Positions 1-64,000 of a DNA stretch of 64,000 nucleotides are shown piece by piece. The stretch's first letter is position 1. Every line of letters begins with the position of its first letter. The notes under the pieces were generated by a model. It saw only the letters and a program-made list of their open reading frames with translations. It did no database searches and had not been told where the DNA came from. The translations under genes and the position numbers were made by a program. The DNA comes from Tenacibaculum sp. SG-28. Lineage in GTDB: Bacteria; Bacteroidota; Bacteroidia; Flavobacteriales; Flavobacteriaceae. The stretch spans positions 100,892 through 164,891 of the forward strand of contig NZ_MQVY01000001.1 of the NCBI RefSeq assembly GCF_002954385.1. Reading direction: 5' to 3'.

Positions 1-20
1 AAGTAGTTACATTTTTCACT

Positions 21-46
21 GTTAACAATCGTTAACGTTGGTTAAC
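21..46. promoter_or_regulatory. Three phased GTTAAC repeats
   Basis: The palindromic hexamer GTTAAC occurs at 21-26, 31-36 and 41-46, exactly 10 bp apart, so all three copies face the same side of the helix. They lie about 70 bp upstream of the secreted-protein gene starting at 114. A weak -7-like element AAACTTTG sits between them at 69-76. Such phasing suggests an operator for a protein that binds cooperatively, but the regulator is not identifiable. The target could also be a divergent gene left of the window. Confidence 0.4.
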
Positions 47-113
47 TAGGAATATAAATAAGATATCCAAACTTTGTAATACTAAAATAAAAATACTATT
101 AAATTAATATATC

Positions 114-476
114 ATGAATGTAAAAATTATCGTAACAATTGTTTTGTTTTTTATCTATTGTATTGCAAATGCGCAACAAAAACCGCAAAAATATGCGGTA
201 GATTCTATACAAGCCGTAGTGACTAAATTGGAGCTAAAAATTGAAAGTATACAAGAATTACAAAGTATAGATTGGAATATAATAGAAGAGATGTTTAAGG
301 ATAACCTGCCAAGTAAAGAGATTGCTATTGTACTAGAATATCAACCTAAACAAAACGAGATTAAAACATATAAGAAAGTAGATAATTTCAGAGTAGAACT
401 CAAGGGTAAATCCTCAGATACTTCATGGATAGTAACTAAAATGAAGGCAATTGTTAAGAGAATAGTAAAGCTTTAG
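114..476 (+). CDS. Small secreted protein of unknown function
   Basis: A 120-residue protein that I do not recognise. It begins with a classical signal peptide: a short basic start, a hydrophobic stretch and a likely cleavage after the ANA of residues 18-20, just before QQ. The mature part is about 100 residues, charged, with no cysteine, no repeats and no membrane segment, so it is probably periplasmic or secreted. It stands alone, with a phased GTTAAC array upstream and a hairpin terminator downstream that it shares with the convergent metalloprotease gene. No function is inferred. Confidence 0.7.
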   Translation: MNVKIIVTIVLFFIYCIANAQQKPQKYAVDSIQAVVTKLELKIESIQELQSIDWNIIEEMFKDNLPSKEIAIVLEYQPKQNEIKTYKKVDNFRVELKGKSSDTSWIVTKMKAIVKRIVKL

Positions 477-586
477 TGAACAAGATAGCAGAACATACTT
501 TCCCTAATTTATTTTTTAGATGTTTTGTTGTGCTCTATTATAGTTTATAGTCTCAGAATTTATGAACTTTTTAGAAAGCAAGTTAT

Positions 587-615
587 AAAAAGCGAGTCGA
601 TTAGACTCGCTTTTT
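587..615. terminator. Bidirectional rho-independent terminator
   Basis: The stem AGCGAGTC (591-598) pairs with GACTCGCT (604-611) around the loop GATTA. The stem is extended by A-T pairs that give a T run on either strand. It lies between the plus-strand secreted-protein gene and the convergent metalloprotease gene, whose stop codon begins at 616, and can serve both. Confidence 0.85.
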
Positions 616-3591
616 CTACTTTATGATTAGCTTTGAGATTGTTTGTTTACTACCGTTTTGAACTTGTAATAAGTACATACCTGCTTTAACCGAATCAAAA
701 TTTAAGTTTTCTGAAAATACTCCTAATGCCTCTGGAAAATGCAAATCCTGAAGCACTCTTCCTCTTATATCGTATAGCTTTACGGTAACTCCTTTCTCAT
801 TTTTGAGTAGAAAAGATAGTTGAAATGCTCCATCAGAGGGGTTTGGATATATTTTAAAATTTTCAAAAACAGTAGTATTGGTTGATGCTACAGCATCTAT
901 AACTACAGTGTAATCCTCTACTTCTCCATCGAAGTTTGTTTCGCATGCCGCAGGGTCTCCATCGTTTAAATACTTCGTAGAAATTCTTAACAATGTATTT
1001 CCGAGTTCAGCATTTTCAGGAATAGTAATTTGTAATGGGCTATTACTTGTAATTCCATTAGAATTAGAATTCACAATACCTAAATCATATTCTTCCTCGG
1101 GGTCTAGTTTGCAATTCTGATTCCAATCAAACCATGCGAAGGTTTTCGTTTGAAAAGCACCATCGGTATTTGCATATACAGTAAGTGGTATAGATTCCCC
1201 TTGTTGCACAAGAGTTGAAATGGCAGTGAAGTCATTATATCCCTGCGTTTTGTTGGGAGTAGCGTTGTCAATGGTATTAAATCTTACTAAAGTTGTACTA
1301 GTGTTGTATTGTGTAGTTCCTGAAGAAGTACAAATACCATCAATAATATTTAGCCTAATAGGGATATTTTGTGTAAACGAAGTGCTTTGTGCATTCAATG
1401 TGATTTCATAAGAGTCAGATAACACGTTTTCCAGATTCGAAATATCTAGATAAAAGTTTCCGTTTTCACTGATATTTTCTGCGCTCAAATTACTCGTTGC
1501 TCCCGGGGGTAGATCTTGTATGCTTAACGATACGTTTTCAGTGTAATTAGAAGATTTTAGAAAATCAAAATTAAATCGAATTTCTGTGGTAACCTCATTG
1601 CAGATTTCAGTGTCTCCGGTGGTATTAGTAATTGCGAAATTCGGTGTTGTATTAATTCCAAAAGAGGAGGTAATGTTATAAAAAATATTATCGGCTGCTT
1701 CCACCATTATATAAGCACTAGTACTGGTTGTGACCGTATTTGGTAAAGTGATAGTTTCCTGGCCATCATTATCAGTATTTGTTGCTAAGGTAACAGGAAA
1801 TGTACTTCCTCCATCTGTAGATAATTTAATATTTACTTTTTTACAGTTTATTGGTGTTTCATTTGTTTTACCAACTACCCAAGCTACATCTATCGTTTCA
1901 TTTTGCTCTAAATTAGGAAGGTTAGTTACCGTAAAAATAGGAGCATTCACTACATTTACAGTAACATCATCTCTGGAGTTGGCACCTCCATTAGTGTTGT
2001 TATCTCGAACTGTTAGCGCAAAATTTAGTTCTCTGGCGACACTTGGTAAAACTTCCCATGTAGAACCCGTATTTCCGGATATTACAGTATTAATTGCAGG
2101 GAAATAGCGATCAGGACTATTTGATGGTGCTAACGATCGGAACAAAGGACCTCCGATATTGGTTGCTTCCGGTGGCATCGATGCAGCAATTTCATTATCT
2201 ATTTGTTCCCAAGTATACGTTAAAGCATTTACTCCATTATCGTCAGAGGCATTTGCTTTCATTACGAAAGGAGTGAGTTTAGGAATGCTATATGATCCAC
2301 CTGAAACTACTGTTGGAGCTATATTGTTGGTATCTTCCAATGTGGCACAGGTAGCAGATGTCTGTATAATCTCCCACATTTGAGCTATGCTTACAGCATG
2401 GAAATAGTCATCGCTTACCGATTGTATATTTGGACTACATATACCTGCATATGCCATTATTGTAGATCCACTTCCGGGTTCCACAGCAGTTGATCCAGTT
2501 CTATTTCCGTTACAGAAATTATTAAAGGTATGGGTAGCTCCAAACTGATGTCCTATTTCATGTGCTACATAATCTATGTCAAATGGATCTCCAATAGGTT
2601 GTTGCCTTCCTGTTATACCTCTAGCTTTTTGATTTGAGATACAAACTACTCCCAATCCTGCAAGTCCACCACCACCGGTACTAAATGTGTGACCGATGTC
2701 GTAATTTGAGGGAGTTATTATATTATCACAAACACTTTGGCTTTCATTGATTAAAAGGCTCGCATTGTCGTTTGATAAGTTGTCTGTGCTTGGGTCTAAA
2801 AAAATAATTTTATCATTGTCGTTTACTAGCACCATACGAACAGCCATGTCTCTTTGATATACAGCGTTTACTCTAGTCATCGTTGTATTCATGGCTGAAA
2901 GTACTGCTGCTTTTTTTACCTGATCTGTTGCAGTAGATGGTATATTCTGTCTACTGAGGTGAAATAAGGAATATTCGCCTGTACATGCTATGGCAATTCT
3001 AAAAGTTCTCAATTTTCCATCGTCAACGGTTTTATAGGAATTTTGTCTAGCAGCATTATTTTCTTGTTTAGAATCATTTGTCAAACAGATAAAATCCTCT
3101 TTGTCATGGTTTATGTCTTCCTTTTTGTATGCAAGATACTTATCAAGATTTTTAGTTAAAGGGTCAATATAGATTGTCTTTTTACTTCCAGAAGTTATCA
3201 TTACATGAACACCATCGGATCCAATACTGATATATGCATGCTTATCAGGATTCTTTATACATTTACCCGAATAGGAAGTGATGCTGCTGAATTTCCTAGC
3301 AATCTCCTTCTCAAAATTAGAAATTTTTCGTATTTTGAAAATAGAGAAAATACCATTACTGTCGGGTAATACAATTGTAATTGCATTACTTTTAGTTGCG
3401 GTTCTTAGGTGGGTAACAAACGCCTTTTTATCCAAAGAATAGCCTTCGAAATCTTTGGGCATAATATTCCTTTCAAGAAGTGTACTTTTGTTTTGTAAAT
3501 TATAGGATTCTAATTTTTTCCAGTAATTTTGTGCATTAGCTAAAAATGTACTAAATAAAAAAAGTGAAAATAGAAGGTAGTATTTTTTCAT
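616..3591 (-). CDS. Secreted reprolysin-like zinc metalloprotease with T9SS sorting tail
   Basis: A 991-residue secreted metzincin protease. Residues 1-20 form a signal peptide ending ANA before QN. The zinc motif HEIGHQFGATH starts near residue 344, giving three zinc histidines and a catalytic glutamate. A central Ig-like/fibronectin-like region follows, then a GEVEDY-type module (DGEVEDYTV) and, in the last 75 or so residues, a type A T9SS sorting domain (IYPNPSDG near its start, KLIIK at the end). It is therefore exported by Sec and released or anchored by the GldKLMN machinery also encoded in this window. An upstream ATG at 3618 is open, but a good promoter (3620-3650) would start transcription at about 3613 and leave almost no leader, and the signal peptide only makes sense from 3591. 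The gene ends at a shared terminator. Confidence 0.93.
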   Translation of the reverse strand: MKKYYLLFSLFLFSTFLANAQNYWKKLESYNLQNKSTLLERNIMPKDFEGYSLDKKAFVTHLRTATKSNAITIVLPDSNGIFSIFKIRKISNFEKEIARKFSSITSYSGKCIKNPDKHAYISIGSDGVHVMITSGSKKTIYIDPLTKNLDKYLAYKKEDINHDKEDFICLTNDSKQENNAARQNSYKTVDDGKLRTFRIAIACTGEYSLFHLSRQNIPSTATDQVKKAAVLSAMNTTMTRVNAVYQRDMAVRMVLVNDNDKIIFLDPSTDNLSNDNASLLINESQSVCDNIITPSNYDIGHTFSTGGGGLAGLGVVCISNQKARGITGRQQPIGDPFDIDYVAHEIGHQFGATHTFNNFCNGNRTGSTAVEPGSGSTIMAYAGICSPNIQSVSDDYFHAVSIAQMWEIIQTSATCATLEDTNNIAPTVVSGGSYSIPKLTPFVMKANASDDNGVNALTYTWEQIDNEIAASMPPEATNIGGPLFRSLAPSNSPDRYFPAINTVISGNTGSTWEVLPSVARELNFALTVRDNNTNGGANSRDDVTVNVVNAPIFTVTNLPNLEQNETIDVAWVVGKTNETPINCKKVNIKLSTDGGSTFPVTLATNTDNDGQETITLPNTVTTSTSAYIMVEAADNIFYNITSSFGINTTPNFAITNTTGDTEICNEVTTEIRFNFDFLKSSNYTENVSLSIQDLPPGATSNLSAENISENGNFYLDISNLENVLSDSYEITLNAQSTSFTQNIPIRLNIIDGICTSSGTTQYNTSTTLVRFNTIDNATPNKTQGYNDFTAISTLVQQGESIPLTVYANTDGAFQTKTFAWFDWNQNCKLDPEEEYDLGIVNSNSNGITSNSPLQITIPENAELGNTLLRISTKYLNDGDPAACETNFDGEVEDYTVVIDAVASTNTTVFENFKIYPNPSDGAFQLSFLLKNEKGVTVKLYDIRGRVLQDLHFPEALGVFSENLNFDSVKAGMYLLQVQNGSKQTISKLIIK

Positions 3592-3619
3592 AAATAAATT
3601 ATTTAACGCAGTTATCAAC

Positions 3620-3650
3620 CAAAACTATTTAATTGATATTTTTTTAACAA
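3620..3650 (-). promoter_or_regulatory. Promoter of the metalloprotease gene
   Basis: On the minus strand TTG (3648-3650) is followed after 20 bp by TAGTTTTG (3620-3627), a full match to the Bacteroidota -33/-7 pattern. The predicted start of transcription is near 3613, about 20 bases before the ATG at 3591. This favours 3591 over 3618 as the start codon. Confidence 0.7.
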
Positions 3651-3663
3651 GATTTATAAAATT

Positions 3664-4362
3664 ATGAATAAAAAAATTAAGATTGATGATTTAACCCAAA
3701 AAGATTTCAAAGAAACTTGGGATTTGCAAACACAATTGCTAGACTCTATAATAACACTTAAAAGAGCAAAACGCAACGGCGAGACCACAGAGGAAACACC
3801 GAATTATTTTTTGTTTGTAGAGCATCCTCACGTGTATACTTTGGGAAAATCTGGGGATCTTAAAAATCTATTAATTTCAAAAGAACAACTACAACAAAAA
3901 GGGGCTTCTTTTTATAAAATAAATAGAGGAGGTGATATTACTTACCACGGACCTGGACAAATAGTTGGGTATCCTATTTTAGATCTTGAAAACTTTTTTA
4001 CCGATATTCATAAGTATCTTCGACTTTTAGAGGAAACCATTATTCTTACCCTTGCAGAATACGGAATTGAATCGGGCAGAAGTAAAGGCGAGACAGGGGT
4101 TTGGCTAGATGTAGGTACTCCTTTTGCCAGAAAGATATGTGCCATGGGAATACGAGCAAGTAGGTGGGTTACAATGCATGGTTTTGCTTTGAATGTAAAT
4201 GCAGATCTTGGTTACTTTGACAATATCATACCCTGCGGTATCCGTGGAAAACAGGTTACTTCGATGCAAGCAGAATTAGGAAGAGAAATTGACGAACAAG
4301 AGATAAAAGAAAAGATTCTAAAGCATTTTAAAGAACTGTTTGCAGTAGAACAATACATGTAA
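3664..4362 (+). CDS. lipB: Octanoyl-[acyl carrier protein]:protein N-octanoyltransferase (LipB)
   Basis: Transfers octanoate from octanoyl-ACP to lipoyl domains of 2-oxoacid dehydrogenases and the glycine cleavage H protein, the first step of de novo lipoylation in the cytosol. The 232-residue length is normal. Family motifs are present: HPHVYTLGKSG, RGGDITYHGPGQIVGYP from about residue 88, RKICAMGIR with the conserved lysine at 157, MHGFALNVN, and PCGIRG with the acyl-accepting cysteine at about 191. The gene is divergent from the metalloprotease and ends in a strong terminator shared with the convergent YceI gene. Confidence 0.96.
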   Translation: MNKKIKIDDLTQKDFKETWDLQTQLLDSIITLKRAKRNGETTEETPNYFLFVEHPHVYTLGKSGDLKNLLISKEQLQQKGASFYKINRGGDITYHGPGQIVGYPILDLENFFTDIHKYLRLLEETIILTLAEYGIESGRSKGETGVWLDVGTPFARKICAMGIRASRWVTMHGFALNVNADLGYFDNIIPCGIRGKQVTSMQAELGREIDEQEIKEKILKHFKELFAVEQYM

Positions 4363-4365
4363 ACT

Positions 4366-4396
4366 AAAAAAGTGATTGGTTTCCAATCACTTTTTT
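4366..4396. terminator. Bidirectional terminator between lipB and the YceI gene
   Basis: The stem GTGATTGG (4372-4379) pairs with CCAATCAC (4383-4390), extended by A and T runs on both sides. It lies between two convergent genes and gives a T tail in either direction. Confidence 0.85.
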
Positions 4397-4417
4397 AGTT
4401 TAATTCAAAAGAACAAC

Positions 4418-5059
4418 TTAGTTTTTCGCTTTTACATCGAATGAAATTTCAATTAAATCGTCAATAAATTTATCTTTTAAATTTTCAAAAATCTTTTTTG
4501 ATTTATATTCAATACCGAATTCTGTTCTATCAATACTAAAGGTATCACTTTTAAAGGCCATTAACCCATTTTCGTTATAAATTATCGCAGGAATGGTAAT
4601 ACTTTTAGTAACATCTTTTATCGTAAGATTTCCTGTAATGTGTAATTTTTCGCCTTTCATTTCAGAGGAAGCTACTTCAAATTTTGCAGCCGGAAATTTT
4701 TCAACATCAAAAAAATCAGCAGCTTTTAAGTGCTTCTCTAGATTCTCTTTTCCCTGACCCTCTAAATCGGTACAAACGATTGAATTCATATTAACTACGA
4801 ATTTTCCAGCTTTAATAATTCCATTTTCAACTTCGAATGCTCCGTACTCCATTGCGATATTTCCATTGTGCGAACCCGTTGGTTTTGATCCTTTCCACAG
4901 CATTGTAGACTCTTCAATGTTTACTTCGTAGGAATTTGCAAGATTTTCTACTTTTTGTACATCTTTAACCTCTTCACCCGTAGTAACTTTATTTTTTTCT
5001 GTCTTACAAGAAACTGCGGTTAAGGCTACAAATGCTATTGCTAAAATTGATTTTTTCAT
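4418..5059 (-). CDS. YceI-family lipoprotein
   Basis: A 213-residue lipoprotein. The start MKKSILAIAFVALTAVSC is a lipoprotein signal peptide, with the lipid-bearing cysteine at residue 18. From about residue 45 to the end it has the YceI lipocalin-like fold signature: the VNIEESTMLWKGSKP strand, a central TGNLTIKDVTKSITIP strand, and DRTEFGIEYKSK near the C-terminus. YceI proteins bind isoprenoid or other amphiphilic ligands in the periplasm; the ligand here is unknown. A -7-like TAAATTTG lies on the minus strand at 5096-5103. The gene is monocistronic and ends at the terminator shared with lipB. Confidence 0.9.
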   Translation of the reverse strand: MKKSILAIAFVALTAVSCKTEKNKVTTGEEVKDVQKVENLANSYEVNIEESTMLWKGSKPTGSHNGNIAMEYGAFEVENGIIKAGKFVVNMNSIVCTDLEGQGKENLEKHLKAADFFDVEKFPAAKFEVASSEMKGEKLHITGNLTIKDVTKSITIPAIIYNENGLMAFKSDTFSIDRTEFGIEYKSKKIFENLKDKFIDDLIEISFDVKAKN

Positions 5060-5127
5060 GGTATTGTTTTAAAAAATTGATTAAGTTAAGTACTACAAAT
5101 TTAATTAAAATTTATTTTCCTTGGAAA

Positions 5128-5844
5128 TTATTTTCTTTTTAATAACTGATTAATAACATAAGATGCTGCTTGAAGTCCAAATGCAGCAGGCATGTAACTA
5201 ATGGTACCGTAGTATGATTTTTTAAAGTTTTTCCCATCCGTAAGTTGTAAGCTATTAGGAATTTGAATTTCTTCAGAATATACCGCTTTAACTCCTTTGT
5301 CTACTTTTCGTTCTGCTAGTCTTTTTCGCAGTGTTTTAGCCATTTTGCAATGTTTTGTCTTCGAGATATCTTTTACCTTTACTTTGGAGGCATCGAGTTT
5401 CCCTCCAGCACCCATAGAACTGACTATTTTTACTTTTTTTCTTCTTGCAGCAACTAATAAGTTTACTTTAGGGGTAATGCTATCAATACAATCTATGACA
5501 TAATCATACTGTGGGTCTATGATTTCATAGGCACGCTCTGGTGATAAGAACTCTTCCAAAACCGTAAGGTGAATATCTGGATTGATATCTACTATTCTCT
5601 CGGCCATTACTTTGGCTTTAGATTTTCCTATAGTGCTATCTAAAGCTGGAAGTTGTCTGTTTTTATTTGTAATATCAAAAGCATCACCATCAACAATTGT
5701 CATTTTTTGCACGCCAGCTCTCGCGATAAATTCTGCGGCAAAAGAGCCAACTCCACCTAGTCCGACAATTAAAATATTGGCTTTTTTAATTTTAAGTATA
5801 CCTTCCTTTTGTACCAACAGTTCGGTGCGTTCTAACCATTTCAT
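5128..5844 (-). CDS. tcdA: tRNA threonylcarbamoyladenosine dehydratase (TcdA, ThiF/E1 superfamily)
   Basis: Catalyses ATP-dependent dehydration of the t6A base at position 37 of ANN-decoding tRNAs to cyclic ct6A. The 238-residue protein has the E1-like Rossmann motif GLGGVGSFAAEFIARAGV near residues 27-44, the DGDAFDITNKNRQ segment, and the ATP-pocket DYVIDCIDSITPK segment. It lacks the long extension of ubiquitin-like E1 enzymes, which points to TcdA rather than ThiF or MoeB. Its ATG overlaps the stop codon of the upstream TatD-family gene by 4 bases, so the two are translationally coupled within a tRNA-maintenance cluster. Confidence 0.9.
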   Translation of the reverse strand: MKWLERTELLVQKEGILKIKKANILIVGLGGVGSFAAEFIARAGVQKMTIVDGDAFDITNKNRQLPALDSTIGKSKAKVMAERIVDINPDIHLTVLEEFLSPERAYEIIDPQYDYVIDCIDSITPKVNLLVAARRKKVKIVSSMGAGGKLDASKVKVKDISKTKHCKMAKTLRKRLAERKVDKGVKAVYSEEIQIPNSLQLTDGKNFKKSYYGTISYMPAAFGLQAASYVINQLLKRK

Positions 5845-6491
5845 AAAGTAAATATGTTGTTAAAATTGTAATTAATTTCTGTTTGAATTTCTGTGATATT
5901 TTTTCCTTTTAAAGCAGCAAATTTATAATAAATGTCTTGTATAGAATAGGCTGTGTTATCCGTTTCTAATAAAAAATTCTCCGTATCTATACTACGAACT
6001 ACCTCTTGCAAATTTTTATTTTTTAACAAAGATGCACCAACAGATAAAACGATTCCATTGCGGAGAAGCTCTCGCGCCAGGTGTATGTTTTTATGGTACC
6101 CATGTACAATCCATTTCTGCTTCGGTTTTCGTTGTTTTTTGATAGCTAATAGCTCATTGTAACTTTTAACACAATGAAGAAGTACAGGTTTTTCATATTT
6201 TTCTGAAATTTCTATTTGTTGTTGCAAAACCTCTACTTGCAATTCAAAGTTTATATCAATTTTTTTATCCAAACCACATTCTCCAATAGCAAGGCATTTT
6301 TTGGAAGAAATATTCTTGTGTATGCACTGGAGATCGTTTTCGATTTGTCCCTGATTAATATACCATGGATGGATGCCAATAGAAAAATAAGTACTATTTA
6401 TTTTAGAGTTTGGGTACTGGTTGTAAATCGAAATGATTGCCGGATCCTCTTGTACAGTATGCGTATGCGTATCATAAAATTGAGGTTCCAT
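5841..6491 (-). CDS. TatD-family metal-dependent hydrolase/DNase
   Basis: A 216-residue TIM-barrel hydrolase. Metal-ligand motifs are visible: YDTHTHT at the start, GIHPWYI, AIGECGLDK, PVLLHCVK, a conserved H in the WIVHGYH strand, and LLETDNT near the end. It is shorter than the roughly 260-residue TatD of E. coli, as is common for this flavobacterial type. The substrate (DNA 3' ends, D-Tyr-tRNA or other) cannot be read from sequence. It overlaps tcdA by 4 bases and follows dtd after 2 bases, so it belongs to the dtd-tatD-tcdA operon. I leave out a gene symbol because TatD paralogues cannot be told apart here. Confidence 0.88.
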   Translation of the reverse strand: MEPQFYDTHTHTVQEDPAIISIYNQYPNSKINSTYFSIGIHPWYINQGQIENDLQCIHKNISSKKCLAIGECGLDKKIDINFELQVEVLQQQIEISEKYEKPVLLHCVKSYNELLAIKKQRKPKQKWIVHGYHKNIHLARELLRNGIVLSVGASLLKNKNLQEVVRSIDTENFLLETDNTAYSIQDIYYKFAALKGKNITEIQTEINYNFNNIFTL

Positions 6492-6493
6492 GT

Positions 6494-6946
6494 TTACTCT
6501 TTATTTTTTGTATCTATAATGATGGTAACCGGGCCGTCGTTACACAAAGCTACTTGCATGTCGGCACCAAATTCTCCAGTTTGTATTTTCTTTCCTACAT
6601 CTTGCTCAATTTGCGAAATGAATTTTTTATATAATGGAAGTGCAATTTCTGGTTTAGCAGCTTTTATATAGCTTGGTCTATTTCCTTTTTTTGTTGCAGC
6701 TTGAAGCGTGAATTGGCTCACCACTAGGAGATCTGCATGAATATCCTTCACCGATTTATTCATGATGTTATTTTCATCGTTAAAGATTCTTAGGTTTACA
6801 ATTTTTTTAGATAACCATCGTATATCTTCTTCAGTATCGCTCTCCGTGATACCTATTAATACGACAATACCATTTTTAATAATGGCAACTTTATTGTTCG
6901 CAATAGTTACGCTAGCTTCCGTAACTCTCTGTAGTACTGCTCTCAT
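6494..6946 (-). CDS. dtd: D-aminoacyl-tRNA deacylase
   Basis: Hydrolyses D-aminoacyl-tRNA (and mischarged glycyl-tRNA(Ala)), protecting translation from D-amino acids. The 150-residue length is typical. Family motifs are present: MRAVLQRVTEASV at the N-terminus, SQFTLQA near residues 77-83 (the SQFTL element of the active site), and NDGPVTIIID at the C-terminus (the Gly-Pro motif that excludes L-amino acids). It lies 27 bases downstream of rsgA and 2 bases upstream of the TatD gene. Confidence 0.95.
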   Translation of the reverse strand: MRAVLQRVTEASVTIANNKVAIIKNGIVVLIGITESDTEEDIRWLSKKIVNLRIFNDENNIMNKSVKDIHADLLVVSQFTLQAATKKGNRPSYIKAAKPEIALPLYKKFISQIEQDVGKKIQTGEFGADMQVALCNDGPVTIIIDTKNKE

Positions 6947-6973
6947 GTTTGTAATCTCCTAGCTAATATGTTG

Positions 6974-7915
6974 TTATCTCCAAATATCCGTTCTGTAATT
7001 TTCCTCCTCGTCTTCTAAAATTTGCAAGTAACTCTTATAACGTGACCAAGATATCTCTTCATTTTCTAAGGCTTCCTTAACGGCACATTTTGGCTCGTTT
7101 ATATGAATACAATTGTTGAATTTACAATCTTTCTTCAATTTGAAAAACTCGGGAAAGTAGTCTCCTAATTCGTCTTTATCCATATCAACAACTCCAAATC
7201 CCTTTATTCCCGGCGTATCAATAATTTGGGCATTAAAACTCAAGTCAAACATTTCTGCGAATGTAGTGGTGTGCTGTCCTTGTTTATGCTGCTCTGAAAT
7301 CTCCTTAGTCTTAAGATTAAGGGATGGTTCAATTGCATTTACTAATGTTGTTTTTCCAACCCCAGAATGTCCTGCAAACATACTTACTTTACCTTCCATA
7401 ATTTTTTTTACAGAAGAAATATTTATGTCTTGTATTGCGGAAACTTCAATGCAAGTGTATCCAATATTCTCGTAAATATCTTTTAGATAAAGAATTTCAG
7501 CTCTTTCGTCTACGGAATAGGAATCAATTTTATTAAAAACTAAAATGGTCTCAATGGAGTAGGCTTCTGCAGTAACTAAAAAACGATCTATAAATGTAGT
7601 TAAAGTTGGTGGGTTATTGATGGTAATTAAAAGAAAAACTTGGTCAATATTAGCGGCAATAACATGGGTTTGTTTCGATAAGTTAACCGATTTTCGAACG
7701 ATACAGTTTTTACGTTCTTTGATGGTAGATATAACCCCAGTTTCAGCATCTGTTTTGGATTCTAGTTCAAATTCGACAACATCTCCAACTGCTATTGGAT
7801 TTGTACTCTTAATTCCTTTTATTCTAAACTTTCCTTTTATTCTACACTTGTATAATGTAGTGCCTGTTTTTACCCAGTACCAGCTTCCTGTAGATTTATA
7901 GACAGTTCCAATCAT
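6974..7915 (-). CDS. rsgA: Small ribosomal subunit biogenesis GTPase RsgA
   Basis: A circularly permuted GTPase that checks late 30S subunit maturation. The 313-residue protein has an N-terminal OB fold, then the G motifs in permuted order: NKID (G4) first, then GHSGVGKTTL (G1, P loop), and DTPGIKGFG (G3). A C-terminal zinc finger follows, with CKFNNCIH and PKC supplying ligands. It is the first gene of the minus-strand rsgA-dtd-tatD-tcdA cluster, which is otherwise devoted to tRNA quality control. Its upstream gap holds a small plus-strand DUF4177-like fragment. Confidence 0.96.
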   Translation of the reverse strand: MIGTVYKSTGSWYWVKTGTTLYKCRIKGKFRIKGIKSTNPIAVGDVVEFELESKTDAETGVISTIKERKNCIVRKSVNLSKQTHVIAANIDQVFLLITINNPPTLTTFIDRFLVTAEAYSIETILVFNKIDSYSVDERAEILYLKDIYENIGYTCIEVSAIQDINISSVKKIMEGKVSMFAGHSGVGKTTLVNAIEPSLNLKTKEISEQHKQGQHTTTFAEMFDLSFNAQIIDTPGIKGFGVVDMDKDELGDYFPEFFKLKKDCKFNNCIHINEPKCAVKEALENEEISWSRYKSYLQILEDEEENYRTDIWR

Positions 7916-7937
7916 CTAACAAAGATGCAAATAAAAA

Positions 7938-8090
7938 ATGAAAAAGATGGCAGAGAAAGGCTGGGAATTAGCATTTGTAAATAGTGGTGAAGCGAGTTAT
8001 TCTGGTAGGGGAAATAGTAATGGTATTTTTATCACACGATACGGGTTTAAAAGAAAAAGAAAGACACCTGTTGCTCAATCTTCCAATTAA
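7938..8090 (+). CDS. Short DUF4177-like protein or gene remnant
   Basis: A 50-codon frame on the plus strand between two minus-strand operons. Its product contains MAEKGWELAFVNSG and GIFITRYGFKRKRK, resembling the C-terminal half of DUF4177-type small proteins (the usual pattern is 'GWELV ... YIFKR'). An in-frame stop at 7932 leaves no room for the usual N-terminal strand, so it is either a truncated remnant or a very small gene. A second ATG lies at 7947. The match is recognised by eye only. Confidence 0.4.
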   Translation: MKKMAEKGWELAFVNSGEASYSGRGNSNGIFITRYGFKRKRKTPVAQSSN

Positions 8091-8116
8091 AAAAAACGCC
8101 CATTAGGGCGCTTTTT
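8091..8116 (-). terminator. Terminator of the aromatic amino acid operon
   Basis: On the minus strand GCGCCC pairs with GGGCGT around the loop TAAT, followed by a T run. It starts 2 bases after the stop codon of the DAHP synthase gene, the last gene of the operon. Confidence 0.8.
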
Positions 8117-8117
8117 C

Positions 8118-9200
8118 TTATCCGTTTATAATTTTCTTTTGATGGTTAATACTTTCTTGATGAATTGCTTTAAACATTTTCAAAACAAATTCTTCACTTA
8201 AACCTCTTTGCTCACCTTCTAAAATCATATTCCCCAAAATTTCATTCCATCTTTTGGATTGCAAGACGGCAACGTTCTTTTCTTTTTTTAATGCTCCAAT
8301 TTTATCTGCTATTTTCATTCGCTTCCCTAGGGTATCGATAAGCTGATTATCCGTGATGTTAATTTGAGCTCTTAAATTATCTAGCGAGTCTCTATAGGTT
8401 TGGTCAGAGGTTGTTTCTTTTCGCACTTTTAAGTCTATCATCATTTGTTTAAGGGTGTCTGGTGTTACTTGTTGTGCAGCATCACTCCAAGCATTGTCTG
8501 GATCTATGTGTGTTTCAATCATTAAACCGTCAAAATTTAAATCAAGAGCGGTTTGTGAAACTTCAAATACCATGTCTCTCTTACCAGTAATATGAGATGG
8601 ATCACAAATTAAGGGCAAATCTGGGAATTTATTTTGAAACTCTATAGCTAGCTGCCATTCTGGAATGTTTCTGTATTTAGATTTTTCATAAGTAGAAAAT
8701 CCTCTGTGAATTGCTCCTAATTTTTTAATCCCCTTAGAGTACAATCGCTCTATTCCTCCAAGCCAAAGTGCAAGATCAGGATTTACTGGGTTTTTAACCA
8801 AAACAATTTTATCGGTACCCTCTAAGGCATCCGCAATTTCTTGCATGATAAATGGGCTCACGGTAGAGCGTGCTCCAATCCATAATAAATCAATGTCGTG
8901 TTCTAATGCTAATTTTACATGATTAGCATTGGCAACTTCTGTACAAGTTTTCATCCCCGTTTCTTCTTTTACCTTTTGAAGCCATTTTAGACCTAATGCT
9001 CCAACACCTTCAAAGTTTCCGGGTCTTGTTCTCGGTTTCCAAATACCAGCGCGAAAATAATTCACATCAGAATCCTTTAGCTCGTGTGCAATTTTAAGCA
9101 CTTGTTCCTCTGTTTCGGCACTGCATGGTCCTGCGATTACCAATGGGTGAGACAAACTCATGTCTTCCAACCATGTTTTTAATTCTTTAGAATTTTCCAT
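8118..9200 (-). CDS. Bifunctional DAHP synthase / chorismate mutase
   Basis: A 360-residue fusion. Residues about 1-260 form a type I-beta 3-deoxy-7-phosphoheptulonate synthase (VIAGPCSAET, KPRTRPGNFEGVG, KNPVNPDLALW, CDPSHITGKRD, METHIDPDNAWSD), which condenses PEP and erythrose 4-phosphate. Residues about 270-360 form an AroQ-type chorismate mutase (LRAQINITDNQLIDTLGKRM, IADKIGALKKEK). The DAHPS-then-mutase order is the one known from Bacteroidota; Bacillus AroA has the reverse order. It is the last gene of the operon, 11 bases after tyrA, so one transcript supplies the entry step, the chorismate branch point and both terminal branches to Phe and Tyr. Confidence 0.95.
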   Translation of the reverse strand: MENSKELKTWLEDMSLSHPLVIAGPCSAETEEQVLKIAHELKDSDVNYFRAGIWKPRTRPGNFEGVGALGLKWLQKVKEETGMKTCTEVANANHVKLALEHDIDLLWIGARSTVSPFIMQEIADALEGTDKIVLVKNPVNPDLALWLGGIERLYSKGIKKLGAIHRGFSTYEKSKYRNIPEWQLAIEFQNKFPDLPLICDPSHITGKRDMVFEVSQTALDLNFDGLMIETHIDPDNAWSDAAQQVTPDTLKQMMIDLKVRKETTSDQTYRDSLDNLRAQINITDNQLIDTLGKRMKIADKIGALKKEKNVAVLQSKRWNEILGNMILEGEQRGLSEEFVLKMFKAIHQESINHQKKIING

Positions 9201-9211
9201 ATGTATTTCTG

Positions 9212-10075
9212 TTAGTTGGTCTCCTCAACGAGAATTCCATTTAATATTTGTTTTATATAGTTTGTATTTTCCATCTCTTGGTAAATCTCAGTGAATCTAG
9301 CGTCTTGTAATAGTTCTTTAAAATGAATTAGATTTAAGATATATTCCTCAAGAGTTTCCATAATGTTTTCTCTGTTTTGTTCAAAAATAGGGGTCCACAT
9401 GGCGGGTGAACTTTTCGCTAGTCTTACTGTAGAGGCAAATCCACTGCCAGCCATGTCAAAGATGTCCCGCTCATTTTTTTCTTTTTCAATAACAGTTTTC
9501 CCCAGCATAAAAGCACTTATATGTGATAAATGAGAAACATAAGCAATGTGTTTGTCATGCGATTTAGCATCCATATAGCGAATCCGCATTCCAAGAGCAG
9601 AAAATAGTTCTAATGCCTTTTCTTGTAATTTGAATGCTGTTTTTTCTACTTCACAAATTATATTTGTCTTCTCTTGATATAAGGTGCTTGTGGCTGCCTT
9701 TGGTCCTGAGAATTCTGTGCCTGCTATAGGGTGTGTCGCTAAAAAATTTCGTCTGTTTTTGTGCTTTTCAATAGCCTTGCATATATCTACTTTAGTTGAG
9801 CCTACGTCAAAGACTAGTGTGTTTTCTTGAATCGAATTTAAAACCTCCAAAGTTAGCTCTAATGCAACATTTACCGGAACTGCAACGATAACCACATCCG
9901 CATTTTTTAATTCTTTTAGCGTTGCTTTTTCATGAATTATTCCTAGGTCTAGGGCTTCTTGTAGGTGGTTTTCATTGCTGTCTATTCCGTATATGGTACA
10001 CGATGCATATGCTTTTTGAATTCCCAAGGCTAAACTACCTCCAATTAATCCAATGCCAATTACATATATATTCAT
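9212..10075 (-). CDS. tyrA: Prephenate dehydrogenase
   Basis: Oxidatively decarboxylates prephenate to 4-hydroxyphenylpyruvate using NAD(P)+, the Tyr branch. The 287-residue protein starts with a Rossmann motif GIGLIGGSLALGI (residues 6-18), and carries the conserved THPIAGTEFSGP segment with the catalytic histidine near residue 115 and the later SHLSHISAF segment. It has no ACT domain. It starts directly after the aminotransferase stop codon and 11 bases before the DAHP synthase gene. Confidence 0.94.
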   Translation of the reverse strand: MNIYVIGIGLIGGSLALGIQKAYASCTIYGIDSNENHLQEALDLGIIHEKATLKELKNADVVIVAVPVNVALELTLEVLNSIQENTLVFDVGSTKVDICKAIEKHKNRRNFLATHPIAGTEFSGPKAATSTLYQEKTNIICEVEKTAFKLQEKALELFSALGMRIRYMDAKSHDKHIAYVSHLSHISAFMLGKTVIEKEKNERDIFDMAGSGFASTVRLAKSSPAMWTPIFEQNRENIMETLEEYILNLIHFKELLQDARFTEIYQEMENTNYIKQILNGILVEETN

Positions 10076-11216
10076 TTAAAATCGTTTTATTGCTTCCGTA
10101 ATTTTTTCTTCTGGAACACACAACGAAAAGCGTATGTATCCTTCTCCTTGACTCCCAAAGATGGTTCCTGGTGCCACGAATATATTTTTCTCATAGAGTA
10201 GTTTGTCTACCATATCTTCCGATTTTTGATCTCCGGGTAATTTAGCCCAAACAAACATTCCACTTGTATTTTTATCGTAAACACAATGTAGTTTATCTGC
10301 CAGTTCAAATATCAATTGTTGTCTCTTTTTATAAATTTCATTTTGTTCTTCAAACCATTTATCGGATAATTCTAATGCTTTAATGGCCCCTTTTTGAATA
10401 CCATAGAACATTCCAGAATCCATTTGTGTTTTTACTTTTAAGACTTCCTGTATAAATGTCTTGTTTCCCAATAACTTCCCTACTCTCCAGCCTGCCATAT
10501 TAAATGACTTACTCAAAGAGTTTAATTCTAGTGCAATATCTTTAGCGCCTTCGATTTGTAAAATACTCTTTGGAGCCTTATTCAAAATAAAACTATACGG
10601 GTTGTCATTAACAATAAGAATATTGTTTCTTTTCCCAAAAGCTATAAGTTTTTTATAGGTGTCTTCGGTTGCTTTTGTACCTGTTGGCATATGTGGATAA
10701 TTTACCCACATTATTTTAACTCTAGATAGGTCTTGTTTTTCAAGTGCTTCAAAATCGGGTTGCCAGTTTGTTTTGGCATCCAATGCATAGAACACTGAAG
10801 TTGCTCCAAGTAGGTTCGTAACAGAGCTGTAAGTTGGATACCCCGGATTAGATGAGTACGGCATCTCCCTCGTTTAAAAAAGCCAAAGAGATGTGCATAA
10901 TACCTTCCTTACTTCCCATTAACGGTAAAATTTCATTCTCTGGATCTACAGTAACCTTATACTTTTCTTTATAAAATTGGGCAACCGCATTTCTGAATTC
11001 TGGTAAGCCTTGGTAACTCTGGTATTTGTGAGCTCCAATATCTAATACGCTTTTTTGAATCGCTTCAATTACAGGGCTTGGCGGAGCTAAGTCTGGGCTA
11101 CCGATACCTATATTTATTATCGGTCTTCCTGTTGCTACGAGGTTTCGAACTTCTTTAAGTTTTTTAGAGAAGTAATATTCCTGAACCGTTTCTAATCTTT
11201 TTGCAAAAGTAATCAT
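10076..11216 (-). CDS. Class I/II pyridoxal-phosphate aminotransferase, probably aromatic (frameshifted)
   Basis: One gene in two frames. The first frame (11216 to 10848) gives the N-terminal part (GIGSPDLAPP, HKYQSYQGLPEFR, LMGSKEGI) and stops after NEGDAVLI. The second frame continues from about 10859 with NPGYPTYSS, VNYPHMPTG and SLSKSFNMAGWRVG, which contains the PLP lysine. The expected junction is VLIPNPGYP, so two bases of a short C run appear to be missing near 10855-10860. Joined length is about 380 residues, normal for the family. Its place between pheA and tyrA implies transamination of phenylpyruvate and 4-hydroxyphenylpyruvate; by sequence alone it resembles aspartate or LL-diaminopimelate aminotransferases. 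The break is probably an assembly error. Confidence 0.85.
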
Positions 11217-12037
11217 GCTCTTCCGTTTTTATATTCTCCGAGTACTTTTAAATTGTTGGCCATAATTTCTAAAATGGCTTTTGCTTTTTTATAATCTTCA
11301 TAGGTATTGAAGGTTACATCGATAAAAAAAGCATATTTCCATGGTGTTTCAATGATGGGAAGTGATTGTATTTTTGTTAAATTTAGTTTACAATCGCTCA
11401 TCACATTAAGAACTGTGGCTAAGCTGCCTCTTTTGTGGTCTAATTCAAAGCGAAGTGATGCTTTGTTTATGTTCTCTACCCCATTTTCAGGCTTTTCTGT
11501 TTGTAGAACTACAAATCTAGTTTCGTTATTTTTTATGGTCTGAATTTCATCTTCGATAATTTCTAAATTGAAAATCTCTGCTGCGATTTTTGGAGCAATA
11601 GCAGCAACACCCTGCAGTTTTTCTTCGGAAATTGTTTTTGCAACGGCTGAGGTGTCTACGTCTTCTACTAATTTTATGGAAGGATATTTTTTGAAAAATT
11701 CTTTACACTGAAGCAACGCCATAGGGTGGGAGCAAACCTCTTTTATATCTTCTATTTTTTGACCAGGTAAAGCCATTAAATGATGGTGTATTGGTAAATA
11801 GTACTCTCCTGATATATGCAAGTTGTTTTTGTCTATTAATGCATAGTTAGGGATAATTGAACCTGCGATGGTATTTTCAATAGCCATTACAGCCTCGTCG
11901 GAAGTGCTACATAACAAACTATTACTTAAAATGTCAAAAGATAAACACTCGTTTATTGTAATATCTTTGCCATAATATTTTTTTGCAACGATATGATGAT
12001 TGCTACCTTGTATTCCTTGAATCGCTATTTTTTTCAT
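11213..12037 (-). CDS. pheA: Prephenate dehydratase with ACT domain
   Basis: Converts prephenate to phenylpyruvate, the Phe branch. Residues about 1-180 are the dehydratase (AIQGIQGSNHHIVAKKYYG at the start, AIENTIAGSI, and the family's TRF motif in NETRFVVLQ). Residues about 190-270 are an ACT domain (HKRGSLATVLNV, LNLTKIQSLPI). The usual Phe-binding ESRP motif reads QSLP here, so feedback inhibition by Phe may differ from the enterobacterial enzyme. There is no chorismate mutase domain; that activity is fused to the DAHP synthase at the end of the operon. The stop overlaps the aminotransferase start by 4 bases. A Phe/Tyr leader peptide and attenuator lie upstream. Confidence 0.94.
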   Translation of the reverse strand: MKKIAIQGIQGSNHHIVAKKYYGKDITINECLSFDILSNSLLCSTSDEAVMAIENTIAGSIIPNYALIDKNNLHISGEYYLPIHHHLMALPGQKIEDIKEVCSHPMALLQCKEFFKKYPSIKLVEDVDTSAVAKTISEEKLQGVAAIAPKIAAEIFNLEIIEDEIQTIKNNETRFVVLQTEKPENGVENINKASLRFELDHKRGSLATVLNVMSDCKLNLTKIQSLPIIETPWKYAFFIDVTFNTYEDYKKAKAILEIMANNLKVLGEYKNGRA

Positions 12038-12045
12038 TTTGGTGT

Positions 12046-12077
12046 AAAAAAAAAGCCTCGATACAATCGAGACTTTA
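12046..12077 (-). promoter_or_regulatory. Attenuator of the pheA operon (terminator with competing antiterminator arm)
   Basis: On the minus strand AGTCTCGAT (12066-12074) pairs with ATCGAGGCT (ending at 12054) around the loop TGT, followed by nine T (12046-12054): an intrinsic terminator that ends 9 bases before the pheA ATG. Its 5' arm lies within TAAAGTCTC (12069-12077), which is exactly complementary to GAGACTTTA (12114-12122) near the end of the leader-peptide frame. The two pairings are mutually exclusive. A ribosome at the leader stop (12100-12102) would mask the upstream segment and allow termination; a ribosome stalled in the Phe/Tyr run would leave it free and give readthrough. Confidence 0.85.
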
Positions 12078-12099
12078 GGTTTATATTATTTTTTGTTAC

Positions 12100-12180
12100 T
12101 TAACAATATGGTATAAAGTCTCTTCTTTTACTAAAAAAGTAAAAGTAAAAATAGAAACCTTGCCATACGTTTTGTAACAT
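12100..12180 (-). CDS. Phe/Tyr-rich leader peptide of the pheA operon
   Basis: A 26-codon frame starting MLQNVWQG, followed by FYFYFYFF at codons 9-16 and ending PYC. Eleven of 26 residues are Phe or Tyr, in a gene that sits just ahead of the operon making Phe and Tyr. An 8-bp hairpin, CTTTTACT (12138-12145) with AGTAAAAG (12125-12132), covers the end of the Phe/Tyr codon run. The layout (leader peptide, alternative pairings, terminator, structural genes) is that of classical ribosome-mediated attenuation. The frame is too short for routine gene calling. Confidence 0.85.
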   Translation of the reverse strand: MLQNVWQGFYFYFYFFSKRRDFIPYC

Positions 12181-12204
12181 TCTTTGTGTTTTTGTTTTCT
12201 AATA

Positions 12205-12235
12205 CAAATCTTAGAAATTAATTTAATACTACCAA
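12205..12235 (-). promoter_or_regulatory. Probable promoter of the pheA operon leader
   Basis: On the minus strand TTG (12233-12235), 19 bp, then TAAGATTTG (12205-12213). This is the Bacteroidota pattern with one extra base between TA and TTTG. Transcription would start near 12197, about 17 bases before the leader-peptide ATG. Confidence 0.4.
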
Positions 12236-12252
12236 ATATTTTTTGTAAAAAA

Positions 12253-14364
12253 TTATTTAACCCCTGAAATCAAGGGTAAAGCATCGGGTAGTTTTCTTTT
12301 AGGGAGCTTACAAGTACCATTGGTACAAACATAAATTAGTGTTTGACCTGAAACATATTTACTTTTCAGCAAAGGAATTGTACTAGTAGTATCGGAAGTA
12401 CCACTGAATATTATATTTGGTATATACAGCTTGTACATCTCTTTTGCAAGCTCAGATACGTTTTCTCCTACTATGGCAACTTCGTAATATGGTAGAGTAT
12501 AACTCATTAACAAGTGAAGCCAATTGGTGAAATTCTGGGGTGATGTTGTTACGCTATTAATCACGTTATTTAGCATTAAAATTGCGAGTTCATTCATTTT
12601 TTTATCAGAGAAATAAAGGCTTAGCTTATGAAGATTTCTCGCCATCTGAGAATTTGAAGAAGGAATCACTCCATCGATTATTGCTGTTTTTTTAGAGATT
12701 AGATCTTTGTCCTCTTTAGAGCTGAAATTAAACATTTTAGTGTTCTCGTCATAAAAGTACTGCATAGCATACTCCATTAATTCTTTTGCAGCCTGCAACC
12801 ATTTTTCCTCTAAGGTAACTTCATACAAAGCAATAAAGGCATCAATAACAGCCGCATAATCTTCTGCATAAGCATTAATGGTACTTTTATTGTCTTTGTA
12901 ATTTCGGTACAACCCACCGTCTTTTTTGAATTGATTTTTTACGATAAACTCCGCATTTTTTATAGCGGTATTTAAATACACTTCTTGGTCAAAAGCACGA
13001 TATGCATCTATAAACCCTTTAAGCATCATGGCGTTCCATGAGGTAAGTACTTTTTTGTCTGTGGCAGGGCGAGATCTTTTACCTCTTATTTCTAGTAATG
13101 CTTTTTTCCAGTTATTTACCTTTTGTTCTAGTTGTGCTTCAGAAATGTTAGCAGCAATCGCCAGCTTATTTTTAGAAGTTGTTCTTTGTAATATGTATTT
13201 GTCGTCTTCCCAATATCCTTTTTTGTCAATACTAAAATAACGTGAAAAAAGAGCAAAATCCTCTTGTAAAATAGCTTCTAGTTCTTCTTTTTTCCATACG
13301 TAAAATGCGCCCTCTTCCATGTCTCCATTTCTATCTTTACTGTCTGCATCAATGGAGGTGTAAAAAGCACCATTACTGCTAGTCATTTCCTGTAAGATAA
13401 AATCCAAGGTCTCTACTGCAACGTTTTTGTATAGTGTTTTCTTTTCTTTTTGATATGCTTTTGCATAGAGGCTAACCAATTGTGCATTATCATACAGCAT
13501 TTTTTCAAAGTGAGGAATCCGCCATTCTTCCTCGATAGTATATCTAGAAAATCCACCTCTAATATGGTCATAAATTCCACCATAAGCCATTTTTGTAAGA
13601 CTAGTGTTTAGGTATTTTTGAAGAACAGTATCTTTGTATTGGTGTTCAAAACGCATTAAAAAATCAAGTGCATTGGGTAATGGGAATTTTTGTTTTCTTA
13701 GGAATCCACCATTGGTATAATCTAGATTTATTTTTAAACTATCTACCGAAGCAGCTAAGATATTTTCGGTGAACTTTGTGGGGGTGTTGTTTGGTTTAAT
13801 GATATTATTTTCTCGGATACCTTTTGTTATTTTTTCTGCGAATTCTTTAAGTTTCCTTGGGTTTTCTTTATACAAAGCAGAAACCTCTTCTAAGATATTT
13901 TTCCATTGTTTTTTGGTGAAGTAGGTTCCTCCAAATATTGGCTTCCCATTTGGCAGTGCAATACAGTTTAGTGGCCAGCCTCCACTTCCAGTCATTAATT
14001 GTACAGCAGTCATATAGGTGTTGTCTACATCTGGTCGTTCTTCTCTATCTACCTTTATATTTATGAAATTTTCATTCATAATTTTTGCAATAGAATCATT
14101 TTCAAAACTTTCTTCCTCCATTACATGACACCAATGGCATGCTGCATACCCTATCGAAATAATGATTAGTTTGTTTTCATTTTTAGCCTGTTCTAATGTT
14201 TTGGGGTTCCAAGCTTTCCAATTCACGGGGTTGTAGGCGTGTTGTAAGAGGTATGGGCTTGTTTCTTGGAGTAATTCGTTCGACTTTTTCGACGGTGATG
14301 TGGTGCAACATAAAAGAGTAAAGTTAATAGCAATTCCTATAAAAAGTTGCTGTAAATATCGCAT
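12253..14364 (-). CDS. Thioredoxin-domain lipoprotein of the DUF255/YyaL family
   Basis: A 703-residue protein. It begins with a lipoprotein signal (FTLLCCTTS, cysteine near residue 19-20). Residues about 30-190 form the DUF255 thioredoxin-like domain, with NPVNWKAWN, AACHWCHVMEEESFE (a CxxC motif) and KVDREERPDVD. The rest is an alpha/alpha six-barrel of the glycosidase type (HPHFEKMLYDNAQL-like IPHFEKMLYDNAQL, TSWNAMMLKGFIDAYRAF). Homologues are broadly conserved (YyaL, SPATA20), but the substrate is unknown, so no reaction is assigned. It has its own promoter (14391-14423). Lipidation suggests an envelope location, whereas many homologues are cytosolic. Confidence 0.9.
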   Translation of the reverse strand: MRYLQQLFIGIAINFTLLCCTTSPSKKSNELLQETSPYLLQHAYNPVNWKAWNPKTLEQAKNENKLIIISIGYAACHWCHVMEEESFENDSIAKIMNENFINIKVDREERPDVDNTYMTAVQLMTGSGGWPLNCIALPNGKPIFGGTYFTKKQWKNILEEVSALYKENPRKLKEFAEKITKGIRENNIIKPNNTPTKFTENILAASVDSLKINLDYTNGGFLRKQKFPLPNALDFLMRFEHQYKDTVLQKYLNTSLTKMAYGGIYDHIRGGFSRYTIEEEWRIPHFEKMLYDNAQLVSLYAKAYQKEKKTLYKNVAVETLDFILQEMTSSNGAFYTSIDADSKDRNGDMEEGAFYVWKKEELEAILQEDFALFSRYFSIDKKGYWEDDKYILQRTTSKNKLAIAANISEAQLEQKVNNWKKALLEIRGKRSRPATDKKVLTSWNAMMLKGFIDAYRAFDQEVYLNTAIKNAEFIVKNQFKKDGGLYRNYKDNKSTINAYAEDYAAVIDAFIALYEVTLEEKWLQAAKELMEYAMQYFYDENTKMFNFSSKEDKDLISKKTAIIDGVIPSSNSQMARNLHKLSLYFSDKKMNELAILMLNNVINSVTTSPQNFTNWLHLLMSYTLPYYEVAIVGENVSELAKEMYKLYIPNIIFSGTSDTTSTIPLLKSKYVSGQTLIYVCTNGTCKLPKRKLPDALPLISGVK

Positions 14365-14390
14365 GGTATCGATCGTTTAGGTTGTAGCAT

Positions 14391-14423
14391 CAAAAGTAAC
14401 GAATACGTTTTAATTTACTTCAA
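14391..14423 (-). promoter_or_regulatory. Promoter of the DUF255 lipoprotein gene
   Basis: On the minus strand TTG (14421-14423) and TACTTTTG (14391-14398) are separated by 22 bp, matching the Bacteroidota promoter pattern. The predicted start lies about 20 bases ahead of the ATG at 14364. Confidence 0.6.
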
Positions 14424-14438
14424 ACATACTCTACTATA

Positions 14439-14466
14439 AAAAAACCTCGAAATATCGAGGTTTTTT
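14439..14466. terminator. Terminator downstream of the amide hydrolase gene
   Basis: CCTCGA (14445-14450) pairs with TCGAGG (14455-14460) around AATA, flanked by A and T runs that lengthen the stem and supply the T tail. It serves the minus-strand gene that ends at 14490. Confidence 0.85.
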
Positions 14467-14489
14467 GGTTCAGGTTAGATTGTGTATTT

Positions 14490-15575
14490 TTAATTTACAC
14501 GAACAGTCTCGTAAGTTCTCGGAGTTTCTGCTTTAATAACAGTCATTTTACCTTTCACTTGTTTTAAAACATCCTTTAGTATTAATTTTTTAACAGCCTG
14601 ATTTTTGTAGGTCTTGTAGTAGTATATAGAGTTTTGTGTGTCCACTACCGAGGTCCAAACGGTATAATCTGTTAATAAACCGTTTTTGGTATTTTCTTTG
14701 ATAACTCCTTTGGGAATATCAAAGGCGTTTAAAATATGAAAAGCTCGAAAAATTCCTTCCTCTGTATTTTTACTTTGTAAAGAAGTATTAGCAAACGCTG
14801 TCGCTCTAACAAATCGAGAAGGAGAGGTGTAATCTCCTGGTAATCCTAGCATACCTGTTCCCTCACCAAGTGAGCCGTACTTTACTCCATTGATTTCAAA
14901 ACCGTGTTTGTTTTGAGCTCCTAAATTTACATAATTTCTCAAGTTGGTAAGGTGCCAATCGTAGGTAGGATTATTACAAATAGCATTTACTGTATTTTCA
15001 TATATTTGAAGACCATCTTTGGTGTATTCAATAACTACAGATCTACCAGATTTATCTGTTACTGCATAGTGAAATGGCGCTTCACCTTGAATATCTTCTA
15101 TAAAAGATCCAACAACAGAAACGTTTTTTAATCCTTTTATAACCTCATCTACGGTTGCAAAACTGCCAAGTATATAATTTCCCATTTCTTCACTTGACAC
15201 AGCTCTTGACTGGTTTTGCGGAGTCAAAGGTTCATAAGAAGCGAATCCTGCAAAATAAAAACATCCTAAATATAGCCCTGCTTCATTTACACCATCTACC
15301 ACAATCATTTTTTCAACAGCATTCATTCCTGCAAAACCGTATTTTGCTTTCATCGTATAGCCATCTTTTCCTTCAACAGAACTTAAGAATTTTATAGGAG
15401 TTCCTTTTGGAACTACTAGTAAATTAGACCTAACATCGAATCCAAATTCCATGGTTCTGGCCGGTATGGTTACACCGTTAAGTGTTTTGATAATAATTCC
15501 TGTACATGCAAATGTACTTGGAATGCTTATGATAGAACATAGCATAAGCATGATAAAAAGTTTGTTTAGTTTCAT
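14490..15575 (-). CDS. Linear amide C-N hydrolase (choloylglycine hydrolase family), exported
   Basis: A 361-residue Ntn-hydrolase of the bile salt hydrolase / penicillin V acylase family, which cleaves linear amide bonds. A signal peptide occupies residues 1-23 (MKLNKLFIML to STFA), and cleavage would expose the cysteine of ACTGIIIK, which acts as the N-terminal nucleophile. Other family marks are the PARTMEFGFDVRS arginine segment, DGVNEAGLYLGCFYF, and NPTYDWHLTNLRNY. An in-frame ATG exists at 15623, but it adds 16 residues before an otherwise perfect signal peptide, so 15575 is preferred. The natural substrate (N-acyl homoserine lactone, penicillin, bile salt or peptide amide) cannot be decided. 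The gene is monocistronic with a terminator. Confidence 0.88.
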   Translation of the reverse strand: MKLNKLFIMLMLCSIISIPSTFACTGIIIKTLNGVTIPARTMEFGFDVRSNLLVVPKGTPIKFLSSVEGKDGYTMKAKYGFAGMNAVEKMIVVDGVNEAGLYLGCFYFAGFASYEPLTPQNQSRAVSSEEMGNYILGSFATVDEVIKGLKNVSVVGSFIEDIQGEAPFHYAVTDKSGRSVVIEYTKDGLQIYENTVNAICNNPTYDWHLTNLRNYVNLGAQNKHGFEINGVKYGSLGEGTGMLGLPGDYTSPSRFVRATAFANTSLQSKNTEEGIFRAFHILNAFDIPKGVIKENTKNGLLTDYTVWTSVVDTQNSIYYYKTYKNQAVKKLILKDVLKQVKGKMTVIKAETPRTYETVRVN

Positions 15576-15674
15576 AATTTTTATTTTAATTCTTAAAAAT
15601 AAAGAAATAATAACAAAGGTCAAATAAATTTTACAGTTTCTGAAAAGGTAAATAGTAGCGAGATAAAAAACACA

Positions 15675-15705
15675 AAAAAGCCTTCAAATTATTTTGAAGG
15701 CTTTT
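15675..15705 (-). terminator. Terminator of the downstream tRNA-Asp
   Basis: GCCTTCAAA (15680-15688) pairs with TTTGAAGGC (15693-15701) around TTAT; on the minus strand a T run follows. It begins 2 bases beyond the 3' end of the mature tRNA. Confidence 0.85.
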
Positions 15706-15706
15706 G

Positions 15707-15780
15707 CGGTCTGGACGGGACTCGAACCCGCGACCCCATGCGTGACAGGCATGTATTCTAACCAGCTGAACTACCAAACC
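15707..15780 (-). tRNA. tRNA-Asp (GTC)
   Basis: A 74-base cloverleaf on the minus strand: acceptor GGTTTGG with CCAGACC, D arm AGTTCAGCTGGTTAGA, anticodon loop CTGTCAC with anticodon GTC, and T arm GGGTTCGAGTCCC. The discriminator base is G and CCA is not encoded. It is identical to the copy at 15872-15945. Confidence 0.97.
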
Positions 15781-15799
15781 GTTGCTTTTAGAGCGAGCA

Positions 15800-15807
15800 C
15801 AAATATA
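15800..15807 (-). promoter_or_regulatory. -7 element of the downstream tRNA-Asp
   Basis: TATATTTG on the minus strand, 19 bases before the mature 5' end of the tRNA-Asp at 15780. The same element lies at a similar distance from the other copy. No clear -33 TTG was seen. Confidence 0.5.
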
Positions 15808-15871
15808 AAATTGTTTTTTGTATTTGCACTATTTTTATGTGTGTTTTCTCGTTTAAAAGAGAAGCTTCTAG

Positions 15872-15945
15872 CGGTCTGGACGGGACTCGAACCCGCGACC
15901 CCATGCGTGACAGGCATGTATTCTAACCAGCTGAACTACCAAACC
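15872..15945 (-). tRNA. tRNA-Asp (GTC), second copy
   Basis: Identical in all 74 bases to the tRNA at 15707-15780, with the same short flanking bases at both ends. It lies upstream of the other copy on the minus strand with a 91-base spacer that holds a separate -7 element. It has no hairpin terminator of its own, so readthrough into the second copy is likely. Confidence 0.97.
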
Positions 15946-15962
15946 GTTGCTCTAAGCGGATG

Positions 15963-15970
15963 CAAATATA
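15963..15970 (-). promoter_or_regulatory. -7 element of the upstream tRNA-Asp
   Basis: TATATTTG on the minus strand, 17 bases ahead of the mature 5' end at 15945. It matches the TAnnTTTG pattern; no good -33 TTG is visible. Confidence 0.5.
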
Positions 15971-15999
15971 TAACTTTTTTTAATTAAAAAAGTAAGTTA

Positions 16000-16921
16000 T
16001 TATAAAAATTTCCTTCTGCTAACAAGGTATGAAGTGAGGATTTCGTTGTATCCTTTTGCTCTGTTTACTGGAACATAATCAATTTTATATTGTAAGCATT
16101 TGTTTTTAAGATTATTGAAAAAGTTAGCAGCCAATTCTCTATATTGTTTTTGAATATTTTCAGCGTATATATTAATTTCTTTCCCAGTTTCTAGGTCTGT
16201 AAATTTTTTGGGAGTATTGTCGAAGTTAAACGAGAATTCAAGTTCCTTATCATAGGTGTGAAATAAAATTACTTCGTGCTTATTGTGTTTTAAATGCCGC
16301 AGTGCGTCAAAAAGTTCTTCCTCCTCTTTTGAGGTTTGGAGCATGTCTGTGAATAAAAAAATTAAAGACCTTCTGTGAATTTTTTCTGCAATCTCATGCA
16401 AATATTCATAAGTTCTTGTGCTTTTCTTAGAGGGATTAGAAAGTAATTTTTCCAACTGATTTAGAATCATTTTACGATGACGTTCGCTTCCTTTTTCTGG
16501 GGCATAGTATTCATAAGAATCGGAATATACACTCAAACCTATTGCATCTCGTTGTTTTTTTAAAATCTCCATGAGACAGGCAGAGGCAACTGCCGCAAAT
16601 CCTATTTTATTTAGGTTATTTAAATCGGTGTTTTTTATTACTGGATAATGCATCGAAGCTGAATTGTCAATAATAATATGGCATCTTAGATTTGTTTCTT
16701 CTTCATATTTTTTGGTGTATAATTTTTCGGTTTTGCAAAAGTTTCCAATCTATGTGTCTTGTACTTTCTCCTTTATTATACAATTTGTGCTCTGAGAATT
16801 CAACAGAAAAACCATGAAAGGGACTTTTGTGCATTCCCGTTATAAATCCTTCCACAACTTGTTTTGCAAAAAATTCAAGGTTTTTTATCTCAGATCCTAA
16901 AGAATTATTTAAATCAATCAT
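16000..16921 (-). CDS. DUF58 domain protein (frameshifted)
   Basis: A DUF58 / vWA-like protein of the kind that travels with MoxR ATPases. The N-terminal frame (start [11 protein letters not shown] at 16921) carries [12 protein letters not shown] and [12 protein letters not shown] and then stops. The remaining frame from about 16735 down to 16000 carries IIIDNSASM, a MIDAS-like DxSxS start, and [12 protein letters not shown] at the end. Comparing frames, the junction should read DWKLFAKT; one T is missing from a T run and one A from an A run at about 16730-16740. Joined length is about 307 residues, normal for the family. No MoxR partner lies beside it. The break is probably an assembly error. 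Confidence 0.8.
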
Positions 16922-17001
16922 ATACTCCGAAATTACTAAAAGCACAAGCAATAAACAAAATTTTGTTCTTGTAGAAATTTCATACTTTGCTTCTAAAAAT
17001 A

Positions 17002-17031
17002 AAAAAGGTTTAGCCGCAACTAAACCTTTTT
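17002..17031 (-). terminator. Terminator of trxA
   Basis: GGTTTAG (17007-17013) pairs with CTAAACC (17020-17026), extended by A-T pairs, with a T run on the minus strand. It lies 30 bases beyond the trxA stop codon. Confidence 0.8.
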
Positions 17032-17060
17032 AAATTGTATATCTTTAATTTGAAATATAT

Positions 17061-17378
17061 CTATAAAGCAGCATCAATTTTGTCTGTGTACGCTTTTTTA
17101 GGCGCAGCACCAACTTGCTTGTCTACAACTTCCCCATTTTTGAAAATTAACACCGTTGGAATATTTCTTACACCGTATTTAGCAGCAAATTCTTGATTAG
17201 CATCTACATCTACCTTACCAACAACTGCTTTACCATTATATTCCGAGCTAATTTCATCAACGATTGGAGCGACCATTCTACAAGGACCACACCAAGCTGC
17301 CCAAAAGTCAACTAATACAGGTTTATCTGATTTTAATACTACCTCTTCAAAAGAAGCATCTGTTATTTCTAAAGCCAT
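17061..17378 (-). CDS. trxA: Thioredoxin
   Basis: General protein disulfide reductase of the cytosol, recycled by thioredoxin reductase. It has 105 residues with the canonical active site WCGPC at residues 29-33, the buried aspartate of VDFWAAW, and the cis-proline segment RNIPTVLIF. It lacks a signal peptide, so it is the cytosolic type. It is monocistronic, with its own promoter (17422-17451) and terminator. Confidence 0.97.
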   Translation of the reverse strand: MALEITDASFEEVVLKSDKPVLVDFWAAWCGPCRMVAPIVDEISSEYNGKAVVGKVDVDANQEFAAKYGVRNIPTVLIFKNGEVVDKQVGAAPKKAYTDKIDAAL

Positions 17379-17421
17379 CTTATTTTATGTTTTATTTAAA
17401 TTAAATTCGTTTTTGCAGATA

Positions 17422-17451
17422 CAAATGTAATCAAATATTTTTCCATGGCAA
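17422..17451 (-). promoter_or_regulatory. Promoter of trxA
   Basis: On the minus strand TTG (17449-17451), 19 bp, then TACATTTG (17422-17429): a complete match to the Bacteroidota promoter pattern. The 5' leader would be about 37 bases. Confidence 0.65.
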
Positions 17452-17507
17452 TTTTATAGAAATTAGTTTTAATTATAACTACATCAATACTTTTTATTAC
17501 ATGTATG

Positions 17508-17539
17508 TTGTATAATGTTTAAAATAATCTTTATTTTTG
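17508..17539 (+). promoter_or_regulatory. Promoter of metK
   Basis: TTG (17508-17510), 21 bp, TATTTTTG (17532-17539). The predicted start near 17545 gives a leader of about 120 bases, much longer than the other leaders in this window, and places the SAM-II-like element entirely inside the transcript. Confidence 0.65.
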
Positions 17540-17551
17540 CAAGCTCAAAAC

Positions 17552-17601
17552 ATGAGGAAAAATTTGTCTGATTGCAACCTCCATAAAAAATGCTAAAGCA
17601 G
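17552..17601 (+). ncRNA. Candidate SAM-II-like riboswitch in the metK leader
   Basis: The element has the H-type pseudoknot layout of SAM-II. P1 is ATGAGG (17552-17557) with CCT-C-CAT (17578-17584, one bulged C). The P1 loop ends ATTGCAA directly before the 3' arm. After it comes an A-rich strand and GCTAAA (17592-17597). P2 would be CTG (17568-17570) with CAG (17599-17601), and ATT (17571-17573) with AAT (17589-17591). The ATTGCAA before the P1 3' arm and the following ATAAA...GCTAAA are the same blocks, in the same order, as I recall from the structurally known metX SAM-II aptamer. MetK makes SAM, so SAM feedback is sensible. Recognised by eye only. Confidence 0.55.
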
Positions 17602-17666
17602 TATTCTACTTCTTTTTGCAGCAATCGTAGCAAGTTTTTTGGGTATTAAATAAAAAGAAATAAATT

Positions 17667-18920
17667 ATGCCATATTTTTTTACTTCGGAAAGTGTTTCTG
17701 AAGGTCATCCAGATAAAGTAGCAGATCAAATATCAGACGCATTAATTGATAATTTTTTGGCTTTTGACGCATCTTCTAAAGTTGCTTGTGAAACCTTAGT
17801 AACAACCGGTCAGGTAGTGCTTGCTGGAGAAGTGAAATCTAATACGTATTTAGATGTTCAGAAAATTGCCAGAGATGTGATTAACAAGATAGGATATACC
17901 AAAGGAGAGTATATGTTTGATGGAAATTCTTGTGGTGTTCTATCTGCTATACACGAACAATCAGACGATATAAATAGGGGAGTAGACAAGGGAATTCAAG
18001 AGGAACAAGGAGCAGGAGATCAAGGAATGATGTTTGGTTATGCTACTAGAGAAACTGAAAATTACATGCCACTTGCTTTAGATCTTTCCCATCTATTACT
18101 AAAAGAATTAGCCGCGCTTAGGAGAGAGTCTGACCAAATTACTTATTTGCGACCTGATGCTAAAAGTCAGGTTACTATTGAGTACTCTGACGATAACATT
18201 CCATTGCGTATAGAAGCAATTGTTTTATCGACACAACACGATGATTTTGCCTCGGAAAAGGAAATGCTTGAAACGATTGCAAAGGACGTTCAAAATATTT
18301 TGATTCCAAGAGTTATTGCAAAGCTAAACCCTCAAATTCAAAAACTTTTTAATGCCGATATCAAATATCATATCAACCCTACAGGAAAATTTGTAATCGG
18401 AGGACCTCACGGGGATACCGGGTTAACAGGGAGAAAAATTATTGTGGATACCTACGGTGGTAAAGGAGCGCATGGCGGTGGTGCTTTCTCTGGAAAAGAT
18501 CCTAGTAAGGTAGATCGTTCCGCAGCATATGCAACTAGACATATTGCTAAAAATCTTGTGGCTGCTGGAGTAGCCGATGAGATTTTGGTACAAGTTTCTT
18601 ATGCCATAGGTGTTGCAGAGCCAATGGGGATTTTTGTAGATACCTATGGAACCGCAAAAGTTGGGCTACAGGACGGAGAAATAGCTCAAAAAGTAGCTGC
18701 TATTTTCGACATGCGCCCCCATGCTATCGAAACGCGATTAAAACTGCGAACACCAATGTATAGCGAAACTGCTGCCTATGGTCATATGGGTAGGAAAAAT
18801 GAAATTGTAACAAAAACGTTTATCCAGCCAAACGGAGAAATCAAAACTTTAGATGTAGAGTTGTTTACATGGGAAAAGTTGAATTACGTAGAAGAAGTGA
18901 AGGCTGCGTTTGCAATTTAA
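17667..18920 (+). CDS. metK: S-adenosylmethionine synthetase
   Basis: Makes S-adenosylmethionine from methionine and ATP; a homotetramer in the cytosol. The 417-residue protein has the N-terminal [15 protein letters not shown] motif, [22 protein letters not shown] (the conserved hexapeptide GAGDQG), and the P-loop-like [19 protein letters not shown]. Length is slightly above the usual 380-400, as in other Bacteroidota. It has its own promoter, a leader resembling a SAM-II riboswitch and a strong terminator, so it is a single-gene unit. Confidence 0.98.
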
Positions 18921-18945
18921 AATTAATATTCAAAGTAAATTTATC

Positions 18946-18978
18946 AAGTGTACTTGTTGTATCAAGTACACTTTTTTT
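18946..18978 (+). terminator. Terminator of metK
   Basis: AAGTGTACTTG (18946-18956) pairs perfectly with CAAGTACACTT (18963-18973) around TTGTAT, followed by a T run. It begins 26 bases after the metK stop codon. Confidence 0.9.
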
Positions 18979-19057
18979 ACATTATGACTTGTTTTTTTAT
19001 ATAATTGACACAATTTTATTTTATGTTTGTCACTTAAAAGGAAAAAAGGACTAAGAA

Positions 19058-20316
19058 ATGGACATATTTTTTATCATCACGATACTGATAGTTTTATCCG
19101 CAATCTTCGGATACATTAATATACGATTTTTGAAATTACCATCCACCATTGGTTTAATGGCGGTAAGTATTTTATTTACGCTTGGAGTTATTGGTTTGAG
19201 TAGGTTTGATGATGCTTTGTTAGAAAAAGAAAAATTACTTCTCGCCTCCATTGATTTTAAAACAGTACTCTTGGATGTTATGTTAAGTTTTTTATTGTTT
19301 GCAGGGGCATTACATACCAATTTTCAGCAATTAAAAGTGCAGCGAAAACCAATTCTAGTTTTTGCAACAATAGGTACTTTTTTGTCTACATTTATCGTTG
19401 GTACTTTTATCTATTTTCTACTCGATATTATTGGTCTTGAAGTCGCTTACATCTATTGTTTGCTATTTGGAGCACTAATTTCACCAACCGATCCAATTGC
19501 TGTTCTAGGGATTTTAAAGAAGGTAGGAGCTCCAAAACAGCTAGAGACAAATATAGTTGGAGAGTCTTTGTTTAATGATGGGGTAGGCGTAGTTATCTTT
19601 ATGACTATTTTTGAGATAGCATCAGGAGAAGAAAGCTTTTCTTTTGTAGGTGTTGGAGAACTTTTTTTAGTAGAGGTCTTAGGAGGTTTATTCCTTGGTC
19701 TTACGCTTGGGTACATAACTTTTAAATTATTAAAATCTATTGACAATTACGAGACTGAAGTGATTATTACAATTGCTACTGTAATGGGAGGGACGCTATT
19801 GGCGCAAAGACTTCACGTCTCAGCTCCTTTGGCAATGGTCACTGCTGGTTTAATGGTAGGACACGATACTACCAGAAAAGCAGCGATGAGTTCACTTTCC
19901 GAACAATATGTAGATAAGTTTTGGGAGTTAGTGGATGTTCTTTTAAATGCCATTCTTTTTGTCATTATCGGAATGGAATTGTTAGCGTTAACGTTCAAAG
20001 GAGCTTATTTAATGGCTGGATTATTTGCTATTCCTTTGTTGATTATAGCGAGGTATCTATCCTTAATGTTTCCGATAGCTTTTTATGCTAAAAAGTTAAA
20101 TTTCGTGCCACATACCAATATTATTATGTCTTGGGGCGGTCTTAGAGGTGGTATTTCTATCGCTTTGGCATTAAGCTTTCCGCTTCCATGCACAGAGATT
20201 TATTTCTTGTGATGACCTACGTCATTGTAATTTTTTCTATCCTATTTCAAGGTTTAACCCTAGAAAAATTAATTCAAAGGATGGGATTGAAAGAGAAGGC
20301 AATGCAGGCGAAGTAA
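19058..20316 (+). CDS. CPA1-family Na+/H+ antiporter (frameshifted near the 3' end)
   Basis: A polytopic inner-membrane sodium/proton exchanger of the NhaP/NhaK type. Typical sequences are present: the SPTDPIAVLGIL segment near residue 145 and GESLFNDGVGVVIF near residue 168, which carry the transport aspartates, and SWGGLRGGISIALAL at about residue 357. After SFPLP the frame stops at 20212, while the next frame continues MHRDLFLVMTYV to a natural end at 20316. The expected junction is LPMHRD, so one base is missing at about 20187-20190. Joined length is about 420 residues, normal for the family. A -7-like TATGTTTG lies at 19022-19029. Confidence 0.87.
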
Positions 20317-20379
20317 TTTTTAAGTACATAAAACTGAAGTAAGTACTGTTGGTATTCGTGGTTATTATTTTGAATTAAG

Positions 20380-21357
20380 TTATATTTTTCTTTCCACAAC
20401 ATAGTGTATCATCTGTTGCAGTGATTTTTTATATGGAGAGTCTGGAAAATTCTCAAGTATGGCAAGGGCCTTATCTTTATAGTCGTTCATTTTTTTGGTG
20501 GTATATTCTATCCCACCATTATTTTTTACAAAAGCTATAACTTCTTTTACTCTTTTTTTGTCTTTGTTGTATTTTTTTACCGAATTAATCAACCAGCTTT
20601 TTTCTTTTTTCGAACAGTTGTTTAAAGTATGTATAAGTGGCAATGTCATCTTCTGTTCTTTGATGTCTATTCCTGTTGGTTTTCCTATCTTTTCCTCGGT
20701 GTAGTCGAATAAATCGTCTTTGATTTGGAAAGCAATACCAATATATTCACCAAACTTGCGCATTTGCTGTACCGTTTTATTGTTTGCGCCAACAGATGCC
20801 GCTCCAATACCGCAACACGCCGCAATTAGGGTGGCGGTTTTTTGCCGAATGATTTCAAAATAAATGGTCTCTGTTATATCAAGTTTTCGAGCTTTTTCGA
20901 TTTGCAATAACTCTCCCTCACTCATCTCTCGTACGGCAATAGATATGAGCTTTAAAATATCAAAATCTTCGTTGTCAATGGATAAAAGTAAACCTTTAGA
21001 TAGCAAAAAATCTCCTACTAAAACGGCAATTTTATTTTTCCAAAGCGCATTAATGGAGAAAAATCCTCTTCTACGATTGCTGTCGTCTACAACATCATCG
21101 TGCACTAAAGTAGCAGTATGTATTAATTCCACGACAGAAGCTCCGCGATACGTCCGTTCATCAAAGCCTCCATTGGAAACCATTTTTGCTACTAAAAAAA
21201 CAAACATTGGACGCATTTGTTTTCCCTTTCTTCGCACGATATAATAGGTGATTCTGTTGAGCAGAGGTACTTTGGATAGCATGGCATCTTTGAATTTGTT
21301 TTCAAAGAGTTCCATCTCTTTTGCAATGGGAATTTTGATTTGCTCTACGGGCTTCAT
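20380..21357 (-). CDS. Polyprenyl diphosphate synthase
   Basis: A trans-prenyltransferase of 325 residues that condenses isopentenyl diphosphate units, probably making the side chain of menaquinone. The first aspartate-rich motif is in LVHDDVVDDSNRRRG (DDxxD, near residue 92), the second in FQIKDDLFDYT near residue 218. KGKQMRP supplies the usual basic residues for IPP binding. Product chain length cannot be read with certainty; octaprenyl (IspB-like) is a guess. It lies downstream of rlmN's neighbourhood on the minus strand but a 150-base gap separates the two genes. Confidence 0.93.
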   Translation of the reverse strand: MKPVEQIKIPIAKEMELFENKFKDAMLSKVPLLNRITYYIVRRKGKQMRPMFVFLVAKMVSNGGFDERTYRGASVVELIHTATLVHDDVVDDSNRRRGFFSINALWKNKIAVLVGDFLLSKGLLLSIDNEDFDILKLISIAVREMSEGELLQIEKARKLDITETIYFEIIRQKTATLIAACCGIGAASVGANNKTVQQMRKFGEYIGIAFQIKDDLFDYTEEKIGKPTGIDIKEQKMTLPLIHTLNNCSKKEKSWLINSVKKYNKDKKRVKEVIAFVKNNGGIEYTTKKMNDYKDKALAILENFPDSPYKKSLQQMIHYVVERKI

Positions 21358-21510
21358 ATACGCAGTAAAAATACGAATAATTTGAGTTTTTTAATCTAAA
21401 TAAAAGTAAAGTTTTGGCTTTAGAGGTCTTTTGTTTTTTTGCTTAAAGCATCTTTTTTTGGTGTGAATTTAGGCTTTGGAAAAGCGCCCTGGGATATTTT
21501 TGAACTTGGA

Positions 21511-22548
21511 TTAGGATTTATTAGCTAATTGACCACAGGCAGCATCGATGTCTTTACCTCTTGATCGACGAACATTCACTACAATATCGTGCATTTCTAA
21601 ATTTGAGATGTAGTTGTTTAGTGCTCTAGCTGATGCCTGTTGAAATTCGCCATCGTCAATAGGGTTATATTCAATCAAATTCACTTTGCAAGGAAGGTAT
21701 TTACAAAAACTTACCAATGCATCAATATCTTCTTTACGATCGTTAATTCCATTCCAAACAACGTATTCGTAGGTGATTTTTCTCTTTGTCTTTTCGTACC
21801 AATACTCTAGAGATTCTCGTAGGTCTTTTAGCGGGAATCTCGTATTGAAAGGCATAATCGATGTTCTTACTTCATCGATTGCAGAGTGCAGTGAAACTGC
21901 GAGGTTAAAGCGAACCTCGTCATCTGCCAACTTGCGTATCATCCTTGGAACACCAGAGGTGGAAACCGTAATTCTCCTCGCTGCCATTCCTAGTCCTTCA
22001 GGAGATGTTATTTTTTCAATAGCTTTAAGAACATTGTTGTAGTTCATAAGAGGTTCTCCCATTCCCATGAATACAATATTGGATAATTTATGGTTGTGAT
22101 ATAACCTACTCTGTTTGTCAATTGCTACAACCTGGTCGTAAATTTCATCAGGATTCAAGTTTCGCATGCGTTTTAGGCGAGCTGTTGCGCAAAATTTGCA
22201 GTCTAAACTACAACCTACCTGACTTGAAACACATGCAGTAGTTCTTGTTTCTGTTGGAATCAGTACAGATTCAACAATCAAACCATCGTGTAATTTAATG
22301 GCGTTTTTGATGGTGCCATCACTACTTCGCTGCATCGCGTCTACCTGCACGTGATTAATGACAAAGTTTTCATCCAACATTTCCCGTGTTTCTTTCGATA
22401 AATTTGTCATATCCTCAAAAGAATGTGCTGCTTTATGCCAAAGCCACTCGTATACTTGATTTCCTCGAAAAGCCTTGTCATTGTTTCCGATAAAAAAGTT
22501 GCGAAGTTCTTCTTTAGAAAGTGCTCGTATGTCTTTTTTCTTGTTCAA
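21511..22548 (-). CDS. rlmN: Dual-specificity 23S rRNA A2503 / tRNA A37 C2-methyltransferase RlmN
   Basis: A radical SAM methyltransferase that makes 2-methyladenosine at A2503 of 23S rRNA and A37 of some tRNAs. The 345-residue protein has the cluster motif CSLDCKFCATA (CxxxCxxC, near residue 116), the GMGEPL motif, and the methyl-carrying C-terminal cysteine in DIDAACGQLANKS. In the 100 bases after the stop, the minus-strand +1 frame encodes a basic Pro/Lys-rich stretch ending KKTKDL with no start codon, possibly a C-terminal tail lost to a frameshift (see findings). It lies downstream of queA on the same strand. Confidence 0.96.
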   Translation of the reverse strand: MNKKKDIRALSKEELRNFFIGNNDKAFRGNQVYEWLWHKAAHSFEDMTNLSKETREMLDENFVINHVQVDAMQRSSDGTIKNAIKLHDGLIVESVLIPTETRTTACVSSQVGCSLDCKFCATARLKRMRNLNPDEIYDQVVAIDKQSRLYHNHKLSNIVFMGMGEPLMNYNNVLKAIEKITSPEGLGMAARRITVSTSGVPRMIRKLADDEVRFNLAVSLHSAIDEVRTSIMPFNTRFPLKDLRESLEYWYEKTKRKITYEYVVWNGINDRKEDIDALVSFCKYLPCKVNLIEYNPIDDGEFQQASARALNNYISNLEMHDIVVNVRRSRGKDIDAACGQLANKS

Positions 22549-22643
22549 GTGAAATTGAAATTACAGAATTGCAAAGGTATAATAAAAAACTGGTAATCTT
22601 TTGTAGAGTACCAGTTTAGTATATGGTTGTGTAATACGAATTC

Positions 22644-23693
22644 TTATAAGATAAGCATGGCATCACCGTACGAGTAAAACTTGTACTTTTCTTTGATTGC
22701 TTCTTGGTAGGCCTCCATCATAAAATCGTGCCCTGCAAAAGCCGAAACCATCATTAATAGTGTAGATTTTGGCGTGTGGAAATTAGTTACCATACAATTG
22801 GCGATACTAAAATCATAAGGAGGAAAAATAAATTTATTCGTCCAACCATCGAAGGCATTTAATTTATTACTCGATGATACGGAAGACTCTACCGTTCGCA
22901 TAACAGTGGTACCAATGGCACATATTTTGCGTTTGTCTTGAATGGCTTGGTTAATTCGTGTAGAACTCTCCTCAGGAATTATTATTCTTTCTGAATCCAT
23001 TTTGTGTTTTGAGAGATCTTCTACTTCTACTGGATTAAAGGTGCCAAGACCAACGTGTAAGGTCATTTCAGCAAAATCTACTCCTTTAATTTCTAAACGC
23101 TTCATTAAGTGTTTCGAAAAATGCAAACCTGCAGTTGGCGCTGCAACTGCTCCTTCGTGTTTAGCAAATATGGTTTGGTATCTTTCTTCATCTTCTGGTT
23201 CGACGTCTCTCTTGATATATTTTGGTAGTGGTGTTTCTCCTAATTGGATGAGTTTTTTTCGAAACTCTTCATAAGATCCATCAAACAAAAAGCGCAATGT
23301 TCTTCCTCTTGAAGTAGTGTTGTCTATAACTTCTGCTACTAAACTATCATCCTCTCCAAAAAATAATTTATTACCAATTCTAATTTTTCTTGCAGGGTCT
23401 ACTAATACATCCCAAAGTCTATTTTCCGCATTTAATTCGCGCAGTAAAAATACCTCTATACGAGCTCCTGTTTTTTCTTTATTTCCAAACATACGAGCAG
23501 GAAAAACTTTCGTATTGTTTAACATCATTACATCCCCCTCGTCAAAATAATTGATCAAATCTTTAAATAGTTTGTGTTCTATTTTTTGAGAGTCTCTGTG
23601 TAATACCATTAAACGAGCTTCATCTCTGTGCTCTGAAGGATATTCCGCTAATAGTTCCTTTGGTAAATCAAAATCAAAATTCGATAATTTCAT
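22644..23693 (-). CDS. queA: tRNA preQ1(34) S-adenosylmethionine ribosyltransferase-isomerase
   Basis: Transfers and isomerises the ribosyl part of SAM onto preQ1 in the wobble position of GUN tRNAs, giving epoxyqueuosine. The 349-residue length is typical. Motifs present: [17 protein letters not shown] at the start, [29 protein letters not shown], and [16 protein letters not shown] strong promoter (23717-23748) lies between its ATG and the aroA stop, so it is transcribed separately from aroA. It also matches the local clustering of RNA-modification genes (rlmN, queA). Confidence 0.97.
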
Positions 23694-23716
23694 ATTTTTT
23701 ATTTTCTAAACGAGGG

Positions 23717-23748
23717 CAAATATACAATATTGCAATAGGCGTTGTCAA
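23717..23748 (-). promoter_or_regulatory. Promoter of queA
   Basis: On the minus strand TTGACA starts at 23748, 21 bp separate TTG from TATATTTG (23717-23724). It is one of the best matches in the window to the Bacteroidota -33/-7 pattern. Predicted leader is about 17-20 bases. Confidence 0.7.
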
Positions 23749-23765
23749 GAGATTGGGGTAATATT

Positions 23766-24990
23766 TTATATCTCTGTTACCTGAAAACCAATTTTTTTTA
23801 GGTCCTTCCAAAAATTTCTGTACGATTTCGTTACTACGTTTGCATCTTCAATTCTGATGCTGGTTTTTAGCGCAAGAGGGGCAAAAGCCATTGCCATTCT
23901 ATGGTCGTTATAGGTGGCGATAGCAACCTCTTTATTCATCTTGTTTTGGGATTCTAAATGCAAGCTTTTGTCGGTAACCGATATAGTTGCTCCTAGTTTA
24001 GTTAATTCTTCTCGGAGGGCCTCTAAGCGATCTGTTTCCTTAATTTTTAAAGTGTGCAAGCCAGTCAAATCACAAGCGATACCTAAACCAAAGCAAGTAA
24101 CTGCAATGGTTTGTGCAATATCGGGAGCATTTTTTAGATCTCTGATTAATTTCTCTTTACTCGTTCCTGTGTTTTTTGTTATCGTAATATGGTTGCCCTC
24201 AAAAGTAGTTGTTACGCCGAAATGTTGGTAGATTTGTGCCAATACACTGTCTCCTTGTAAACTGCTTTTTTATAGGCAGATAATCTAACGGAACTGCCGA
24301 TGTCACTGAGTGCAATAATGGAATAAAAATAAGAAGCAGAGCTCCAGTCCGATTCGACAACAATTGTAGTATCGACAATTTCTTTTTGTTTTTCTATGCG
24401 GATTATTTGCTGTTCAAAAGTAGCTTTGATACCCAGTTGATGAAGCAGCGATAAGGTCATTTCGATATACGGTACAGAAGTAATTGCTCCGACCAATTCA
24501 ATTTCTAGTCCAGTTTCCAGTTTTGCTGCTATAAGCATAAGTGCTGAAATATACTGACTACTCACATTTCCATTGATTTTTACGGAGTTTTTTTGCAACT
24601 TTTTGCCATGAATCTCAAGCGGTGGGTACCCATTTTTTCTAAGTACTTTATTTCCGCTCCTAAGCTGCTAAGTGCATCGACTAAAATTGCAATAGGTCTA
24701 TTGTGCATCCTCTCCGAACCTTGTAGTATTTTACAACCTTTTTCTTGGGAAGCAAAATAAGCAGTTAAAAAGCGCATCGCAGTTCCTGCATGACCAATAT
24801 CTGCCACATTACTTTTTCCTGAAAGAGCTTCTTTAAGATGTAAAGAGTCATCGGAATCTGATAAGTTTTCTATAGTTAAATTTGGGTAGAGTTTTTGTAA
24901 TATTAACAAACGGTTCGATTCACTTTTTGAACCAGATATAAGAATATCAGCAGAAATTTTTGTTAGGTTAGTGCTAAGTTTAATATTCAT
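23766..24990 (-). CDS. aroA: 3-phosphoshikimate 1-carboxyvinyltransferase (EPSP synthase), two frameshifts
   Basis: Joins PEP to shikimate 3-phosphate, the step of the shikimate pathway before chorismate synthase. The gene reads through three frames. N-terminal frame 24990-24580 (SGSKSESNRLL, GHAGTAMRFLTAYF); middle frame about 24640-24240 (NVSSQYISALML, ESDWSSASYFYS); C-terminal frame about 24260-23766 (KIKETDRLEAL, YNDHRMAMAFAPLAL). In both junctions the restored sequence needs one more A on the minus strand in a run of six: LEKNGYPPLEIHGKK near 24637 and SAYKKSSLQGDS near 24272. Joined length is about 408 residues, normal. Two identical A7-to-A6 contractions in an essential-pathway gene point to assembly error. 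It follows the MazG-like and small membrane genes. Confidence 0.9.
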
Positions 24991-24993
24991 TAC

Positions 24994-25242
24994 TTAAGGC
25001 ATTTTTTTATTGGTAATCCATAATCCATAAAACAGACTGATAATTATTTTAGACGTCCAAAATTGCATCCATTTTCCGTCGGAGAACAAGGTGTTATTTA
25101 CGGCTTCAAAATTACCTGCGAATACATCAGACCAATTGTTCATTAGAATACTTATTACTACTACAATACCTAAAAAAGGAACGGAAATTTTTAAGGTATT
25201 AATCCAGAATAGTGGTTGTCGAATTTTTTTTAGGAATTGCAT
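24994..25242 (-). CDS. Small membrane protein of unknown function
   Basis: An 82-residue protein with two hydrophobic segments, about residues 17-34 (ISVPFLGIVVVISILMN) and 61-76 (TSKIIISLFYGLWITN), and a basic N-terminus, suggesting an inner-membrane protein. It is packed tightly between the MazG-like gene (no gap) and aroA (3 bases), so it is co-transcribed with them. I do not recognise the family; its product is not required for the shikimate step as far as is known. Confidence 0.7.
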   Translation of the reverse strand: MQFLKKIRQPLFWINTLKISVPFLGIVVVISILMNNWSDVFAGNFEAVNNTLFSDGKWMQFWTSKIIISLFYGLWITNKKMP

Positions 25243-25569
25243 TTATTTAAGTTTATCGTTGTTGTGGTGCCTATCGTGATCTCGCTTAGTTTTGAGGTCT
25301 AGTTTTTTGTCAAAAGCCTCTTGTAAGTTAACACCAGTTTGGTTTGCTAAACATAAAACTACGAAAACAACATCTGCCAGTTCTTCTCCTAGATCTTTAT
25401 TTTTATCACTTTCTTTCTCACTTTGTTCTCCGTAGCGTCTGGCAATTATTCGAGCTACCTCACCAACCTCTTCTGTTAATTGAGCCATATTAGTAAGCTC
25501 ATTGAAATAGCGAACACCATGGGTTTTAATCCAGTGATCAACTTGTTTTTGAGCGTCTTGTATATTCAT
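25243..25569 (-). CDS. MazG-like nucleotide pyrophosphohydrolase
   Basis: A 108-residue all-alpha NTP pyrophosphatase of the MazG superfamily, single-domain type. The metal-binding pattern is visible: EEVGEVARIIARRYGE (ExxE helix, near residue 34) and LGEELADVVFVVLCLAN (ExxD helix, near residue 62). Such enzymes hydrolyse non-canonical or excess nucleoside triphosphates; the actual substrate is unknown. It is the first gene of a likely operon with the small membrane protein and aroA. A TATCTTTG -7 element lies at 25605-25612. Confidence 0.88.
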   Translation of the reverse strand: MNIQDAQKQVDHWIKTHGVRYFNELTNMAQLTEEVGEVARIIARRYGEQSEKESDKNKDLGEELADVVFVVLCLANQTGVNLQEAFDKKLDLKTKRDHDRHHNNDKLK

Positions 25570-25604
25570 TTGAATTCTTGTTTTTTAAAACTATTTGAAC
25601 TGTC

Positions 25605-25612
25605 CAAAGATA
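25605..25612 (-). promoter_or_regulatory. -7 element of the MazG-like gene
   Basis: TATCTTTG, a perfect TAnnTTTG box on the minus strand, 35 bases ahead of the ATG at 25569. No -33 TTG is found at the usual spacing. Confidence 0.45.
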
Positions 25613-25625
25613 AAGCATATTGTGA

Positions 25626-26003
25626 TTAATTAATTCGCCAAGGCGGATTTTTTCTGTTCTTTCCTGCGGTGTATAGTATTAATTTATTGCCGTCAGGATC
25701 AAGTAATCTTGCCTCTCTCCAAAGCCAAGGTTGATCGGTTGGGAACATTGTAAATTGCATGCCTTTCTCTTGTAATGCGTCTACCAATGCATCTAAATTT
25801 TCATTTTCAAAATAGATACTTGTTTTGCTTTCTTCAGGAATATCCTTTACCGCATGAATAGAAAAAGTACTATCGCCTTCGGGCAAAGCGAAACGTGCAT
25901 ATTTTGGGCTTGCATCAACGATGAGTTGCAAGCCGAGGGTAGTGTAAAATACTATGGATTGTTTTACATTTTTAGACGGTACGGTAACTTGATTTAATCG
26001 CAT
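25626..26003 (-). CDS. VOC-family (glyoxalase/bleomycin-resistance fold) protein
   Basis: A 125-residue protein of the vicinal oxygen chelate superfamily: two beta-alpha-beta-beta-beta units, recognisable from MRLNQVTVPSKNVKQSIVFYTTLGLQLIV at the start and the closing RLLDPDGNKLILYTAGKNR segment with its metal-ligand region. The start overlaps the 3' end of the MFS gene by 32 bases, so both are on one transcript. The substrate is unknown. Linkage to an efflux-type transporter would be compatible with a role in resistance or detoxification, but that is only inference. Confidence 0.87.
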   Translation of the reverse strand: MRLNQVTVPSKNVKQSIVFYTTLGLQLIVDASPKYARFALPEGDSTFSIHAVKDIPEESKTSIYFENENLDALVDALQEKGMQFTMFPTDQPWLWREARLLDPDGNKLILYTAGKNRKNPPWRIN

Positions 26004-27204
26004 TTTTCTCTGTTTTTAATTGAATAATTAGTAGTAAAAAGACAAACATTCCTAGTACAGCTAGTAGTGTCATGATATTCCATGTGATGCCATATCCATA
26101 GGTGTTTATCAATTGCATTCCTGAATTATGTCCGAATATATGTGCTATTGAAAACGCAATGCTGTAGTATGCCATATATTCTCCTTGTTTTCCCTTTTTT
26201 GCTCTGCTGATTACAAAAGCATTGGAAAAAGGAAAGGCAATCATTTCTCCGATAGTCATTAGCAACATTCCAACTATTACTATACCGATGTAACCGCCAA
26301 TGTTCAATATTAAAAAACTCACCCCCGTTAATAGTATTCCAAAGAAAATTAATTTCACTGGAGATACTTTAGTGGTCTCCAACCATTTGATTAAAGGCAT
26401 TTCTAGGAGGAAAATTAAGAATCCATTCATTCCCATGAGGAGTCCTATTTCAAACTCTGAAAGTGTACATATTTCTTTGTAATATAGAGGTATCGTTGAA
26501 AAATACTGCAAGAAAATAAAACCAAAAAGAAACATCCCTACAAAGAAGATCCAGAATGCCTTATCTGAAAAAATTGAAATTGGATCTTTTGTTTCTATGT
26601 CGTCTAAAACTTTTACTTTTTTAGGATGCAATACTTTCTTCAACAGAAGTGTAGCCAGTAAACAAGTTACTCCATCAATCCAAAATAGGCCGTCGTAGCC
26701 AATACTAGTTATTATGAGCCCACCAATTGCGGGTCCTGCAGAAAAACCAAGATTTATAGCCAAACGGATTAACGTTACTGATCGGGTTTTATTTTCTGGC
26801 TTACTGTAGGTATTTAAGGCCACAAACATTGCTGGTCTAAAGGTATCTGCGACCAGCATTACTAAGAATATTCCAATACAAAACCCCAGAACTGAATGTA
26901 CAAATTGAAGGCCAATAAATAGTATTCCTGTTAGGAGTAAACTTGTATTCATTACTTTGTAGAATCCTATTTTGTCGGTTAATTTTCCACCCAACCAAGA
27001 GCCAATTACCGAACCAAGTCCAAAACAGGTCATGATCCACCCGACATTTTTGATAGTGAAGTTTAAATTTTCGATAAGATAAAGTGATAAAAATGGTATT
27101 ACCATAGTTCCCGCTCTATTGATTAGAGTAATTAAGGCTAGCCACCATACCTCCTCAGAAAGTCCTTTGAAGGTATTTGTATAGTTTTGGTATAGTGTTT
27201 TCAT
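25972..27204 (-). CDS. MFS transporter
   Basis: A 410-residue inner-membrane major facilitator with about 12 hydrophobic segments. The motif-A-like loop GSWLGGKLTDKIGFYKV lies near residues 68-84 after the second helix, and the antiporter-like GPAIGGLI segment lies in helix 5, which suggests a drug/proton-antiporter-like exporter. The substrate is unknown. The leader is unusual: a promoter at 27392-27423, a long imperfect hairpin at 27303-27349 and an intrinsic terminator at 27233-27261 that ends about 30 bases before the ATG. The VOC gene downstream overlaps it by 32 bases. Confidence 0.9.
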   Translation of the reverse strand: MKTLYQNYTNTFKGLSEEVWWLALITLINRAGTMVIPFLSLYLIENLNFTIKNVGWIMTCFGLGSVIGSWLGGKLTDKIGFYKVMNTSLLLTGILFIGLQFVHSVLGFCIGIFLVMLVADTFRPAMFVALNTYSKPENKTRSVTLIRLAINLGFSAGPAIGGLIITSIGYDGLFWIDGVTCLLATLLLKKVLHPKKVKVLDDIETKDPISIFSDKAFWIFFVGMFLFGFIFLQYFSTIPLYYKEICTLSEFEIGLLMGMNGFLIFLLEMPLIKWLETTKVSPVKLIFFGILLTGVSFLILNIGGYIGIVIVGMLLMTIGEMIAFPFSNAFVISRAKKGKQGEYMAYYSIAFSIAHIFGHNSGMQLINTYGYGITWNIMTLLAVLGMFVFLLLIIQLKTEKNAIKSSYRTV

Positions 27205-27232
27205 TTCGTTTGTTGGTTAGTTTTCTAAAAAT

Positions 27233-27261
27233 AAAAAGTCCGACAGTAACGTCGGACTTTT
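27233..27261 (-). terminator. Intrinsic terminator inside the MFS gene leader (candidate attenuator)
   Basis: GTCCGAC (27238-27244) pairs with GTCGGAC (27251-27257) around a 6-base loop, with a T run on the minus strand. It lies between the promoter at 27392-27423 and the MFS start at 27204. If the promoter is right it must be bypassed for MFS expression, which suggests conditional termination. It could also end readthrough from the cyclase gene at 27510. Confidence 0.75.
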
Positions 27262-27302
27262 AAGAATTGTTATAATTTATTTTTTTATAGTTAAAATATA
27301 TC

Positions 27303-27349
27303 AACAGCCCGGATGTGTTTCATTCTATATGAAAAACATCTGTACTGTT
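27303..27349 (-). ncRNA. Structured leader hairpin upstream of the MFS gene
   Basis: On the minus strand three stem blocks stack: AACAG/CTGTT, a 4x4 internal loop (TACA opposite CGGG), GATGT/ACATC, a single T-C mismatch, and TTTCAT/ATGAAA closed by ATAGA. The pairing accounts for 16 base pairs in 47 bases. It lies between a good promoter and a terminator in a 305-base gap without genes (27205-27509), and may be the sensing part of a regulatory leader. It does not match a riboswitch class I know. Confidence 0.5.
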
Positions 27350-27391
27350 TGCTATATGTATTTAAAATCGTCATTGTATTTATTAGTGTAT

Positions 27392-27423
27392 CAAAACTAC
27401 TAAAAAAAACTTTTCATTTACAA
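27392..27423 (-). promoter_or_regulatory. Promoter of the MFS gene leader
   Basis: On the minus strand TTG (27421-27423), 21 bp, TAGTTTTG (27392-27399), a complete match to the Bacteroidota pattern. The predicted leader to the MFS ATG is about 180 bases. The rest of this gene-free stretch, 27424-27509, shows no structure that I can name. Confidence 0.65.
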
Positions 27424-27509
27424 AAATATTGTCAAAATATTCTGAAAATCAAAATGTGTCGTCTTTTAAGTGCTTCGATTTATATGTTCTTGTACTTCCC
27501 AGACAGGAT

Positions 27510-28259
27510 TTATACTAGTATTTTATACAAAATCGGCTTACTTGGTGTCGCATCGTTTGCAAAAGGTGCTATCATAATATTAATCATGTAGTTGCCATCT
27601 TCTACAGTGTTGGGTACATAGATGAATTCGGTAATGGTTGCATCAAGTCTTATTTTTTCAGAAGTATTCCAAAATGCATGGTGTGCTAAAAGTTTCCCCT
27701 CATCCTTTTCTTTGTCTACGGAGGGTAAATCTATTAAAAGGTGTTTTACGTTAATTTCTTTAAGGTATTGTGCAGCCTCTTCTGTGAGGTATGGCGGATT
27801 GGTGTTTGAGTACCTTGCCGATGTTTTTTGTTCATTGTTTGGTAAAGTCCTGATAACAATGGCTTCTATGTTTTTATTTGTGATTTGTTCTTTCACCTGT
27901 TTCTTTGTGATTACCGCATCATCACCAACTTTTTTAGGAGTAACACTAATCAGTTCGGCAAGAAAAAAATAACGTTGTAAATGATTGTTAATAGAATAGA
28001 ATTCCTCTGTAATATGACCCACGCACTCGGTATGGGTAATATGTGCATGTGGGTTAAAATTTATGGTATTAAAATTAACATCTGCCCCAGCAGAGACACT
28101 ACCGATCCATTCGCCCAAGGAAACTGGTTTTATAGTTGGGTCATCAACGTACCATGCGTTAATATTTTGTTTCTTCGTATCGATAGGTATCGAGATATCT
28201 ATTGGTTTAGCAAGATCAATAGTTATCTTAGTATTGTTGCAATCTATGGTAGTTATCAT
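27510..28259 (-). CDS. Cyclase / kynurenine-formamidase-family hydrolase
   Basis: A 249-residue metal-dependent hydrolase of the cyclase superfamily (PF04199). The family zinc motif HxxTHxE/D is recognisable as HAHITHTECVGH near residues 71-82, and the later HLLIDLPSVDKEKD and AHHAFW segments carry further conserved acidic and histidine residues. Family members open formyl-kynurenine or cyclic amides, but the motif context here is not that of a proven KynB, and no tryptophan-degradation genes are near. The substrate is therefore left open. It starts 13 bases downstream of hemW and was probably co-transcribed with it. Confidence 0.82.
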   Translation of the reverse strand: MITTIDCNNTKITIDLAKPIDISIPIDTKKQNINAWYVDDPTIKPVSLGEWIGSVSAGADVNFNTINFNPHAHITHTECVGHITEEFYSINNHLQRYFFLAELISVTPKKVGDDAVITKKQVKEQITNKNIEAIVIRTLPNNEQKTSARYSNTNPPYLTEEAAQYLKEINVKHLLIDLPSVDKEKDEGKLLAHHAFWNTSEKIRLDATITEFIYVPNTVEDGNYMINIMIAPFANDATPSKPILYKILV

Positions 28260-28272
28260 GGGGTAAAAATAC

Positions 28273-29421
28273 CTAAATTATAAATAAATCACTAGCGATT
28301 CCGTCTGCTAAAAATTTTCCTTTTTCTGTAGTCTTTAGGCAGCTACTCTTAGCCTCCTCTTCCGATATATATTCCATCTGCAATAAGCCATTTTCAATAT
28401 ATTTTTTAGAATTAACTAAAAGTTCATTTTCTATTTTAGTGCCAAATTCCTTTTTTATTTTGTGAAGAGATACGCCCCATATCGTTCTTAAGCCCGTCAT
28501 TAAATATTCGTTGAATTGGTCTTTTTTAGTCAATTTTTCTATTTCAAAAGGGAGTTGATTTTCTTGTATAGCTTTTATGTATTTTGGATTGCTGGCTAGA
28601 TTCCAACTGCGGTGCGTTTTGTTGAAGGAATGTGCAGAAGGTCCTATACCAATATATCTCTTTCCTTGCCAATAACTAGTATTGTGTTTCGAGAAGAAAC
28701 CAGGTTTACCAAAATTTGAAATTTCATAATGAACAAAACCATTCTTTTTTGTTTCCTCTACCAAAATATCAAAATGTGCCTTAGTCTCGTCTTCATTAGT
28801 GTTTGGATAGCTACCATTTTTAACAAAAGTTGCAAGTGCTGTTTTTGGTTCAACAGTTAAGGCATAGGAAGATATGTGGTTAATGTTAAGGTCAAAGGCG
28901 TATTGTAAATTCTCCTTCCATCTTTTTTTACTCATTTTTGGAATTCCATAGATCAAATCTATGGTGACGTTATCGAATAATTTCGTGGCTAATTTTAGAG
29001 ATTCAAGAGCTTCCTTAGCGCTGTGTGCTCTGTTCATTACCTGTAAATCTTCGTCAAAAAAAGATTGCACTCCAATGCTTAGTCTATTAACTTTTGATGT
29101 GGCTAACTTTTGCAAAGTTTCCCTGGATAGATCGTCAGGGTTTGCCTCTAGAGTAATTTCAGCAGTATCCGTTACATGATAATATTTTTGTATTTTTTCT
29201 AGAATGGATTTTATTTCAGAAACGGAAAGTAGGCTAGGGGTTCCACCCCCAAAATAGATCGTTGTAACGCTTTCATCTTTTAACTCTGTGTTTCGCATGA
29301 CAAGTTCTTTTTCAAGGCAGCTAATGAGAAGTTCCTTCTTCTTTAAGGAGGTAGAAAAATGAAAGTCACAATAGTGGCAAGCTTGCTTGCAAAAGGGGAT
29401 GTGTAGATAGATTCCTGCCAT
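28273..29421 (-). CDS. hemW: Radical SAM family heme chaperone HemW
   Basis: A heme-binding radical SAM protein that delivers heme to apoproteins, long misannotated as oxygen-independent coproporphyrinogen III oxidase. The 382-residue protein has the cluster motif CKQACHYCDFHF (CxxxCxxC, near residues 11-18), FGGGTPSLL, TLEANPDD, RLSIGVQSF and the HemW C-terminal domain (NEYLMTGLRTIWGVSL). It lacks the extra N-terminal region of true HemN. It is upstream of the cyclase gene and downstream of ruvC on the same strand. Confidence 0.92.
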   Translation of the reverse strand: MAGIYLHIPFCKQACHYCDFHFSTSLKKKELLISCLEKELVMRNTELKDESVTTIYFGGGTPSLLSVSEIKSILEKIQKYYHVTDTAEITLEANPDDLSRETLQKLATSKVNRLSIGVQSFFDEDLQVMNRAHSAKEALESLKLATKLFDNVTIDLIYGIPKMSKKRWKENLQYAFDLNINHISSYALTVEPKTALATFVKNGSYPNTNEDETKAHFDILVEETKKNGFVHYEISNFGKPGFFSKHNTSYWQGKRYIGIGPSAHSFNKTHRSWNLASNPKYIKAIQENQLPFEIEKLTKKDQFNEYLMTGLRTIWGVSLHKIKKEFGTKIENELLVNSKKYIENGLLQMEYISEEEAKSSCLKTTEKGKFLADGIASDLFII

Positions 29422-29489
29422 TCGAGTTGTCTTTTTATTTTTTTACAATTCTATCATTTCGATTAAAAAATAAAAGAACCTTAATTGGT

Positions 29490-30073
29490 TTATTTTACTT
29501 TTTTTGGGTTTTGTTTTACAAAAGCAGCCCATCCCGAATAATTTTTACCGCCAATTTTACTTCCCGAATTATAGTAGTGACATACCGCTGCGGCCAGTCC
29601 ATCTGTTGCATCTAGATTTTTCGGTAAGACTTTAAGATTTAACAAGGATTTAAGCATTAGTGCAACTTGCTCTTTACTTGCGTTTCCATTACCAGTAATG
29701 GCCATTTTTATTTTTTTGGCAAGTATTCTGTCACAGGAATTTGACGTGAAAGTCCCGCAGCCATCGCAACGCCTTGAGCTCTACCTAGTTTTAGCATCGA
29801 CTGCACATTCTTTCCGAAAAACGGCGCTTCTAATGCGATTTCGTCGGGATGGTAGGTGTCAATCAATTCAATAGTCCTCTCAAAAATAAGCTTTAGCTTT
29901 ATATAAGGGTCTTCGTATTTTTTAAGGAGTAGTTCATTCATTTGAATAAACTCCATTTTTTTACCAACTACCTTTATAATTCCAAAACCCATTATCGTAG
30001 TACCAGGATCTACCCCTAAAATTATTCGTTCTGTTTTCAAATGACTTGATTTGTTACTTACAAAATTACTCAT
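29490..30073 (-). CDS. ruvC: Holliday junction endonuclease RuvC (frameshifted)
   Basis: Resolves Holliday junctions with RuvAB. The first frame (30073-29708) carries [13 protein letters not shown], with the first catalytic aspartate near residue 21, and [25 protein letters not shown], then stops after EYLPKK. The second frame gives [17 protein letters not shown] and the catalytic C-terminal [14 protein letters not shown]. The minus-strand run of seven A before the stop should be eight; adding one A gives [13 protein letters not shown]. Joined length is about 194 residues, typical of Bacteroidota RuvC. It is downstream of nothing obvious and upstream of hemW. Confidence 0.9.
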
Positions 30074-30117
30074 TTATCTTGGGATACCTGAATGTTTAAC
30101 AACGCGATTACATTTTA

Positions 30118-31739
30118 TTATTTTATCTCTAAAGAAGTAAATTTAAATTTTTCACCATTGAATAATCCTTTGTCGGATAATTTTATCGATGGAATTACCA
30201 ATAGTCCCATAAAAGATAAGGTCATAAACGGTGCACTTAACGTACTCCCCATTTTTTTAGCCAAAAGATCTAGCGCTGCATATTGTTTCCCTATTATCTC
30301 GGCAGGTTGATCGCTCATGATACCTGCAATTGGTAATGGGATAACATTTTCGGTCTTTTCGGTAACCGCGCAAATACCACCTTTTTTCTCTATTAGTAGG
30401 TTTACTGCTTTACAAAGCATAGCGTCGGATACCCCTACAGCAATTATATTATGTGAATCATGTCCTACAGAGCTCGCGATTGCTCCTTCTTTCAAATTGA
30501 AGTTTTTGATAAATCCTATTGCTGGCTCGCTATTGGCATACCGATTAACCACCGTGATTTTTAAAATATCTTCTTCCACATTAGAGATGAGGTTGCCGTT
30601 GTCTTGTAACGCGTTTACTTCTATTTCTTCTGTAATCAGAGCTCCATCTATTGCTGCAATAGCTCTAATTTTTTCTGAGGAAGAATGGTATTCAAATTCA
30701 GAAATATTTTTTTTGAGGTACAAAAGTTGTTCATGATTTCAAAAGGAACATCTGTAACTTTGGTTTTTCCATTTGCAGCGACTAATATCCCATCGATATA
30801 GGTTTGGATAACCTTAAAATCAGTTAGGTCTTCAACGATAACAAAATCTCCGGCATCTCCAACTTGTAACATGCCAACATCCAAGTTATAATGTGTAATC
30901 GGATTGATGCAAGCAACTTGCAATACTTTAAAAAGGTCAATTCCTTTTGCAACCGCTCTTGCACAGAGTTTATTGATATGTCCTTCTAATAAATCATCGG
31001 GATGTTTATCGTCTGAACAAAACATCATATTCTCATAATTAGTGCGAACTAAGTCAATTAAGGCTTCAAAGTTTTTAGCGGCACTTCCTTCACGAATGAT
31101 TATCTTCATTCCTTTTTCGAGTTTTTCTTTTGCCTCTGCACTACTAAAACATTCGTGATCGGTATGTATTCCGGCTGCTATATATTTGGTTAGGTCGTTT
31201 CCTTTTAACCCAGGAGCATGTCCGTCCACTGGTTTTTGAAAATACTTTGCCCAACTTATTTTTTTTAGAATTTCTTCATCCTCGTGAATCACCCCAGGAT
31301 AATTCATCATCTCTGCTAAATATTTAATATCTGGATTTGCCATTAGGCGTTTGATGCCTGCTGCATCAATAGTAGCTCCTGCATTTTCATAAGAAGTTGC
31401 AGGGACACAGGAGGGAGCACCAAAATTGAACTTTAAAGGTACTTTTTTTCCATTTTGTATCATAAACTCAATGCCGGGAATGCCAAGAACATTTGCTATT
31501 TCATGCGGGTCAGAAACCGTAGCAACAGTGCCATGGGTTACTGCAATTTTAGCAAATTCAGAAGGCACTAGCATGGAGCTTTCAATGTGAATATGTGCAT
31601 CAATAAATCCCGGAATTATATAATGTTCCTTTTCGTGCATTGCTTCTTTAATAGCAGTGATTTTTCCATCTGTTATCTGAAGTTCTCCTTTGAATATTCT
31701 TCTATTGGGGATATCTACAATATTACCTTGTATGGTCAT
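30118..31739 (-). CDS. ade: Adenine deaminase (frameshifted)
   Basis: An amidohydrolase-superfamily enzyme that converts adenine to hypoxanthine and ammonia in purine salvage. The first frame (31739-30648) holds [16 protein letters not shown] (metal ligands HxH), [18 protein letters not shown], and [12 protein letters not shown]. After NNFCTSKK it runs into the wrong frame; the second frame continues [36 protein letters not shown] and the C-terminal [13 protein letters not shown]. The minus-strand run of eight A near 30709-30717 should be nine. Joined length is about 541 residues, normal for the bacterial Ade family. Divalent-metal binding is expected from family knowledge. Confidence 0.9.
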
Positions 31740-31816
31740 GATACTTTTTAAGCTAATGTAGGTATTATTGTGCTAATATTATCAACATATTTTTGGTTAG
31801 GGTTACACCAAGAGCT

Positions 31817-31844
31817 AAAAAAAGCATCCGAAAAGGATGCTTTT
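31817..31844 (-). terminator. Terminator of pckA
   Basis: AGCATCC (31823-31829) pairs with GGATGCT (31835-31841), extended by A-T pairs, with a T run on the minus strand. It begins 9 bases beyond the pckA stop codon at 31853. Confidence 0.85.
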
Positions 31845-31852
31845 ATTTGTGC

Positions 31853-33462
31853 TTATTTTTTGATAATAGGAGGTCCTCCTGCAAGAATTTCTTCGTTAGC
31901 GTACTCTTCAAACTTTTTAAAGTTTTCTCTAAAAGAATCGGCTAATTTGTGGGCAGTTTTGTAATATTCCTCATCGTTGTTCCATGCAATGCGTTGACTT
32001 AATAATTCGGTTGGAACTCCTGGGCATTGTCTTGGTTGTGCTAAACCAAAAACTGAATGGATATGATAGTCTCGTAGTTTATTTCTCCAAGTTTACCACT
32101 TAATGCAGCATTAATCATCGCACGAGTATATTTTAATTTCATACGGTCTCCAACGCCGTAAGGTCCAGCAAACCAACCTGTATTAATTAACCAAACGCTA
32201 ACACCGGTTTCCTTCATTTTTTCACTCAACATTTCTGCGTATTTTGTTGGGTGTAAAGGCATAAAAGGTGCACCGAAACAAGCGGAAAAACTAGGTACAG
32301 GTTCTGTTACTCCTGCTTCAGTTCCTGCTACTTTTGCAGTGTATCCTGAAATAAAGTGATACGCAGCCTGACCAGGTGTTAATTTAGATATTGGAGGTAA
32401 CACTCCAAAGGCATCGGCGGTTAGGAAAAATATATTTTTAGGGTTATTTCCTGTTGATGGAGTTCTTATGTTTTCAATGTGGTGAATTGGATAACTTACA
32501 CGAGTATTTTGTGTAATTGATGTATCGGCAAAGTCTACTTTACCATTCTCATCCATCACAATATTTTCGAGAATAGCCCCTCGTTTAATGGCTGCAAAAA
32601 TTTCAGGTTCTTTTTCTTGCGATAGATCTATAACTTTTGCATAACAACCTCCTTCAAAATTAAATACCGAGTTTTCAGCAGTCCATCCATGTTCGTCATC
32701 GCCAATTAAGCTTCTATTTGGATCTGTTGAAAGTGTAGTTTTTCCTGTTCCTGACAAGCCAAAAAATATGGCAGTATCTCCTTCTTTACCTACATTAGCA
32801 GAACAGTGCATAGGTAACGTGTTTTTGAATACTGGCAAAATAAAGTTAAGTGCAGAGAAAATTCCTTTTTTAATTTCTCCTGTATATCCAGTTCCTCCAA
32901 TTAAGGCGATTTTTCTTTTAAAATTTAAGATTGCAAAGTTGTGTTGGCGAGTTCCATCTTCTTTAGGATCTGCCATAAACCCTGGCGCATTAACAACGGT
33001 CCATTCCGGATTAAAATCTTTTAGTTCTTCTTTTGTTGGTCGTAAGAACATGTTGTAGGCAAACATGTTGCTCCAAGGATATTCATTAACCACTCGAATG
33101 TTTAACTTGTAATTCTCATCTGCGCATGCGTAGCTGTCTCGAACAAATACTTCTTTACTAGACAGATAATTGGTTACTTTGTCGTATAACTTATCGAATT
33201 TAGTACTATCAAAAGGAATATTGATATCGCCCCACCAAATTTTATCTTCGGTGATGTCATCTTTTACAATAAAGCGATCCCTTGGTGATCTTCCCGTGAA
33301 CTCACCAGTTTTAACTGCTATTGCACCAAAACTTGTATCTTCCCCTTGTCCTTTTTCAATTGAAATATCATGTAACTCGTCTGAACTCAATTGATAACGC
33401 ACGATAGCGTTCTTAATTCCTAAGTTTTCTATCGAAATCGTTTTCGTATCAAGATTTGTCAT
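31853..33462 (-). CDS. pckA: Phosphoenolpyruvate carboxykinase (ATP), frameshifted near the 3' end
   Basis: Makes PEP from oxaloacetate and ATP for gluconeogenesis. Motifs present: EFTGRSPRDRFIV, GGTGYTGEIKKGIFS, the kinase-1a P loop FFGLSGTGKTTLS near residue 235, LIGDDEHGW, and FLTADAFGVLPP. The frame stops at 32041 after ETIISIQFLV, while the neighbouring frame carries HSVFGLAQPRQCPGVPTELL and continues to GGPPIIKK, stopping at 31853. One base is missing near 32070-32085. Joined length is about 536 residues, the normal size of ATP-dependent PEPCK. The true end is therefore about 190 bases beyond the first stop, right before the terminator. Confidence 0.9.
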
Positions 33463-33539
33463 CTTAAAATATTTTAGTTGTGTTTTATTTTTTACAAAAA
33501 TAGTTCTTTTTGTGAAAACTTATAACTCCCTTGCGATTT

Positions 33540-33929
33540 TTATTGCACATTCTTTTTTTTCTTCTTTTGAATTAGAAATACTGCAGTCACAGCCCAGCCT
33601 AATAGTAAAAGTAATCCTCCAAACGGGGTAATAAACCATATACTTTTCGCTGGAATATTTCCTAATTGAATCGCAAAAATGGATCCGGAAAAGCATATAA
33701 TTCCTAGAAAAACTATTCCTGTAATCCAGTTTTTTTGTGCTTTCGATAGCTCTAAAGATGCATTCACAATTAATAAGAACAATACATGAAACATTTGATA
33801 TCGAATTGCTGTTTCAAAGCTTTTCAAACCATCTACTGTCAAAACCTCTTGTAAACTATGTGCTCCAAATGCACCAAGTAGTATCGTTAACCCACCTAAG
33901 ATACAGGTTATTGTTAAATTTTTATACAT
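33540..33929 (-). CDS. DUF423 small membrane protein
   Basis: A 129-residue inner-membrane protein with about four hydrophobic segments. The start ILGGLTILLGAFGAHSLQ, the FETAIRYQMFHVLFLL segment and the closing FGGLLLLLGWAVTAVFL fit the DUF423 (YgdD-like) family. No function is known for the family. A -7-like TACTTTTG lies at 33993-34000 on the minus strand, at the start of the divergent saccharopine-dehydrogenase gene. Confidence 0.88.
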   Translation of the reverse strand: MYKNLTITCILGGLTILLGAFGAHSLQEVLTVDGLKSFETAIRYQMFHVLFLLIVNASLELSKAQKNWITGIVFLGIICFSGSIFAIQLGNIPAKSIWFITPFGGLLLLLGWAVTAVFLIQKKKKKNVQ

Positions 33930-34010
33930 ATTTAAAGTTTTTGTTTAAAATTAAACTTTTTTAGCGATATTGCAATTCCAAAATAAACGACACAAAAGTA
34001 CATTATATCC

Positions 34011-35380
34011 ATGAGAAATATATTGATAATTGGTGCTGGAAGATCTAGTTCTTCCTTAATATCTTATTTGCTAGAGAAATCCCAGGAAGAGAATTTACAT
34101 ATAACCATTGGTGATCTGGATACCACCCACGCATCCGCACTTATAAACGGTCATAAAAATGCCTCTACAATCCTACTAGATGTTTTTAATGAAAAAGAGC
34201 GAATGGAAGCAGTTCAAAATGCAGATGTAGTAATATCGATGTTACCAGCGAGATTCCACGTAGAGGTAGCCAAAGATTGTGTTACCTATAAGAAGCACAT
34301 GGTTACTGCCTCTTATATTTCTGATGAAATGCATGCCTTAGATAAAGAAGTTCGTGAGAAAGGCCTGATTTTTATGAATGAAATTGGTTTAGATCCAGGA
34401 ATCGATCATATGAGTGCTATGCAAGTAATTGATAGAATCAAAGAAGACAATGGTAAAATGGTGTTATTTGAGTCTTTTTGTGGAGGTTTAGTAGCACCTG
34501 AGAGTGATACCAATTTATGGAACTATAAATTTACATGGAATCCAAGAAATGTGGTTTTGGCAGGGCAGGGAGGTGCATCTATGTTTCTGCAAGAAGGTAC
34601 TTACAAATACATTCCATATCATAAACTTTTTCGAAGGACCGAGTTTCTCACCATAAACGGAAGTGGAAGATTTGAAGCATATGCCAATAGAGATTCTTTA
34701 AAATATCGCAGCATTTATGGTTTGCAAGATATTAAAACCATGTATCGTGGAACGGTTCGTAAAGTTGGTTTTTCTAGAGCATGGAATGTTTTCGTTCAGT
34801 TAGGAATGACAGATGATTCGTATACCATTCAAAACTCGGAAACCATGAGTTATCGCGATTTTACCAATTTATTTTTAGCCTACTCTCCAACAGACTCTGT
34901 AGAGCTTAAATTCAGGTCGTATTTAAAAATAGATCAAGACGATTTGATGTGGGATAAGTTTTTAGAGTTGGATATTTTAGTGCCACTAAAAAAGTGAACA
35001 TAAAAAATGGAACACCTGCGCAAATTCTACAAAAAATATTGATGGATTCTTGGAGTTTGGGGCCTAATGATATTGATATGATTGTAATGCATCATATTTT
35101 TGGGTATGAAAAAGATGGTGTTACAAAGCAATTAGAGAGTAGTATGGTTATAGAAGGCGACGACGATATTTATACGGCAATGGCCAAAACGGTTGGTTTA
35201 CCTGTTGCTATGGCAGCTGTGAAAATTTTAAACGGAGAGATTAAAACTCCCGGAGTACAATTGCCAATTAACAAAGAGGTGTATGAACCAATTCTTTCTG
35301 AATTACAATCATTCGGTATCCATTTTAAAGAAAAGGAAGTACCGTATTTAGGTTACAACCCCGATTCCATAAAAGGATAA
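34011..35380 (+). CDS. Saccharopine dehydrogenase family protein (frameshifted)
   Basis: An NAD(P)-dependent oxidoreductase with a Rossmann start ILIIGAGRSSSSLISYL (the GxGxxS type) and the family segments VVISMLPARFHVEVAKDC and MNEIGLDPGIDHMSAM near residue 122. The first frame stops at 34997 after VPLKK; the second carries VNIKNGTPAQILQKILMDSW and ends YNPDSIKG. Adding one A to the run of six near 34988-34993 restores LKKVNIKNG. Joined length is about 456 residues, like bacterial saccharopine/homospermidine-type dehydrogenases. The likely role is lysine metabolism, but the neighbours give no support, so no specific enzyme name is assigned. Confidence 0.87.
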
Positions 35381-35381
35381 A

Positions 35382-36101
35382 CTACAACTTTAAATAAAAA
35401 TCTTTAACAAGATTACGATAGGCATCTGTATATTGATGTCTATCTTTTTCTAGTGTTAATTCTTCCGATTTCACGATAGTTTCTCGAAAGGATAATTCTA
35501 ACAAACTTCTTTTTATTTCGGTTTTATCGTTTCCTTTAACTCGACACCTCCTGGTGACGTGTAAATGGTACTTTTTAGCAATATTGGTAAAATACGCTTC
35601 TTCCTTGAAAGGAATAATAACGGCAAAGTTTCCGTCTTTAGCTAGCATTTTAGCCACAGAAGCAAGTAACTCTTCAAAGCTTAAATGCACTGTAAATCGC
35701 GCTTTATTTCTTGCCGAATCGTTAGACGGATAGGTATCCGAGTAGAAAGGAGGGTTAGAAATAATTAAATCATAGGTTTCTCCTTCCTCTACTATTTCAG
35801 CAGTAAATTCTTTACAAGATGCATGGTATCCATAGAGGCGATCTCCCCAGTCTGATAATTCAAAATTTTGAACAGTTTGCTCAAAAGCATCTTCATCAAT
35901 TTCTATGGCATCGATAATACTAGCACTGCTCCTTTGTGCCATCATAAGCGCAAGTATTCCGGTTCCAGAACCAATATCCAAGATGGTGTCGGGGATGTTT
36001 TCTAAAGAACACCAAGCTCCTAATAAAACCCCATCTGTACCGATTTTCATCGCGCACTTGTCTTGATGAATTGTGAATTCTTTAAATTTAAATGGTTCCA
36101 T
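35382..36101 (-). CDS. tRNA1(Val) A37 N6-methyltransferase TrmN6 (YfiC-like)
   Basis: A class I SAM-dependent methyltransferase of 239 residues. Motif I is ILDIGSGTGILALMMA (near residue 41), the adenine-N6 catalytic motif is NPPF in ISNPPFYSDTY (near residue 118), and the start MEPFKFKEFTIHQDKCAMKIGTDGVLLGAW is characteristic of the YfiC/TrmN6 group, which modifies A37 of tRNA1(Val). It converges with the saccharopine-dehydrogenase-like gene with only 1 base between them. A 43-residue membrane protein gene lies directly upstream. Confidence 0.88.
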   Translation of the reverse strand: MEPFKFKEFTIHQDKCAMKIGTDGVLLGAWCSLENIPDTILDIGSGTGILALMMAQRSSASIIDAIEIDEDAFEQTVQNFELSDWGDRLYGYHASCKEFTAEIVEEGETYDLIISNPPFYSDTYPSNDSARNKARFTVHLSFEELLASVAKMLAKDGNFAVIIPFKEEAYFTNIAKKYHLHVTRRCRVKGNDKTEIKRSLLELSFRETIVKSEELTLEKDRHQYTDAYRNLVKDFYLKL

Positions 36102-36233
36102 TTATAAAAAAGTACCGATTATTTTTTCTGCGTTGTACCATAGTAAAATAACTACCATTAAAAGTAGTACTAAAAATAGACCTCGTTTAGGGTTTGTCTT
36201 TCTGTTTTGACCAAACTTTCTTTGAAACTTCAT
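36102..36233 (-). CDS. Short single-span membrane protein
   Basis: A 43-codon frame starting MKFQRKFGQNRKTNPKRG, a strongly basic N-terminal segment, followed by a hydrophobic span LFLVLLLMVVILLW (residues 19-32) and a short tail. The stop codon ends 1 base short of the trmN6 start, and the upstream mnmD gene ends 12 bases away, so it is part of an operon. The positive-inside arrangement predicts an N-in, C-out single-pass protein. It is not recognised as a named family. Confidence 0.65.
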   Translation of the reverse strand: MKFQRKFGQNRKTNPKRGLFLVLLLMVVILLWYNAEKIIGTFL

Positions 36234-36244
36234 GTTTTATCGTG

Positions 36245-36895
36245 TTATTTTGTAGCTCTTAACATTTCTCTTTTTCCTGGAGGACCAGGTAATCTCTCTA
36301 CGGAAAACCCAACTGCTATCATGGCTCGCCTTATAGTTCCTTTTGCGGCATAAGTGACTAGGATACCATTTTCTCGAAGCGAATTGTACATAATTGTAAA
36401 TATCTTTTCTGTCCATAATTCGGGCTGCACTCTTGCCCCGAAGGCATCAAAATAAATCAAGTCATAGGTGTTTACGTCTGTAATTTCCTGAAAAAACTTC
36501 TTTTGTTTTGTCAGAGAAAACTGCTTTGAAATTTGCTGTTTTACATCCCAAGGACATGCATGAATAACTTGAAAGTAGTTGGCTTTATTTTTACCGTTTA
36601 AGTTATCGGTATAATTGAGTTTTTTAAGTTCCTCCAAAGCGACAGGATAGGCCTCTACACCGATATAGTGGATGGTTTTGTTTGATTCTAGAAGTGTAAT
36701 TAAACAATTTAACCCTGTACCAAATCCTATTTCTAAAATAGCGATATTCTCTTTAGAAATCTGTTCTAAACCATTTCTGATAAATACGTGGTACGCCTCT
36801 TGTATTGCTCCATGTTTGGAGTGATACTGTTCGTTCCATTCCGGAATGTGAATGGTATTTGAGCCATCTGCAGTTGTAATTATCTCTCTTTTCAA
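36245..36895 (-). CDS. tRNA U34 5-methylaminomethyl methyltransferase MnmD-like protein
   Basis: A SAM-dependent methyltransferase (MnmC-N/MnmD type) that completes the wobble mnm5s2U modification. Features: KREIITTADGSNTIHIPEWNEQYHSKHGA at the start, ILEIGFGTGLNCL (motif I) and DLIYFDAFGARVQPELW, the family signature. It is fused to no oxidase domain. The start is a TTG (36895) that begins one base after the upstream stop codon; an ATG at 36964 would overlap the cytochrome gene by 68 bases and adds residues unlike the family. TTG is thus my choice, with a small chance that a base is missing. It lies upstream of the small membrane protein and trmN6. Confidence 0.82.
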   Translation of the reverse strand: MKREIITTADGSNTIHIPEWNEQYHSKHGAIQEAYHVFIRNGLEQISKENIAILEIGFGTGLNCLITLLESNKTIHYIGVEAYPVALEELKKLNYTDNLNGKNKANYFQVIHACPWDVKQQISKQFSLTKQKKFFQEITDVNTYDLIYFDAFGARVQPELWTEKIFTIMYNSLRENGILVTYAAKGTIRRAMIAVGFSVERLPGPPGKREMLRATK

Positions 36896-36896
36896 A

Positions 36897-37310
36897 TTAA
36901 TTAATCCAAAGTTTTTTAATTTTTGGTATTGGTCCTCTACAAAAAATCTCGTGACATTGCACACAACTATTAACCGCCGTATTGAAATTTTCCTTCCTTT
37001 GTGATTTCTCTCCTGTATACGTTTTTACCATATACTGCACGTAGGTGTCGGATAACTTCCTGAAATCACTACTCTTAAAAGTGGCATTCGTTAAAGTTGC
37101 ACTGTGTATGTTTTTGATATAATCCGGAAACGGACCGATATCTTTTTGATGCATAACATTTTCTTTGGTTTCTTGCATTTTTGCAAACATTTGTTGCATC
37201 AGTACTGCCATTTCAGAGGGTTCGGCATAAACAAACTCTTTGGTATTCTTATTTTCAGAGGCACAAGCACACAAAAAGCTTCCTAAAAAAACTAAAAGAT
37301 ACCTAGTCAT
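36897..37310 (-). CDS. c-type cytochrome lipoprotein
   Basis: A 137-residue lipoprotein with signal LLVFLGSFLCACASEN and the lipid cysteine at about residue 16. The single heme-binding motif CVQCH is near residue 120, followed by PIPKIKKLW, as in small class I or II periplasmic c-type cytochromes of Bacteroidota. Its partner is unknown. It overlaps the DUF4920 gene by 8 bases and is 1 base before mnmD. The role in the tRNA-modification operon is not apparent. Confidence 0.82.
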   Translation of the reverse strand: MTRYLLVFLGSFLCACASENKNTKEFVYAEPSEMAVLMQQMFAKMQETKENVMHQKDIGPFPDYIKNIHSATLTNATFKSSDFRKLSDTYVQYMVKTYTGEKSQRKENFNTAVNSCVQCHEIFCRGPIPKIKKLWIN

Positions 37311-37812
37311 TATTTTTTAACAATACACCATCTGCTAAAAACGCATAGGTATATTTTGGTTCTGTTATTGCGTTTATCTCCTCGTCTGATTTTCCTGCAT
37401 CTTTAGCGTAGTGTTGTAATTCCTCCACAGGAGTAATAGTTACATATGCTTTTCCGTTAACAATTACCTTTTCATCTTCACAATTTAAAGGCATGAAAAA
37501 GCCGTAATCTTTAAAACGAACCATGGTTTCTTTACCATCACCAAGTTCTAACTTCATCCAGCATCCTTTTTTCTTACAAACACTATTAACAGTGCTGGTG
37601 AATTTTACGTTTAAAGTATCTCCTGCATTCATGTTTTCGAATTTATTTCGCATAACATCAGCAGATAAAACATTTTTCTCATTTACCTTTTTACCAAAGG
37701 AAGTATATGCGATGGTACTGGATTCTTTAGTAGCTTTGTCATTCTCCTTCTTTAAATTACAGCTTGCACAAAATATGCTTAAAATTAGTGTTATTATTGT
37801 TATTCTTTTCAT
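37303..37812 (-). CDS. DUF4920 lipoprotein
   Basis: A 169-residue lipoprotein. The signal MKRITIITLILSIFCASC places the lipid cysteine at about residue 18. The body has the DUF4920 pattern: YTSFGKKV, NVKFTSTVNSVCKKKGCWMKLEL with two cysteines, and MVRFKDYGFFMPLN. An in-frame ATG at 37854 would lie upstream of the -7 box (37842-37849), so 37812 is the start. Function is unknown; the conserved CxxxGCW suggests metal or heme-linked redox chemistry, but that is speculation. Confidence 0.85.
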   Translation of the reverse strand: MKRITIITLILSIFCASCNLKKENDKATKESSTIAYTSFGKKVNEKNVLSADVMRNKFENMNAGDTLNVKFTSTVNSVCKKKGCWMKLELGDGKETMVRFKDYGFFMPLNCEDEKVIVNGKAYVTITPVEELQHYAKDAGKSDEEINAITEPKYTYAFLADGVLLKNND

Positions 37813-37841
37813 CTTCAGTTTGTTGAGTAAATTATTTTTAA

Positions 37842-37849
37842 CAAAGATA
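37842..37849 (-). promoter_or_regulatory. -7 element of the DUF4920 operon
   Basis: TATCTTTG on the minus strand, about 30 bases ahead of the ATG at 37812 and downstream of the alternative ATG at 37854. It favours the shorter start. Confidence 0.5.
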
Positions 37850-37901
37850 ACCATATTTGTTGGATTCGTGTAGTAAGCACGTTTAATCCTACATGTTTTT
37901 G

Positions 37902-37909
37902 TAACTTTG
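37902..37909 (+). promoter_or_regulatory. -7 element of ilvE
   Basis: TAACTTTG, a perfect TAnnTTTG box, 19 bases ahead of the ilvE ATG at 37929. No -33 TTG is seen at 17-23 bp. Confidence 0.5.
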
Positions 37910-37928
37910 CCAGCATAAAAAAAATATT

Positions 37929-38978
37929 ATGGATATTAAAATTCAGTCGGTTGAAGTTTCTAAAATTGCTGATGTAGACTTTAACGATTTATCTTTTGGT
38001 CATGTGTTTACAGATCACATGCTCGTTTGCGATTATGAAAACGGAGAATGGAATGTGCCCGAAATTGTACCTTATGCGCCAATTACCCTAGAACCGTCGG
38101 CAAGGGTGTTTCATTATGGTCAGGCTGTTTTTGAAGGAATGAAAGCATATAAAGATGATGCAGATGGGATTTTCTTATTTCGACCCGACCAAAGTATAAA
38201 AAGACTTAACATTTCTGCTGAAAGGCTTGCTATTCCTGCCGTTCCAGAAGCTATCTTTTACAATGGGTTGAAAAAATTACTACATCTCGATACCGAATGG
38301 ATCAAAAAAGGGTTTGGAAACTCTTTATACATTCGTCCTTTTATAATAGCTACCGAAGGAGCTATCGCTGCTTCCCCAGCTGAAAAATACCGATTCATGG
38401 TTATCTGTTCTCCGGCGCAATCTTATTATGCAGGTGATGTTCGAGTTTTAATAGCAGAAAAATACAGTAGATCTGCAAATGGTGGTGTTGGTTATGCCAA
38501 AGCAGCAGGTAATTATGCTGCACAATTTTACCCTACAAGTCTAGCGAATAAAGAAGGATACCAACAGATCATCTGGACGGATGCTGATACACATGAATAC
38601 ATGGAAGAGGCTGGAACCATGAATGTATTTTTTAGAATAGGAGACACCTTAATTACTGCTCCAACTAGCGATAGAATTTTGGATGGCATTACAAGGAAAT
38701 CTATTATTCAATTAGCAAAAGATAATGGAATTTCTATTGAAGTACGAAATATCAAGGTACAAGAAATAAAAACTGCTGCAGCAAAAGGAGAACTCAAAGA
38801 AATTTTTGGTTCTGGTACTGCCGCTGTTATCAATCCTATTAAAGGGTTTAAGCACCAGGATACTGTGGTAGAATTGCCAAATATGGAAGATACTTACGCT
38901 GCATTTTTCAAAGAAAAGCTTTTAAATATTCAGTATAACAAAGAAGAAGATAAGCATCAATGGAGGGTGCAAATTTAG
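37929..38978 (+). CDS. ilvE: Branched-chain amino acid aminotransferase
   Basis: Transaminates the 2-oxo acids of Leu, Ile and Val. The 349-residue PLP enzyme of fold type IV has HYGQAVFEGMKAYK, RPDQSIKRLNISAERLA, YIRPFIIATEG, and AKAAGNYAAQF, which contains the PLP lysine near residue 195. EAGTMNVFF (the EAGTMN signature) and GTAAVINPIKG near the C-terminus are also present. The length matches class II BCATs (about 350). It is divergent from the DUF4920 operon and ends in a long-loop terminator. Confidence 0.96.
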   Translation: MDIKIQSVEVSKIADVDFNDLSFGHVFTDHMLVCDYENGEWNVPEIVPYAPITLEPSARVFHYGQAVFEGMKAYKDDADGIFLFRPDQSIKRLNISAERLAIPAVPEAIFYNGLKKLLHLDTEWIKKGFGNSLYIRPFIIATEGAIAASPAEKYRFMVICSPAQSYYAGDVRVLIAEKYSRSANGGVGYAKAAGNYAAQFYPTSLANKEGYQQIIWTDADTHEYMEEAGTMNVFFRIGDTLITAPTSDRILDGITRKSIIQLAKDNGISIEVRNIKVQEIKTAAAKGELKEIFGSGTAAVINPIKGFKHQDTVVELPNMEDTYAAFFKEKLLNIQYNKEEDKHQWRVQI

Positions 38979-39008
38979 AGCATTAAACCCCTCTTAAAAT
39001 ATAATTTC

Positions 39009-39052
39009 AAAAGGCATCGAAATCGAAAACAACTCAAATTCGATGCCTTTTT
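39009..39052. terminator. Bidirectional terminator between ilvE and the PRA-PH-like gene
   Basis: AAAAGGCATCGAA (39009-39021) pairs perfectly with TTCGATGCCTTTT (39040-39052), with an 18-base loop. It separates convergent genes and has T runs in both directions. The large loop is unusual for a terminator, but the stem is long. Confidence 0.8.
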
Positions 39053-39059
39053 ATAGCTA

Positions 39060-39446
39060 TTATTCCAGAACTATTTTTTCTAAATTAGGTTTAAAGTAAT
39101 TCGGTCCTTTTAGAACTTTTCCATCTTCTCGGTAAATAGGCTTCCCATCTTCCCCTAATTTACTCATGTTACTGCGTTGAATTTCGTTAAAAACTGCTTC
39201 AATTTTATCTTGCATTCCATGCTCTATAATAGTACCGCATAAAATGTACAGCATATCACCTAAGGCATCTGCAACCTCTACTAGGTCATTGTTCCTTGCT
39301 GCCTCAATATATTCCTCGTTTTCTTCTTTCATTAAATTGAAACGAAGCAGGTTTCGGTCTTCTCCAATATTTGCAGTCGGTTTGTCTTTTATTCCTAACC
39401 CAAATGCTTTATGAAATTCATGAACGGCACTAATCTTTTTTTTCAT
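39060..39446 (-). CDS. MazG/PRA-PH-superfamily nucleotide pyrophosphohydrolase
   Basis: A 128-residue protein of the all-alpha NTP pyrophosphohydrolase superfamily (phosphoribosyl-ATP pyrophosphohydrolase-like, PF01503). The metal helices show as FNLMKEENEEYIEAARNND and VEVADALGDMLYILCGTI. No histidine-pathway genes are nearby, and the sequence differs from HisE, so a house-cleaning NTP hydrolase is more likely. It lies 13 bases downstream of a HAD hydrolase gene, with which it may be co-transcribed. Confidence 0.85.
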   Translation of the reverse strand: MKKKISAVHEFHKAFGLGIKDKPTANIGEDRNLLRFNLMKEENEEYIEAARNNDLVEVADALGDMLYILCGTIIEHGMQDKIEAVFNEIQRSNMSKLGEDGKPIYREDGKVLKGPNYFKPNLEKIVLE

Positions 39447-39459
39447 TTTGGTTCTTATT

Positions 39460-40146
39460 TTAATGTTGTATTCCTAATTTTTTTTCTGTTTCTTTTAGCT
39501 GAAAGCTATTCCAATCTTTTATGTGGTGTTTAACTCCCATAAGGTTAAAATCCTTTTTGTTTTTATCATTAACTCCAACAAAATGAAGGTTTAGATTTGT
39601 TGCGGTAGTTAGATCCCATAATCCATCTCCGAAGGAAATAATTTCCTCAAATGCTGAGATTCCGAAGTATTTTTCCGCTTTTTTAATTGCAGAGGTAACG
39701 ATCTCTTCTCTTGAAAACATGCCATTGGAGGTCGCTATTAGTTCGGGTATTACAGGTAGCTTTGCTTGTTGTAATTTTAGTATTGCCGGACGCATTAAAG
39801 ATCCAGTGGCAAAACAGATACCGTAGTCGCTATGGTGAAGTAACTGATTTATTATATTCAGCGCTCCTTTAATTGCATTGCTGTCTTTGTGGGTTGCAAA
39901 TCTTTCTGTCATTACTTTCTCAAATTCAGGAATAAAAGAAAGGGTAAAGTCTCTTTTAAAGGTTTTTTCGTAATTTACTTTAAAAATATAACTGTCTGAA
40001 GCATTTTTGTAGTTTTTCCAGTTGGTATCTATATTTTCAATTCCAAAGTGTTTCAAGGCAAATAATAACGCATCCTCGTGTTTATGCTGACTATCTGTTA
40101 ACGTATCGTCGATATCCAAAACAGCTAACTTACTTTTTTGTATCAT
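39460..40146 (-). CDS. HAD-superfamily hydrolase
   Basis: A 228-residue haloacid-dehalogenase-like phosphatase. Motif I is AVLDIDDTLTD (residues 8-18, nucleophile aspartate then Asp as general acid), motif II is in CFATGS, and motif IV is FGDGLWDLTTA near residue 180. A helical cap lies between motif I and II. The substrate is unknown. It is upstream of the PRA-PH-like protein on the same strand. Confidence 0.85.
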   Translation of the reverse strand: MIQKSKLAVLDIDDTLTDSQHKHEDALLFALKHFGIENIDTNWKNYKNASDSYIFKVNYEKTFKRDFTLSFIPEFEKVMTERFATHKDSNAIKGALNIINQLLHHSDYGICFATGSLMRPAILKLQQAKLPVIPELIATSNGMFSREEIVTSAIKKAEKYFGISAFEEIISFGDGLWDLTTATNLNLHFVGVNDKNKKDFNLMGVKHHIKDWNSFQLKETEKKLGIQH

Positions 40147-40290
40147 GGTATTGGTTTGGCTTTAAAGCTATTTAAATTAAACGAATTACAGGGTTTTAGT
40201 ATTGCAGAGCACTTGCGTTATAGAAAAACATTATCCAAATAAATTTCAGAACAATAAATCATTGTTTAACTTTGCTAAAAATACAATATT

Positions 40291-40482
40291 ATGTTTACCA
40301 CAGGTAGGATTATTTTTGCAAGTTTATTTGTTGTCGTTTTTGTAACCACAATGGTTATAAGTTACAAAAAAGACGCGAAGAGGAATAAAAAGTATTACCA
40401 GAATGGAGCTTTGTATGTTGCCGTGGCAATTGTTGTAACCATTTCTTTACTATTTTTATCTAAATACTTAATTAAGGGTTAA
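40291..40482 (+). CDS. Small two-span membrane protein
   Basis: A 63-residue protein with two hydrophobic spans, about residues 5-24 and 42-60, joined by a lysine-rich loop (KKDAKRNKKYYQNG). Not recognised as a named family, but the composition and a perfect TAACTTTG box at 40267-40274 support a real gene. Its stop overlaps the stop codon of the convergent Kir-channel gene by 4 bases (40479-40482), with no terminator between them. Confidence 0.7.
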   Translation: MFTTGRIIFASLFVVVFVTTMVISYKKDAKRNKKYYQNGALYVAVAIVVTISLLFLSKYLIKG

Positions 40483-41398
40483 ACAAGTTCCTCTACATCA
40501 TTGAGTTTTTCATGATCTAGAATGGTAAATCCTTCACTATCAAAATATATAGAAGGTTTGTATTTAGCGTGAAGTTTCAATTCAGAAAAGTCATAAGAGG
40601 TGGCTTGATAAACTGTTTGCCCAAAAGATTCTTCGTGATACTTTAATAAAATATACAGTTTAGCATCTAAACTTTTTATTTCTACTGCATTGTATTTTTG
40701 TAGTGGACTTTCTGAATCAATTTCATGCACCACAGTCCAGATTGTCGGTAAATACATTATTTTATTCCGCTCTAATTTTAAGGTGTAGAAGTTCCTCTTA
40801 TACATCCCTGATTTTTCTTTTTCGTTAATAGATAGTGTAACGGTTATCTCGGGTTCTATCATTAATGTTTTTCTTCTGTTAATCAAGCGAAACATTATGG
40901 CATTTCCTTGGTTAAAGTGTCTTAAAATAAAGTTTTCGCTAAAGCGAATTGCAGCTTTAGGCCTTGAAAATCTTCCATACAAAAGACCGGTGATAAAAGA
41001 GAAAGAGAGCAAGCCAATCATCGCCTCAAAAGCAGCTATAATATTGGCGACTATACCCTGAGGTGCTATCCCTCCGTAACCTACGGTGGTTAATGTTTGT
41101 GCGCTGAAAAAAAACCATTTAAGAAATCGTCTATGAGGTTTCCTTTCGACGGAGTAATTTCCTCAATACCAATTGCTACATATAGCCCCCCAAAAAATAT
41201 ATTGAGCGTCAAATAGCCAAGCAATACAAATAGAAAAAATTTCCACCAAGGCAAGGCAATAAAAAAAGTGTATAAGTCTTCAATTTTGAATTTTTTATTG
41301 ACGTGAATTACATTGGAAGTTCCATCTTTGTTAACAATTCCTCGAATGTTTTTCTGTGAATTATAGCCAAATCCAGGATCTTTAACTTTTTGTGCCAT
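40479..41398 (-). CDS. Inward-rectifier (Kir-type) potassium channel (frameshifted)
   Basis: A prokaryotic KirBac-like channel. The first frame (41398-41090) has LYTFFIALPWWKFFLFVLLGYL (slide and outer helix) and ends in the pore helix at FLNGFFS. The other frame gives SAQTLTTVGYGG, with the K+ selectivity filter TVGYG, the inner helix IIAAFEAMIGLLSFSF, and the cytoplasmic Kir domain with RFSRPKAAIRFSE and the C-terminal beta sandwich. The minus-strand T run of eight near 41107-41114 should be nine: adding one T gives FFFSAQTLTTVGYG. Joined length is about 306 residues, typical of KirBac. Likely an assembly error. Confidence 0.88.
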
Positions 41399-41430
41399 AC
41401 GATTTATAAATAATTTTAAAGGTACAAAAA

Positions 41431-41991
41431 TTAACTGCTACGATACTTAAAACATTCTTTGGTATGATCATTAACCATACCTATAGCTTGTAAGTAGGCG
41501 TATATTATAGTGGTTCCAACAAATTGAAAACCGTGATTTTGCAGTTCCTTAGAAATTGTATCTGAAAGTTTATTTGCAGTAGGAACTTTGTCGCTGTTTT
41601 CAAACGTATTGTAAATTGGCTTGTGGTTGCTAAATTTCCACAGAAAATCCGAAAAAGAACCATATCTATCTCGAATTTTAATAAAGTTTTGTGCATTAGA
41701 TATGGCTGCTTTAATTTTTAGTTTGTTTCTTACAATTCCTTTGTCACTAACCAATGCAGTATACTTTTTAGCTTTGTATGCTGCTATTTTATGGTAATCA
41801 AAATTATCAAAGGCCCTTCTAAAATTTTCTCGTTTCTTTAGAATAGTTATCCAACTCAGTCCTGCCTGAAAAGACTCTAATAACAGCATTTCAAATAATT
41901 TCCTGTCTTCATATACTGGAATGCCCCATTCTTCATCATGATATTTTATATACAGCGGATTTGAAGTAACCCAAGCGCATCTTTTTTTCAT
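41431..41991 (-). CDS. tag: DNA-3-methyladenine glycosylase I
   Basis: Base-excision repair enzyme of the HhH-GPD-like superfamily that removes 3-methyladenine. The 186-residue protein has the N-terminal RCAWVTSNPLYIKYHDEEWG, the conserved FEMLLLESFQAGLSW helix and a late zinc-binding region with histidine and cysteine (VNDHTKECF near the end), as in E. coli Tag. It lies 32 bases upstream of the Kir channel on the same strand. Confidence 0.93.
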   Translation of the reverse strand: MKKRCAWVTSNPLYIKYHDEEWGIPVYEDRKLFEMLLLESFQAGLSWITILKKRENFRRAFDNFDYHKIAAYKAKKYTALVSDKGIVRNKLKIKAAISNAQNFIKIRDRYGSFSDFLWKFSNHKPIYNTFENSDKVPTANKLSDTISKELQNHGFQFVGTTIIYAYLQAIGMVNDHTKECFKYRSS

Positions 41992-42009
41992 ATCTTGTAT
42001 AAATTACTA

Positions 42010-42017
42010 TAATTTTG
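42010..42017 (+). promoter_or_regulatory. -7 element of the DUF6146 lipoprotein gene
   Basis: TAATTTTG, a perfect TAnnTTTG box, 25 bases ahead of the ATG at 42043. A TTG at 41995-41997 is too close to be a -33 element. Confidence 0.45.
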
Positions 42018-42042
42018 TACTTTAAAGGTAAATATTTTTAGC

Positions 42043-42450
42043 ATGAATTTTTCAAAATATATGGTTCCGATTATAATTTTTAGTTGTATTGTGTATGCTT
42101 GTAGTACTTCCAATCGCTATAATTCCTCTTCCGGAAAAGATGAACCGGTTGTGATAGCTAACGATAGCTTAGAGTACGAGATAATTATTATGGATGTAGG
42201 GTTTAATACTTATTTAGTGTCAAATGCCAGGCCTGTGGGTTATTACTCGCAGTCATACCTAGAATCGAGAAATAGATTATATACTACGGAGTGGAATATT
42301 AGAGTACTTAATCCCAGTCGATACAATCCTAACATTTATAACAATTCTATTGATTATAACCCAAATGTGGATTATGGATATGATGTAAACTATAAACTAT
42401 TTAATTATTTTAAATTTGTCGAGCAGAAATATAGAATCAAAATTAGATAA
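42043..42450 (+). CDS. DUF6146 lipoprotein
   Basis: A 135-residue lipoprotein with signal MNFSKYMVPIIIFSCIVYAC and a lipid cysteine near residue 20. The body fits the Bacteroidota DUF6146 family, with SLEYEIIIMDVGFNTYL, NRLYTTEWNIRVLNP and an Asn/Tyr-rich C-terminal half (NPNIYNNSIDYNPN). Function is unknown. It is followed by sppA after 49 bases, which has its own -7 box. Confidence 0.83.
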   Translation: MNFSKYMVPIIIFSCIVYACSTSNRYNSSSGKDEPVVIANDSLEYEIIIMDVGFNTYLVSNARPVGYYSQSYLESRNRLYTTEWNIRVLNPSRYNPNIYNNSIDYNPNVDYGYDVNYKLFNYFKFVEQKYRIKIR

Positions 42451-42466
42451 AGCTGTCGTTAAAACT

Positions 42467-42474
42467 TATATTTG
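42467..42474 (+). promoter_or_regulatory. -7 element of sppA
   Basis: TATATTTG, a perfect TAnnTTTG box, 25 bases ahead of the sppA ATG at 42500. No clear -33 TTG is visible. Confidence 0.45.
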
Positions 42475-42499
42475 CTTTTGAGAATTCAATTATTATATC

Positions 42500-44248
42500 A
42501 TGAAGTTTTTACGTAATTTATTAGCCTCTATACTTGGTTTTTTTATTTCTTTGTTTCTATTTTTTATGTTTTTTGCTCTTGTAGGTTCTCTCATGAGTTC
42601 TTCAGAAGACATAGAAGTTAAATCAAACTCAATTATCGAATTAGATCTTTCTGCAAGTGTTAAAGATTTTGCTCCAAAAGACGATAATCCTTTATCAGAG
42701 ATTTTAGATTATACGGATGAAAAAGTTGGATTGAATGCTATAATCAATGCTATAGAAAATGCACAAGTTGATCCTAATATCCTAGGAATAAGTATTAAAA
42801 CTTCGCAAGTCAACGCAGGGGTAGCGCAAACACAGGCAATACGCGATAAACTTTCTGATTTTAAGGAAAGCGGCAAGTTTATTTTTGCGTACAATGATTT
42901 TTACGATCAGAAAAACTATTATTTAAGTTCTGTAGCGGATAGTTTGTTTGTTAATCCTGTTGGTTCTATTGATTTTAAAGGACTATCTACCGAGATTTTA
43001 TACTACAAAGATTTTGAAGACAAGTACGGCGTAAAGATGGAAGTGATTAGACATGGAAAATACAAAAGTGCTGTAGAGCCCTATTTAACCAATACAATGA
43101 GTGAAAGTAACAGAGAGCAAACCACTTCTTTTTTACAATCTATTTGGTCTGAAATGCTAAGTGATATTAGTGTAAACAGAAACATATCGGAAGACAAACT
43201 AAATAATATTGCCGATAATCTTCAAGGTAGAAATGCAACTTCTTCTAAAAATAATAGTTTAGTAGATGGTATTATTTATCAAGACGAATACGTACAAAAA
43301 TTGAAAAATGCCTCTAGTGAAAAAATACACATGATTTCACTTCAAGATTATATTGCATCAGGTAAGGGACGCAGGAATGTTTCTGTGAGTAAAGATAAAA
43401 TTGCAGTTATTTATGCCCAAGGAGAAATTATGTATGGTGAAGGTAACGAGGATGTTATCGGCCAGGGTATTATTAATAAAGCAATTAAAAAAGCAAAGAA
43501 AGACGCTTCTGTGAAAGCCGTTGTTTTGCGCGTAAACTCACCAGGTGGAAGTGCTTTAGCCTCTGAATTAATTTGGCGAGAGTTAGAATTATTGAAAAAA
43601 GAAAAGCCATTAGTTGTGTCTATGGGTAATGTAGCAGCCTCGGGAGGATATTATATCTCTTGTAATGCAGACAAAGTTTTTGCAGAACCAACAACCATAA
43701 CTGGTTCTATTGGCGTTTTTGGAATGTTACCTAATATGGAAAAATTAGCTAGTAGAATTGGTATAAATGCAGAACAAGTTTCTACAAATAATAACCCAGA
43801 GTACAGTTTGTTTGAGCCTATGGATCCAAGATTCTATGAGGTAACTAAGGAAGGAGTAGAAGACATATACGATACTTTTCTTACACGTGTGTCGAATGGG
43901 AGAAAGCTAACTAAAGAAGCTGTCGATGCAGTAGCTCAAGGTAGAGTTTGGACCGGAAAAGAGGCTGTTAATATTGGTTTGGTAGATGCACTAGGAAATC
44001 TAGACGATGCAATTATAGCAGCAGCTAATCTTGCCGATGTTTCTGCATATAGAATTAGAAATTATCCAAATTATACTCATGATTTTAAAGATTCGTTTTC
44101 TTTTAATCCTTTTTTAAAAGCATCTAAAGAAAAACTGCTCAAAGAAACTCTTGGTGCAGAAACCTATAGGTTGTATACTACTATCAATGAATTCCAAAAA
44201 TGGAAAGGAATACAAGTTCGAATGCCATATCTTTTTGAAATAAAGTAA
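42500..44248 (+). CDS. sppA: Signal peptide peptidase SppA, 67 kDa type
   Basis: A membrane-anchored serine protease (family S49) that degrades cleaved signal peptides. The 582-residue protein has an N-terminal membrane span (residues 8-31) and two tandem S49 domains, as in the E. coli enzyme. The catalytic lysine lies in EVIRHGKYKSAVEPYLT (near residue 190), and the serine nucleophile in NVAASGGYYISC (near residue 380). The VNSPGGSALASELI segment belongs to the second domain. It ends in a strong terminator shared with the convergent groEL gene. Confidence 0.95.
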   Translation: MKFLRNLLASILGFFISLFLFFMFFALVGSLMSSSEDIEVKSNSIIELDLSASVKDFAPKDDNPLSEILDYTDEKVGLNAIINAIENAQVDPNILGISIKTSQVNAGVAQTQAIRDKLSDFKESGKFIFAYNDFYDQKNYYLSSVADSLFVNPVGSIDFKGLSTEILYYKDFEDKYGVKMEVIRHGKYKSAVEPYLTNTMSESNREQTTSFLQSIWSEMLSDISVNRNISEDKLNNIADNLQGRNATSSKNNSLVDGIIYQDEYVQKLKNASSEKIHMISLQDYIASGKGRRNVSVSKDKIAVIYAQGEIMYGEGNEDVIGQGIINKAIKKAKKDASVKAVVLRVNSPGGSALASELIWRELELLKKEKPLVVSMGNVAASGGYYISCNADKVFAEPTTITGSIGVFGMLPNMEKLASRIGINAEQVSTNNNPEYSLFEPMDPRFYEVTKEGVEDIYDTFLTRVSNGRKLTKEAVDAVAQGRVWTGKEAVNIGLVDALGNLDDAIIAAANLADVSAYRIRNYPNYTHDFKDSFSFNPFLKASKEKLLKETLGAETYRLYTTINEFQKWKGIQVRMPYLFEIK

Positions 44249-44252
44249 AAAT

Positions 44253-44286
44253 AAAAAAGGGTTCACAGAACAAGTGAACCCTTTTA
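44253..44286. terminator. Bidirectional terminator between sppA and groEL
   Basis: AAAAGGGTTCAC (44255-44266) pairs with GTGAACCCTTTT (44274-44285) around AGAACAA. It lies between convergent genes and gives a T run either way. Confidence 0.85.
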
Positions 44287-44305
44287 GAATTTATTTTGTA
44301 AAATA

Positions 44306-46255
<1,950 letters not shown>

Positions 46256-46290
46256 AATATATTTTTAAAAGTTTTTTCTTGGTAACTAAT

Positions 46291-46322
46291 TCAGAAATTA
46301 TGCCATACTCTTTAGGCTGACA
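46291..46322 (-). promoter_or_regulatory. Candidate sigma-54-like promoter of groES-groEL
   Basis: On the minus strand TGGCATAATTTCTGA (46291-46305) has GG and GA 10 bases apart, the spacing of the -24/-12 elements of sigma-54 promoters, though the -12 reads GA rather than GC. TGTCAG (46317-46322) lies 11 bases upstream. A sigma-54 activator gene lies at 48043-49266, three genes away, and no housekeeping -7 box is seen ahead of groES. The pattern is suggestive only. Confidence 0.3.
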
Positions 46323-46352
46323 TTTTTACTATTCTTTTGCATAAAAATAAAA

Positions 46353-46385
46353 AAAATGCCAACGTGTCATCTACGTTGGCATTTT
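46353..46385 (-). terminator. Terminator of the secG operon
   Basis: AAAATGCCAACGT (46353-46365) pairs perfectly with ACGTTGGCATTTT (46373-46385) around GTCATCT, with a T run on the minus strand. It lies 20 bases past the secG stop and separates secG from groES. Confidence 0.9.
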
Positions 46386-46405
46386 AATAATTGGTATATA
46401 GAAAA

Positions 46406-46747
46406 CTACTGCACACTATCTTTTGTACCACTTTCTACTGGAGTACTAGTAGGTGTTGTAGTTTCAATTTCATTTAAGGTATTGTCTAAAGTTGGAGCTC
46501 CGGATGCACTATCTCTTGGAATAGCAAAATTAGCTATTAAGATTAAAGCAAACATCGTTATTGCTAGAGTCCATGTTGTTTTATCTAAAAAGGTATTGGT
46601 GTTTTGAACTCCTCCGATATTTTGAGCGCCACCACCTCCAAATGAAGAAGATAATCCACCTCCTTTTGGATTTTGAACCATTACAATTAATATCAATGCT
46701 ATAGCAACTATTAAAATTAAAATCAAAAGTAAGTTATATGTAGTCAT
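46406..46747 (-). CDS. secG: Preprotein translocase subunit SecG
   Basis: The small SecYEG subunit that eases preprotein translocation across the inner membrane. The 113-residue protein has two membrane spans, about residues 5-26 (LLLILILIVAIALILIVMV) and 56-74 (WTLAITMFALILIANFAI), and the conserved QNPKGGGLSSSFGGGG linker between them. The C-terminal tail is Thr/Ser-rich. Its ATG shares one base with the stop of the upstream gene, so the two are translationally coupled. It is the last gene of the operon with lptE and the sigma-54 activator. Confidence 0.94.
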   Translation of the reverse strand: MTTYNLLLILILIVAIALILIVMVQNPKGGGLSSSFGGGGAQNIGGVQNTNTFLDKTTWTLAITMFALILIANFAIPRDSASGAPTLDNTLNEIETTTPTSTPVESGTKDSVQ

Positions 46748-47484
46748 TATTTATTGTTTTGTAAAATTTTAATTCTTTTAATTTGGTCTGCAAAGAAACC
46801 ACTTTTTTCTGGATATTTCAAACTTAATATTTTATAGGATTTAATCGCACTTTCATATTTCTTTTGTTCCAAATATACCTTAGCTAAGGTTTCTGTCATT
46901 AGCTGGTGTTCATTTCCTTGGTTTTCCTCTATTTTATAATGAATAGTCGTTCCTTTTGTAGGTCTCGATATTTTCGGATTGTTTTCAATAAATCTATCAA
47001 TAATAGCTGCATTACTTGTGTTTATTGTTTTCGGAGTAGTTTCTTCTTTCTCTTTTGGCTTACGTTGAATTTCTTTTGCATGGGTCAATTGCAACCACTG
47101 CTGAAATGAAAAGTTTTCGTTTTTTGAAAAAGCTAAAGGAGTTCCTATCTTTAATTCTTTGGTAATGCGCTCTTGTTTAGATATTGTTTTTGGTGCAGAT
47201 ACTAACGATTTTATTGTGAGTTTTTCTTTTGTGACACTAGCTTTTTTTAAGTCTTTGGAGGTTATGTAATCGAAAAGCACCTCTCTGTCGGTAGTGTAAG
47301 CCGCAGTCTCTTTGAGAACTTTGTTATATTTATAACTGCTTATACTTTTTAAAATTTTTAGATGTAACGCTTTTGCTAGATGGAAATAAGGATATTTCGT
47401 AATTAAATTTTGTAGAGTTTCTAACTCTTCATGCGAAAAGGTCTCCTTCTTGAGTATAGTTTGTATGTTCGTTTTAGTTATCAA
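46747..47484 (-). CDS. Tetratricopeptide-like protein of unknown function
   Basis: A 245-residue soluble protein without a signal peptide. The C-terminal part (MTETLAKVYLEQKKYESAIKSYKILSLKYPEKSGFFADQIKRI, described by its 175-240 region) has one to two TPR-like helical repeats, and residues 10-45 look similar. The middle (about 100-150) is Lys/Thr/Glu-rich and probably disordered. The family is conserved in Flavobacteriaceae in this location, between lptE and secG, but its role is not known. Confidence 0.75.
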   Translation of the reverse strand: MITKTNIQTILKKETFSHEELETLQNLITKYPYFHLAKALHLKILKSISSYKYNKVLKETAAYTTDREVLFDYITSKDLKKASVTKEKLTIKSLVSAPKTISKQERITKELKIGTPLAFSKNENFSFQQWLQLTHAKEIQRKPKEKEETTPKTINTSNAAIIDRFIENNPKISRPTKGTTIHYKIEENQGNEHQLMTETLAKVYLEQKKYESAIKSYKILSLKYPEKSGFFADQIKRIKILQNNK

Positions 47485-47491
47485 GAGTTCG

Positions 47492-48001
47492 TTACCATTT
47501 AGCTACAGATGCGTTAAAAATATCTTGTGTTATTCTTTCTAAAATTTCATTTAATGCGCTATCTAACACGCCTCCTGAAAGCTGTTGTGCAGCCCCATAG
47601 TCGTAGTAGAAAGAAAATTGCTTTTCAAAATTATCTTTTTCTTCTAAACTATTCGTATACCGTACGTTAACTACGATGGTTAATCGGTTTTGTGCCGCTT
47701 TTTGATCGGCCGTAGCACTCATTGGGGTAATTCTGTAGTCTATGATTTCGCCATTAAAATGCAACTCTCCATTAGATTTAACTAGTGTTAAATTTGTCTG
47801 TCTCGTGAAAAGATCTTGTAAGTCTTGTGTAAATCTTTGGCTAAGCGAGGGTTCTATGATAGGGGCCTGGTTCGGAAAAAAGTCTACTTGAATAGTTTTT
47901 GCAGCTCCAGTATTACCTCCGGTAAAAGAATAGGCGCCACAACCCAATATGAGGAGAAAAGTTACACCGATGATACCAAAATGTATAATTGATTTTTTCA
48001 T
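47492..48001 (-). CDS. LptE-family outer-membrane LPS-assembly lipoprotein
   Basis: A 169-residue lipoprotein; signal MKKSIIHFGIIGVTFLLILGC with the lipid cysteine at residue 21, followed by AYSFTGG. The body, with VDFFPNQAPIIEPSLSQRFTQDLQDLFTRQTNLTLV and a DYRITPM strand, matches the Bacteroidota LptE-like family that plugs the LptD barrel in LPS export. LptE sequences diverge strongly between phyla, so the assignment rests on the short pattern and on the conserved gene order with secG. It lies between the sigma-54 activator and the TPR-like protein. Confidence 0.83.
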   Translation of the reverse strand: MKKSIIHFGIIGVTFLLILGCGAYSFTGGNTGAAKTIQVDFFPNQAPIIEPSLSQRFTQDLQDLFTRQTNLTLVKSNGELHFNGEIIDYRITPMSATADQKAAQNRLTIVVNVRYTNSLEEKDNFEKQFSFYYDYGAAQQLSGGVLDSALNEILERITQDIFNASVAKW

Positions 48002-48042
48002 TTTTTATTTTTTGGATTGTACAAACATTGCTTGGGAATGTG

Positions 48043-49266
48043 TTACAAGTTGTATTGTTTTATTTTTCGGTAAAGAGTTCTCTCCGAGATTCCTAATTCT
48101 TTAGCAGCCAATTTTCTTTTACCGTTATTTTTCTCTAACGATTTTTTTATCATTTCCACTTCTTTCTCTTGTAGCGATAAATTTTCATCTTCTTCAATGG
48201 TTTCAATAAAATCATAGGTATTGCTATCCGCTGGCTCTGTGTATTGTACCACCTCTACCTTAGCACTATCACTTTGCTGTTCTTGGTAAATTTTTTCAAT
48301 TAGCCTGTGGTTTTCTTCTTGTACTTGAGGAGAATTACCGTCTTTTAACAAGTCTAATGTAAGTTTTTTTAAATCGTTAATGTCATTACGCATATCAAAT
48401 AAAATTTTATACATAATGTCTCGTTCGTTAGAAAAATCATTTTTAGCACTAGTACCATTAATGATAGCCGGTAAATTGCCTTGTGTGTTTGGTAAATACT
48501 GCAGTAATTTTTCACTTGAGATTACTCTATTTTCCTCAACTACCGAAATTTGTTCTGCAATATTTCGAAGCTGTCTAATGTTTCCTGGGAAATTGTAGCT
48601 CAGTAATACTTTAATAGCACTATCCTCCAATCGTATGGTAGGCATGCGATATTTTTGGGCAAAATCAGATGCAAACTTTCGAAATAGCAAATGAATGTCT
48701 TCTCCTCTTTGTCGCAAAGGCGGTAATGGGATTTCAATAGTACTCAAGCGATAGTACAGGTCTTCTCTAAACTTCTCTTTCGATATCGCTTCGTGCATAT
48801 TTACATTAGTAGCTGCTACAATTCGAACATTGGTTTTCTGCACTTGGGAAGACCCCACTTTAATAAATTCCCCATTTTCTAAAACACGTAGCAATCGTAC
48901 CTGTGTGGTGAGCGGTAGTTCCCCTACTTCGTCTAAGAAAATAGTTCCACCATCTGCAACTTCAAAATAACCTTTTCTTGTTGCTGTTGCTCCGGTAAAG
49001 GCTCCCTTTTCATGACCAAACAATTCACTGTCTATAGTTCCCTCCGGAATGGCTCCGCAGTTTACAGCGATATATTTTGCGTGTTTTCGATGCGATAATT
49101 GATGAATAATCTTTGGAATACTCTCTTTACCAACACCACTTTCCCCGACTACTAATACAGAGATATCCGTAGGAGCAACTCTAATTGCTTTTTCTATGGC
49201 TCTGTTTAACTGTAAATCGTTACCAATAATTCCAAAACGCTGTTTAACAGTTTGTAAATTTTCCAT
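48043..49266 (-). CDS. Sigma-54-dependent transcriptional activator (no receiver domain)
   Basis: A 407-residue AAA+ enhancer-binding protein. It starts directly with the central ATPase: Walker A GESGVGKE near residue 41, the sigma-54 contact loop GAFTGA near residue 90, the Walker B region GGTIFLDEVGELPL, and the R-finger region. A C-terminal Fis-type helix-turn-helix follows, ending KELGISERTLYRKIKQYNL. There is no N-terminal receiver or GAF domain, as in PspF-like activators, so activity must be controlled in another way. Its target is not known; the sigma-54-like element ahead of groES is a possibility. It precedes lptE and secG on the same strand. Confidence 0.92.
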   Translation of the reverse strand: MENLQTVKQRFGIIGNDLQLNRAIEKAIRVAPTDISVLVVGESGVGKESIPKIIHQLSHRKHAKYIAVNCGAIPEGTIDSELFGHEKGAFTGATATRKGYFEVADGGTIFLDEVGELPLTTQVRLLRVLENGEFIKVGSSQVQKTNVRIVAATNVNMHEAISKEKFREDLYYRLSTIEIPLPPLRQRGEDIHLLFRKFASDFAQKYRMPTIRLEDSAIKVLLSYNFPGNIRQLRNIAEQISVVEENRVISSEKLLQYLPNTQGNLPAIINGTSAKNDFSNERDIMYKILFDMRNDINDLKKLTLDLLKDGNSPQVQEENHRLIEKIYQEQQSDSAKVEVVQYTEPADSNTYDFIETIEEDENLSLQEKEVEMIKKSLEKNNGKRKLAAKELGISERTLYRKIKQYNL

Positions 49267-49326
49267 TTTTCCTTTTTAAACGAGATTTTCGGGGAATACT
49301 CGATTACACTATTTAAGTATTTTATA

Positions 49327-50780
49327 TTAATTATTGTCGGAATACCCTACAGCTTTACCTATTAAGGTAGTCGCAGTACAGTTTTCAATTTTTACCTCCA
49401 CAAAATCTCCCATTTTATAATTTTCTTTTGGGAATACCACCACGGTATTTTGGGTGTTTCTGCCTTTCCATTGGTCTTGTGATTTTTTGGAAGTACCTTC
49501 AATAAGAACCTCTTGGATTTGTCCTACTTGTTCTTTTGCTCTGTACAAGCTATGTCTTTGTTGCAAGTCTATGATTTCTTGCAGTCGTCTCTTCTTAATG
49601 TCTAATGGGATATCATCCTCCATCTTTTTCGCAGCCAACGTACCAGGTCTTTCCGAATAAGCAAACATAAAACCAAAGCTATATTTAACTTTTTCCATAA
49701 GGTCAAGGGTGTCTTTGTGGTCTTCTTCAGTTTCTCCACAAAAGCCAGCTATCATGTCTTGACTAAGGTGCATTTCAGGAATTAGTGTATAAATATTTTT
49801 AACTAATTCTAAATATTCTTCTCGCGTATGCAATCGATTCATTGCTTTTAACATTGCATTACTTCCACTTTGGATGGGTAAATGAATGTATTTACAAATA
49901 TTTCTGTGTTTTGCCATCACGTGAATGACATCTAGAGTCATGTCTTGAGGGTTGGAAGTAGAAAAACGAAAACGCATCTTGGGGAATCTAGTAGCACACA
50001 TGTCTAATAGTTGTGCAAAATCTACAGCGGTAGCCTTTGCCATTTCCGAAGCCTTTTTAAAATCCTTTTTCAGCCCACCACCATACCATAAATAGGAATC
50101 TACATTCTGACCTAGAAGCGTAATCTCTTTAAAGTTTTTCTCGTGCATTGCATTTATTTCTTCCAAAATACTTTGCGGATCTCTACTTCGCTCTCTTCCT
50201 CGTGTGAACGGAACTACACAAAAAGTACACATGTTATCACATCCTCTTGTTATCGATACAAAAGCAGATACTCCATTAGAATTTAATCGAACCGGTGACA
50301 CATCCGCGTAGGTTTCTTCCTTCGATAGAAGCACGTTAACGGCATCTCTTCCCGCTTCTACTTCTTCTACTAAATTTGGTAAATCTCTGTAAGCATCGGG
50401 GCCAACTACAAGATCGACAATTTTTTCTTCTTCTAAAAACTTTGCTTTTAGTCTTTCCGCCATACAACCTAAAACACCAACTTTCATCTTTGGGTTTCGT
50501 TTTTTAGCATGGTTGTATTTTTGCAGTCTATTGCGAACAGTTTGTTCCGCTTTCTCTCTAATAGAACAGGTGTTTACTAATACTAAGTCAGCTTCTTCTA
50601 TGTTGCCAGTGGTATTAAAGCCCTCTTCGGAAGAATCGAAGCGACGATCTCACTGTCGTTCATGTTCATTTGGCAACCGTAACTTTCTATAAAAAGTTTT
50701 TTGCTATTGCCATCCTTTTGTTTTGTTAGTAAAGGTTTACCTTGTTTCTTCTCCTCAATTATTTTCTCAACGTGTTCCAT
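49327..50780 (-). CDS. miaB: tRNA-2-methylthio-N6-dimethylallyladenosine synthase MiaB (frameshifted)
   Basis: A radical SAM methylthiotransferase that modifies A37 of tRNAs reading UNN codons. The N-terminal frame (50780-50598) ends after NDSEIVASI; the true frame then carries LSEEGFNTTGNIEEADLVLVNTCSIREKA in the region between the two open frames, and GVLGCMAERL, RGCDNMCTFCVVPFTRGRE (radical SAM cluster) and the C-terminal TRAM domain (GQIQEVLIEGTSKK). Cysteines for the auxiliary cluster are in SYGCQMN, NTCSIR and GCMAE. One T is missing in a short T run near 50634. Joined length is about 484 residues. A TATCTTTG box lies at 50813-50820. Confidence 0.92.
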
Positions 50781-50812
50781 AAGTTCCTTTAAATCTTGCT
50801 AAAAATAGACCG

Positions 50813-50820
50813 CAAAGATA
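50813..50820 (-). promoter_or_regulatory. -7 element of miaB
   Basis: TATCTTTG on the minus strand, 32 bases ahead of the miaB ATG at 50780. This is a perfect TAnnTTTG box; no -33 TTG is found at the usual spacing. Confidence 0.45.
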
Positions 50821-50925
50821 CAACCAAATTATAGAAATATGACATTATGACATAAATTAATAGAGTTTTAACCTTGTCTTTTTAGGATTTTTTTTTAAAC
50901 TAAATATTAAATAAAAAAAAGTGGC

Positions 50926-50933
50926 TACTTTTG
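50926..50933 (+). promoter_or_regulatory. -7 element of topA
   Basis: TACTTTTG, a perfect TAnnTTTG box, 55 bases ahead of the topA ATG at 50989. The leader contains a weak hairpin, GCTTC (50947-50951) with GAAGC (50966-50970). No -33 TTG is evident. Confidence 0.45.
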
Positions 50934-50988
50934 TAGACTGAAAAAAGCTTCTTTTCTATATATATGAAGCAAAGAACAAGAATAAAGT

Positions 50989-53463
50989 ATGGCAAAGAAT
51001 TTAGTAATAGTAGAGTCACCTGCAAAAGCAAAAACAATTGAAAAGTTTTTAGGTAAAGATTTTCAAGTGGAGTCTAGCTATGGGCACATAGCAGATTTGC
51101 CTTCGAAAGAACTTGGGGTGAATGTTGATGGTGATTTTAAGCCAAAATATATCGTTTCTTCTGATAAAAAAGCAATTGTTAAAAAATTAAAAGATTTAGC
51201 GAAAAAAGCAGATACAGTGTGGTTAGCCTCCGATGAAGATCGAGAGGGAGAGGCAATTGCATGGCATCTGGCAGAGCAATTAAAGTTAAAAGACGAAAAT
51301 ACCAAAAGAATTGTTTTTCACGAAATAACCAAAAAAGCAATTTTAAGAGCTGTTGAAAATCCAAGGGATATCAATTACAACCTGGTAAATGCCCAGCAGG
51401 CCAGAAGAATATTGGATCGATTGGTAGGATATGAACTGTCTCCGGTTTTATGGAGAAAGGTTAAAGGTGGCTTGTCTGCTGGAAGAGTGCAGTCTGTGGC
51501 TGTTCGACTAATCGTAGAACGAGAAAGAGAAATTGAAGCGTTTACACCGGTAGCCTCTTATCGAATTGATGCTTTGTTTATTAACGATGCAGGTAAAAAA
51601 TTTAAAGCTAAAATTGCCAAGAATTTTTCTTCTAAAGAAGAAGCAGAAACATTTTTAAATTCTTGTATTGAAGGAACTTTTACTATTGCAGACCTGCAAA
51701 AGAAGCCTGCAAAAAAGACACCAGCAGCTCCTTTTACAACTTCCACGTTACAGCAAGAAGCGTCTAGAAAACTTGGTTTTCCGGTAGCAAAAACTATGAT
51801 GATGGCGCAAAGGTTATACGAAGCAGGTTTGATTACGTACATGAGAACCGACAGTGTAAACCTTTCCGAGGATGCTAAAAATGCAGCAAAAGAAGAAATT
51901 TCCAATTATTATGGCGCTGAGTACAGTAAACCTCGAAATTATTCCACCAAGTCCAAAGGAGCACAAGAAGCACATGAGGCTATCCGTCCAACGGATATGA
52001 GTAAACATGACGTTGCCGTAGATTATGACCAAGACAGATTGTACAGTCTTATTTGGAAAAGAACATTGGCTTCGCAAATGAGCGATGCCCAATTGGAAAG
52101 AACTGTGGTGAAAATTGAAAACGACGCGAATGATAAGGTTTTTGTTGCCAATGGTGAGGTGATTACTTTTGAAGGTTTTCTAAAAGTTTATTTAGAAGGA
52201 ACAGATAATGAAGAAGAAGAACAAGCTGGTATGTTGCCTAAAATGAACGTGGGTGAAACTTTGGAGTACGATGCTATAACTGCATCGGAAAGATATACCA
52301 GACCATTAGCGAGGTTTACCGAAGCATCTTTAGTAAAGCGCCTAGAAGAGTTAGGGATTGGAAGACCCTCTACCTATGCACCTACAATTTCTACTATTCA
52401 GCGAAGACAATATGTTGAAAAAGGCACTGTGGAGGGAAAAGATAGAAATTACGTAAAGTTAAGTCTTGAAGCCGGTAAAGTGCACGAGACGTTGTTAACT
52501 GAAAAAGTTGGTTCCGACAAAGGAAAACTTGTACCAACAGATATTGGAAATGTAGTTAACGATTTTTTAGTGAAAAATTTTGATGCCATTCTAGATTTTG
52601 GATTTACGGCTAAAGTAGAAAACGAGTTTGATGAAATTGCCTCTGGAAAAGAAGACTGGACGGCAATGATTAAAGATTTTTACAAAGATTTTCACGTTAC
52701 TGTAGAAGATGTAGCTGCAAACGCAGAAAGAGCTAGCGGGCAACGTTTATTAGGAATAGATCCAGAAAGTGGTAAAAATGTCTACGTTCGTTTAGGACGC
52801 TACGGAGCTATGGTACAAATAGGTGAGGCCACGGATGAAGAAAAACCAAAATTTGCAAGTTTACAAGGAGATCAAACCATGGGCTCTATTACCTATGAGG
52901 AAGCGATGGATTTATTCAAATTACCAAAGTCCATTGGTACCTATGAAGATAACGAAGTTGTAGTGGCAAATGGTCGTTTTGGACCTTACATTAAATTTGA
53001 TGGAAAGTATGTTTCTTTAGATAAGGGAGAAAATCCAATGGCTGTAGATATGGATAGAGCTATTGCACTTATTGAAGCAAAAAGAAAAGCAGATGCCCCT
53101 ATTGGATATTACGAAGAAATGCCAATTCAAAAGGGAGTTGGTAGGTTTGGACCTTTTATTAAATGGAATTCTATTTTTATCAATGTTAACAAGAAATACG
53201 ATTTCGATAATTTAACCCAAGAAGATCTAGAGACTTTAATTGAAGAGAAAAAGCAAAAAGAACGCGATAAACTAATTCACAATTTTGAAGATGTAGGAAT
53301 TCGTGTAGAAAAAGCGCGTTGGGGTCGTTTCAATGTCATCAAGGGAAAAATTAAAGTAGAACTCCCAAAAACAACCGATATAGAAAAACTTACCCAAGAG
53401 GAGGCGGAAAAAATGATTGCAGCAAAAACACCAAAGAAAAAGGTTCGAAAAAAAAAGAAATAA
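50989..53463 (+). CDS. topA: DNA topoisomerase I
   Basis: A type IA topoisomerase that relaxes negative supercoils. The 824-residue protein has the TOPRIM domain (VIVESPAKAKTIEKFLG at the start, ASDEDREGEAIAWH near residue 80), the catalytic tyrosine in LITYMRTDSVNLS (Tyr284), and IGRPSTYAPTISTIQ. The C-terminus lacks the cysteine zinc ribbons of E. coli TopA and instead has Toprim_Crpt repeats (LGRYGAMVQIGE, ANGRFGPYIKFDGK, GVGRFGPFIKWN), ending in a lysine-rich tail. This is the usual layout in Bacteroidota. Confidence 0.97.
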   Translation: MAKNLVIVESPAKAKTIEKFLGKDFQVESSYGHIADLPSKELGVNVDGDFKPKYIVSSDKKAIVKKLKDLAKKADTVWLASDEDREGEAIAWHLAEQLKLKDENTKRIVFHEITKKAILRAVENPRDINYNLVNAQQARRILDRLVGYELSPVLWRKVKGGLSAGRVQSVAVRLIVEREREIEAFTPVASYRIDALFINDAGKKFKAKIAKNFSSKEEAETFLNSCIEGTFTIADLQKKPAKKTPAAPFTTSTLQQEASRKLGFPVAKTMMMAQRLYEAGLITYMRTDSVNLSEDAKNAAKEEISNYYGAEYSKPRNYSTKSKGAQEAHEAIRPTDMSKHDVAVDYDQDRLYSLIWKRTLASQMSDAQLERTVVKIENDANDKVFVANGEVITFEGFLKVYLEGTDNEEEEQAGMLPKMNVGETLEYDAITASERYTRPLARFTEASLVKRLEELGIGRPSTYAPTISTIQRRQYVEKGTVEGKDRNYVKLSLEAGKVHETLLTEKVGSDKGKLVPTDIGNVVNDFLVKNFDAILDFGFTAKVENEFDEIASGKEDWTAMIKDFYKDFHVTVEDVAANAERASGQRLLGIDPESGKNVYVRLGRYGAMVQIGEATDEEKPKFASLQGDQTMGSITYEEAMDLFKLPKSIGTYEDNEVVVANGRFGPYIKFDGKYVSLDKGENPMAVDMDRAIALIEAKRKADAPIGYYEEMPIQKGVGRFGPFIKWNSIFINVNKKYDFDNLTQEDLETLIEEKKQKERDKLIHNFEDVGIRVEKARWGRFNVIKGKIKVELPKTTDIEKLTQEEAEKMIAAKTPKKKVRKKKK

Positions 53464-53524
53464 AGAATTGTAACTAAAACATAGTTTTTTATATATTGCA
53501 TGTTCCAAATAATCCCCTAATAAA

Positions 53525-54679
53525 ATGAATATCGATTTCTTTTCCCCAGTAAGCGATTCGATAGTTGCGTGTATTGATGCGCAGCCATCTTCTTCATTAG
53601 GGCATGCTATCAAAATTTATTTTACCGACAGTCCCTTTCCTGATTTATCAGAAGTGCAATTAGCCATTTTAGGTGTTGAGGACGCACGCGGCGGTTCTGG
53701 TGACTCTGTCAGGGAAGGATTAGTTGATGTTCGTAAGGAACTGTATCAATTGTTTGGTGGAAATTGGAAAGCTGGTATAGCAGATTTAGGAAATATTAAA
53801 GCAGGACATACTATTGAAGATACGTATTTTGCAGTTTCTAGTGTGCTTACTTCTTTACTCAAACAAAATATTGTACCAGTAATTTTAGGGGGGAGTCAAG
53901 ATATTACCTATGCCGTGTACAGAGCCTATGATGCTATGGAGCAAACCGTAAATATCGCTGCAGTAGATAGTCGTTTTGATATTGGACCCGAAGAAATGCC
54001 TCTTTCTCGATCTTTTCTGAGTAAAATCATTTTAGAAAAACCGAATAATTTATTTAACTACAGTAATATAGGTTATCAAACTTATTTGAACAGCCAAGAA
54101 GAAATTACATTGTTAGACAGCTTGTATTTTGATGCTTTCCGTTTGGGAGAGGTACAAGATATTACCCAAGTAGAGCCAATTTTACGAGATGCAGATATAG
54201 TAAGTTTAGATCTCAGTTCTATACGACAAACTGATGCTCCAGGTAATCGGAATGCTTCACCAAATGGTTTTTTTGGAAATGATGCATGTGCAATAGCAAG
54301 GTATGCTGGTATTAGTGATAAAGTTTCTTCTTTTGGTGTTTTTGAGTACTGCAGTTTTCTCGACAGTAACAAGCAAACAGCTAAACTAATAGCACAGATG
54401 CTTTGGTACTTTGTGGAAGGTTTTAATCAAAGAGCTAAAGACTATCCGTATGCAACAAAAGAAAGTTATGAAAAATACACCGTGCTGCTTGAAGATGATG
54501 ATCCTTTAAATTTTTATAAAAGTGATAAGAGTGGTCGCTGGTGGATGGAAATAAATGTAATATCGAATAATAAACATAAAAGACATGCGTTAATACCATG
54601 TAGCTATCACGATTATGAGCAAGCTTTACAAAGAAAGATGCCGAATAGATGGTTCAAGGCTATGCAAAAGCTTGTGTAG
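53525..54679 (+). CDS. Arginase/formimidoylglutamase-fold protein with degenerate active site
   Basis: A 384-residue protein of the ureohydrolase (arginase) fold: LGVEDARGGSGDSVREGL, PVILGGSQDITYAVYRAYD, NIAAVDSRFDIG and DADIVSLDLSSIRQTDAPGNRNASPNGFFG. Automatic naming would be formimidoylglutamase. However, three of the six metal ligands of active ureohydrolases are changed: the GGDH histidine is GGSQ, the DAHxD histidine is arginine (DSRFD), and the second aspartate of SxDxD is serine (SLDLS). The protein is therefore probably not a manganese-dependent hydrolase. It lies between topA and gldK. Confidence 0.85.
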   Translation: MNIDFFSPVSDSIVACIDAQPSSSLGHAIKIYFTDSPFPDLSEVQLAILGVEDARGGSGDSVREGLVDVRKELYQLFGGNWKAGIADLGNIKAGHTIEDTYFAVSSVLTSLLKQNIVPVILGGSQDITYAVYRAYDAMEQTVNIAAVDSRFDIGPEEMPLSRSFLSKIILEKPNNLFNYSNIGYQTYLNSQEEITLLDSLYFDAFRLGEVQDITQVEPILRDADIVSLDLSSIRQTDAPGNRNASPNGFFGNDACAIARYAGISDKVSSFGVFEYCSFLDSNKQTAKLIAQMLWYFVEGFNQRAKDYPYATKESYEKYTVLLEDDDPLNFYKSDKSGRWWMEINVISNNKHKRHALIPCSYHDYEQALQRKMPNRWFKAMQKLV

Positions 54680-54721
54680 AAGAATGTTGTATAAATGACA
54701 TCTATTTTTTGTGACGCGAAA

Positions 54722-54752
54722 TTGTTTTTTAATAAAAAAAATAATAGGTTTA
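54722..54752 (+). promoter_or_regulatory. Probable promoter of gldKLMN
   Basis: TTG (54722-54724), 20 bp, TAGGTTTA (54745-54752), which differs from TAnnTTTG only at the last base. It lies about 28 bases ahead of the gldK start and would drive the gldKLMN operon separately from topA and the arginase-fold gene. Confidence 0.45.
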
Positions 54753-54780
54753 CACCTCTTTTTATAAGAAAGATTATAGT

Positions 54781-56154
54781 ATGAAGAAAATAGCAATATT
54801 TGCATTATTAGTATCTATCCTTTATGGTTGTGGTTCCAATGGAGATAGAGGAGAATTGGTAGGAGCTCCATCAAAGCGTAAATGGTTTGCTGAAAAACCG
54901 TATGGCATGGCCAAAATACCAGGAGGTTCTTTTACCATGGGTAAGCAAGATGAAGATCCTTTAGGTGTAATGAATGCTCCCACTAAAACTGTTACTGTAC
55001 AACCTTTTTACATGGATGAAACCGAGGTTACCAATAGCGAATATAAGCAGTTTGTAAACTGGGTTAGAGATTCCATTACAAGAACTAAATTGGCCAACCA
55101 AGCAGAGTTTGCTGCTTATGGAGAAGAGTCTGAAGCAGGCGCAAATGCTACAGGAATTCAATTGTACGCTTTTGCTACAAAAGATACGGTAAACGAGAGT
55201 CCTTACGATAAATACATGCGTGAAAATTATTACGAGTTAGGCGAGGGTATCGATTCCTTAAAACCTTTAAACTGGGAGGAAGAATTAATATGGGACCAGC
55301 AAGAATATCCAGATATGGATTATGTAGAGGTGATGGACTCTTTATTCATTAAAAAAGAAGAAGCGCTAAACGGTATACGAACTTTTAATACAAAGTTGTT
55401 ACAATACAGATATTACTATTTCGATAACGAGAAGGCGGCACGCTCTGGTAAAGACAGAAAAGAGTTTCTTATCAATCAAGTAATTCCTATTTATCCAGAT
55501 ACTACTGTTTGGATAAAAGATTTTAACTACTCGTATAACGACCCAATGCATCAAGAGTATTTTGCACACAAGGCCTATGAAAATTATCCGGTAGTTGGTG
55601 TGAATTGGAACCAAGCAAAAGCATTTTGTCATTGGAGAACGCAGAATAAAAATAGATACCAAAGGTCTAAAAAGAAGTTAGGTTTAGTTCCTGCCTTTAG
55701 ACTTCCAACGGAAGCAGAGTGGGAATATGCCGCACGTGGTGGATTGAATTATGCAAAGTATCCTTGGGGTGGTCCTAATACCACAAGTGATAGAGGTTGT
55801 TTCTTGGCCAATTTTAAACCAGTTCGTGGTGATTATGCTGCCGATGGTGCATTGTATACGGTTGAGGCAAATTCGTATAACGCCAACGAATACGGTTTGT
55901 ACAATATGGCAGGTAATGTCGCAGAATGGACGAATACTGCCTATAACCAAATGTCATATTACATGGGCTCAACGATGAATCCAAACGTAGAAAACCGAGA
56001 AAACAGAAGAAAAATTATACGCGGCGGATCTTGGAAAGACGTAGCTTATTTTCTAGAGGTAAGTTCTAGAGATTGGGAGTACGCAGATACCGCAAGAAGT
56101 TATATTGGCTTTCGAACGGTTCAAGATTATCTAGGAACGAATAAAAGCCAATAA
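54781..56154 (+). CDS. gldK: T9SS ring lipoprotein GldK
   Basis: An outer-membrane-associated lipoprotein that forms the periplasmic ring with GldN in the type IX secretion system and gliding motor. The 457-residue protein has the signal MKKIAIFALLVSILYGC with the lipid cysteine at residue 17. The rest is a formylglycine-generating-enzyme-like domain: GGSFTMGKQDED, QPFYMDETEVTNSEYKQFVNW, GVNWNQAKAFCHWR, FRLPTEAEWEYAARGG, and IRGGSWKDVAYF. The catalytic cysteines of real FGE are not expected. It is the first gene of gldKLMN. Confidence 0.96.
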   Translation: MKKIAIFALLVSILYGCGSNGDRGELVGAPSKRKWFAEKPYGMAKIPGGSFTMGKQDEDPLGVMNAPTKTVTVQPFYMDETEVTNSEYKQFVNWVRDSITRTKLANQAEFAAYGEESEAGANATGIQLYAFATKDTVNESPYDKYMRENYYELGEGIDSLKPLNWEEELIWDQQEYPDMDYVEVMDSLFIKKEEALNGIRTFNTKLLQYRYYYFDNEKAARSGKDRKEFLINQVIPIYPDTTVWIKDFNYSYNDPMHQEYFAHKAYENYPVVGVNWNQAKAFCHWRTQNKNRYQRSKKKLGLVPAFRLPTEAEWEYAARGGLNYAKYPWGGPNTTSDRGCFLANFKPVRGDYAADGALYTVEANSYNANEYGLYNMAGNVAEWTNTAYNQMSYYMGSTMNPNVENRENRRKIIRGGSWKDVAYFLEVSSRDWEYADTARSYIGFRTVQDYLGTNKSQ

Positions 56155-56211
56155 AGAATTAATTAAATTAATCAATAACATAAATTAAATTCCCTTAAAA
56201 AATTAAAAATT

Positions 56212-56859
56212 ATGGCACAGTCAAAATCAACAAAGAAATTATTTAACATGGCCTATGGTCTTGGTGCAGCTATTGTAATCGTTGGAGCTTTATTTAAAAT
56301 TCAGCACTATAGTATTGGATTCCTTACCGGAGGAGTTATGCTTACCATTGGAATGGCAGTAGAAGCACTTGTATTTGCAATGTCTGCATTCGAACCGGTA
56401 GAAGAAGATTTAGATTGGACAAAAGTGTATCCTGAATTAGGTGGTGGTTCTGCTCTAACAAGTAATAAAGATGCTTCTCCAGAAGAAGCGCAAAGCATGT
56501 TATCTCAAAAGTTAGACAACATCCTTAAAGAAGCGAGATTAGATGCTAATTTAATTGGTAGTTTAGGCGATAGTATTAAAAATTTCCAAGGTGCTGCAGA
56601 AGGATTAACCTCAACTGCAGAAACAGTATCTTCTACGAACCAATACAACGAACAAATGTCTATGGCGGCAGCGAAATTAGAATCTTTGAATTCTGTTTAT
56701 ACTACACAGGTTGAAAATGCTACCAAACAAGCAGATCTTAATTCTTCTTTAGTAGAAAACTCACAAAGATTGCAAGAACAAATGGACTCATTGGCATCAA
56801 ACCTATCTTCTTTAAATGGAGTATACGGTGGAATGTTAACTGCTATGTCTAATAAATAA
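56212..56859 (+). CDS. gldL: T9SS/gliding motor subunit GldL
   Basis: The inner-membrane stator-like part of the T9SS motor. Its two transmembrane helices, about residues 14-31 (AYGLGAAIVIVGALFKI) and 37-56 (FLTGGVMLTIGMAVEALVF), contain the conserved intramembrane glutamate that is thought to conduct protons. Residues about 90-215 form a cytoplasmic coiled-coil-like region (long helical repeat with ESLNSVYTTQVENATKQ). Length is 215 residues, as in other Flavobacteriaceae. It follows gldK by 57 bases and gldM follows after 41. Confidence 0.96.
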   Translation: MAQSKSTKKLFNMAYGLGAAIVIVGALFKIQHYSIGFLTGGVMLTIGMAVEALVFAMSAFEPVEEDLDWTKVYPELGGGSALTSNKDASPEEAQSMLSQKLDNILKEARLDANLIGSLGDSIKNFQGAAEGLTSTAETVSSTNQYNEQMSMAAAKLESLNSVYTTQVENATKQADLNSSLVENSQRLQEQMDSLASNLSSLNGVYGGMLTAMSNK

Positions 56860-56900
56860 TTAACTGTTATAGTTACTTTTAATACAAAAAAATAGAGAAC

Positions 56901-58445
56901 ATGGCAGGAGGAAAATTATCACCAAGGCAGAAGATGATTAACCTGATGTATCTAGTATTCTTAGCAATGCTAGCGATGCAAATGGATAAAAAAGTATTGT
57001 CTTCGTTTGGTTTCATGAAAGAAAAAATAGAAGATGCGAATCTAGTAGCATCCTCTAACAACAGCAACGCACTGAACAGTCTTAAAACAAAAGCTGGGGA
57101 ACAACCAGAAAAGTTTGGAGAGCTCAATAAGAAAGCCCAAGAGGTAAACGCTGCTTCTAACCAACTTTTTGATTATTTAGAAAGTTTAAAGGCGAAGATG
57201 TCAGCGGATATCAAAGAGGAAGATAAAGCCAACTACGAGTCACAAAAAAGTCCAGATGTAGTAGATGAATTACTATTCAACGGAGATAAATTAACTCCAG
57301 AAGGTACTAAGTTTGTTGCAGAAATCAATACTTATAATAGCACCTTAAAGTCTATATTAGGCGATAAGGCCTCTGCGGAATTAATCACCAATATCGATAA
57401 GCGTTTTAATACCAATCCGGATATCGCAGAAGACGGTGGTCAAAAAATTGAATGGATACGCAGTAGGTACGAAGGTATGCCTTTAATTACTTCCATAGCT
57501 AACGTAAGTCAAATTCAAGGCGATGTAAAAACAACGGAAGCAGAAATTTATTCAAAGTTAGTTGGAGGTCAACTAGAATCGGAAGTTTCGATGAGCAACT
57601 ACAATGGTATTGTTGCTTTAGATAAAAATGCTTTCTACCCTGGTGAAAAAGTTACCGGTTCGGTAGTTTTAGGTCGTTATGATGCTACTTTAAAACCTAC
57701 ACGTGTAGAGTTCAATGGTAATAAAGACTACAAAAACTTTAAAGATGGTAGTGTTGTGGTAGATATGCCTGCAGGTGCAGTAGGGGATAAGAAAATAAAA
57801 GGAACGATTTACTTCACCGAAAACGGCGAAGAAATACCAGTACCTTTTGAAAGTACGTATTCGGTAATACCAAAGCCAAACGAAGCGGTTATCTCTGCCG
57901 ATAAGATGAATGTGGTATACCGCGGGTTAGACAATCCAATTACGATTTCAATGCCTGGTGTTCCAGGGAATAAAGTAACGGCGAAAGCCGCAGGTTTAAA
58001 AAGAATCAAAGGCGACAGTTACGTAATGCGTCCTGGTTCTGGAAACCAAGTAAATATTAAAGTTACCGGTATGCTAGATGGAAAACCAGTTACCTCAAGC
58101 AAGCCGTTTCGTATTAAAGATATTCCACCAGCTGTGGGAATGGTAAGAAATCAATATGGTACTGTAAAAATGCCAAAATCTAGTGTTGCAAAAATTGTAG
58201 TAGCTGCTGGTTTACCAGATTTCTTATTTGATTTAAAACTAAATGTATCTAGCTTTAAAATTAAAGTTCCAGGTCAGGTTGCAATACCTGTTACAGGTAC
58301 TCGATTAAATGCTAGGGCAAAGAAAGCATTGCAAAGAGCTAGACGTAATGATGTAATCACCATTTTTGATATTAAAGCCGCAGTTTCAGGTTCTAATTAC
58401 AAATTGAAAAAGGTATTACCCGTAAGTATCGAAGTTACAAACTAA
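56901..58445 (+). CDS. gldM: T9SS/gliding motor subunit GldM
   Basis: The long periplasmic shaft of the motor, anchored by one N-terminal transmembrane helix (about residues 15-33; MINLMYLVFLAMLAMQMDKKVL). It has 514 residues and the domains D1-D4 seen in the family: a helical D1, then Ig-like beta domains (YNGIVALDKNAFYPGEKVTGSVVLG; VIPKPNEAVISADKMNVVYRG; MPKSSVAKIVVAAGLPDF). The helix pairs with the two GldL helices to form the GldL5-GldM2 motor. It is the third gene of the operon. Confidence 0.97.
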   Translation: MAGGKLSPRQKMINLMYLVFLAMLAMQMDKKVLSSFGFMKEKIEDANLVASSNNSNALNSLKTKAGEQPEKFGELNKKAQEVNAASNQLFDYLESLKAKMSADIKEEDKANYESQKSPDVVDELLFNGDKLTPEGTKFVAEINTYNSTLKSILGDKASAELITNIDKRFNTNPDIAEDGGQKIEWIRSRYEGMPLITSIANVSQIQGDVKTTEAEIYSKLVGGQLESEVSMSNYNGIVALDKNAFYPGEKVTGSVVLGRYDATLKPTRVEFNGNKDYKNFKDGSVVVDMPAGAVGDKKIKGTIYFTENGEEIPVPFESTYSVIPKPNEAVISADKMNVVYRGLDNPITISMPGVPGNKVTAKAAGLKRIKGDSYVMRPGSGNQVNIKVTGMLDGKPVTSSKPFRIKDIPPAVGMVRNQYGTVKMPKSSVAKIVVAAGLPDFLFDLKLNVSSFKIKVPGQVAIPVTGTRLNARAKKALQRARRNDVITIFDIKAAVSGSNYKLKKVLPVSIEVTN

Positions 58446-58464
58446 CAAGTAAAATAGGAATAGT

Positions 58465-59328
58465 ATGAATTGGAAGCGTTTTTATTTGGTTGCCGTATCT
58501 CTTGTAATTACAAGCTATACAAGTGCGCAATCGAACCTTTTAAATGCTAAAAAGGTAAGTGAAGTTGGGTATAAGTCGGAGGCACAAATTGCTTCTGAAG
58601 ATGATAAGCCCTTGCCTTATGGTAGAATTAGCAGCAGAGACGTATTGTGGTCTAAAGTGGTATGGGAATATATAGATCTTAACCAAAAGATAAACCTACC
58701 GTATTATTATCCTATTGATACTATTAGTGCAGGAAACAAACGAAGATCGTTGTACGATACGCTACTCAAGGGTATTCGTAACGGACAGATAACCGAAGTG
58801 TATGATGATTCTTATTTTACCACTAAAATAGGTATTGACGAGATCAAAAGCGCCACCGAAAACGAAAGAGATGATGGATATGGAAATGTAGATACCTATA
58901 CCATTAACTCTAGCTTGATTAAGGGCTATATGGTAAAAGGTATTTGGTATTTTGACAAACGTCAAGGAGAGCTAAAGTATCGTATGTTTGGTATTGCGCC
59001 AATGGGACCGGATGTTCAGGTTTTAGGGGTAGACGAAATTGACGATAAAGATAATGTATATCCATTGTTTTGGGTTTTCTTCCCGGATGCCCGTGAAGTG
59101 TTACACGATTCTAAAGTTTTCAATCCTTTAAATTCGACGAATCCTATCTCTTACGATAATCTCTTAAATGCAAGAAGATTTAATGCGACCATACAAAGAG
59201 AAGAAAACTTGTATGGAGATCGAAAAATTGAAGATTATATTCGTGGTAATTCCTTGTTTCAATTGTTAGAAGCGAATAGAATTAAAGAAAGTATCCGCAA
59301 CCGTGAAATGGACATGTGGAACTATTAA
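58465..59328 (+). CDS. gldN: T9SS periplasmic ring protein GldN
   Basis: Forms the periplasmic ring with GldK at the outer membrane. The 287-residue protein starts with a signal peptide (MNWKRFYLVAVSLVITSYTSAQS), then residues about 45-280 form the family domain with RISSRDVLWSKVVWEYIDLNQKINLPYYYP, KGIWYFDKRQGELKYRMFGIAP and VYPLFWVFFPDAREVLHDSKVFN. It is the last gene of the operon, with a strong terminator 22 bases beyond the stop. Confidence 0.96.
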   Translation: MNWKRFYLVAVSLVITSYTSAQSNLLNAKKVSEVGYKSEAQIASEDDKPLPYGRISSRDVLWSKVVWEYIDLNQKINLPYYYPIDTISAGNKRRSLYDTLLKGIRNGQITEVYDDSYFTTKIGIDEIKSATENERDDGYGNVDTYTINSSLIKGYMVKGIWYFDKRQGELKYRMFGIAPMGPDVQVLGVDEIDDKDNVYPLFWVFFPDAREVLHDSKVFNPLNSTNPISYDNLLNARRFNATIQREENLYGDRKIEDYIRGNSLFQLLEANRIKESIRNREMDMWNY

Positions 59329-59350
59329 TTCTCCTACTTTATAATAAAGA

Positions 59351-59378
59351 AGCGTTTGCACCTGCAAACGCTTTTTTT
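59351..59378 (+). terminator. Terminator of the gldKLMN operon
   Basis: AGCGTTTGC (59351-59359) pairs perfectly with GCAAACGCT (59364-59372) around ACCT, followed by T run 59372-59378. It lies 22 bases after the gldN stop codon. Confidence 0.92.
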
Positions 59379-59415
59379 ATGCATTACTATTTCCTTTCTT
59401 AGTACCTTTGTTGCG

Positions 59416-60459
59416 ATGAAACAGATTGATTATATAATTGTTGGTTTGGGTTTGGCTGGTTTAGCATTTGCAGAGCAGTTACAAGCGCACAATAAAAGCT
59501 TTGTGGTTTTTGAAGACGACTCTCAAACCTCTTCTTTAGTTGCAGGTGGGGTGTATAATCCTGTCATATTGAAACGATTCACTCCAGCTTGGAACGGACA
59601 CCAACAGTTGCAGTTAGCGATGCCTTTTTATGCTGCTTTAGAAGATAAATTAGCAGTCACTTTTGATACAAAGTTTTCTACAAGGAAAATTTTTACCTCT
59701 GTAAAAGATCAAAATAATTGGTTTGCTGCACTCGATAAGCCCTTTCTAGGAAATTATATGTTACCTAATATATCTACTTCCAGTATAGATGGGGTAATTG
59801 GTGAATTAGGTTTTGGAGAATTGCAAGGTACCGGACGTATTGATACCCTTTCTTTATTGGATTCCTATAAGTCTTATTTGCGAAAAGAAGGACTTTTAAT
59901 TGAAAACGGTTTTGATTATGATGCTCTTAGTATTTCAGATGTAGGTCTTCACTATTTGTCATATAGTGCTAATTACATTGTTTTTAGTGAAGGTTATGGA
60001 TTGAAAAGAAATCCCTTTTTTAACAATTTGCCCTTAACGGGAACCAAAGGAGAAATTATCAATATTCACGCTCCTGATTTGGCTATTGACTTTTTACTTA
60101 AGTCTTCCGTATTTGTTATGCCTTTGGGCAACCATTACTACAAGGTTGGGGCTACTTTTAATTGGACGGATAAGACCTCTACACCCACAGTAGAAGGTTT
60201 AGAAGAACTAACTAGTAAGTTAGATAAAGTGATTGCAGTACCGTATACTATCGTTAATCACTATGGTGGAATTCGTCCAACGGTAAAAGATCGTAGACCT
60301 TTGGTTGGCCTACACCCTAAATATCCAAACATGGCTGTTTTGAATGGTCTTGGTACTCGTGGTGTTATGATTGCTCCGACGGTAGCACAGCAATTATTTC
60401 AGCATATCGAAAATAAAGTAGCGCTCGATCCTGAAATTGATATTGCTAGATTTCTTTAG
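59416..60459 (+). CDS. FAD-dependent amino acid oxidase-like oxidoreductase
   Basis: A 347-residue DAO-family flavoprotein. It starts with a dinucleotide-binding motif IIVGLGLAGLAFAEQL (GxGxxG type, residues 8-23) and has the conserved C-terminal HYGGIRPTVKDRRPLVGLHPKY region and LGTRGVMIAPTVAQQL, which contact FAD and the active site. A longer start at 59356 lies inside the gldN terminator region and would add 20 hydrophobic residues; a -7-like TACCTTTG at 59403-59410 places the transcript start near 59416, so I choose 59416. Such a transcript would be almost leaderless. The substrate is unknown. Confidence 0.85.
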   Translation: MKQIDYIIVGLGLAGLAFAEQLQAHNKSFVVFEDDSQTSSLVAGGVYNPVILKRFTPAWNGHQQLQLAMPFYAALEDKLAVTFDTKFSTRKIFTSVKDQNNWFAALDKPFLGNYMLPNISTSSIDGVIGELGFGELQGTGRIDTLSLLDSYKSYLRKEGLLIENGFDYDALSISDVGLHYLSYSANYIVFSEGYGLKRNPFFNNLPLTGTKGEIINIHAPDLAIDFLLKSSVFVMPLGNHYYKVGATFNWTDKTSTPTVEGLEELTSKLDKVIAVPYTIVNHYGGIRPTVKDRRPLVGLHPKYPNMAVLNGLGTRGVMIAPTVAQQLFQHIENKVALDPEIDIARFL

Positions 60460-60850
60460 ATTTTTTAAATTTACTTATAGCTTCCTTGTCATAACCCACG
60501 AATAGATTAATCCAAATAATTCGTGACAATCGCAAACTTACCGGTGTAAGTAATAAGGATACTATTACAATAGAAATAAAACTATGTAAAATAGATAGGT
60601 GTAAAAACACTTTACAGATGATAAATATACCTACAAACAATGCTACTGCAATTGCATAATTAACGTACATGGCCCCAAAGAAAAAAGATGGTTCCATCAT
60701 GTATTTTAAATCGCATTTAGGACAGTGTTCATGGAGTTCGGTAACCTTTTTCGGATTCCATGAAATCTTATACTTAAAAAAAGCACCTTCTTGGCATCTC
60801 GGACATTTATTGTTTATAATACTGTATATTTTACTTCCCTTTCCTAACAT
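60446..60850 (-). CDS. DUF983 zinc-ribbon membrane protein
   Basis: A 134-residue protein with two CxxC pairs near the N-terminus (NKCPRCQEGAFF and HCPKCDLKY), probably a zinc ribbon, followed by two membrane spans (about residues 50-75 and 85-105). This is the DUF983 pattern; the function is unknown, although family members often occur near cytochrome oxidase genes. Its 3' end overlaps the end of the convergent flavoprotein gene by 14 bases. Confidence 0.87.
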   Translation of the reverse strand: MLGKGSKIYSIINNKCPRCQEGAFFKYKISWNPKKVTELHEHCPKCDLKYMMEPSFFFGAMYVNYAIAVALFVGIFIICKVFLHLSILHSFISIVIVSLLLTPVSLRLSRIIWINLFVGYDKEAISKFKKSKEI

Positions 60851-60970
60851 ATCTTTGTGGTATAGTCTGTAATTACTATTTCGTTTTTGTAATTTTGTGC
60901 AAAGTTCTAAGGGTAACCAATTAATTTCCTTAAAACCGTAATTACAAATTTAAGTAATTCTATACTAACT

Positions 60971-62888
60971 ATGTTAAACGTACACAATTTAACGGTTTCC
61001 TTTATGGGAACTGATTTATTTTCGGGCATCACTTTTAAATTAAATAAAGGAGACCGAATAGGATTGATCGGTAAAAATGGAGCAGGAAAATCTACTTTAT
61101 TAAAAGTGCTCTCTAAAGATATAGAAAGTAGTGGAGGTACGATGGCTTTTGACAAAGACATACGTATGGGATTTTTGCGACAAGATATTGATTTTGTACA
61201 CGGAAGAACTATTCTAGAGGAGGCATACCAGGCCTTTACAGAAATTAAGGAAATTGAAGCGACACTTGATGCTATCAATACCCAACTGGCCGAAAGAACC
61301 GATTACGAATCAGAATCCTACAACCAACTCATTATTGATTTAAATGAAAAGACAGAGCGATACGAGTTATTGGGTGGTTATAACTACCAAGGAGAGACTG
61401 AAAAAATTCTACAGGGGCTAGGGTTCCAACGCGATGACTTTGACAAATTAACAGATACTTTTTCAGGTGGATGGCGAATGCGAATTGAATTAGCAAAATT
61501 ATTGTTACAAAACAACGATATTTTGTTGCTAGATGAGCCAACAAATCACCTAGATATTGAATCTATTATATGGCTTGAGAATTTTTAAAAATTATTCAGG
61601 TGCAATTGTGTTGGTATCGCACGATAAGATGTTTTTAGACAATGTAACCAATCGAACTATTGAGATTTCTCTCGGACAGATTTACGATTATAAAAAGCCG
61701 TATTCTCAATTTTTAGAATTGCGAGCAGATATAAAGGAAAAGCAACTACAAGCGCAAAAAAATCAAGAGAAAGAGATTGAACAAACGCAAAAGTTAATTG
61801 AAAAGTTTAGGGCTAAAGCGAGTAAAGCATCTATGGCGCAATCGCTTATTAAAAAATTAGATAAGGTAGAGCGTATTGCCGTAGATCAAGATGACAATGC
61901 GGTGATGAATGTCCGTTTTGAAATTTCAAAAGAACCGGGTAAAATTATAGTAGAGGCTGAAGATTTAGCCAAAAGCTATGGTGACAAACAAGTATTACAA
62001 AATGTAGATTTACTAATAGAACGGAATAGTAAAATTGCTTTTGTTGGTCAGAATGGTCAAGGGAAATCTACCTTAGCTAAAATGATGGTTGGTGAAATTC
62101 CGTATGAAGGAAGTTTAAAGCTAGGGCATAACGTAGAAGTAGGATATTTTGCTCAAAATCAATCCGAATACCTTCCACCCGAAAAGACGGTTTTGGAGAT
62201 TATGGAAGAGGCAGCAAACGAAACTAATAGAGTTAAAGTTCGTGATATGTTAGGGGCATTTTTATTCGGCGGTGAAGCGGTTGATAAAAAGGCCAAAGTA
62301 TTATCGGGAGGAGAAAGAAATCGACTGGCGTTGTGCAAATTATTGCTTTCTCCTTTTAATGTTCTCATTATGGACGAGCCAACAAATCATTTGGATATTG
62401 CCTCTAAAAATGTTTTAAAAAAAGCACTTCAAAACTTTAATGGAACCTTGATTTTAGTCTCTCATGACCGAGAGTTTTTACAAGGTCTAACTTCCACTGT
62501 TTACGGTTTTAAAGATCGCGAAATTAAAGAGTACCTGGGGGATATAGATTATTTTTTAGAACAGCATCAATTAGAAAATTTAAGAGAGGCAGAAAAAAGA
62601 ACAGTAGTTAAAGCTGGTAAAAAAGAAGCTCCTAAGGATGTTGTGAAGCTGACTAGAGAGCAGGAGAAAAAGCTCAAAAAACTAAAAAATAAATTAGGTA
62701 AAATTGAGAGTCAAATAGCTGCTCTAGAGGAGGAGATAGAGCAAATAGATATAGCACTTGCAGAGAATTACGAGGTTACTAGTTCCGAAGTAGATTTTTT
62801 TAAAAACTATAAGGCTAAAAAGGCTAAAGTAGATACACTAATGGAAGAATGGGAGGTAACGGAAGAACAGATTTCAAGCTTTAATTAA
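60971..62888 (+). CDS. ABC-F family ATPase (frameshifted)
   Basis: A soluble protein with two ABC ATP-binding domains, probably a ribosome-associated translation factor of the ABC-F group. First ABC domain: Walker A LIGKNGAGKSTLL, signature FSGGWRMRIELAKLL, Walker B ILLLDEPTNHLDI. Second: FVGQNGQGKSTLAK, LSGGERNRLALCKLL, VLIMDEPTNHLDI. A coiled coil (about residues 245-300) links them, and a basic coiled-coil tail follows. The frame breaks after IIWLENF at 61588; the other frame continues KNYSGAIVLVSHDKMFL. The sequence needs one more T and one more A (two bases, near 61575-61590). Joined length is about 640 residues. The subfamily (Uup or EttA-like) is not fixed. Confidence 0.9.
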
Positions 62889-62895
62889 TACTAAA

Positions 62896-63840
62896 ATGAT
62901 GTTTAACTGGTCTAAGCTTTCTATAAACCAACCTGTATTTTTACCGCTTTTACAAGAAAAAAATGTGTCGTTATTTGTGAAGAGGGAAGATAAAATACAC
63001 CCCCATATTTCTGGAAATAAATTCAGAAAATTAAAGTACAATATAGCAGAGGCTCAAGAGCAAAATAAAAATGTCATTCTTACTTTTGGGGGTGCATACT
63101 CCAATCATATTGCAGCCACAGCTGCTTTTGGTAAATTAGCAGGTATACAAACCATTGGAGTTATTCGAGGAGAAGAGTTGGGATTAGATTTAGAGAGAAC
63201 GCTACAGAAAAATAGTACCCTAGCTTTGGCGTGTAAAAACGGAATGCACTTGACCTTTATTTCTCGTACTTGTTATCGTAATAAAACTGCTACCTCTTTC
63301 TTAAAATCCTTATCCGATAGGTTTGGAGATTTTTATGTGATTCCGGAAGGTGGTACAAATGCATTAGCAGTTAAAGGTTGTGAGGAGATACTTTCGACAG
63401 ACGATTCAAAATTCGATTATATTTGTACTGCAGTTGGAACAGGAGGCACCATTGCTGGTCTTATAAACGCAAAAACTACATCACAAAAAATACTTGGTTT
63501 TCCTGCATTAAAGGGCGATTTTTTAGCAAATGAAATTTTAGATTTCGTGCCAAACCAAGATGGATGGTCTTTAGAAAATACGTATCATTTTGGTGGCTAT
63601 GGTAAAGTATCTGAAGAATTGATTACATTTATAAATAATTTTTTTAGAGAAACCAGCATTTTATTAGATCCGATTTATACGGGAAAGATGATGTATGGCG
63701 TTATAGATTTGATTAAAAAAGATTATTTTCCGAAAGGGAGTAAAATCCTGGCTATTCATACCGGTGGCCTACAGGGCATAGCCGGAATTAATACAAAACT
63801 GCAAAAGAGAAATTTGCCCTTAATAATTAAAGAATTATAA
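62896..63840 (+). CDS. PLP-dependent 1-aminocyclopropane-1-carboxylate deaminase / D-cysteine desulfhydrase-family enzyme
   Basis: A 314-residue fold-type II PLP enzyme. The PLP lysine lies in ISGNKFRKLKYN near residue 41, followed by FGGAYSNHIAATAAFGKLAG, VIPEGGTNALAVKGCEEIL and the phosphate-binding AVGTGGTIAGLI near residue 185. The family includes ACC deaminase and D-cysteine desulfhydrase; the catalytic pattern does not separate them by eye. It starts 7 bases after the ABC-F gene and is probably co-transcribed. The next gene, a lipoprotein, begins 4 bases after its stop. Confidence 0.88.
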   Translation: MMFNWSKLSINQPVFLPLLQEKNVSLFVKREDKIHPHISGNKFRKLKYNIAEAQEQNKNVILTFGGAYSNHIAATAAFGKLAGIQTIGVIRGEELGLDLERTLQKNSTLALACKNGMHLTFISRTCYRNKTATSFLKSLSDRFGDFYVIPEGGTNALAVKGCEEILSTDDSKFDYICTAVGTGGTIAGLINAKTTSQKILGFPALKGDFLANEILDFVPNQDGWSLENTYHFGGYGKVSEELITFINNFFRETSILLDPIYTGKMMYGVIDLIKKDYFPKGSKILAIHTGGLQGIAGINTKLQKRNLPLIIKEL

Positions 63841-63844
63841 TCGT

Positions 63845-64000
63845 ATGAATATTAAAATATGTAGTGTCCTTTTGGTGGTTTTATATTTTTTCACAAGTTG
63901 TGGATCTTCTAAAAAAGTAACATCTACTGCGACAAGTAAAGTTACGGTAGTGGATACGGCCTCCAGATCTTCCGAGGTACCAACAGTGAAGCAAGTGGTT
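63845..64000 (+). CDS. Lipoprotein gene, truncated by the window edge
   Basis: The open frame from ATG 63845 continues to the end of the window. The 52 visible residues begin MNIKICSVLLVVLYFFTSC, a lipoprotein signal with the lipid cysteine at about residue 19, followed by a Ser/Thr/Val-rich linker (GSSKKVTSTATSK). The functional domain lies beyond the window, so no family is claimed. A peptidoglycan-acting domain would be common for such linkers but is only a guess. Confidence 0.7.
   Translation, partial: MNIKICSVLLVVLYFFTSCGSSKKVTSTATSKVTVVDTASRSSEVPTVKQVV

Follow-up and report, generated by a model that had tools for sequence, protein, structure and literature searches.

The window, a stretch of 64,000 nucleotides from Tenacibaculum sp. 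SG-28, carries on its minus strand a presumed operon headed by pheA, and the DNA ahead of pheA holds a Phe/Tyr leader frame, a terminator and mutually complementary strands. This arrangement, which a first-pass annotation had put forward, is real and comprises the following features.

12205..12235, minus strand: promoter-like site, with TTG at 12235-12233, a 20-nt spacer and AAGATTTG at 12212-12205; a consensus match only.
12180-12100, minus strand: leader ORF of 26 codons plus stop, MLQNVWQGFYFYFYFFSKRRDFIPYC, from the ORF translation.
12153..12161, minus strand: segment 1, a strand of the protector hairpin, lying where the Phe/Tyr run begins; its predicted partner is segment 2 (MFE structure).
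12122-12114, minus strand: segment 2, the 5' strand of the antiterminator, GAGACTTTA, in the last third of the leader ORF, near its 3' end.
12077-12069, minus strand: segment 3, the shared strand, TAAAGTCTC, whose partner is segment 2 in the antiterminator and segment 4 in the terminator.
12076-12046, minus strand: intrinsic terminator, an 11-pair stem (12076-12052) including one G-U, with a 3-nt loop and nine T (12054-12046).
11213..12037, minus strand: pheA, for prephenate dehydratase, at the head of the operon presumed to be controlled (NF008865 at 186 bits, cut-off 219; PF00800 over its cut-off).
10076..11216, minus strand: LL-diaminopimelate-type aminotransferase (NF006756 is the best match for both of its pieces, under cut-off).
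9212..10075, minus strand: tyrA, prephenate dehydrogenase (NF006307 at 383 bits, above the cut-off of 295).
8118..9200, minus strand: DAHP synthase / chorismate mutase (NF009239 at 191 bits, below the cut-off of 279).

The order pheA, aminotransferase, tyrA and DAHP synthase/chorismate mutase is the one first annotated and is borne out by profile matches, three of the four lying below curated cut-offs. Operon content could be read in 167 loci that were long enough, out of 210 drawn from two overlapping samples (130 and 80, described below). All four genes are present in 154 of these; the aminotransferase and tyrA are both missing from 10, tyrA from 2, and a single locus has pheA only. In the window itself the aminotransferase is broken at about 10850 into overlapping minus-strand frames (10848-11216 and 10076-10864), which represents either an assembly error or a fresh pseudogene. 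The gene occupies a single frame in the sister species (L005) and in all 156 of the 167 loci that have it in the operon, 6 of which show an additional, weaker match elsewhere on the opposite strand.

The leader frame agrees with the 26-codon Phe/Tyr frame originally described, and its eight Phe/Tyr codons stand in an unbroken row. Its stop lies 62 nt from pheA, with the terminator in between, and here some details needed correction: the stem has 11 pairs and not the 9 reported, and 8 bases, not 9, separate the T run from the pheA ATG (12037), while the nine T themselves are as annotated. The perfect complementarity claimed for segments 2 and 3 is exact, and segment 3 overlaps the 5' arm of the terminator. 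An additional CTTTTACT/AGTAAAAG hairpin over the end of the Phe/Tyr run had also been proposed; it is present (12145-12138 with 12132-12125), though not as a separate element, since in the predicted fold of the window it sits inside a larger stem in which the antiterminator strand is paired with the Phe/Tyr codons, and it is, on this model, part of the protector (1:2) pairing. When the 250-nt region upstream in the window was dinucleotide-shuffled 2000 times, eight Phe/Tyr in eight codons never arose and the maximum was 7, reached once. The 141-nt stretch from the leader ATG to the T run folds with a z of -6.9, none of 200 shuffles being equally stable.

Our comparison with relatives drew on 149 Flavobacteriaceae genomes, nearly one per genus, in 130 of which PheA was found by protein search. 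To pass the automated test, the DNA upstream of pheA had to hold a terminator-like hairpin and a leader frame opening with ATG in which some 8-codon stretch has 5 or more Phe/Tyr; of the 130 loci, all read upstream, 123 pass, and in some rows (e.g. L003 and L057) the scoring script picked a chance pairing. By eye, the element can also be recognised in L126, where the hairpin is imperfect, and in L059, where the contig end cuts the locus, and five genomes (L029, L079, L104, L114 and L121) have no Phe/Tyr leader with terminator. Under a stricter hairpin rule 116 of 129 genomes pass (L059 was excluded as too short), compared with 0 of 645 dinucleotide shuffles. A named set of 80 loci, which overlaps the first sample and includes Tenacibaculum, Polaribacter, Lutibacter, Kordia, Winogradskyella and others, gave 77 passes. 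On this comparison the element is common in the family and not special to Tenacibaculum sp. SG-28.

The surroundings of the leader allow a more trivial reading to be considered, in which the hairpin is the terminator of the gene upstream and the Phe/Tyr frame has arisen by chance as a T-rich ORF. The window alone would permit this, as the upstream gene (12253-14364) is co-directional and has its stop at 12253. In relatives, however, the closest long frame upstream (at least 110 codons between stops) is divergent in 101 of 120 cases, 3 of the 123 loci being too short to judge, so that the terminator there is not the 3' end of that frame. Leader and hairpin stay with pheA, the two never appeared together in the shuffles above, and a promoter-like site lies between the upstream gene and the leader; we therefore rejected this explanation as extremely improbable. 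Bacteroidota promoters follow the pattern TTG-N17-23-TAnnTTTG. The site in the window scores 8 of 9 against it and that of the sister species 9 of 9, and scores of at least 8 are found for 101 of the 123 family leaders compared with 205 of 1230 mononucleotide shuffles. In the window the site ends 24 nt before the leader ATG, and 68 of the 101 end 10-19 nt before theirs. Given its position, a transcription start downstream of 12180 seems unlikely.

We then considered which amino acids the leader might report on. Phe codons and Tyr codons both occur in all 123 family leaders. Codons -3, -4 and -5 from the end of the run, which the run definition leaves free, are Phe or Tyr in 121, 120 and 105 of the 123; of the Phe/Tyr codons within the last 14 codons to the run end, Tyr accounts on average for 0.39. 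It may be that the same attenuator is essentially a sensor of Phe, the Tyr codons being tolerated filler. The three codons closest to the antiterminator (-1, -2 and -3) are mostly Phe (103, 101 and 98 of 123), and 12 operons lack tyrA (10 of them the aminotransferase as well); counting the pheA-only locus there are 13 loci without tyrA, 11 of which have a scored leader, in each case with Phe as well as Tyr, so that leaders carry Tyr whether or not tyrA belongs to the operon. Against this reading, Tyr is missing from no leader and occupies codon -4 in 87 of 123, and the full operon serving both amino acids is the rule (the 154 of 167 loci given above, from two overlapping samples). We consider a Phe-only sensor unlikely, and sensing of Tyr as well as Phe would be the likely arrangement. 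A precedent for Tyr attenuation is provided by the aroF attenuator, listed in a table as sensing tyr-tRNA (PMC2659441).

The pairing of segments 2 and 3 could be examined across the family by an unaligned test, chosen because a MAFFT alignment shifted GGGAC-type sequences by one base. For each leader the most G+C-rich 6-nt core of the terminator 5' arm was taken and its complement sought after the Phe/Tyr run. Segment 2 matched the leader's own segment 3 core at 5.5 of 6 or better in 89 of 123 leaders, compared with 408 of 2460 pairings with swapped cores and 43 of 2460 with shuffled regions. At 5 of 6 or better the controls are less clean (113 of 123 for own cores, as against 944 of 2460 for swapped cores and 267 of 2460 for shuffled regions), and 10 of the 123 leaders fall below that level. 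There are 22 distinct cores and 67 distinct strand triples, 57 of the latter with segments 2 and 3 matching at 5 or better, some of these cores and triples differing in register only (e.g. GTCTCG and AGTCTC). The terminator itself, aligned for 84 of the 123 leaders hand-picked for diversity, has 94.1% of its cells paired and changes on both sides in 8 of 10 pairs, and none of 500 shuffles scored as high. A compensated change is seen even within the genus, where the GAGACTTT/AAAGTCTC of the window is GAGGCTTT/AAAGCCTC in the relative L288 and a leader residue is altered too; the congeners L172 and L190 have an A-C mismatch in the segment 2:3 pairing. Across the leaders compared, the putative antiterminator strand and both terminator arms change together. 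The comparison of leaders that the first-pass annotation had proposed for Flavobacteriaceae has in this way turned out in its favour, with a short, Phe/Tyr-dense frame kept and compensatory changes in both the terminator and the antiterminator.

The position of segment 2 is also constrained. In the spacing test it was sought 4-19 nt after the run, with ties assigned to 11, and in a few leaders (e.g. L119) the script picked the wrong run or no real segment 2. Among the 113 of 123 leaders scoring at least 5 of 6, segment 2 starts a mean of 10.7 nt (SD 1.3) past the last Phe/Tyr codon, compared with an SD of 5.6 for its distance to the stop codon, and therefore it is the distance from the control codons, and not from the stop codon, that has been kept constant. 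At an offset of 11 nt, 62 of 123 own cores reach at least 5 where 17 would be expected from the cores of other species; at 10 nt there are only 24 compared with 16 expected. Given the size of the ribosome footprint, such a constant distance would be expected if a ribosome whose A site holds the last control codon had its front edge just before segment 2. When the stretch from segment 2 to segment 4 is folded at equilibrium, the terminator is predicted for 102 of 123 leaders and the antiterminator for 21, and because the terminator mostly prevails at equilibrium, the switch would have to be kinetic.

The predicted protector pairing of segments 1 and 2 could likewise be followed across the family. 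At least 4 of the 6 nt of the segment 2 core are predicted to pair upstream in 106 of 123 leaders, compared with 52% of shuffles, and the upstream pairing of segment 2 survives in 75% of random synonymous recodings. The predicted upstream pairs are concentrated, 539 of 570 falling within the 30 nt that end with the Phe/Tyr run. When the synonymous Phe and Tyr codons were shuffled within each leader, the natural order proved to favour the predicted 1:2 fold in 100 of 123; shuffling weakened the fold by 1.3 kcal/mol on average over all 123 leaders (Wilcoxon p of about 9e-16, related species being treated as independent). Codon order is, then, tuned to the predicted hairpin.

These observations also bear on whether the leader might act through its peptide, as a TnaC-like nascent-peptide arrest switch in which free aromatic amino acids are sensed via the exit tunnel and not through tRNA charging. 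The aromatic run is long, and Trp is found in 84 of 123 family leaders in addition to Phe and Tyr, which would suit such a switch. The order and flanks of the residues vary, however, while what is conserved is the Phe/Tyr content, the spacing and the pairing of the RNA, and the predicted RNA fold depends on synonymous codon order; we regard peptide arrest as very unlikely.

Taken together, these data point to control of the pheA-aminotransferase-tyrA-DAHPS/mutase operon by a ribosome-mediated transcription attenuator that would read the supply of Phe and Tyr, a reading to which we give a probability of roughly 0.93. The traits of the attenuator class are present in the sequence: a frame of end-product codons, an intrinsic terminator, an antiterminator exclusive of it and a predicted protector hairpin. 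Transcription would start just ahead of the leader. With charged tRNA-Phe or tRNA-Tyr in short supply, the ribosome would stall in the Phe/Tyr run with its leading edge just short of segment 2, which would be left free to pair with segment 3, blocking the terminator and allowing the operon to be transcribed. When Phe and Tyr are ample, the ribosome would reach the stop codon and cover segment 2, so that segments 3 and 4 could form the terminator before pheA; should there be no translation, segments 1 and 2 would pair and termination would follow by default. We infer the stalling of the ribosome and the response to starvation from these features, and the attenuator interpretation of the first-pass annotation is supported by comparison.

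Other devices could in principle make use of the same terminator. The leader might be coupled to pheA by reinitiation, and leader genes near start codons have been proposed to favour this, the distance peaking at 11-14 bp in Bacteroidetes according to one report (PMC4833913); the leader stop here lies much further from pheA, at the 62 nt given above, with the terminator between. A T-box or riboswitch acting on the terminator would be a further option, but no covariance model for either matches upstream of pheA at gathering, and the only riboswitch match in the window at that level is a SAM-II. Both reinitiation and such an RNA sensor would seem remote prospects. The SAM-II riboswitch (RF01726, 68.7 bits) lies at 17548-17606 on the plus strand, ahead of a 417-aa frame at 17667 whose sequence resembles S-adenosylmethionine synthase.

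The mechanism favoured here, ribosome-mediated attenuation, is itself known, and its textbook cases come from Proteobacteria. The enterobacterial pheA leader encodes a Phe-rich peptide and places an antiterminator and a terminator before pheA, and that of E. coli is Phe-rich without Tyr. The flavobacterial element differs in having Tyr codons in every scored leader and in an operon that usually extends to tyrA and DAHP synthase. The Phe leader peptide family of Rfam (RF01859, Phe_leader) gives the top Rfam score for 12030-12300, with an alignment spanning the whole model; at 27.3 bits (E 0.0099) it falls below the gathering score of 55, so that the window element is not a member. The Bacteroidetes leader RF01692 (Bacteroid-trp) belongs instead to the Trp operon and has Trp codons, and it gave no match to 12030-12300 at E up to 10.

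The most relevant precedent is a 2021 report on F. psychrophilum (PMC9723704), in the main text of which structured 5' elements are described upstream of pheA and hisG, conserved in other Flavobacteriaceae genera, that of pheA without an Rfam match, together with strong indications that amino acid operons are preceded by leader-peptide attenuators. Given this report, the idea of attenuation is already in print for Flavobacteriaceae. The F. psychrophilum pheA element shares gene and family with ours and may be the same element; its sequence, the amino acids sensed and its pairings are absent from the main text, where pheA is not named among the attenuated operons either. What is new here is the anatomy, the joint Phe and Tyr content, the covariation and the reach of the pheA attenuator. 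A single leader sensing both amino acids had been flagged as notable for Bacteroidota: its Phe/Tyr character holds up, but RF01692 and the F. psychrophilum element are precedents for leaders of this kind in the phylum. Our search of the openly accessible literature found no Bacteroidota Phe/Tyr leader and none of these four features, the reach beyond the family included. A looser parallel is offered by the short ORFs reminiscent of leader peptides noted in 5' UTRs of B. thetaiotaomicron (PMC7366714), and a 2010 survey states that to its authors' knowledge no case outside Proteobacteria and Actinobacteria preceded their own from Firmicutes (PMC2965389).

Comparable leaders occur elsewhere in the same genome. 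Before trpE (locus L274) there is MTKQNNIWWWNSLK with a terminator-like hairpin, scoring 45.8 bits to RF01692 (gathering 49). Before hisG (locus L273) there is a His run, MITIQLHHHHHHTCTQAS, again with a terminator-like hairpin; the His operon leader of Rfam (RF00514) likewise combines a control-codon run, of His codons instead, with a terminator, and the hisG leader matches it below threshold (26.8 of 49 bits, E 0.35). We found no similar leader before ilvD or the second PF04715 gene of this genome. With His and Trp leaders alongside that of pheA, leader attenuation looks like a general mode here.

There is no convincing second copy of the pheA element in the genome, the next model match (34.8 bits, E 0.019) lying before an MFS transporter. 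At this transporter (25972-27204, minus) an attenuator-like element of a different kind occupies 27227-27374 (minus), with a short ORF, MTILNTYSKQYRCFSYRMKHIRAVDIF, that has no amino acid run and a hairpin, AAAAGTCCGACG..TGTCGGACTTTT. A near-invariant hairpin and the short ORF are kept in eight aligned congeners (L320 by eye), and the end of the ORF (CGGGCT) can pair with the 5' arm of the hairpin in the window, L315 and L316, the pairing in the others being different or weak. By analogy with drug-inducible leaders, this may perhaps be a ribosome-stall switch of the transporter. The window also contains two tRNA genes (15707-15780 and 15872-15945, minus) that have equal Rfam scores, start 165 bases apart and are both overlapped by a repetitive plus-strand frame; they are perhaps a tandem duplication.

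Beyond the family, a search of the class found a PheA match in 41 of 149 genomes, 37 of these outside Flavobacteriaceae, and a PF00800 match in only 33 of 119. In view of these low rates the class figures are restricted to genomes with a PheA match. An aromatic leader, defined by 5 or more Phe, Tyr or Trp codons among 8, precedes pheA in 25 of the 37 (the shuffle controls given above apply to the family set), and no leader was found before pheA in the other 12. All 25 leaders hold both Phe and Tyr and 8 hold Trp; a loosely scored three-strand arrangement is present in 23, a few of them marginal (e.g. L280 and L282). In a search of the order, 13 of the loci matched were read and leader and hairpin found in 8, including 5 from other families (L302-L304, L307 and L313). 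The terminator is absent at pheA in the 5 other loci (L308-L312), which come from strongly reduced genomes of 0.6 Mb, possibly those of insect endosymbionts, and a dense ORF is present in L310 alone. Whether the attenuator is ancient, extends across much of the class Bacteroidia and sums the aromatic amino acids, with leader-peptide attenuation as the Bacteroidota default for these pathways, is a proposition that we hold to be evenly balanced.

Bacteroidota ribosomes mostly ignore Shine-Dalgarno sequences, and here a single element that would depend on the position of the ribosome is found with nearly fixed geometry in the majority of the genera sampled from a large family, as well as in other families of the class. 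Its dozens of natural compensated variants open the position of the ribosome, the codon content and the pairing of the RNA to direct testing, and the element provides both a covariance model and what may be a natural sensor for more than one amino acid.
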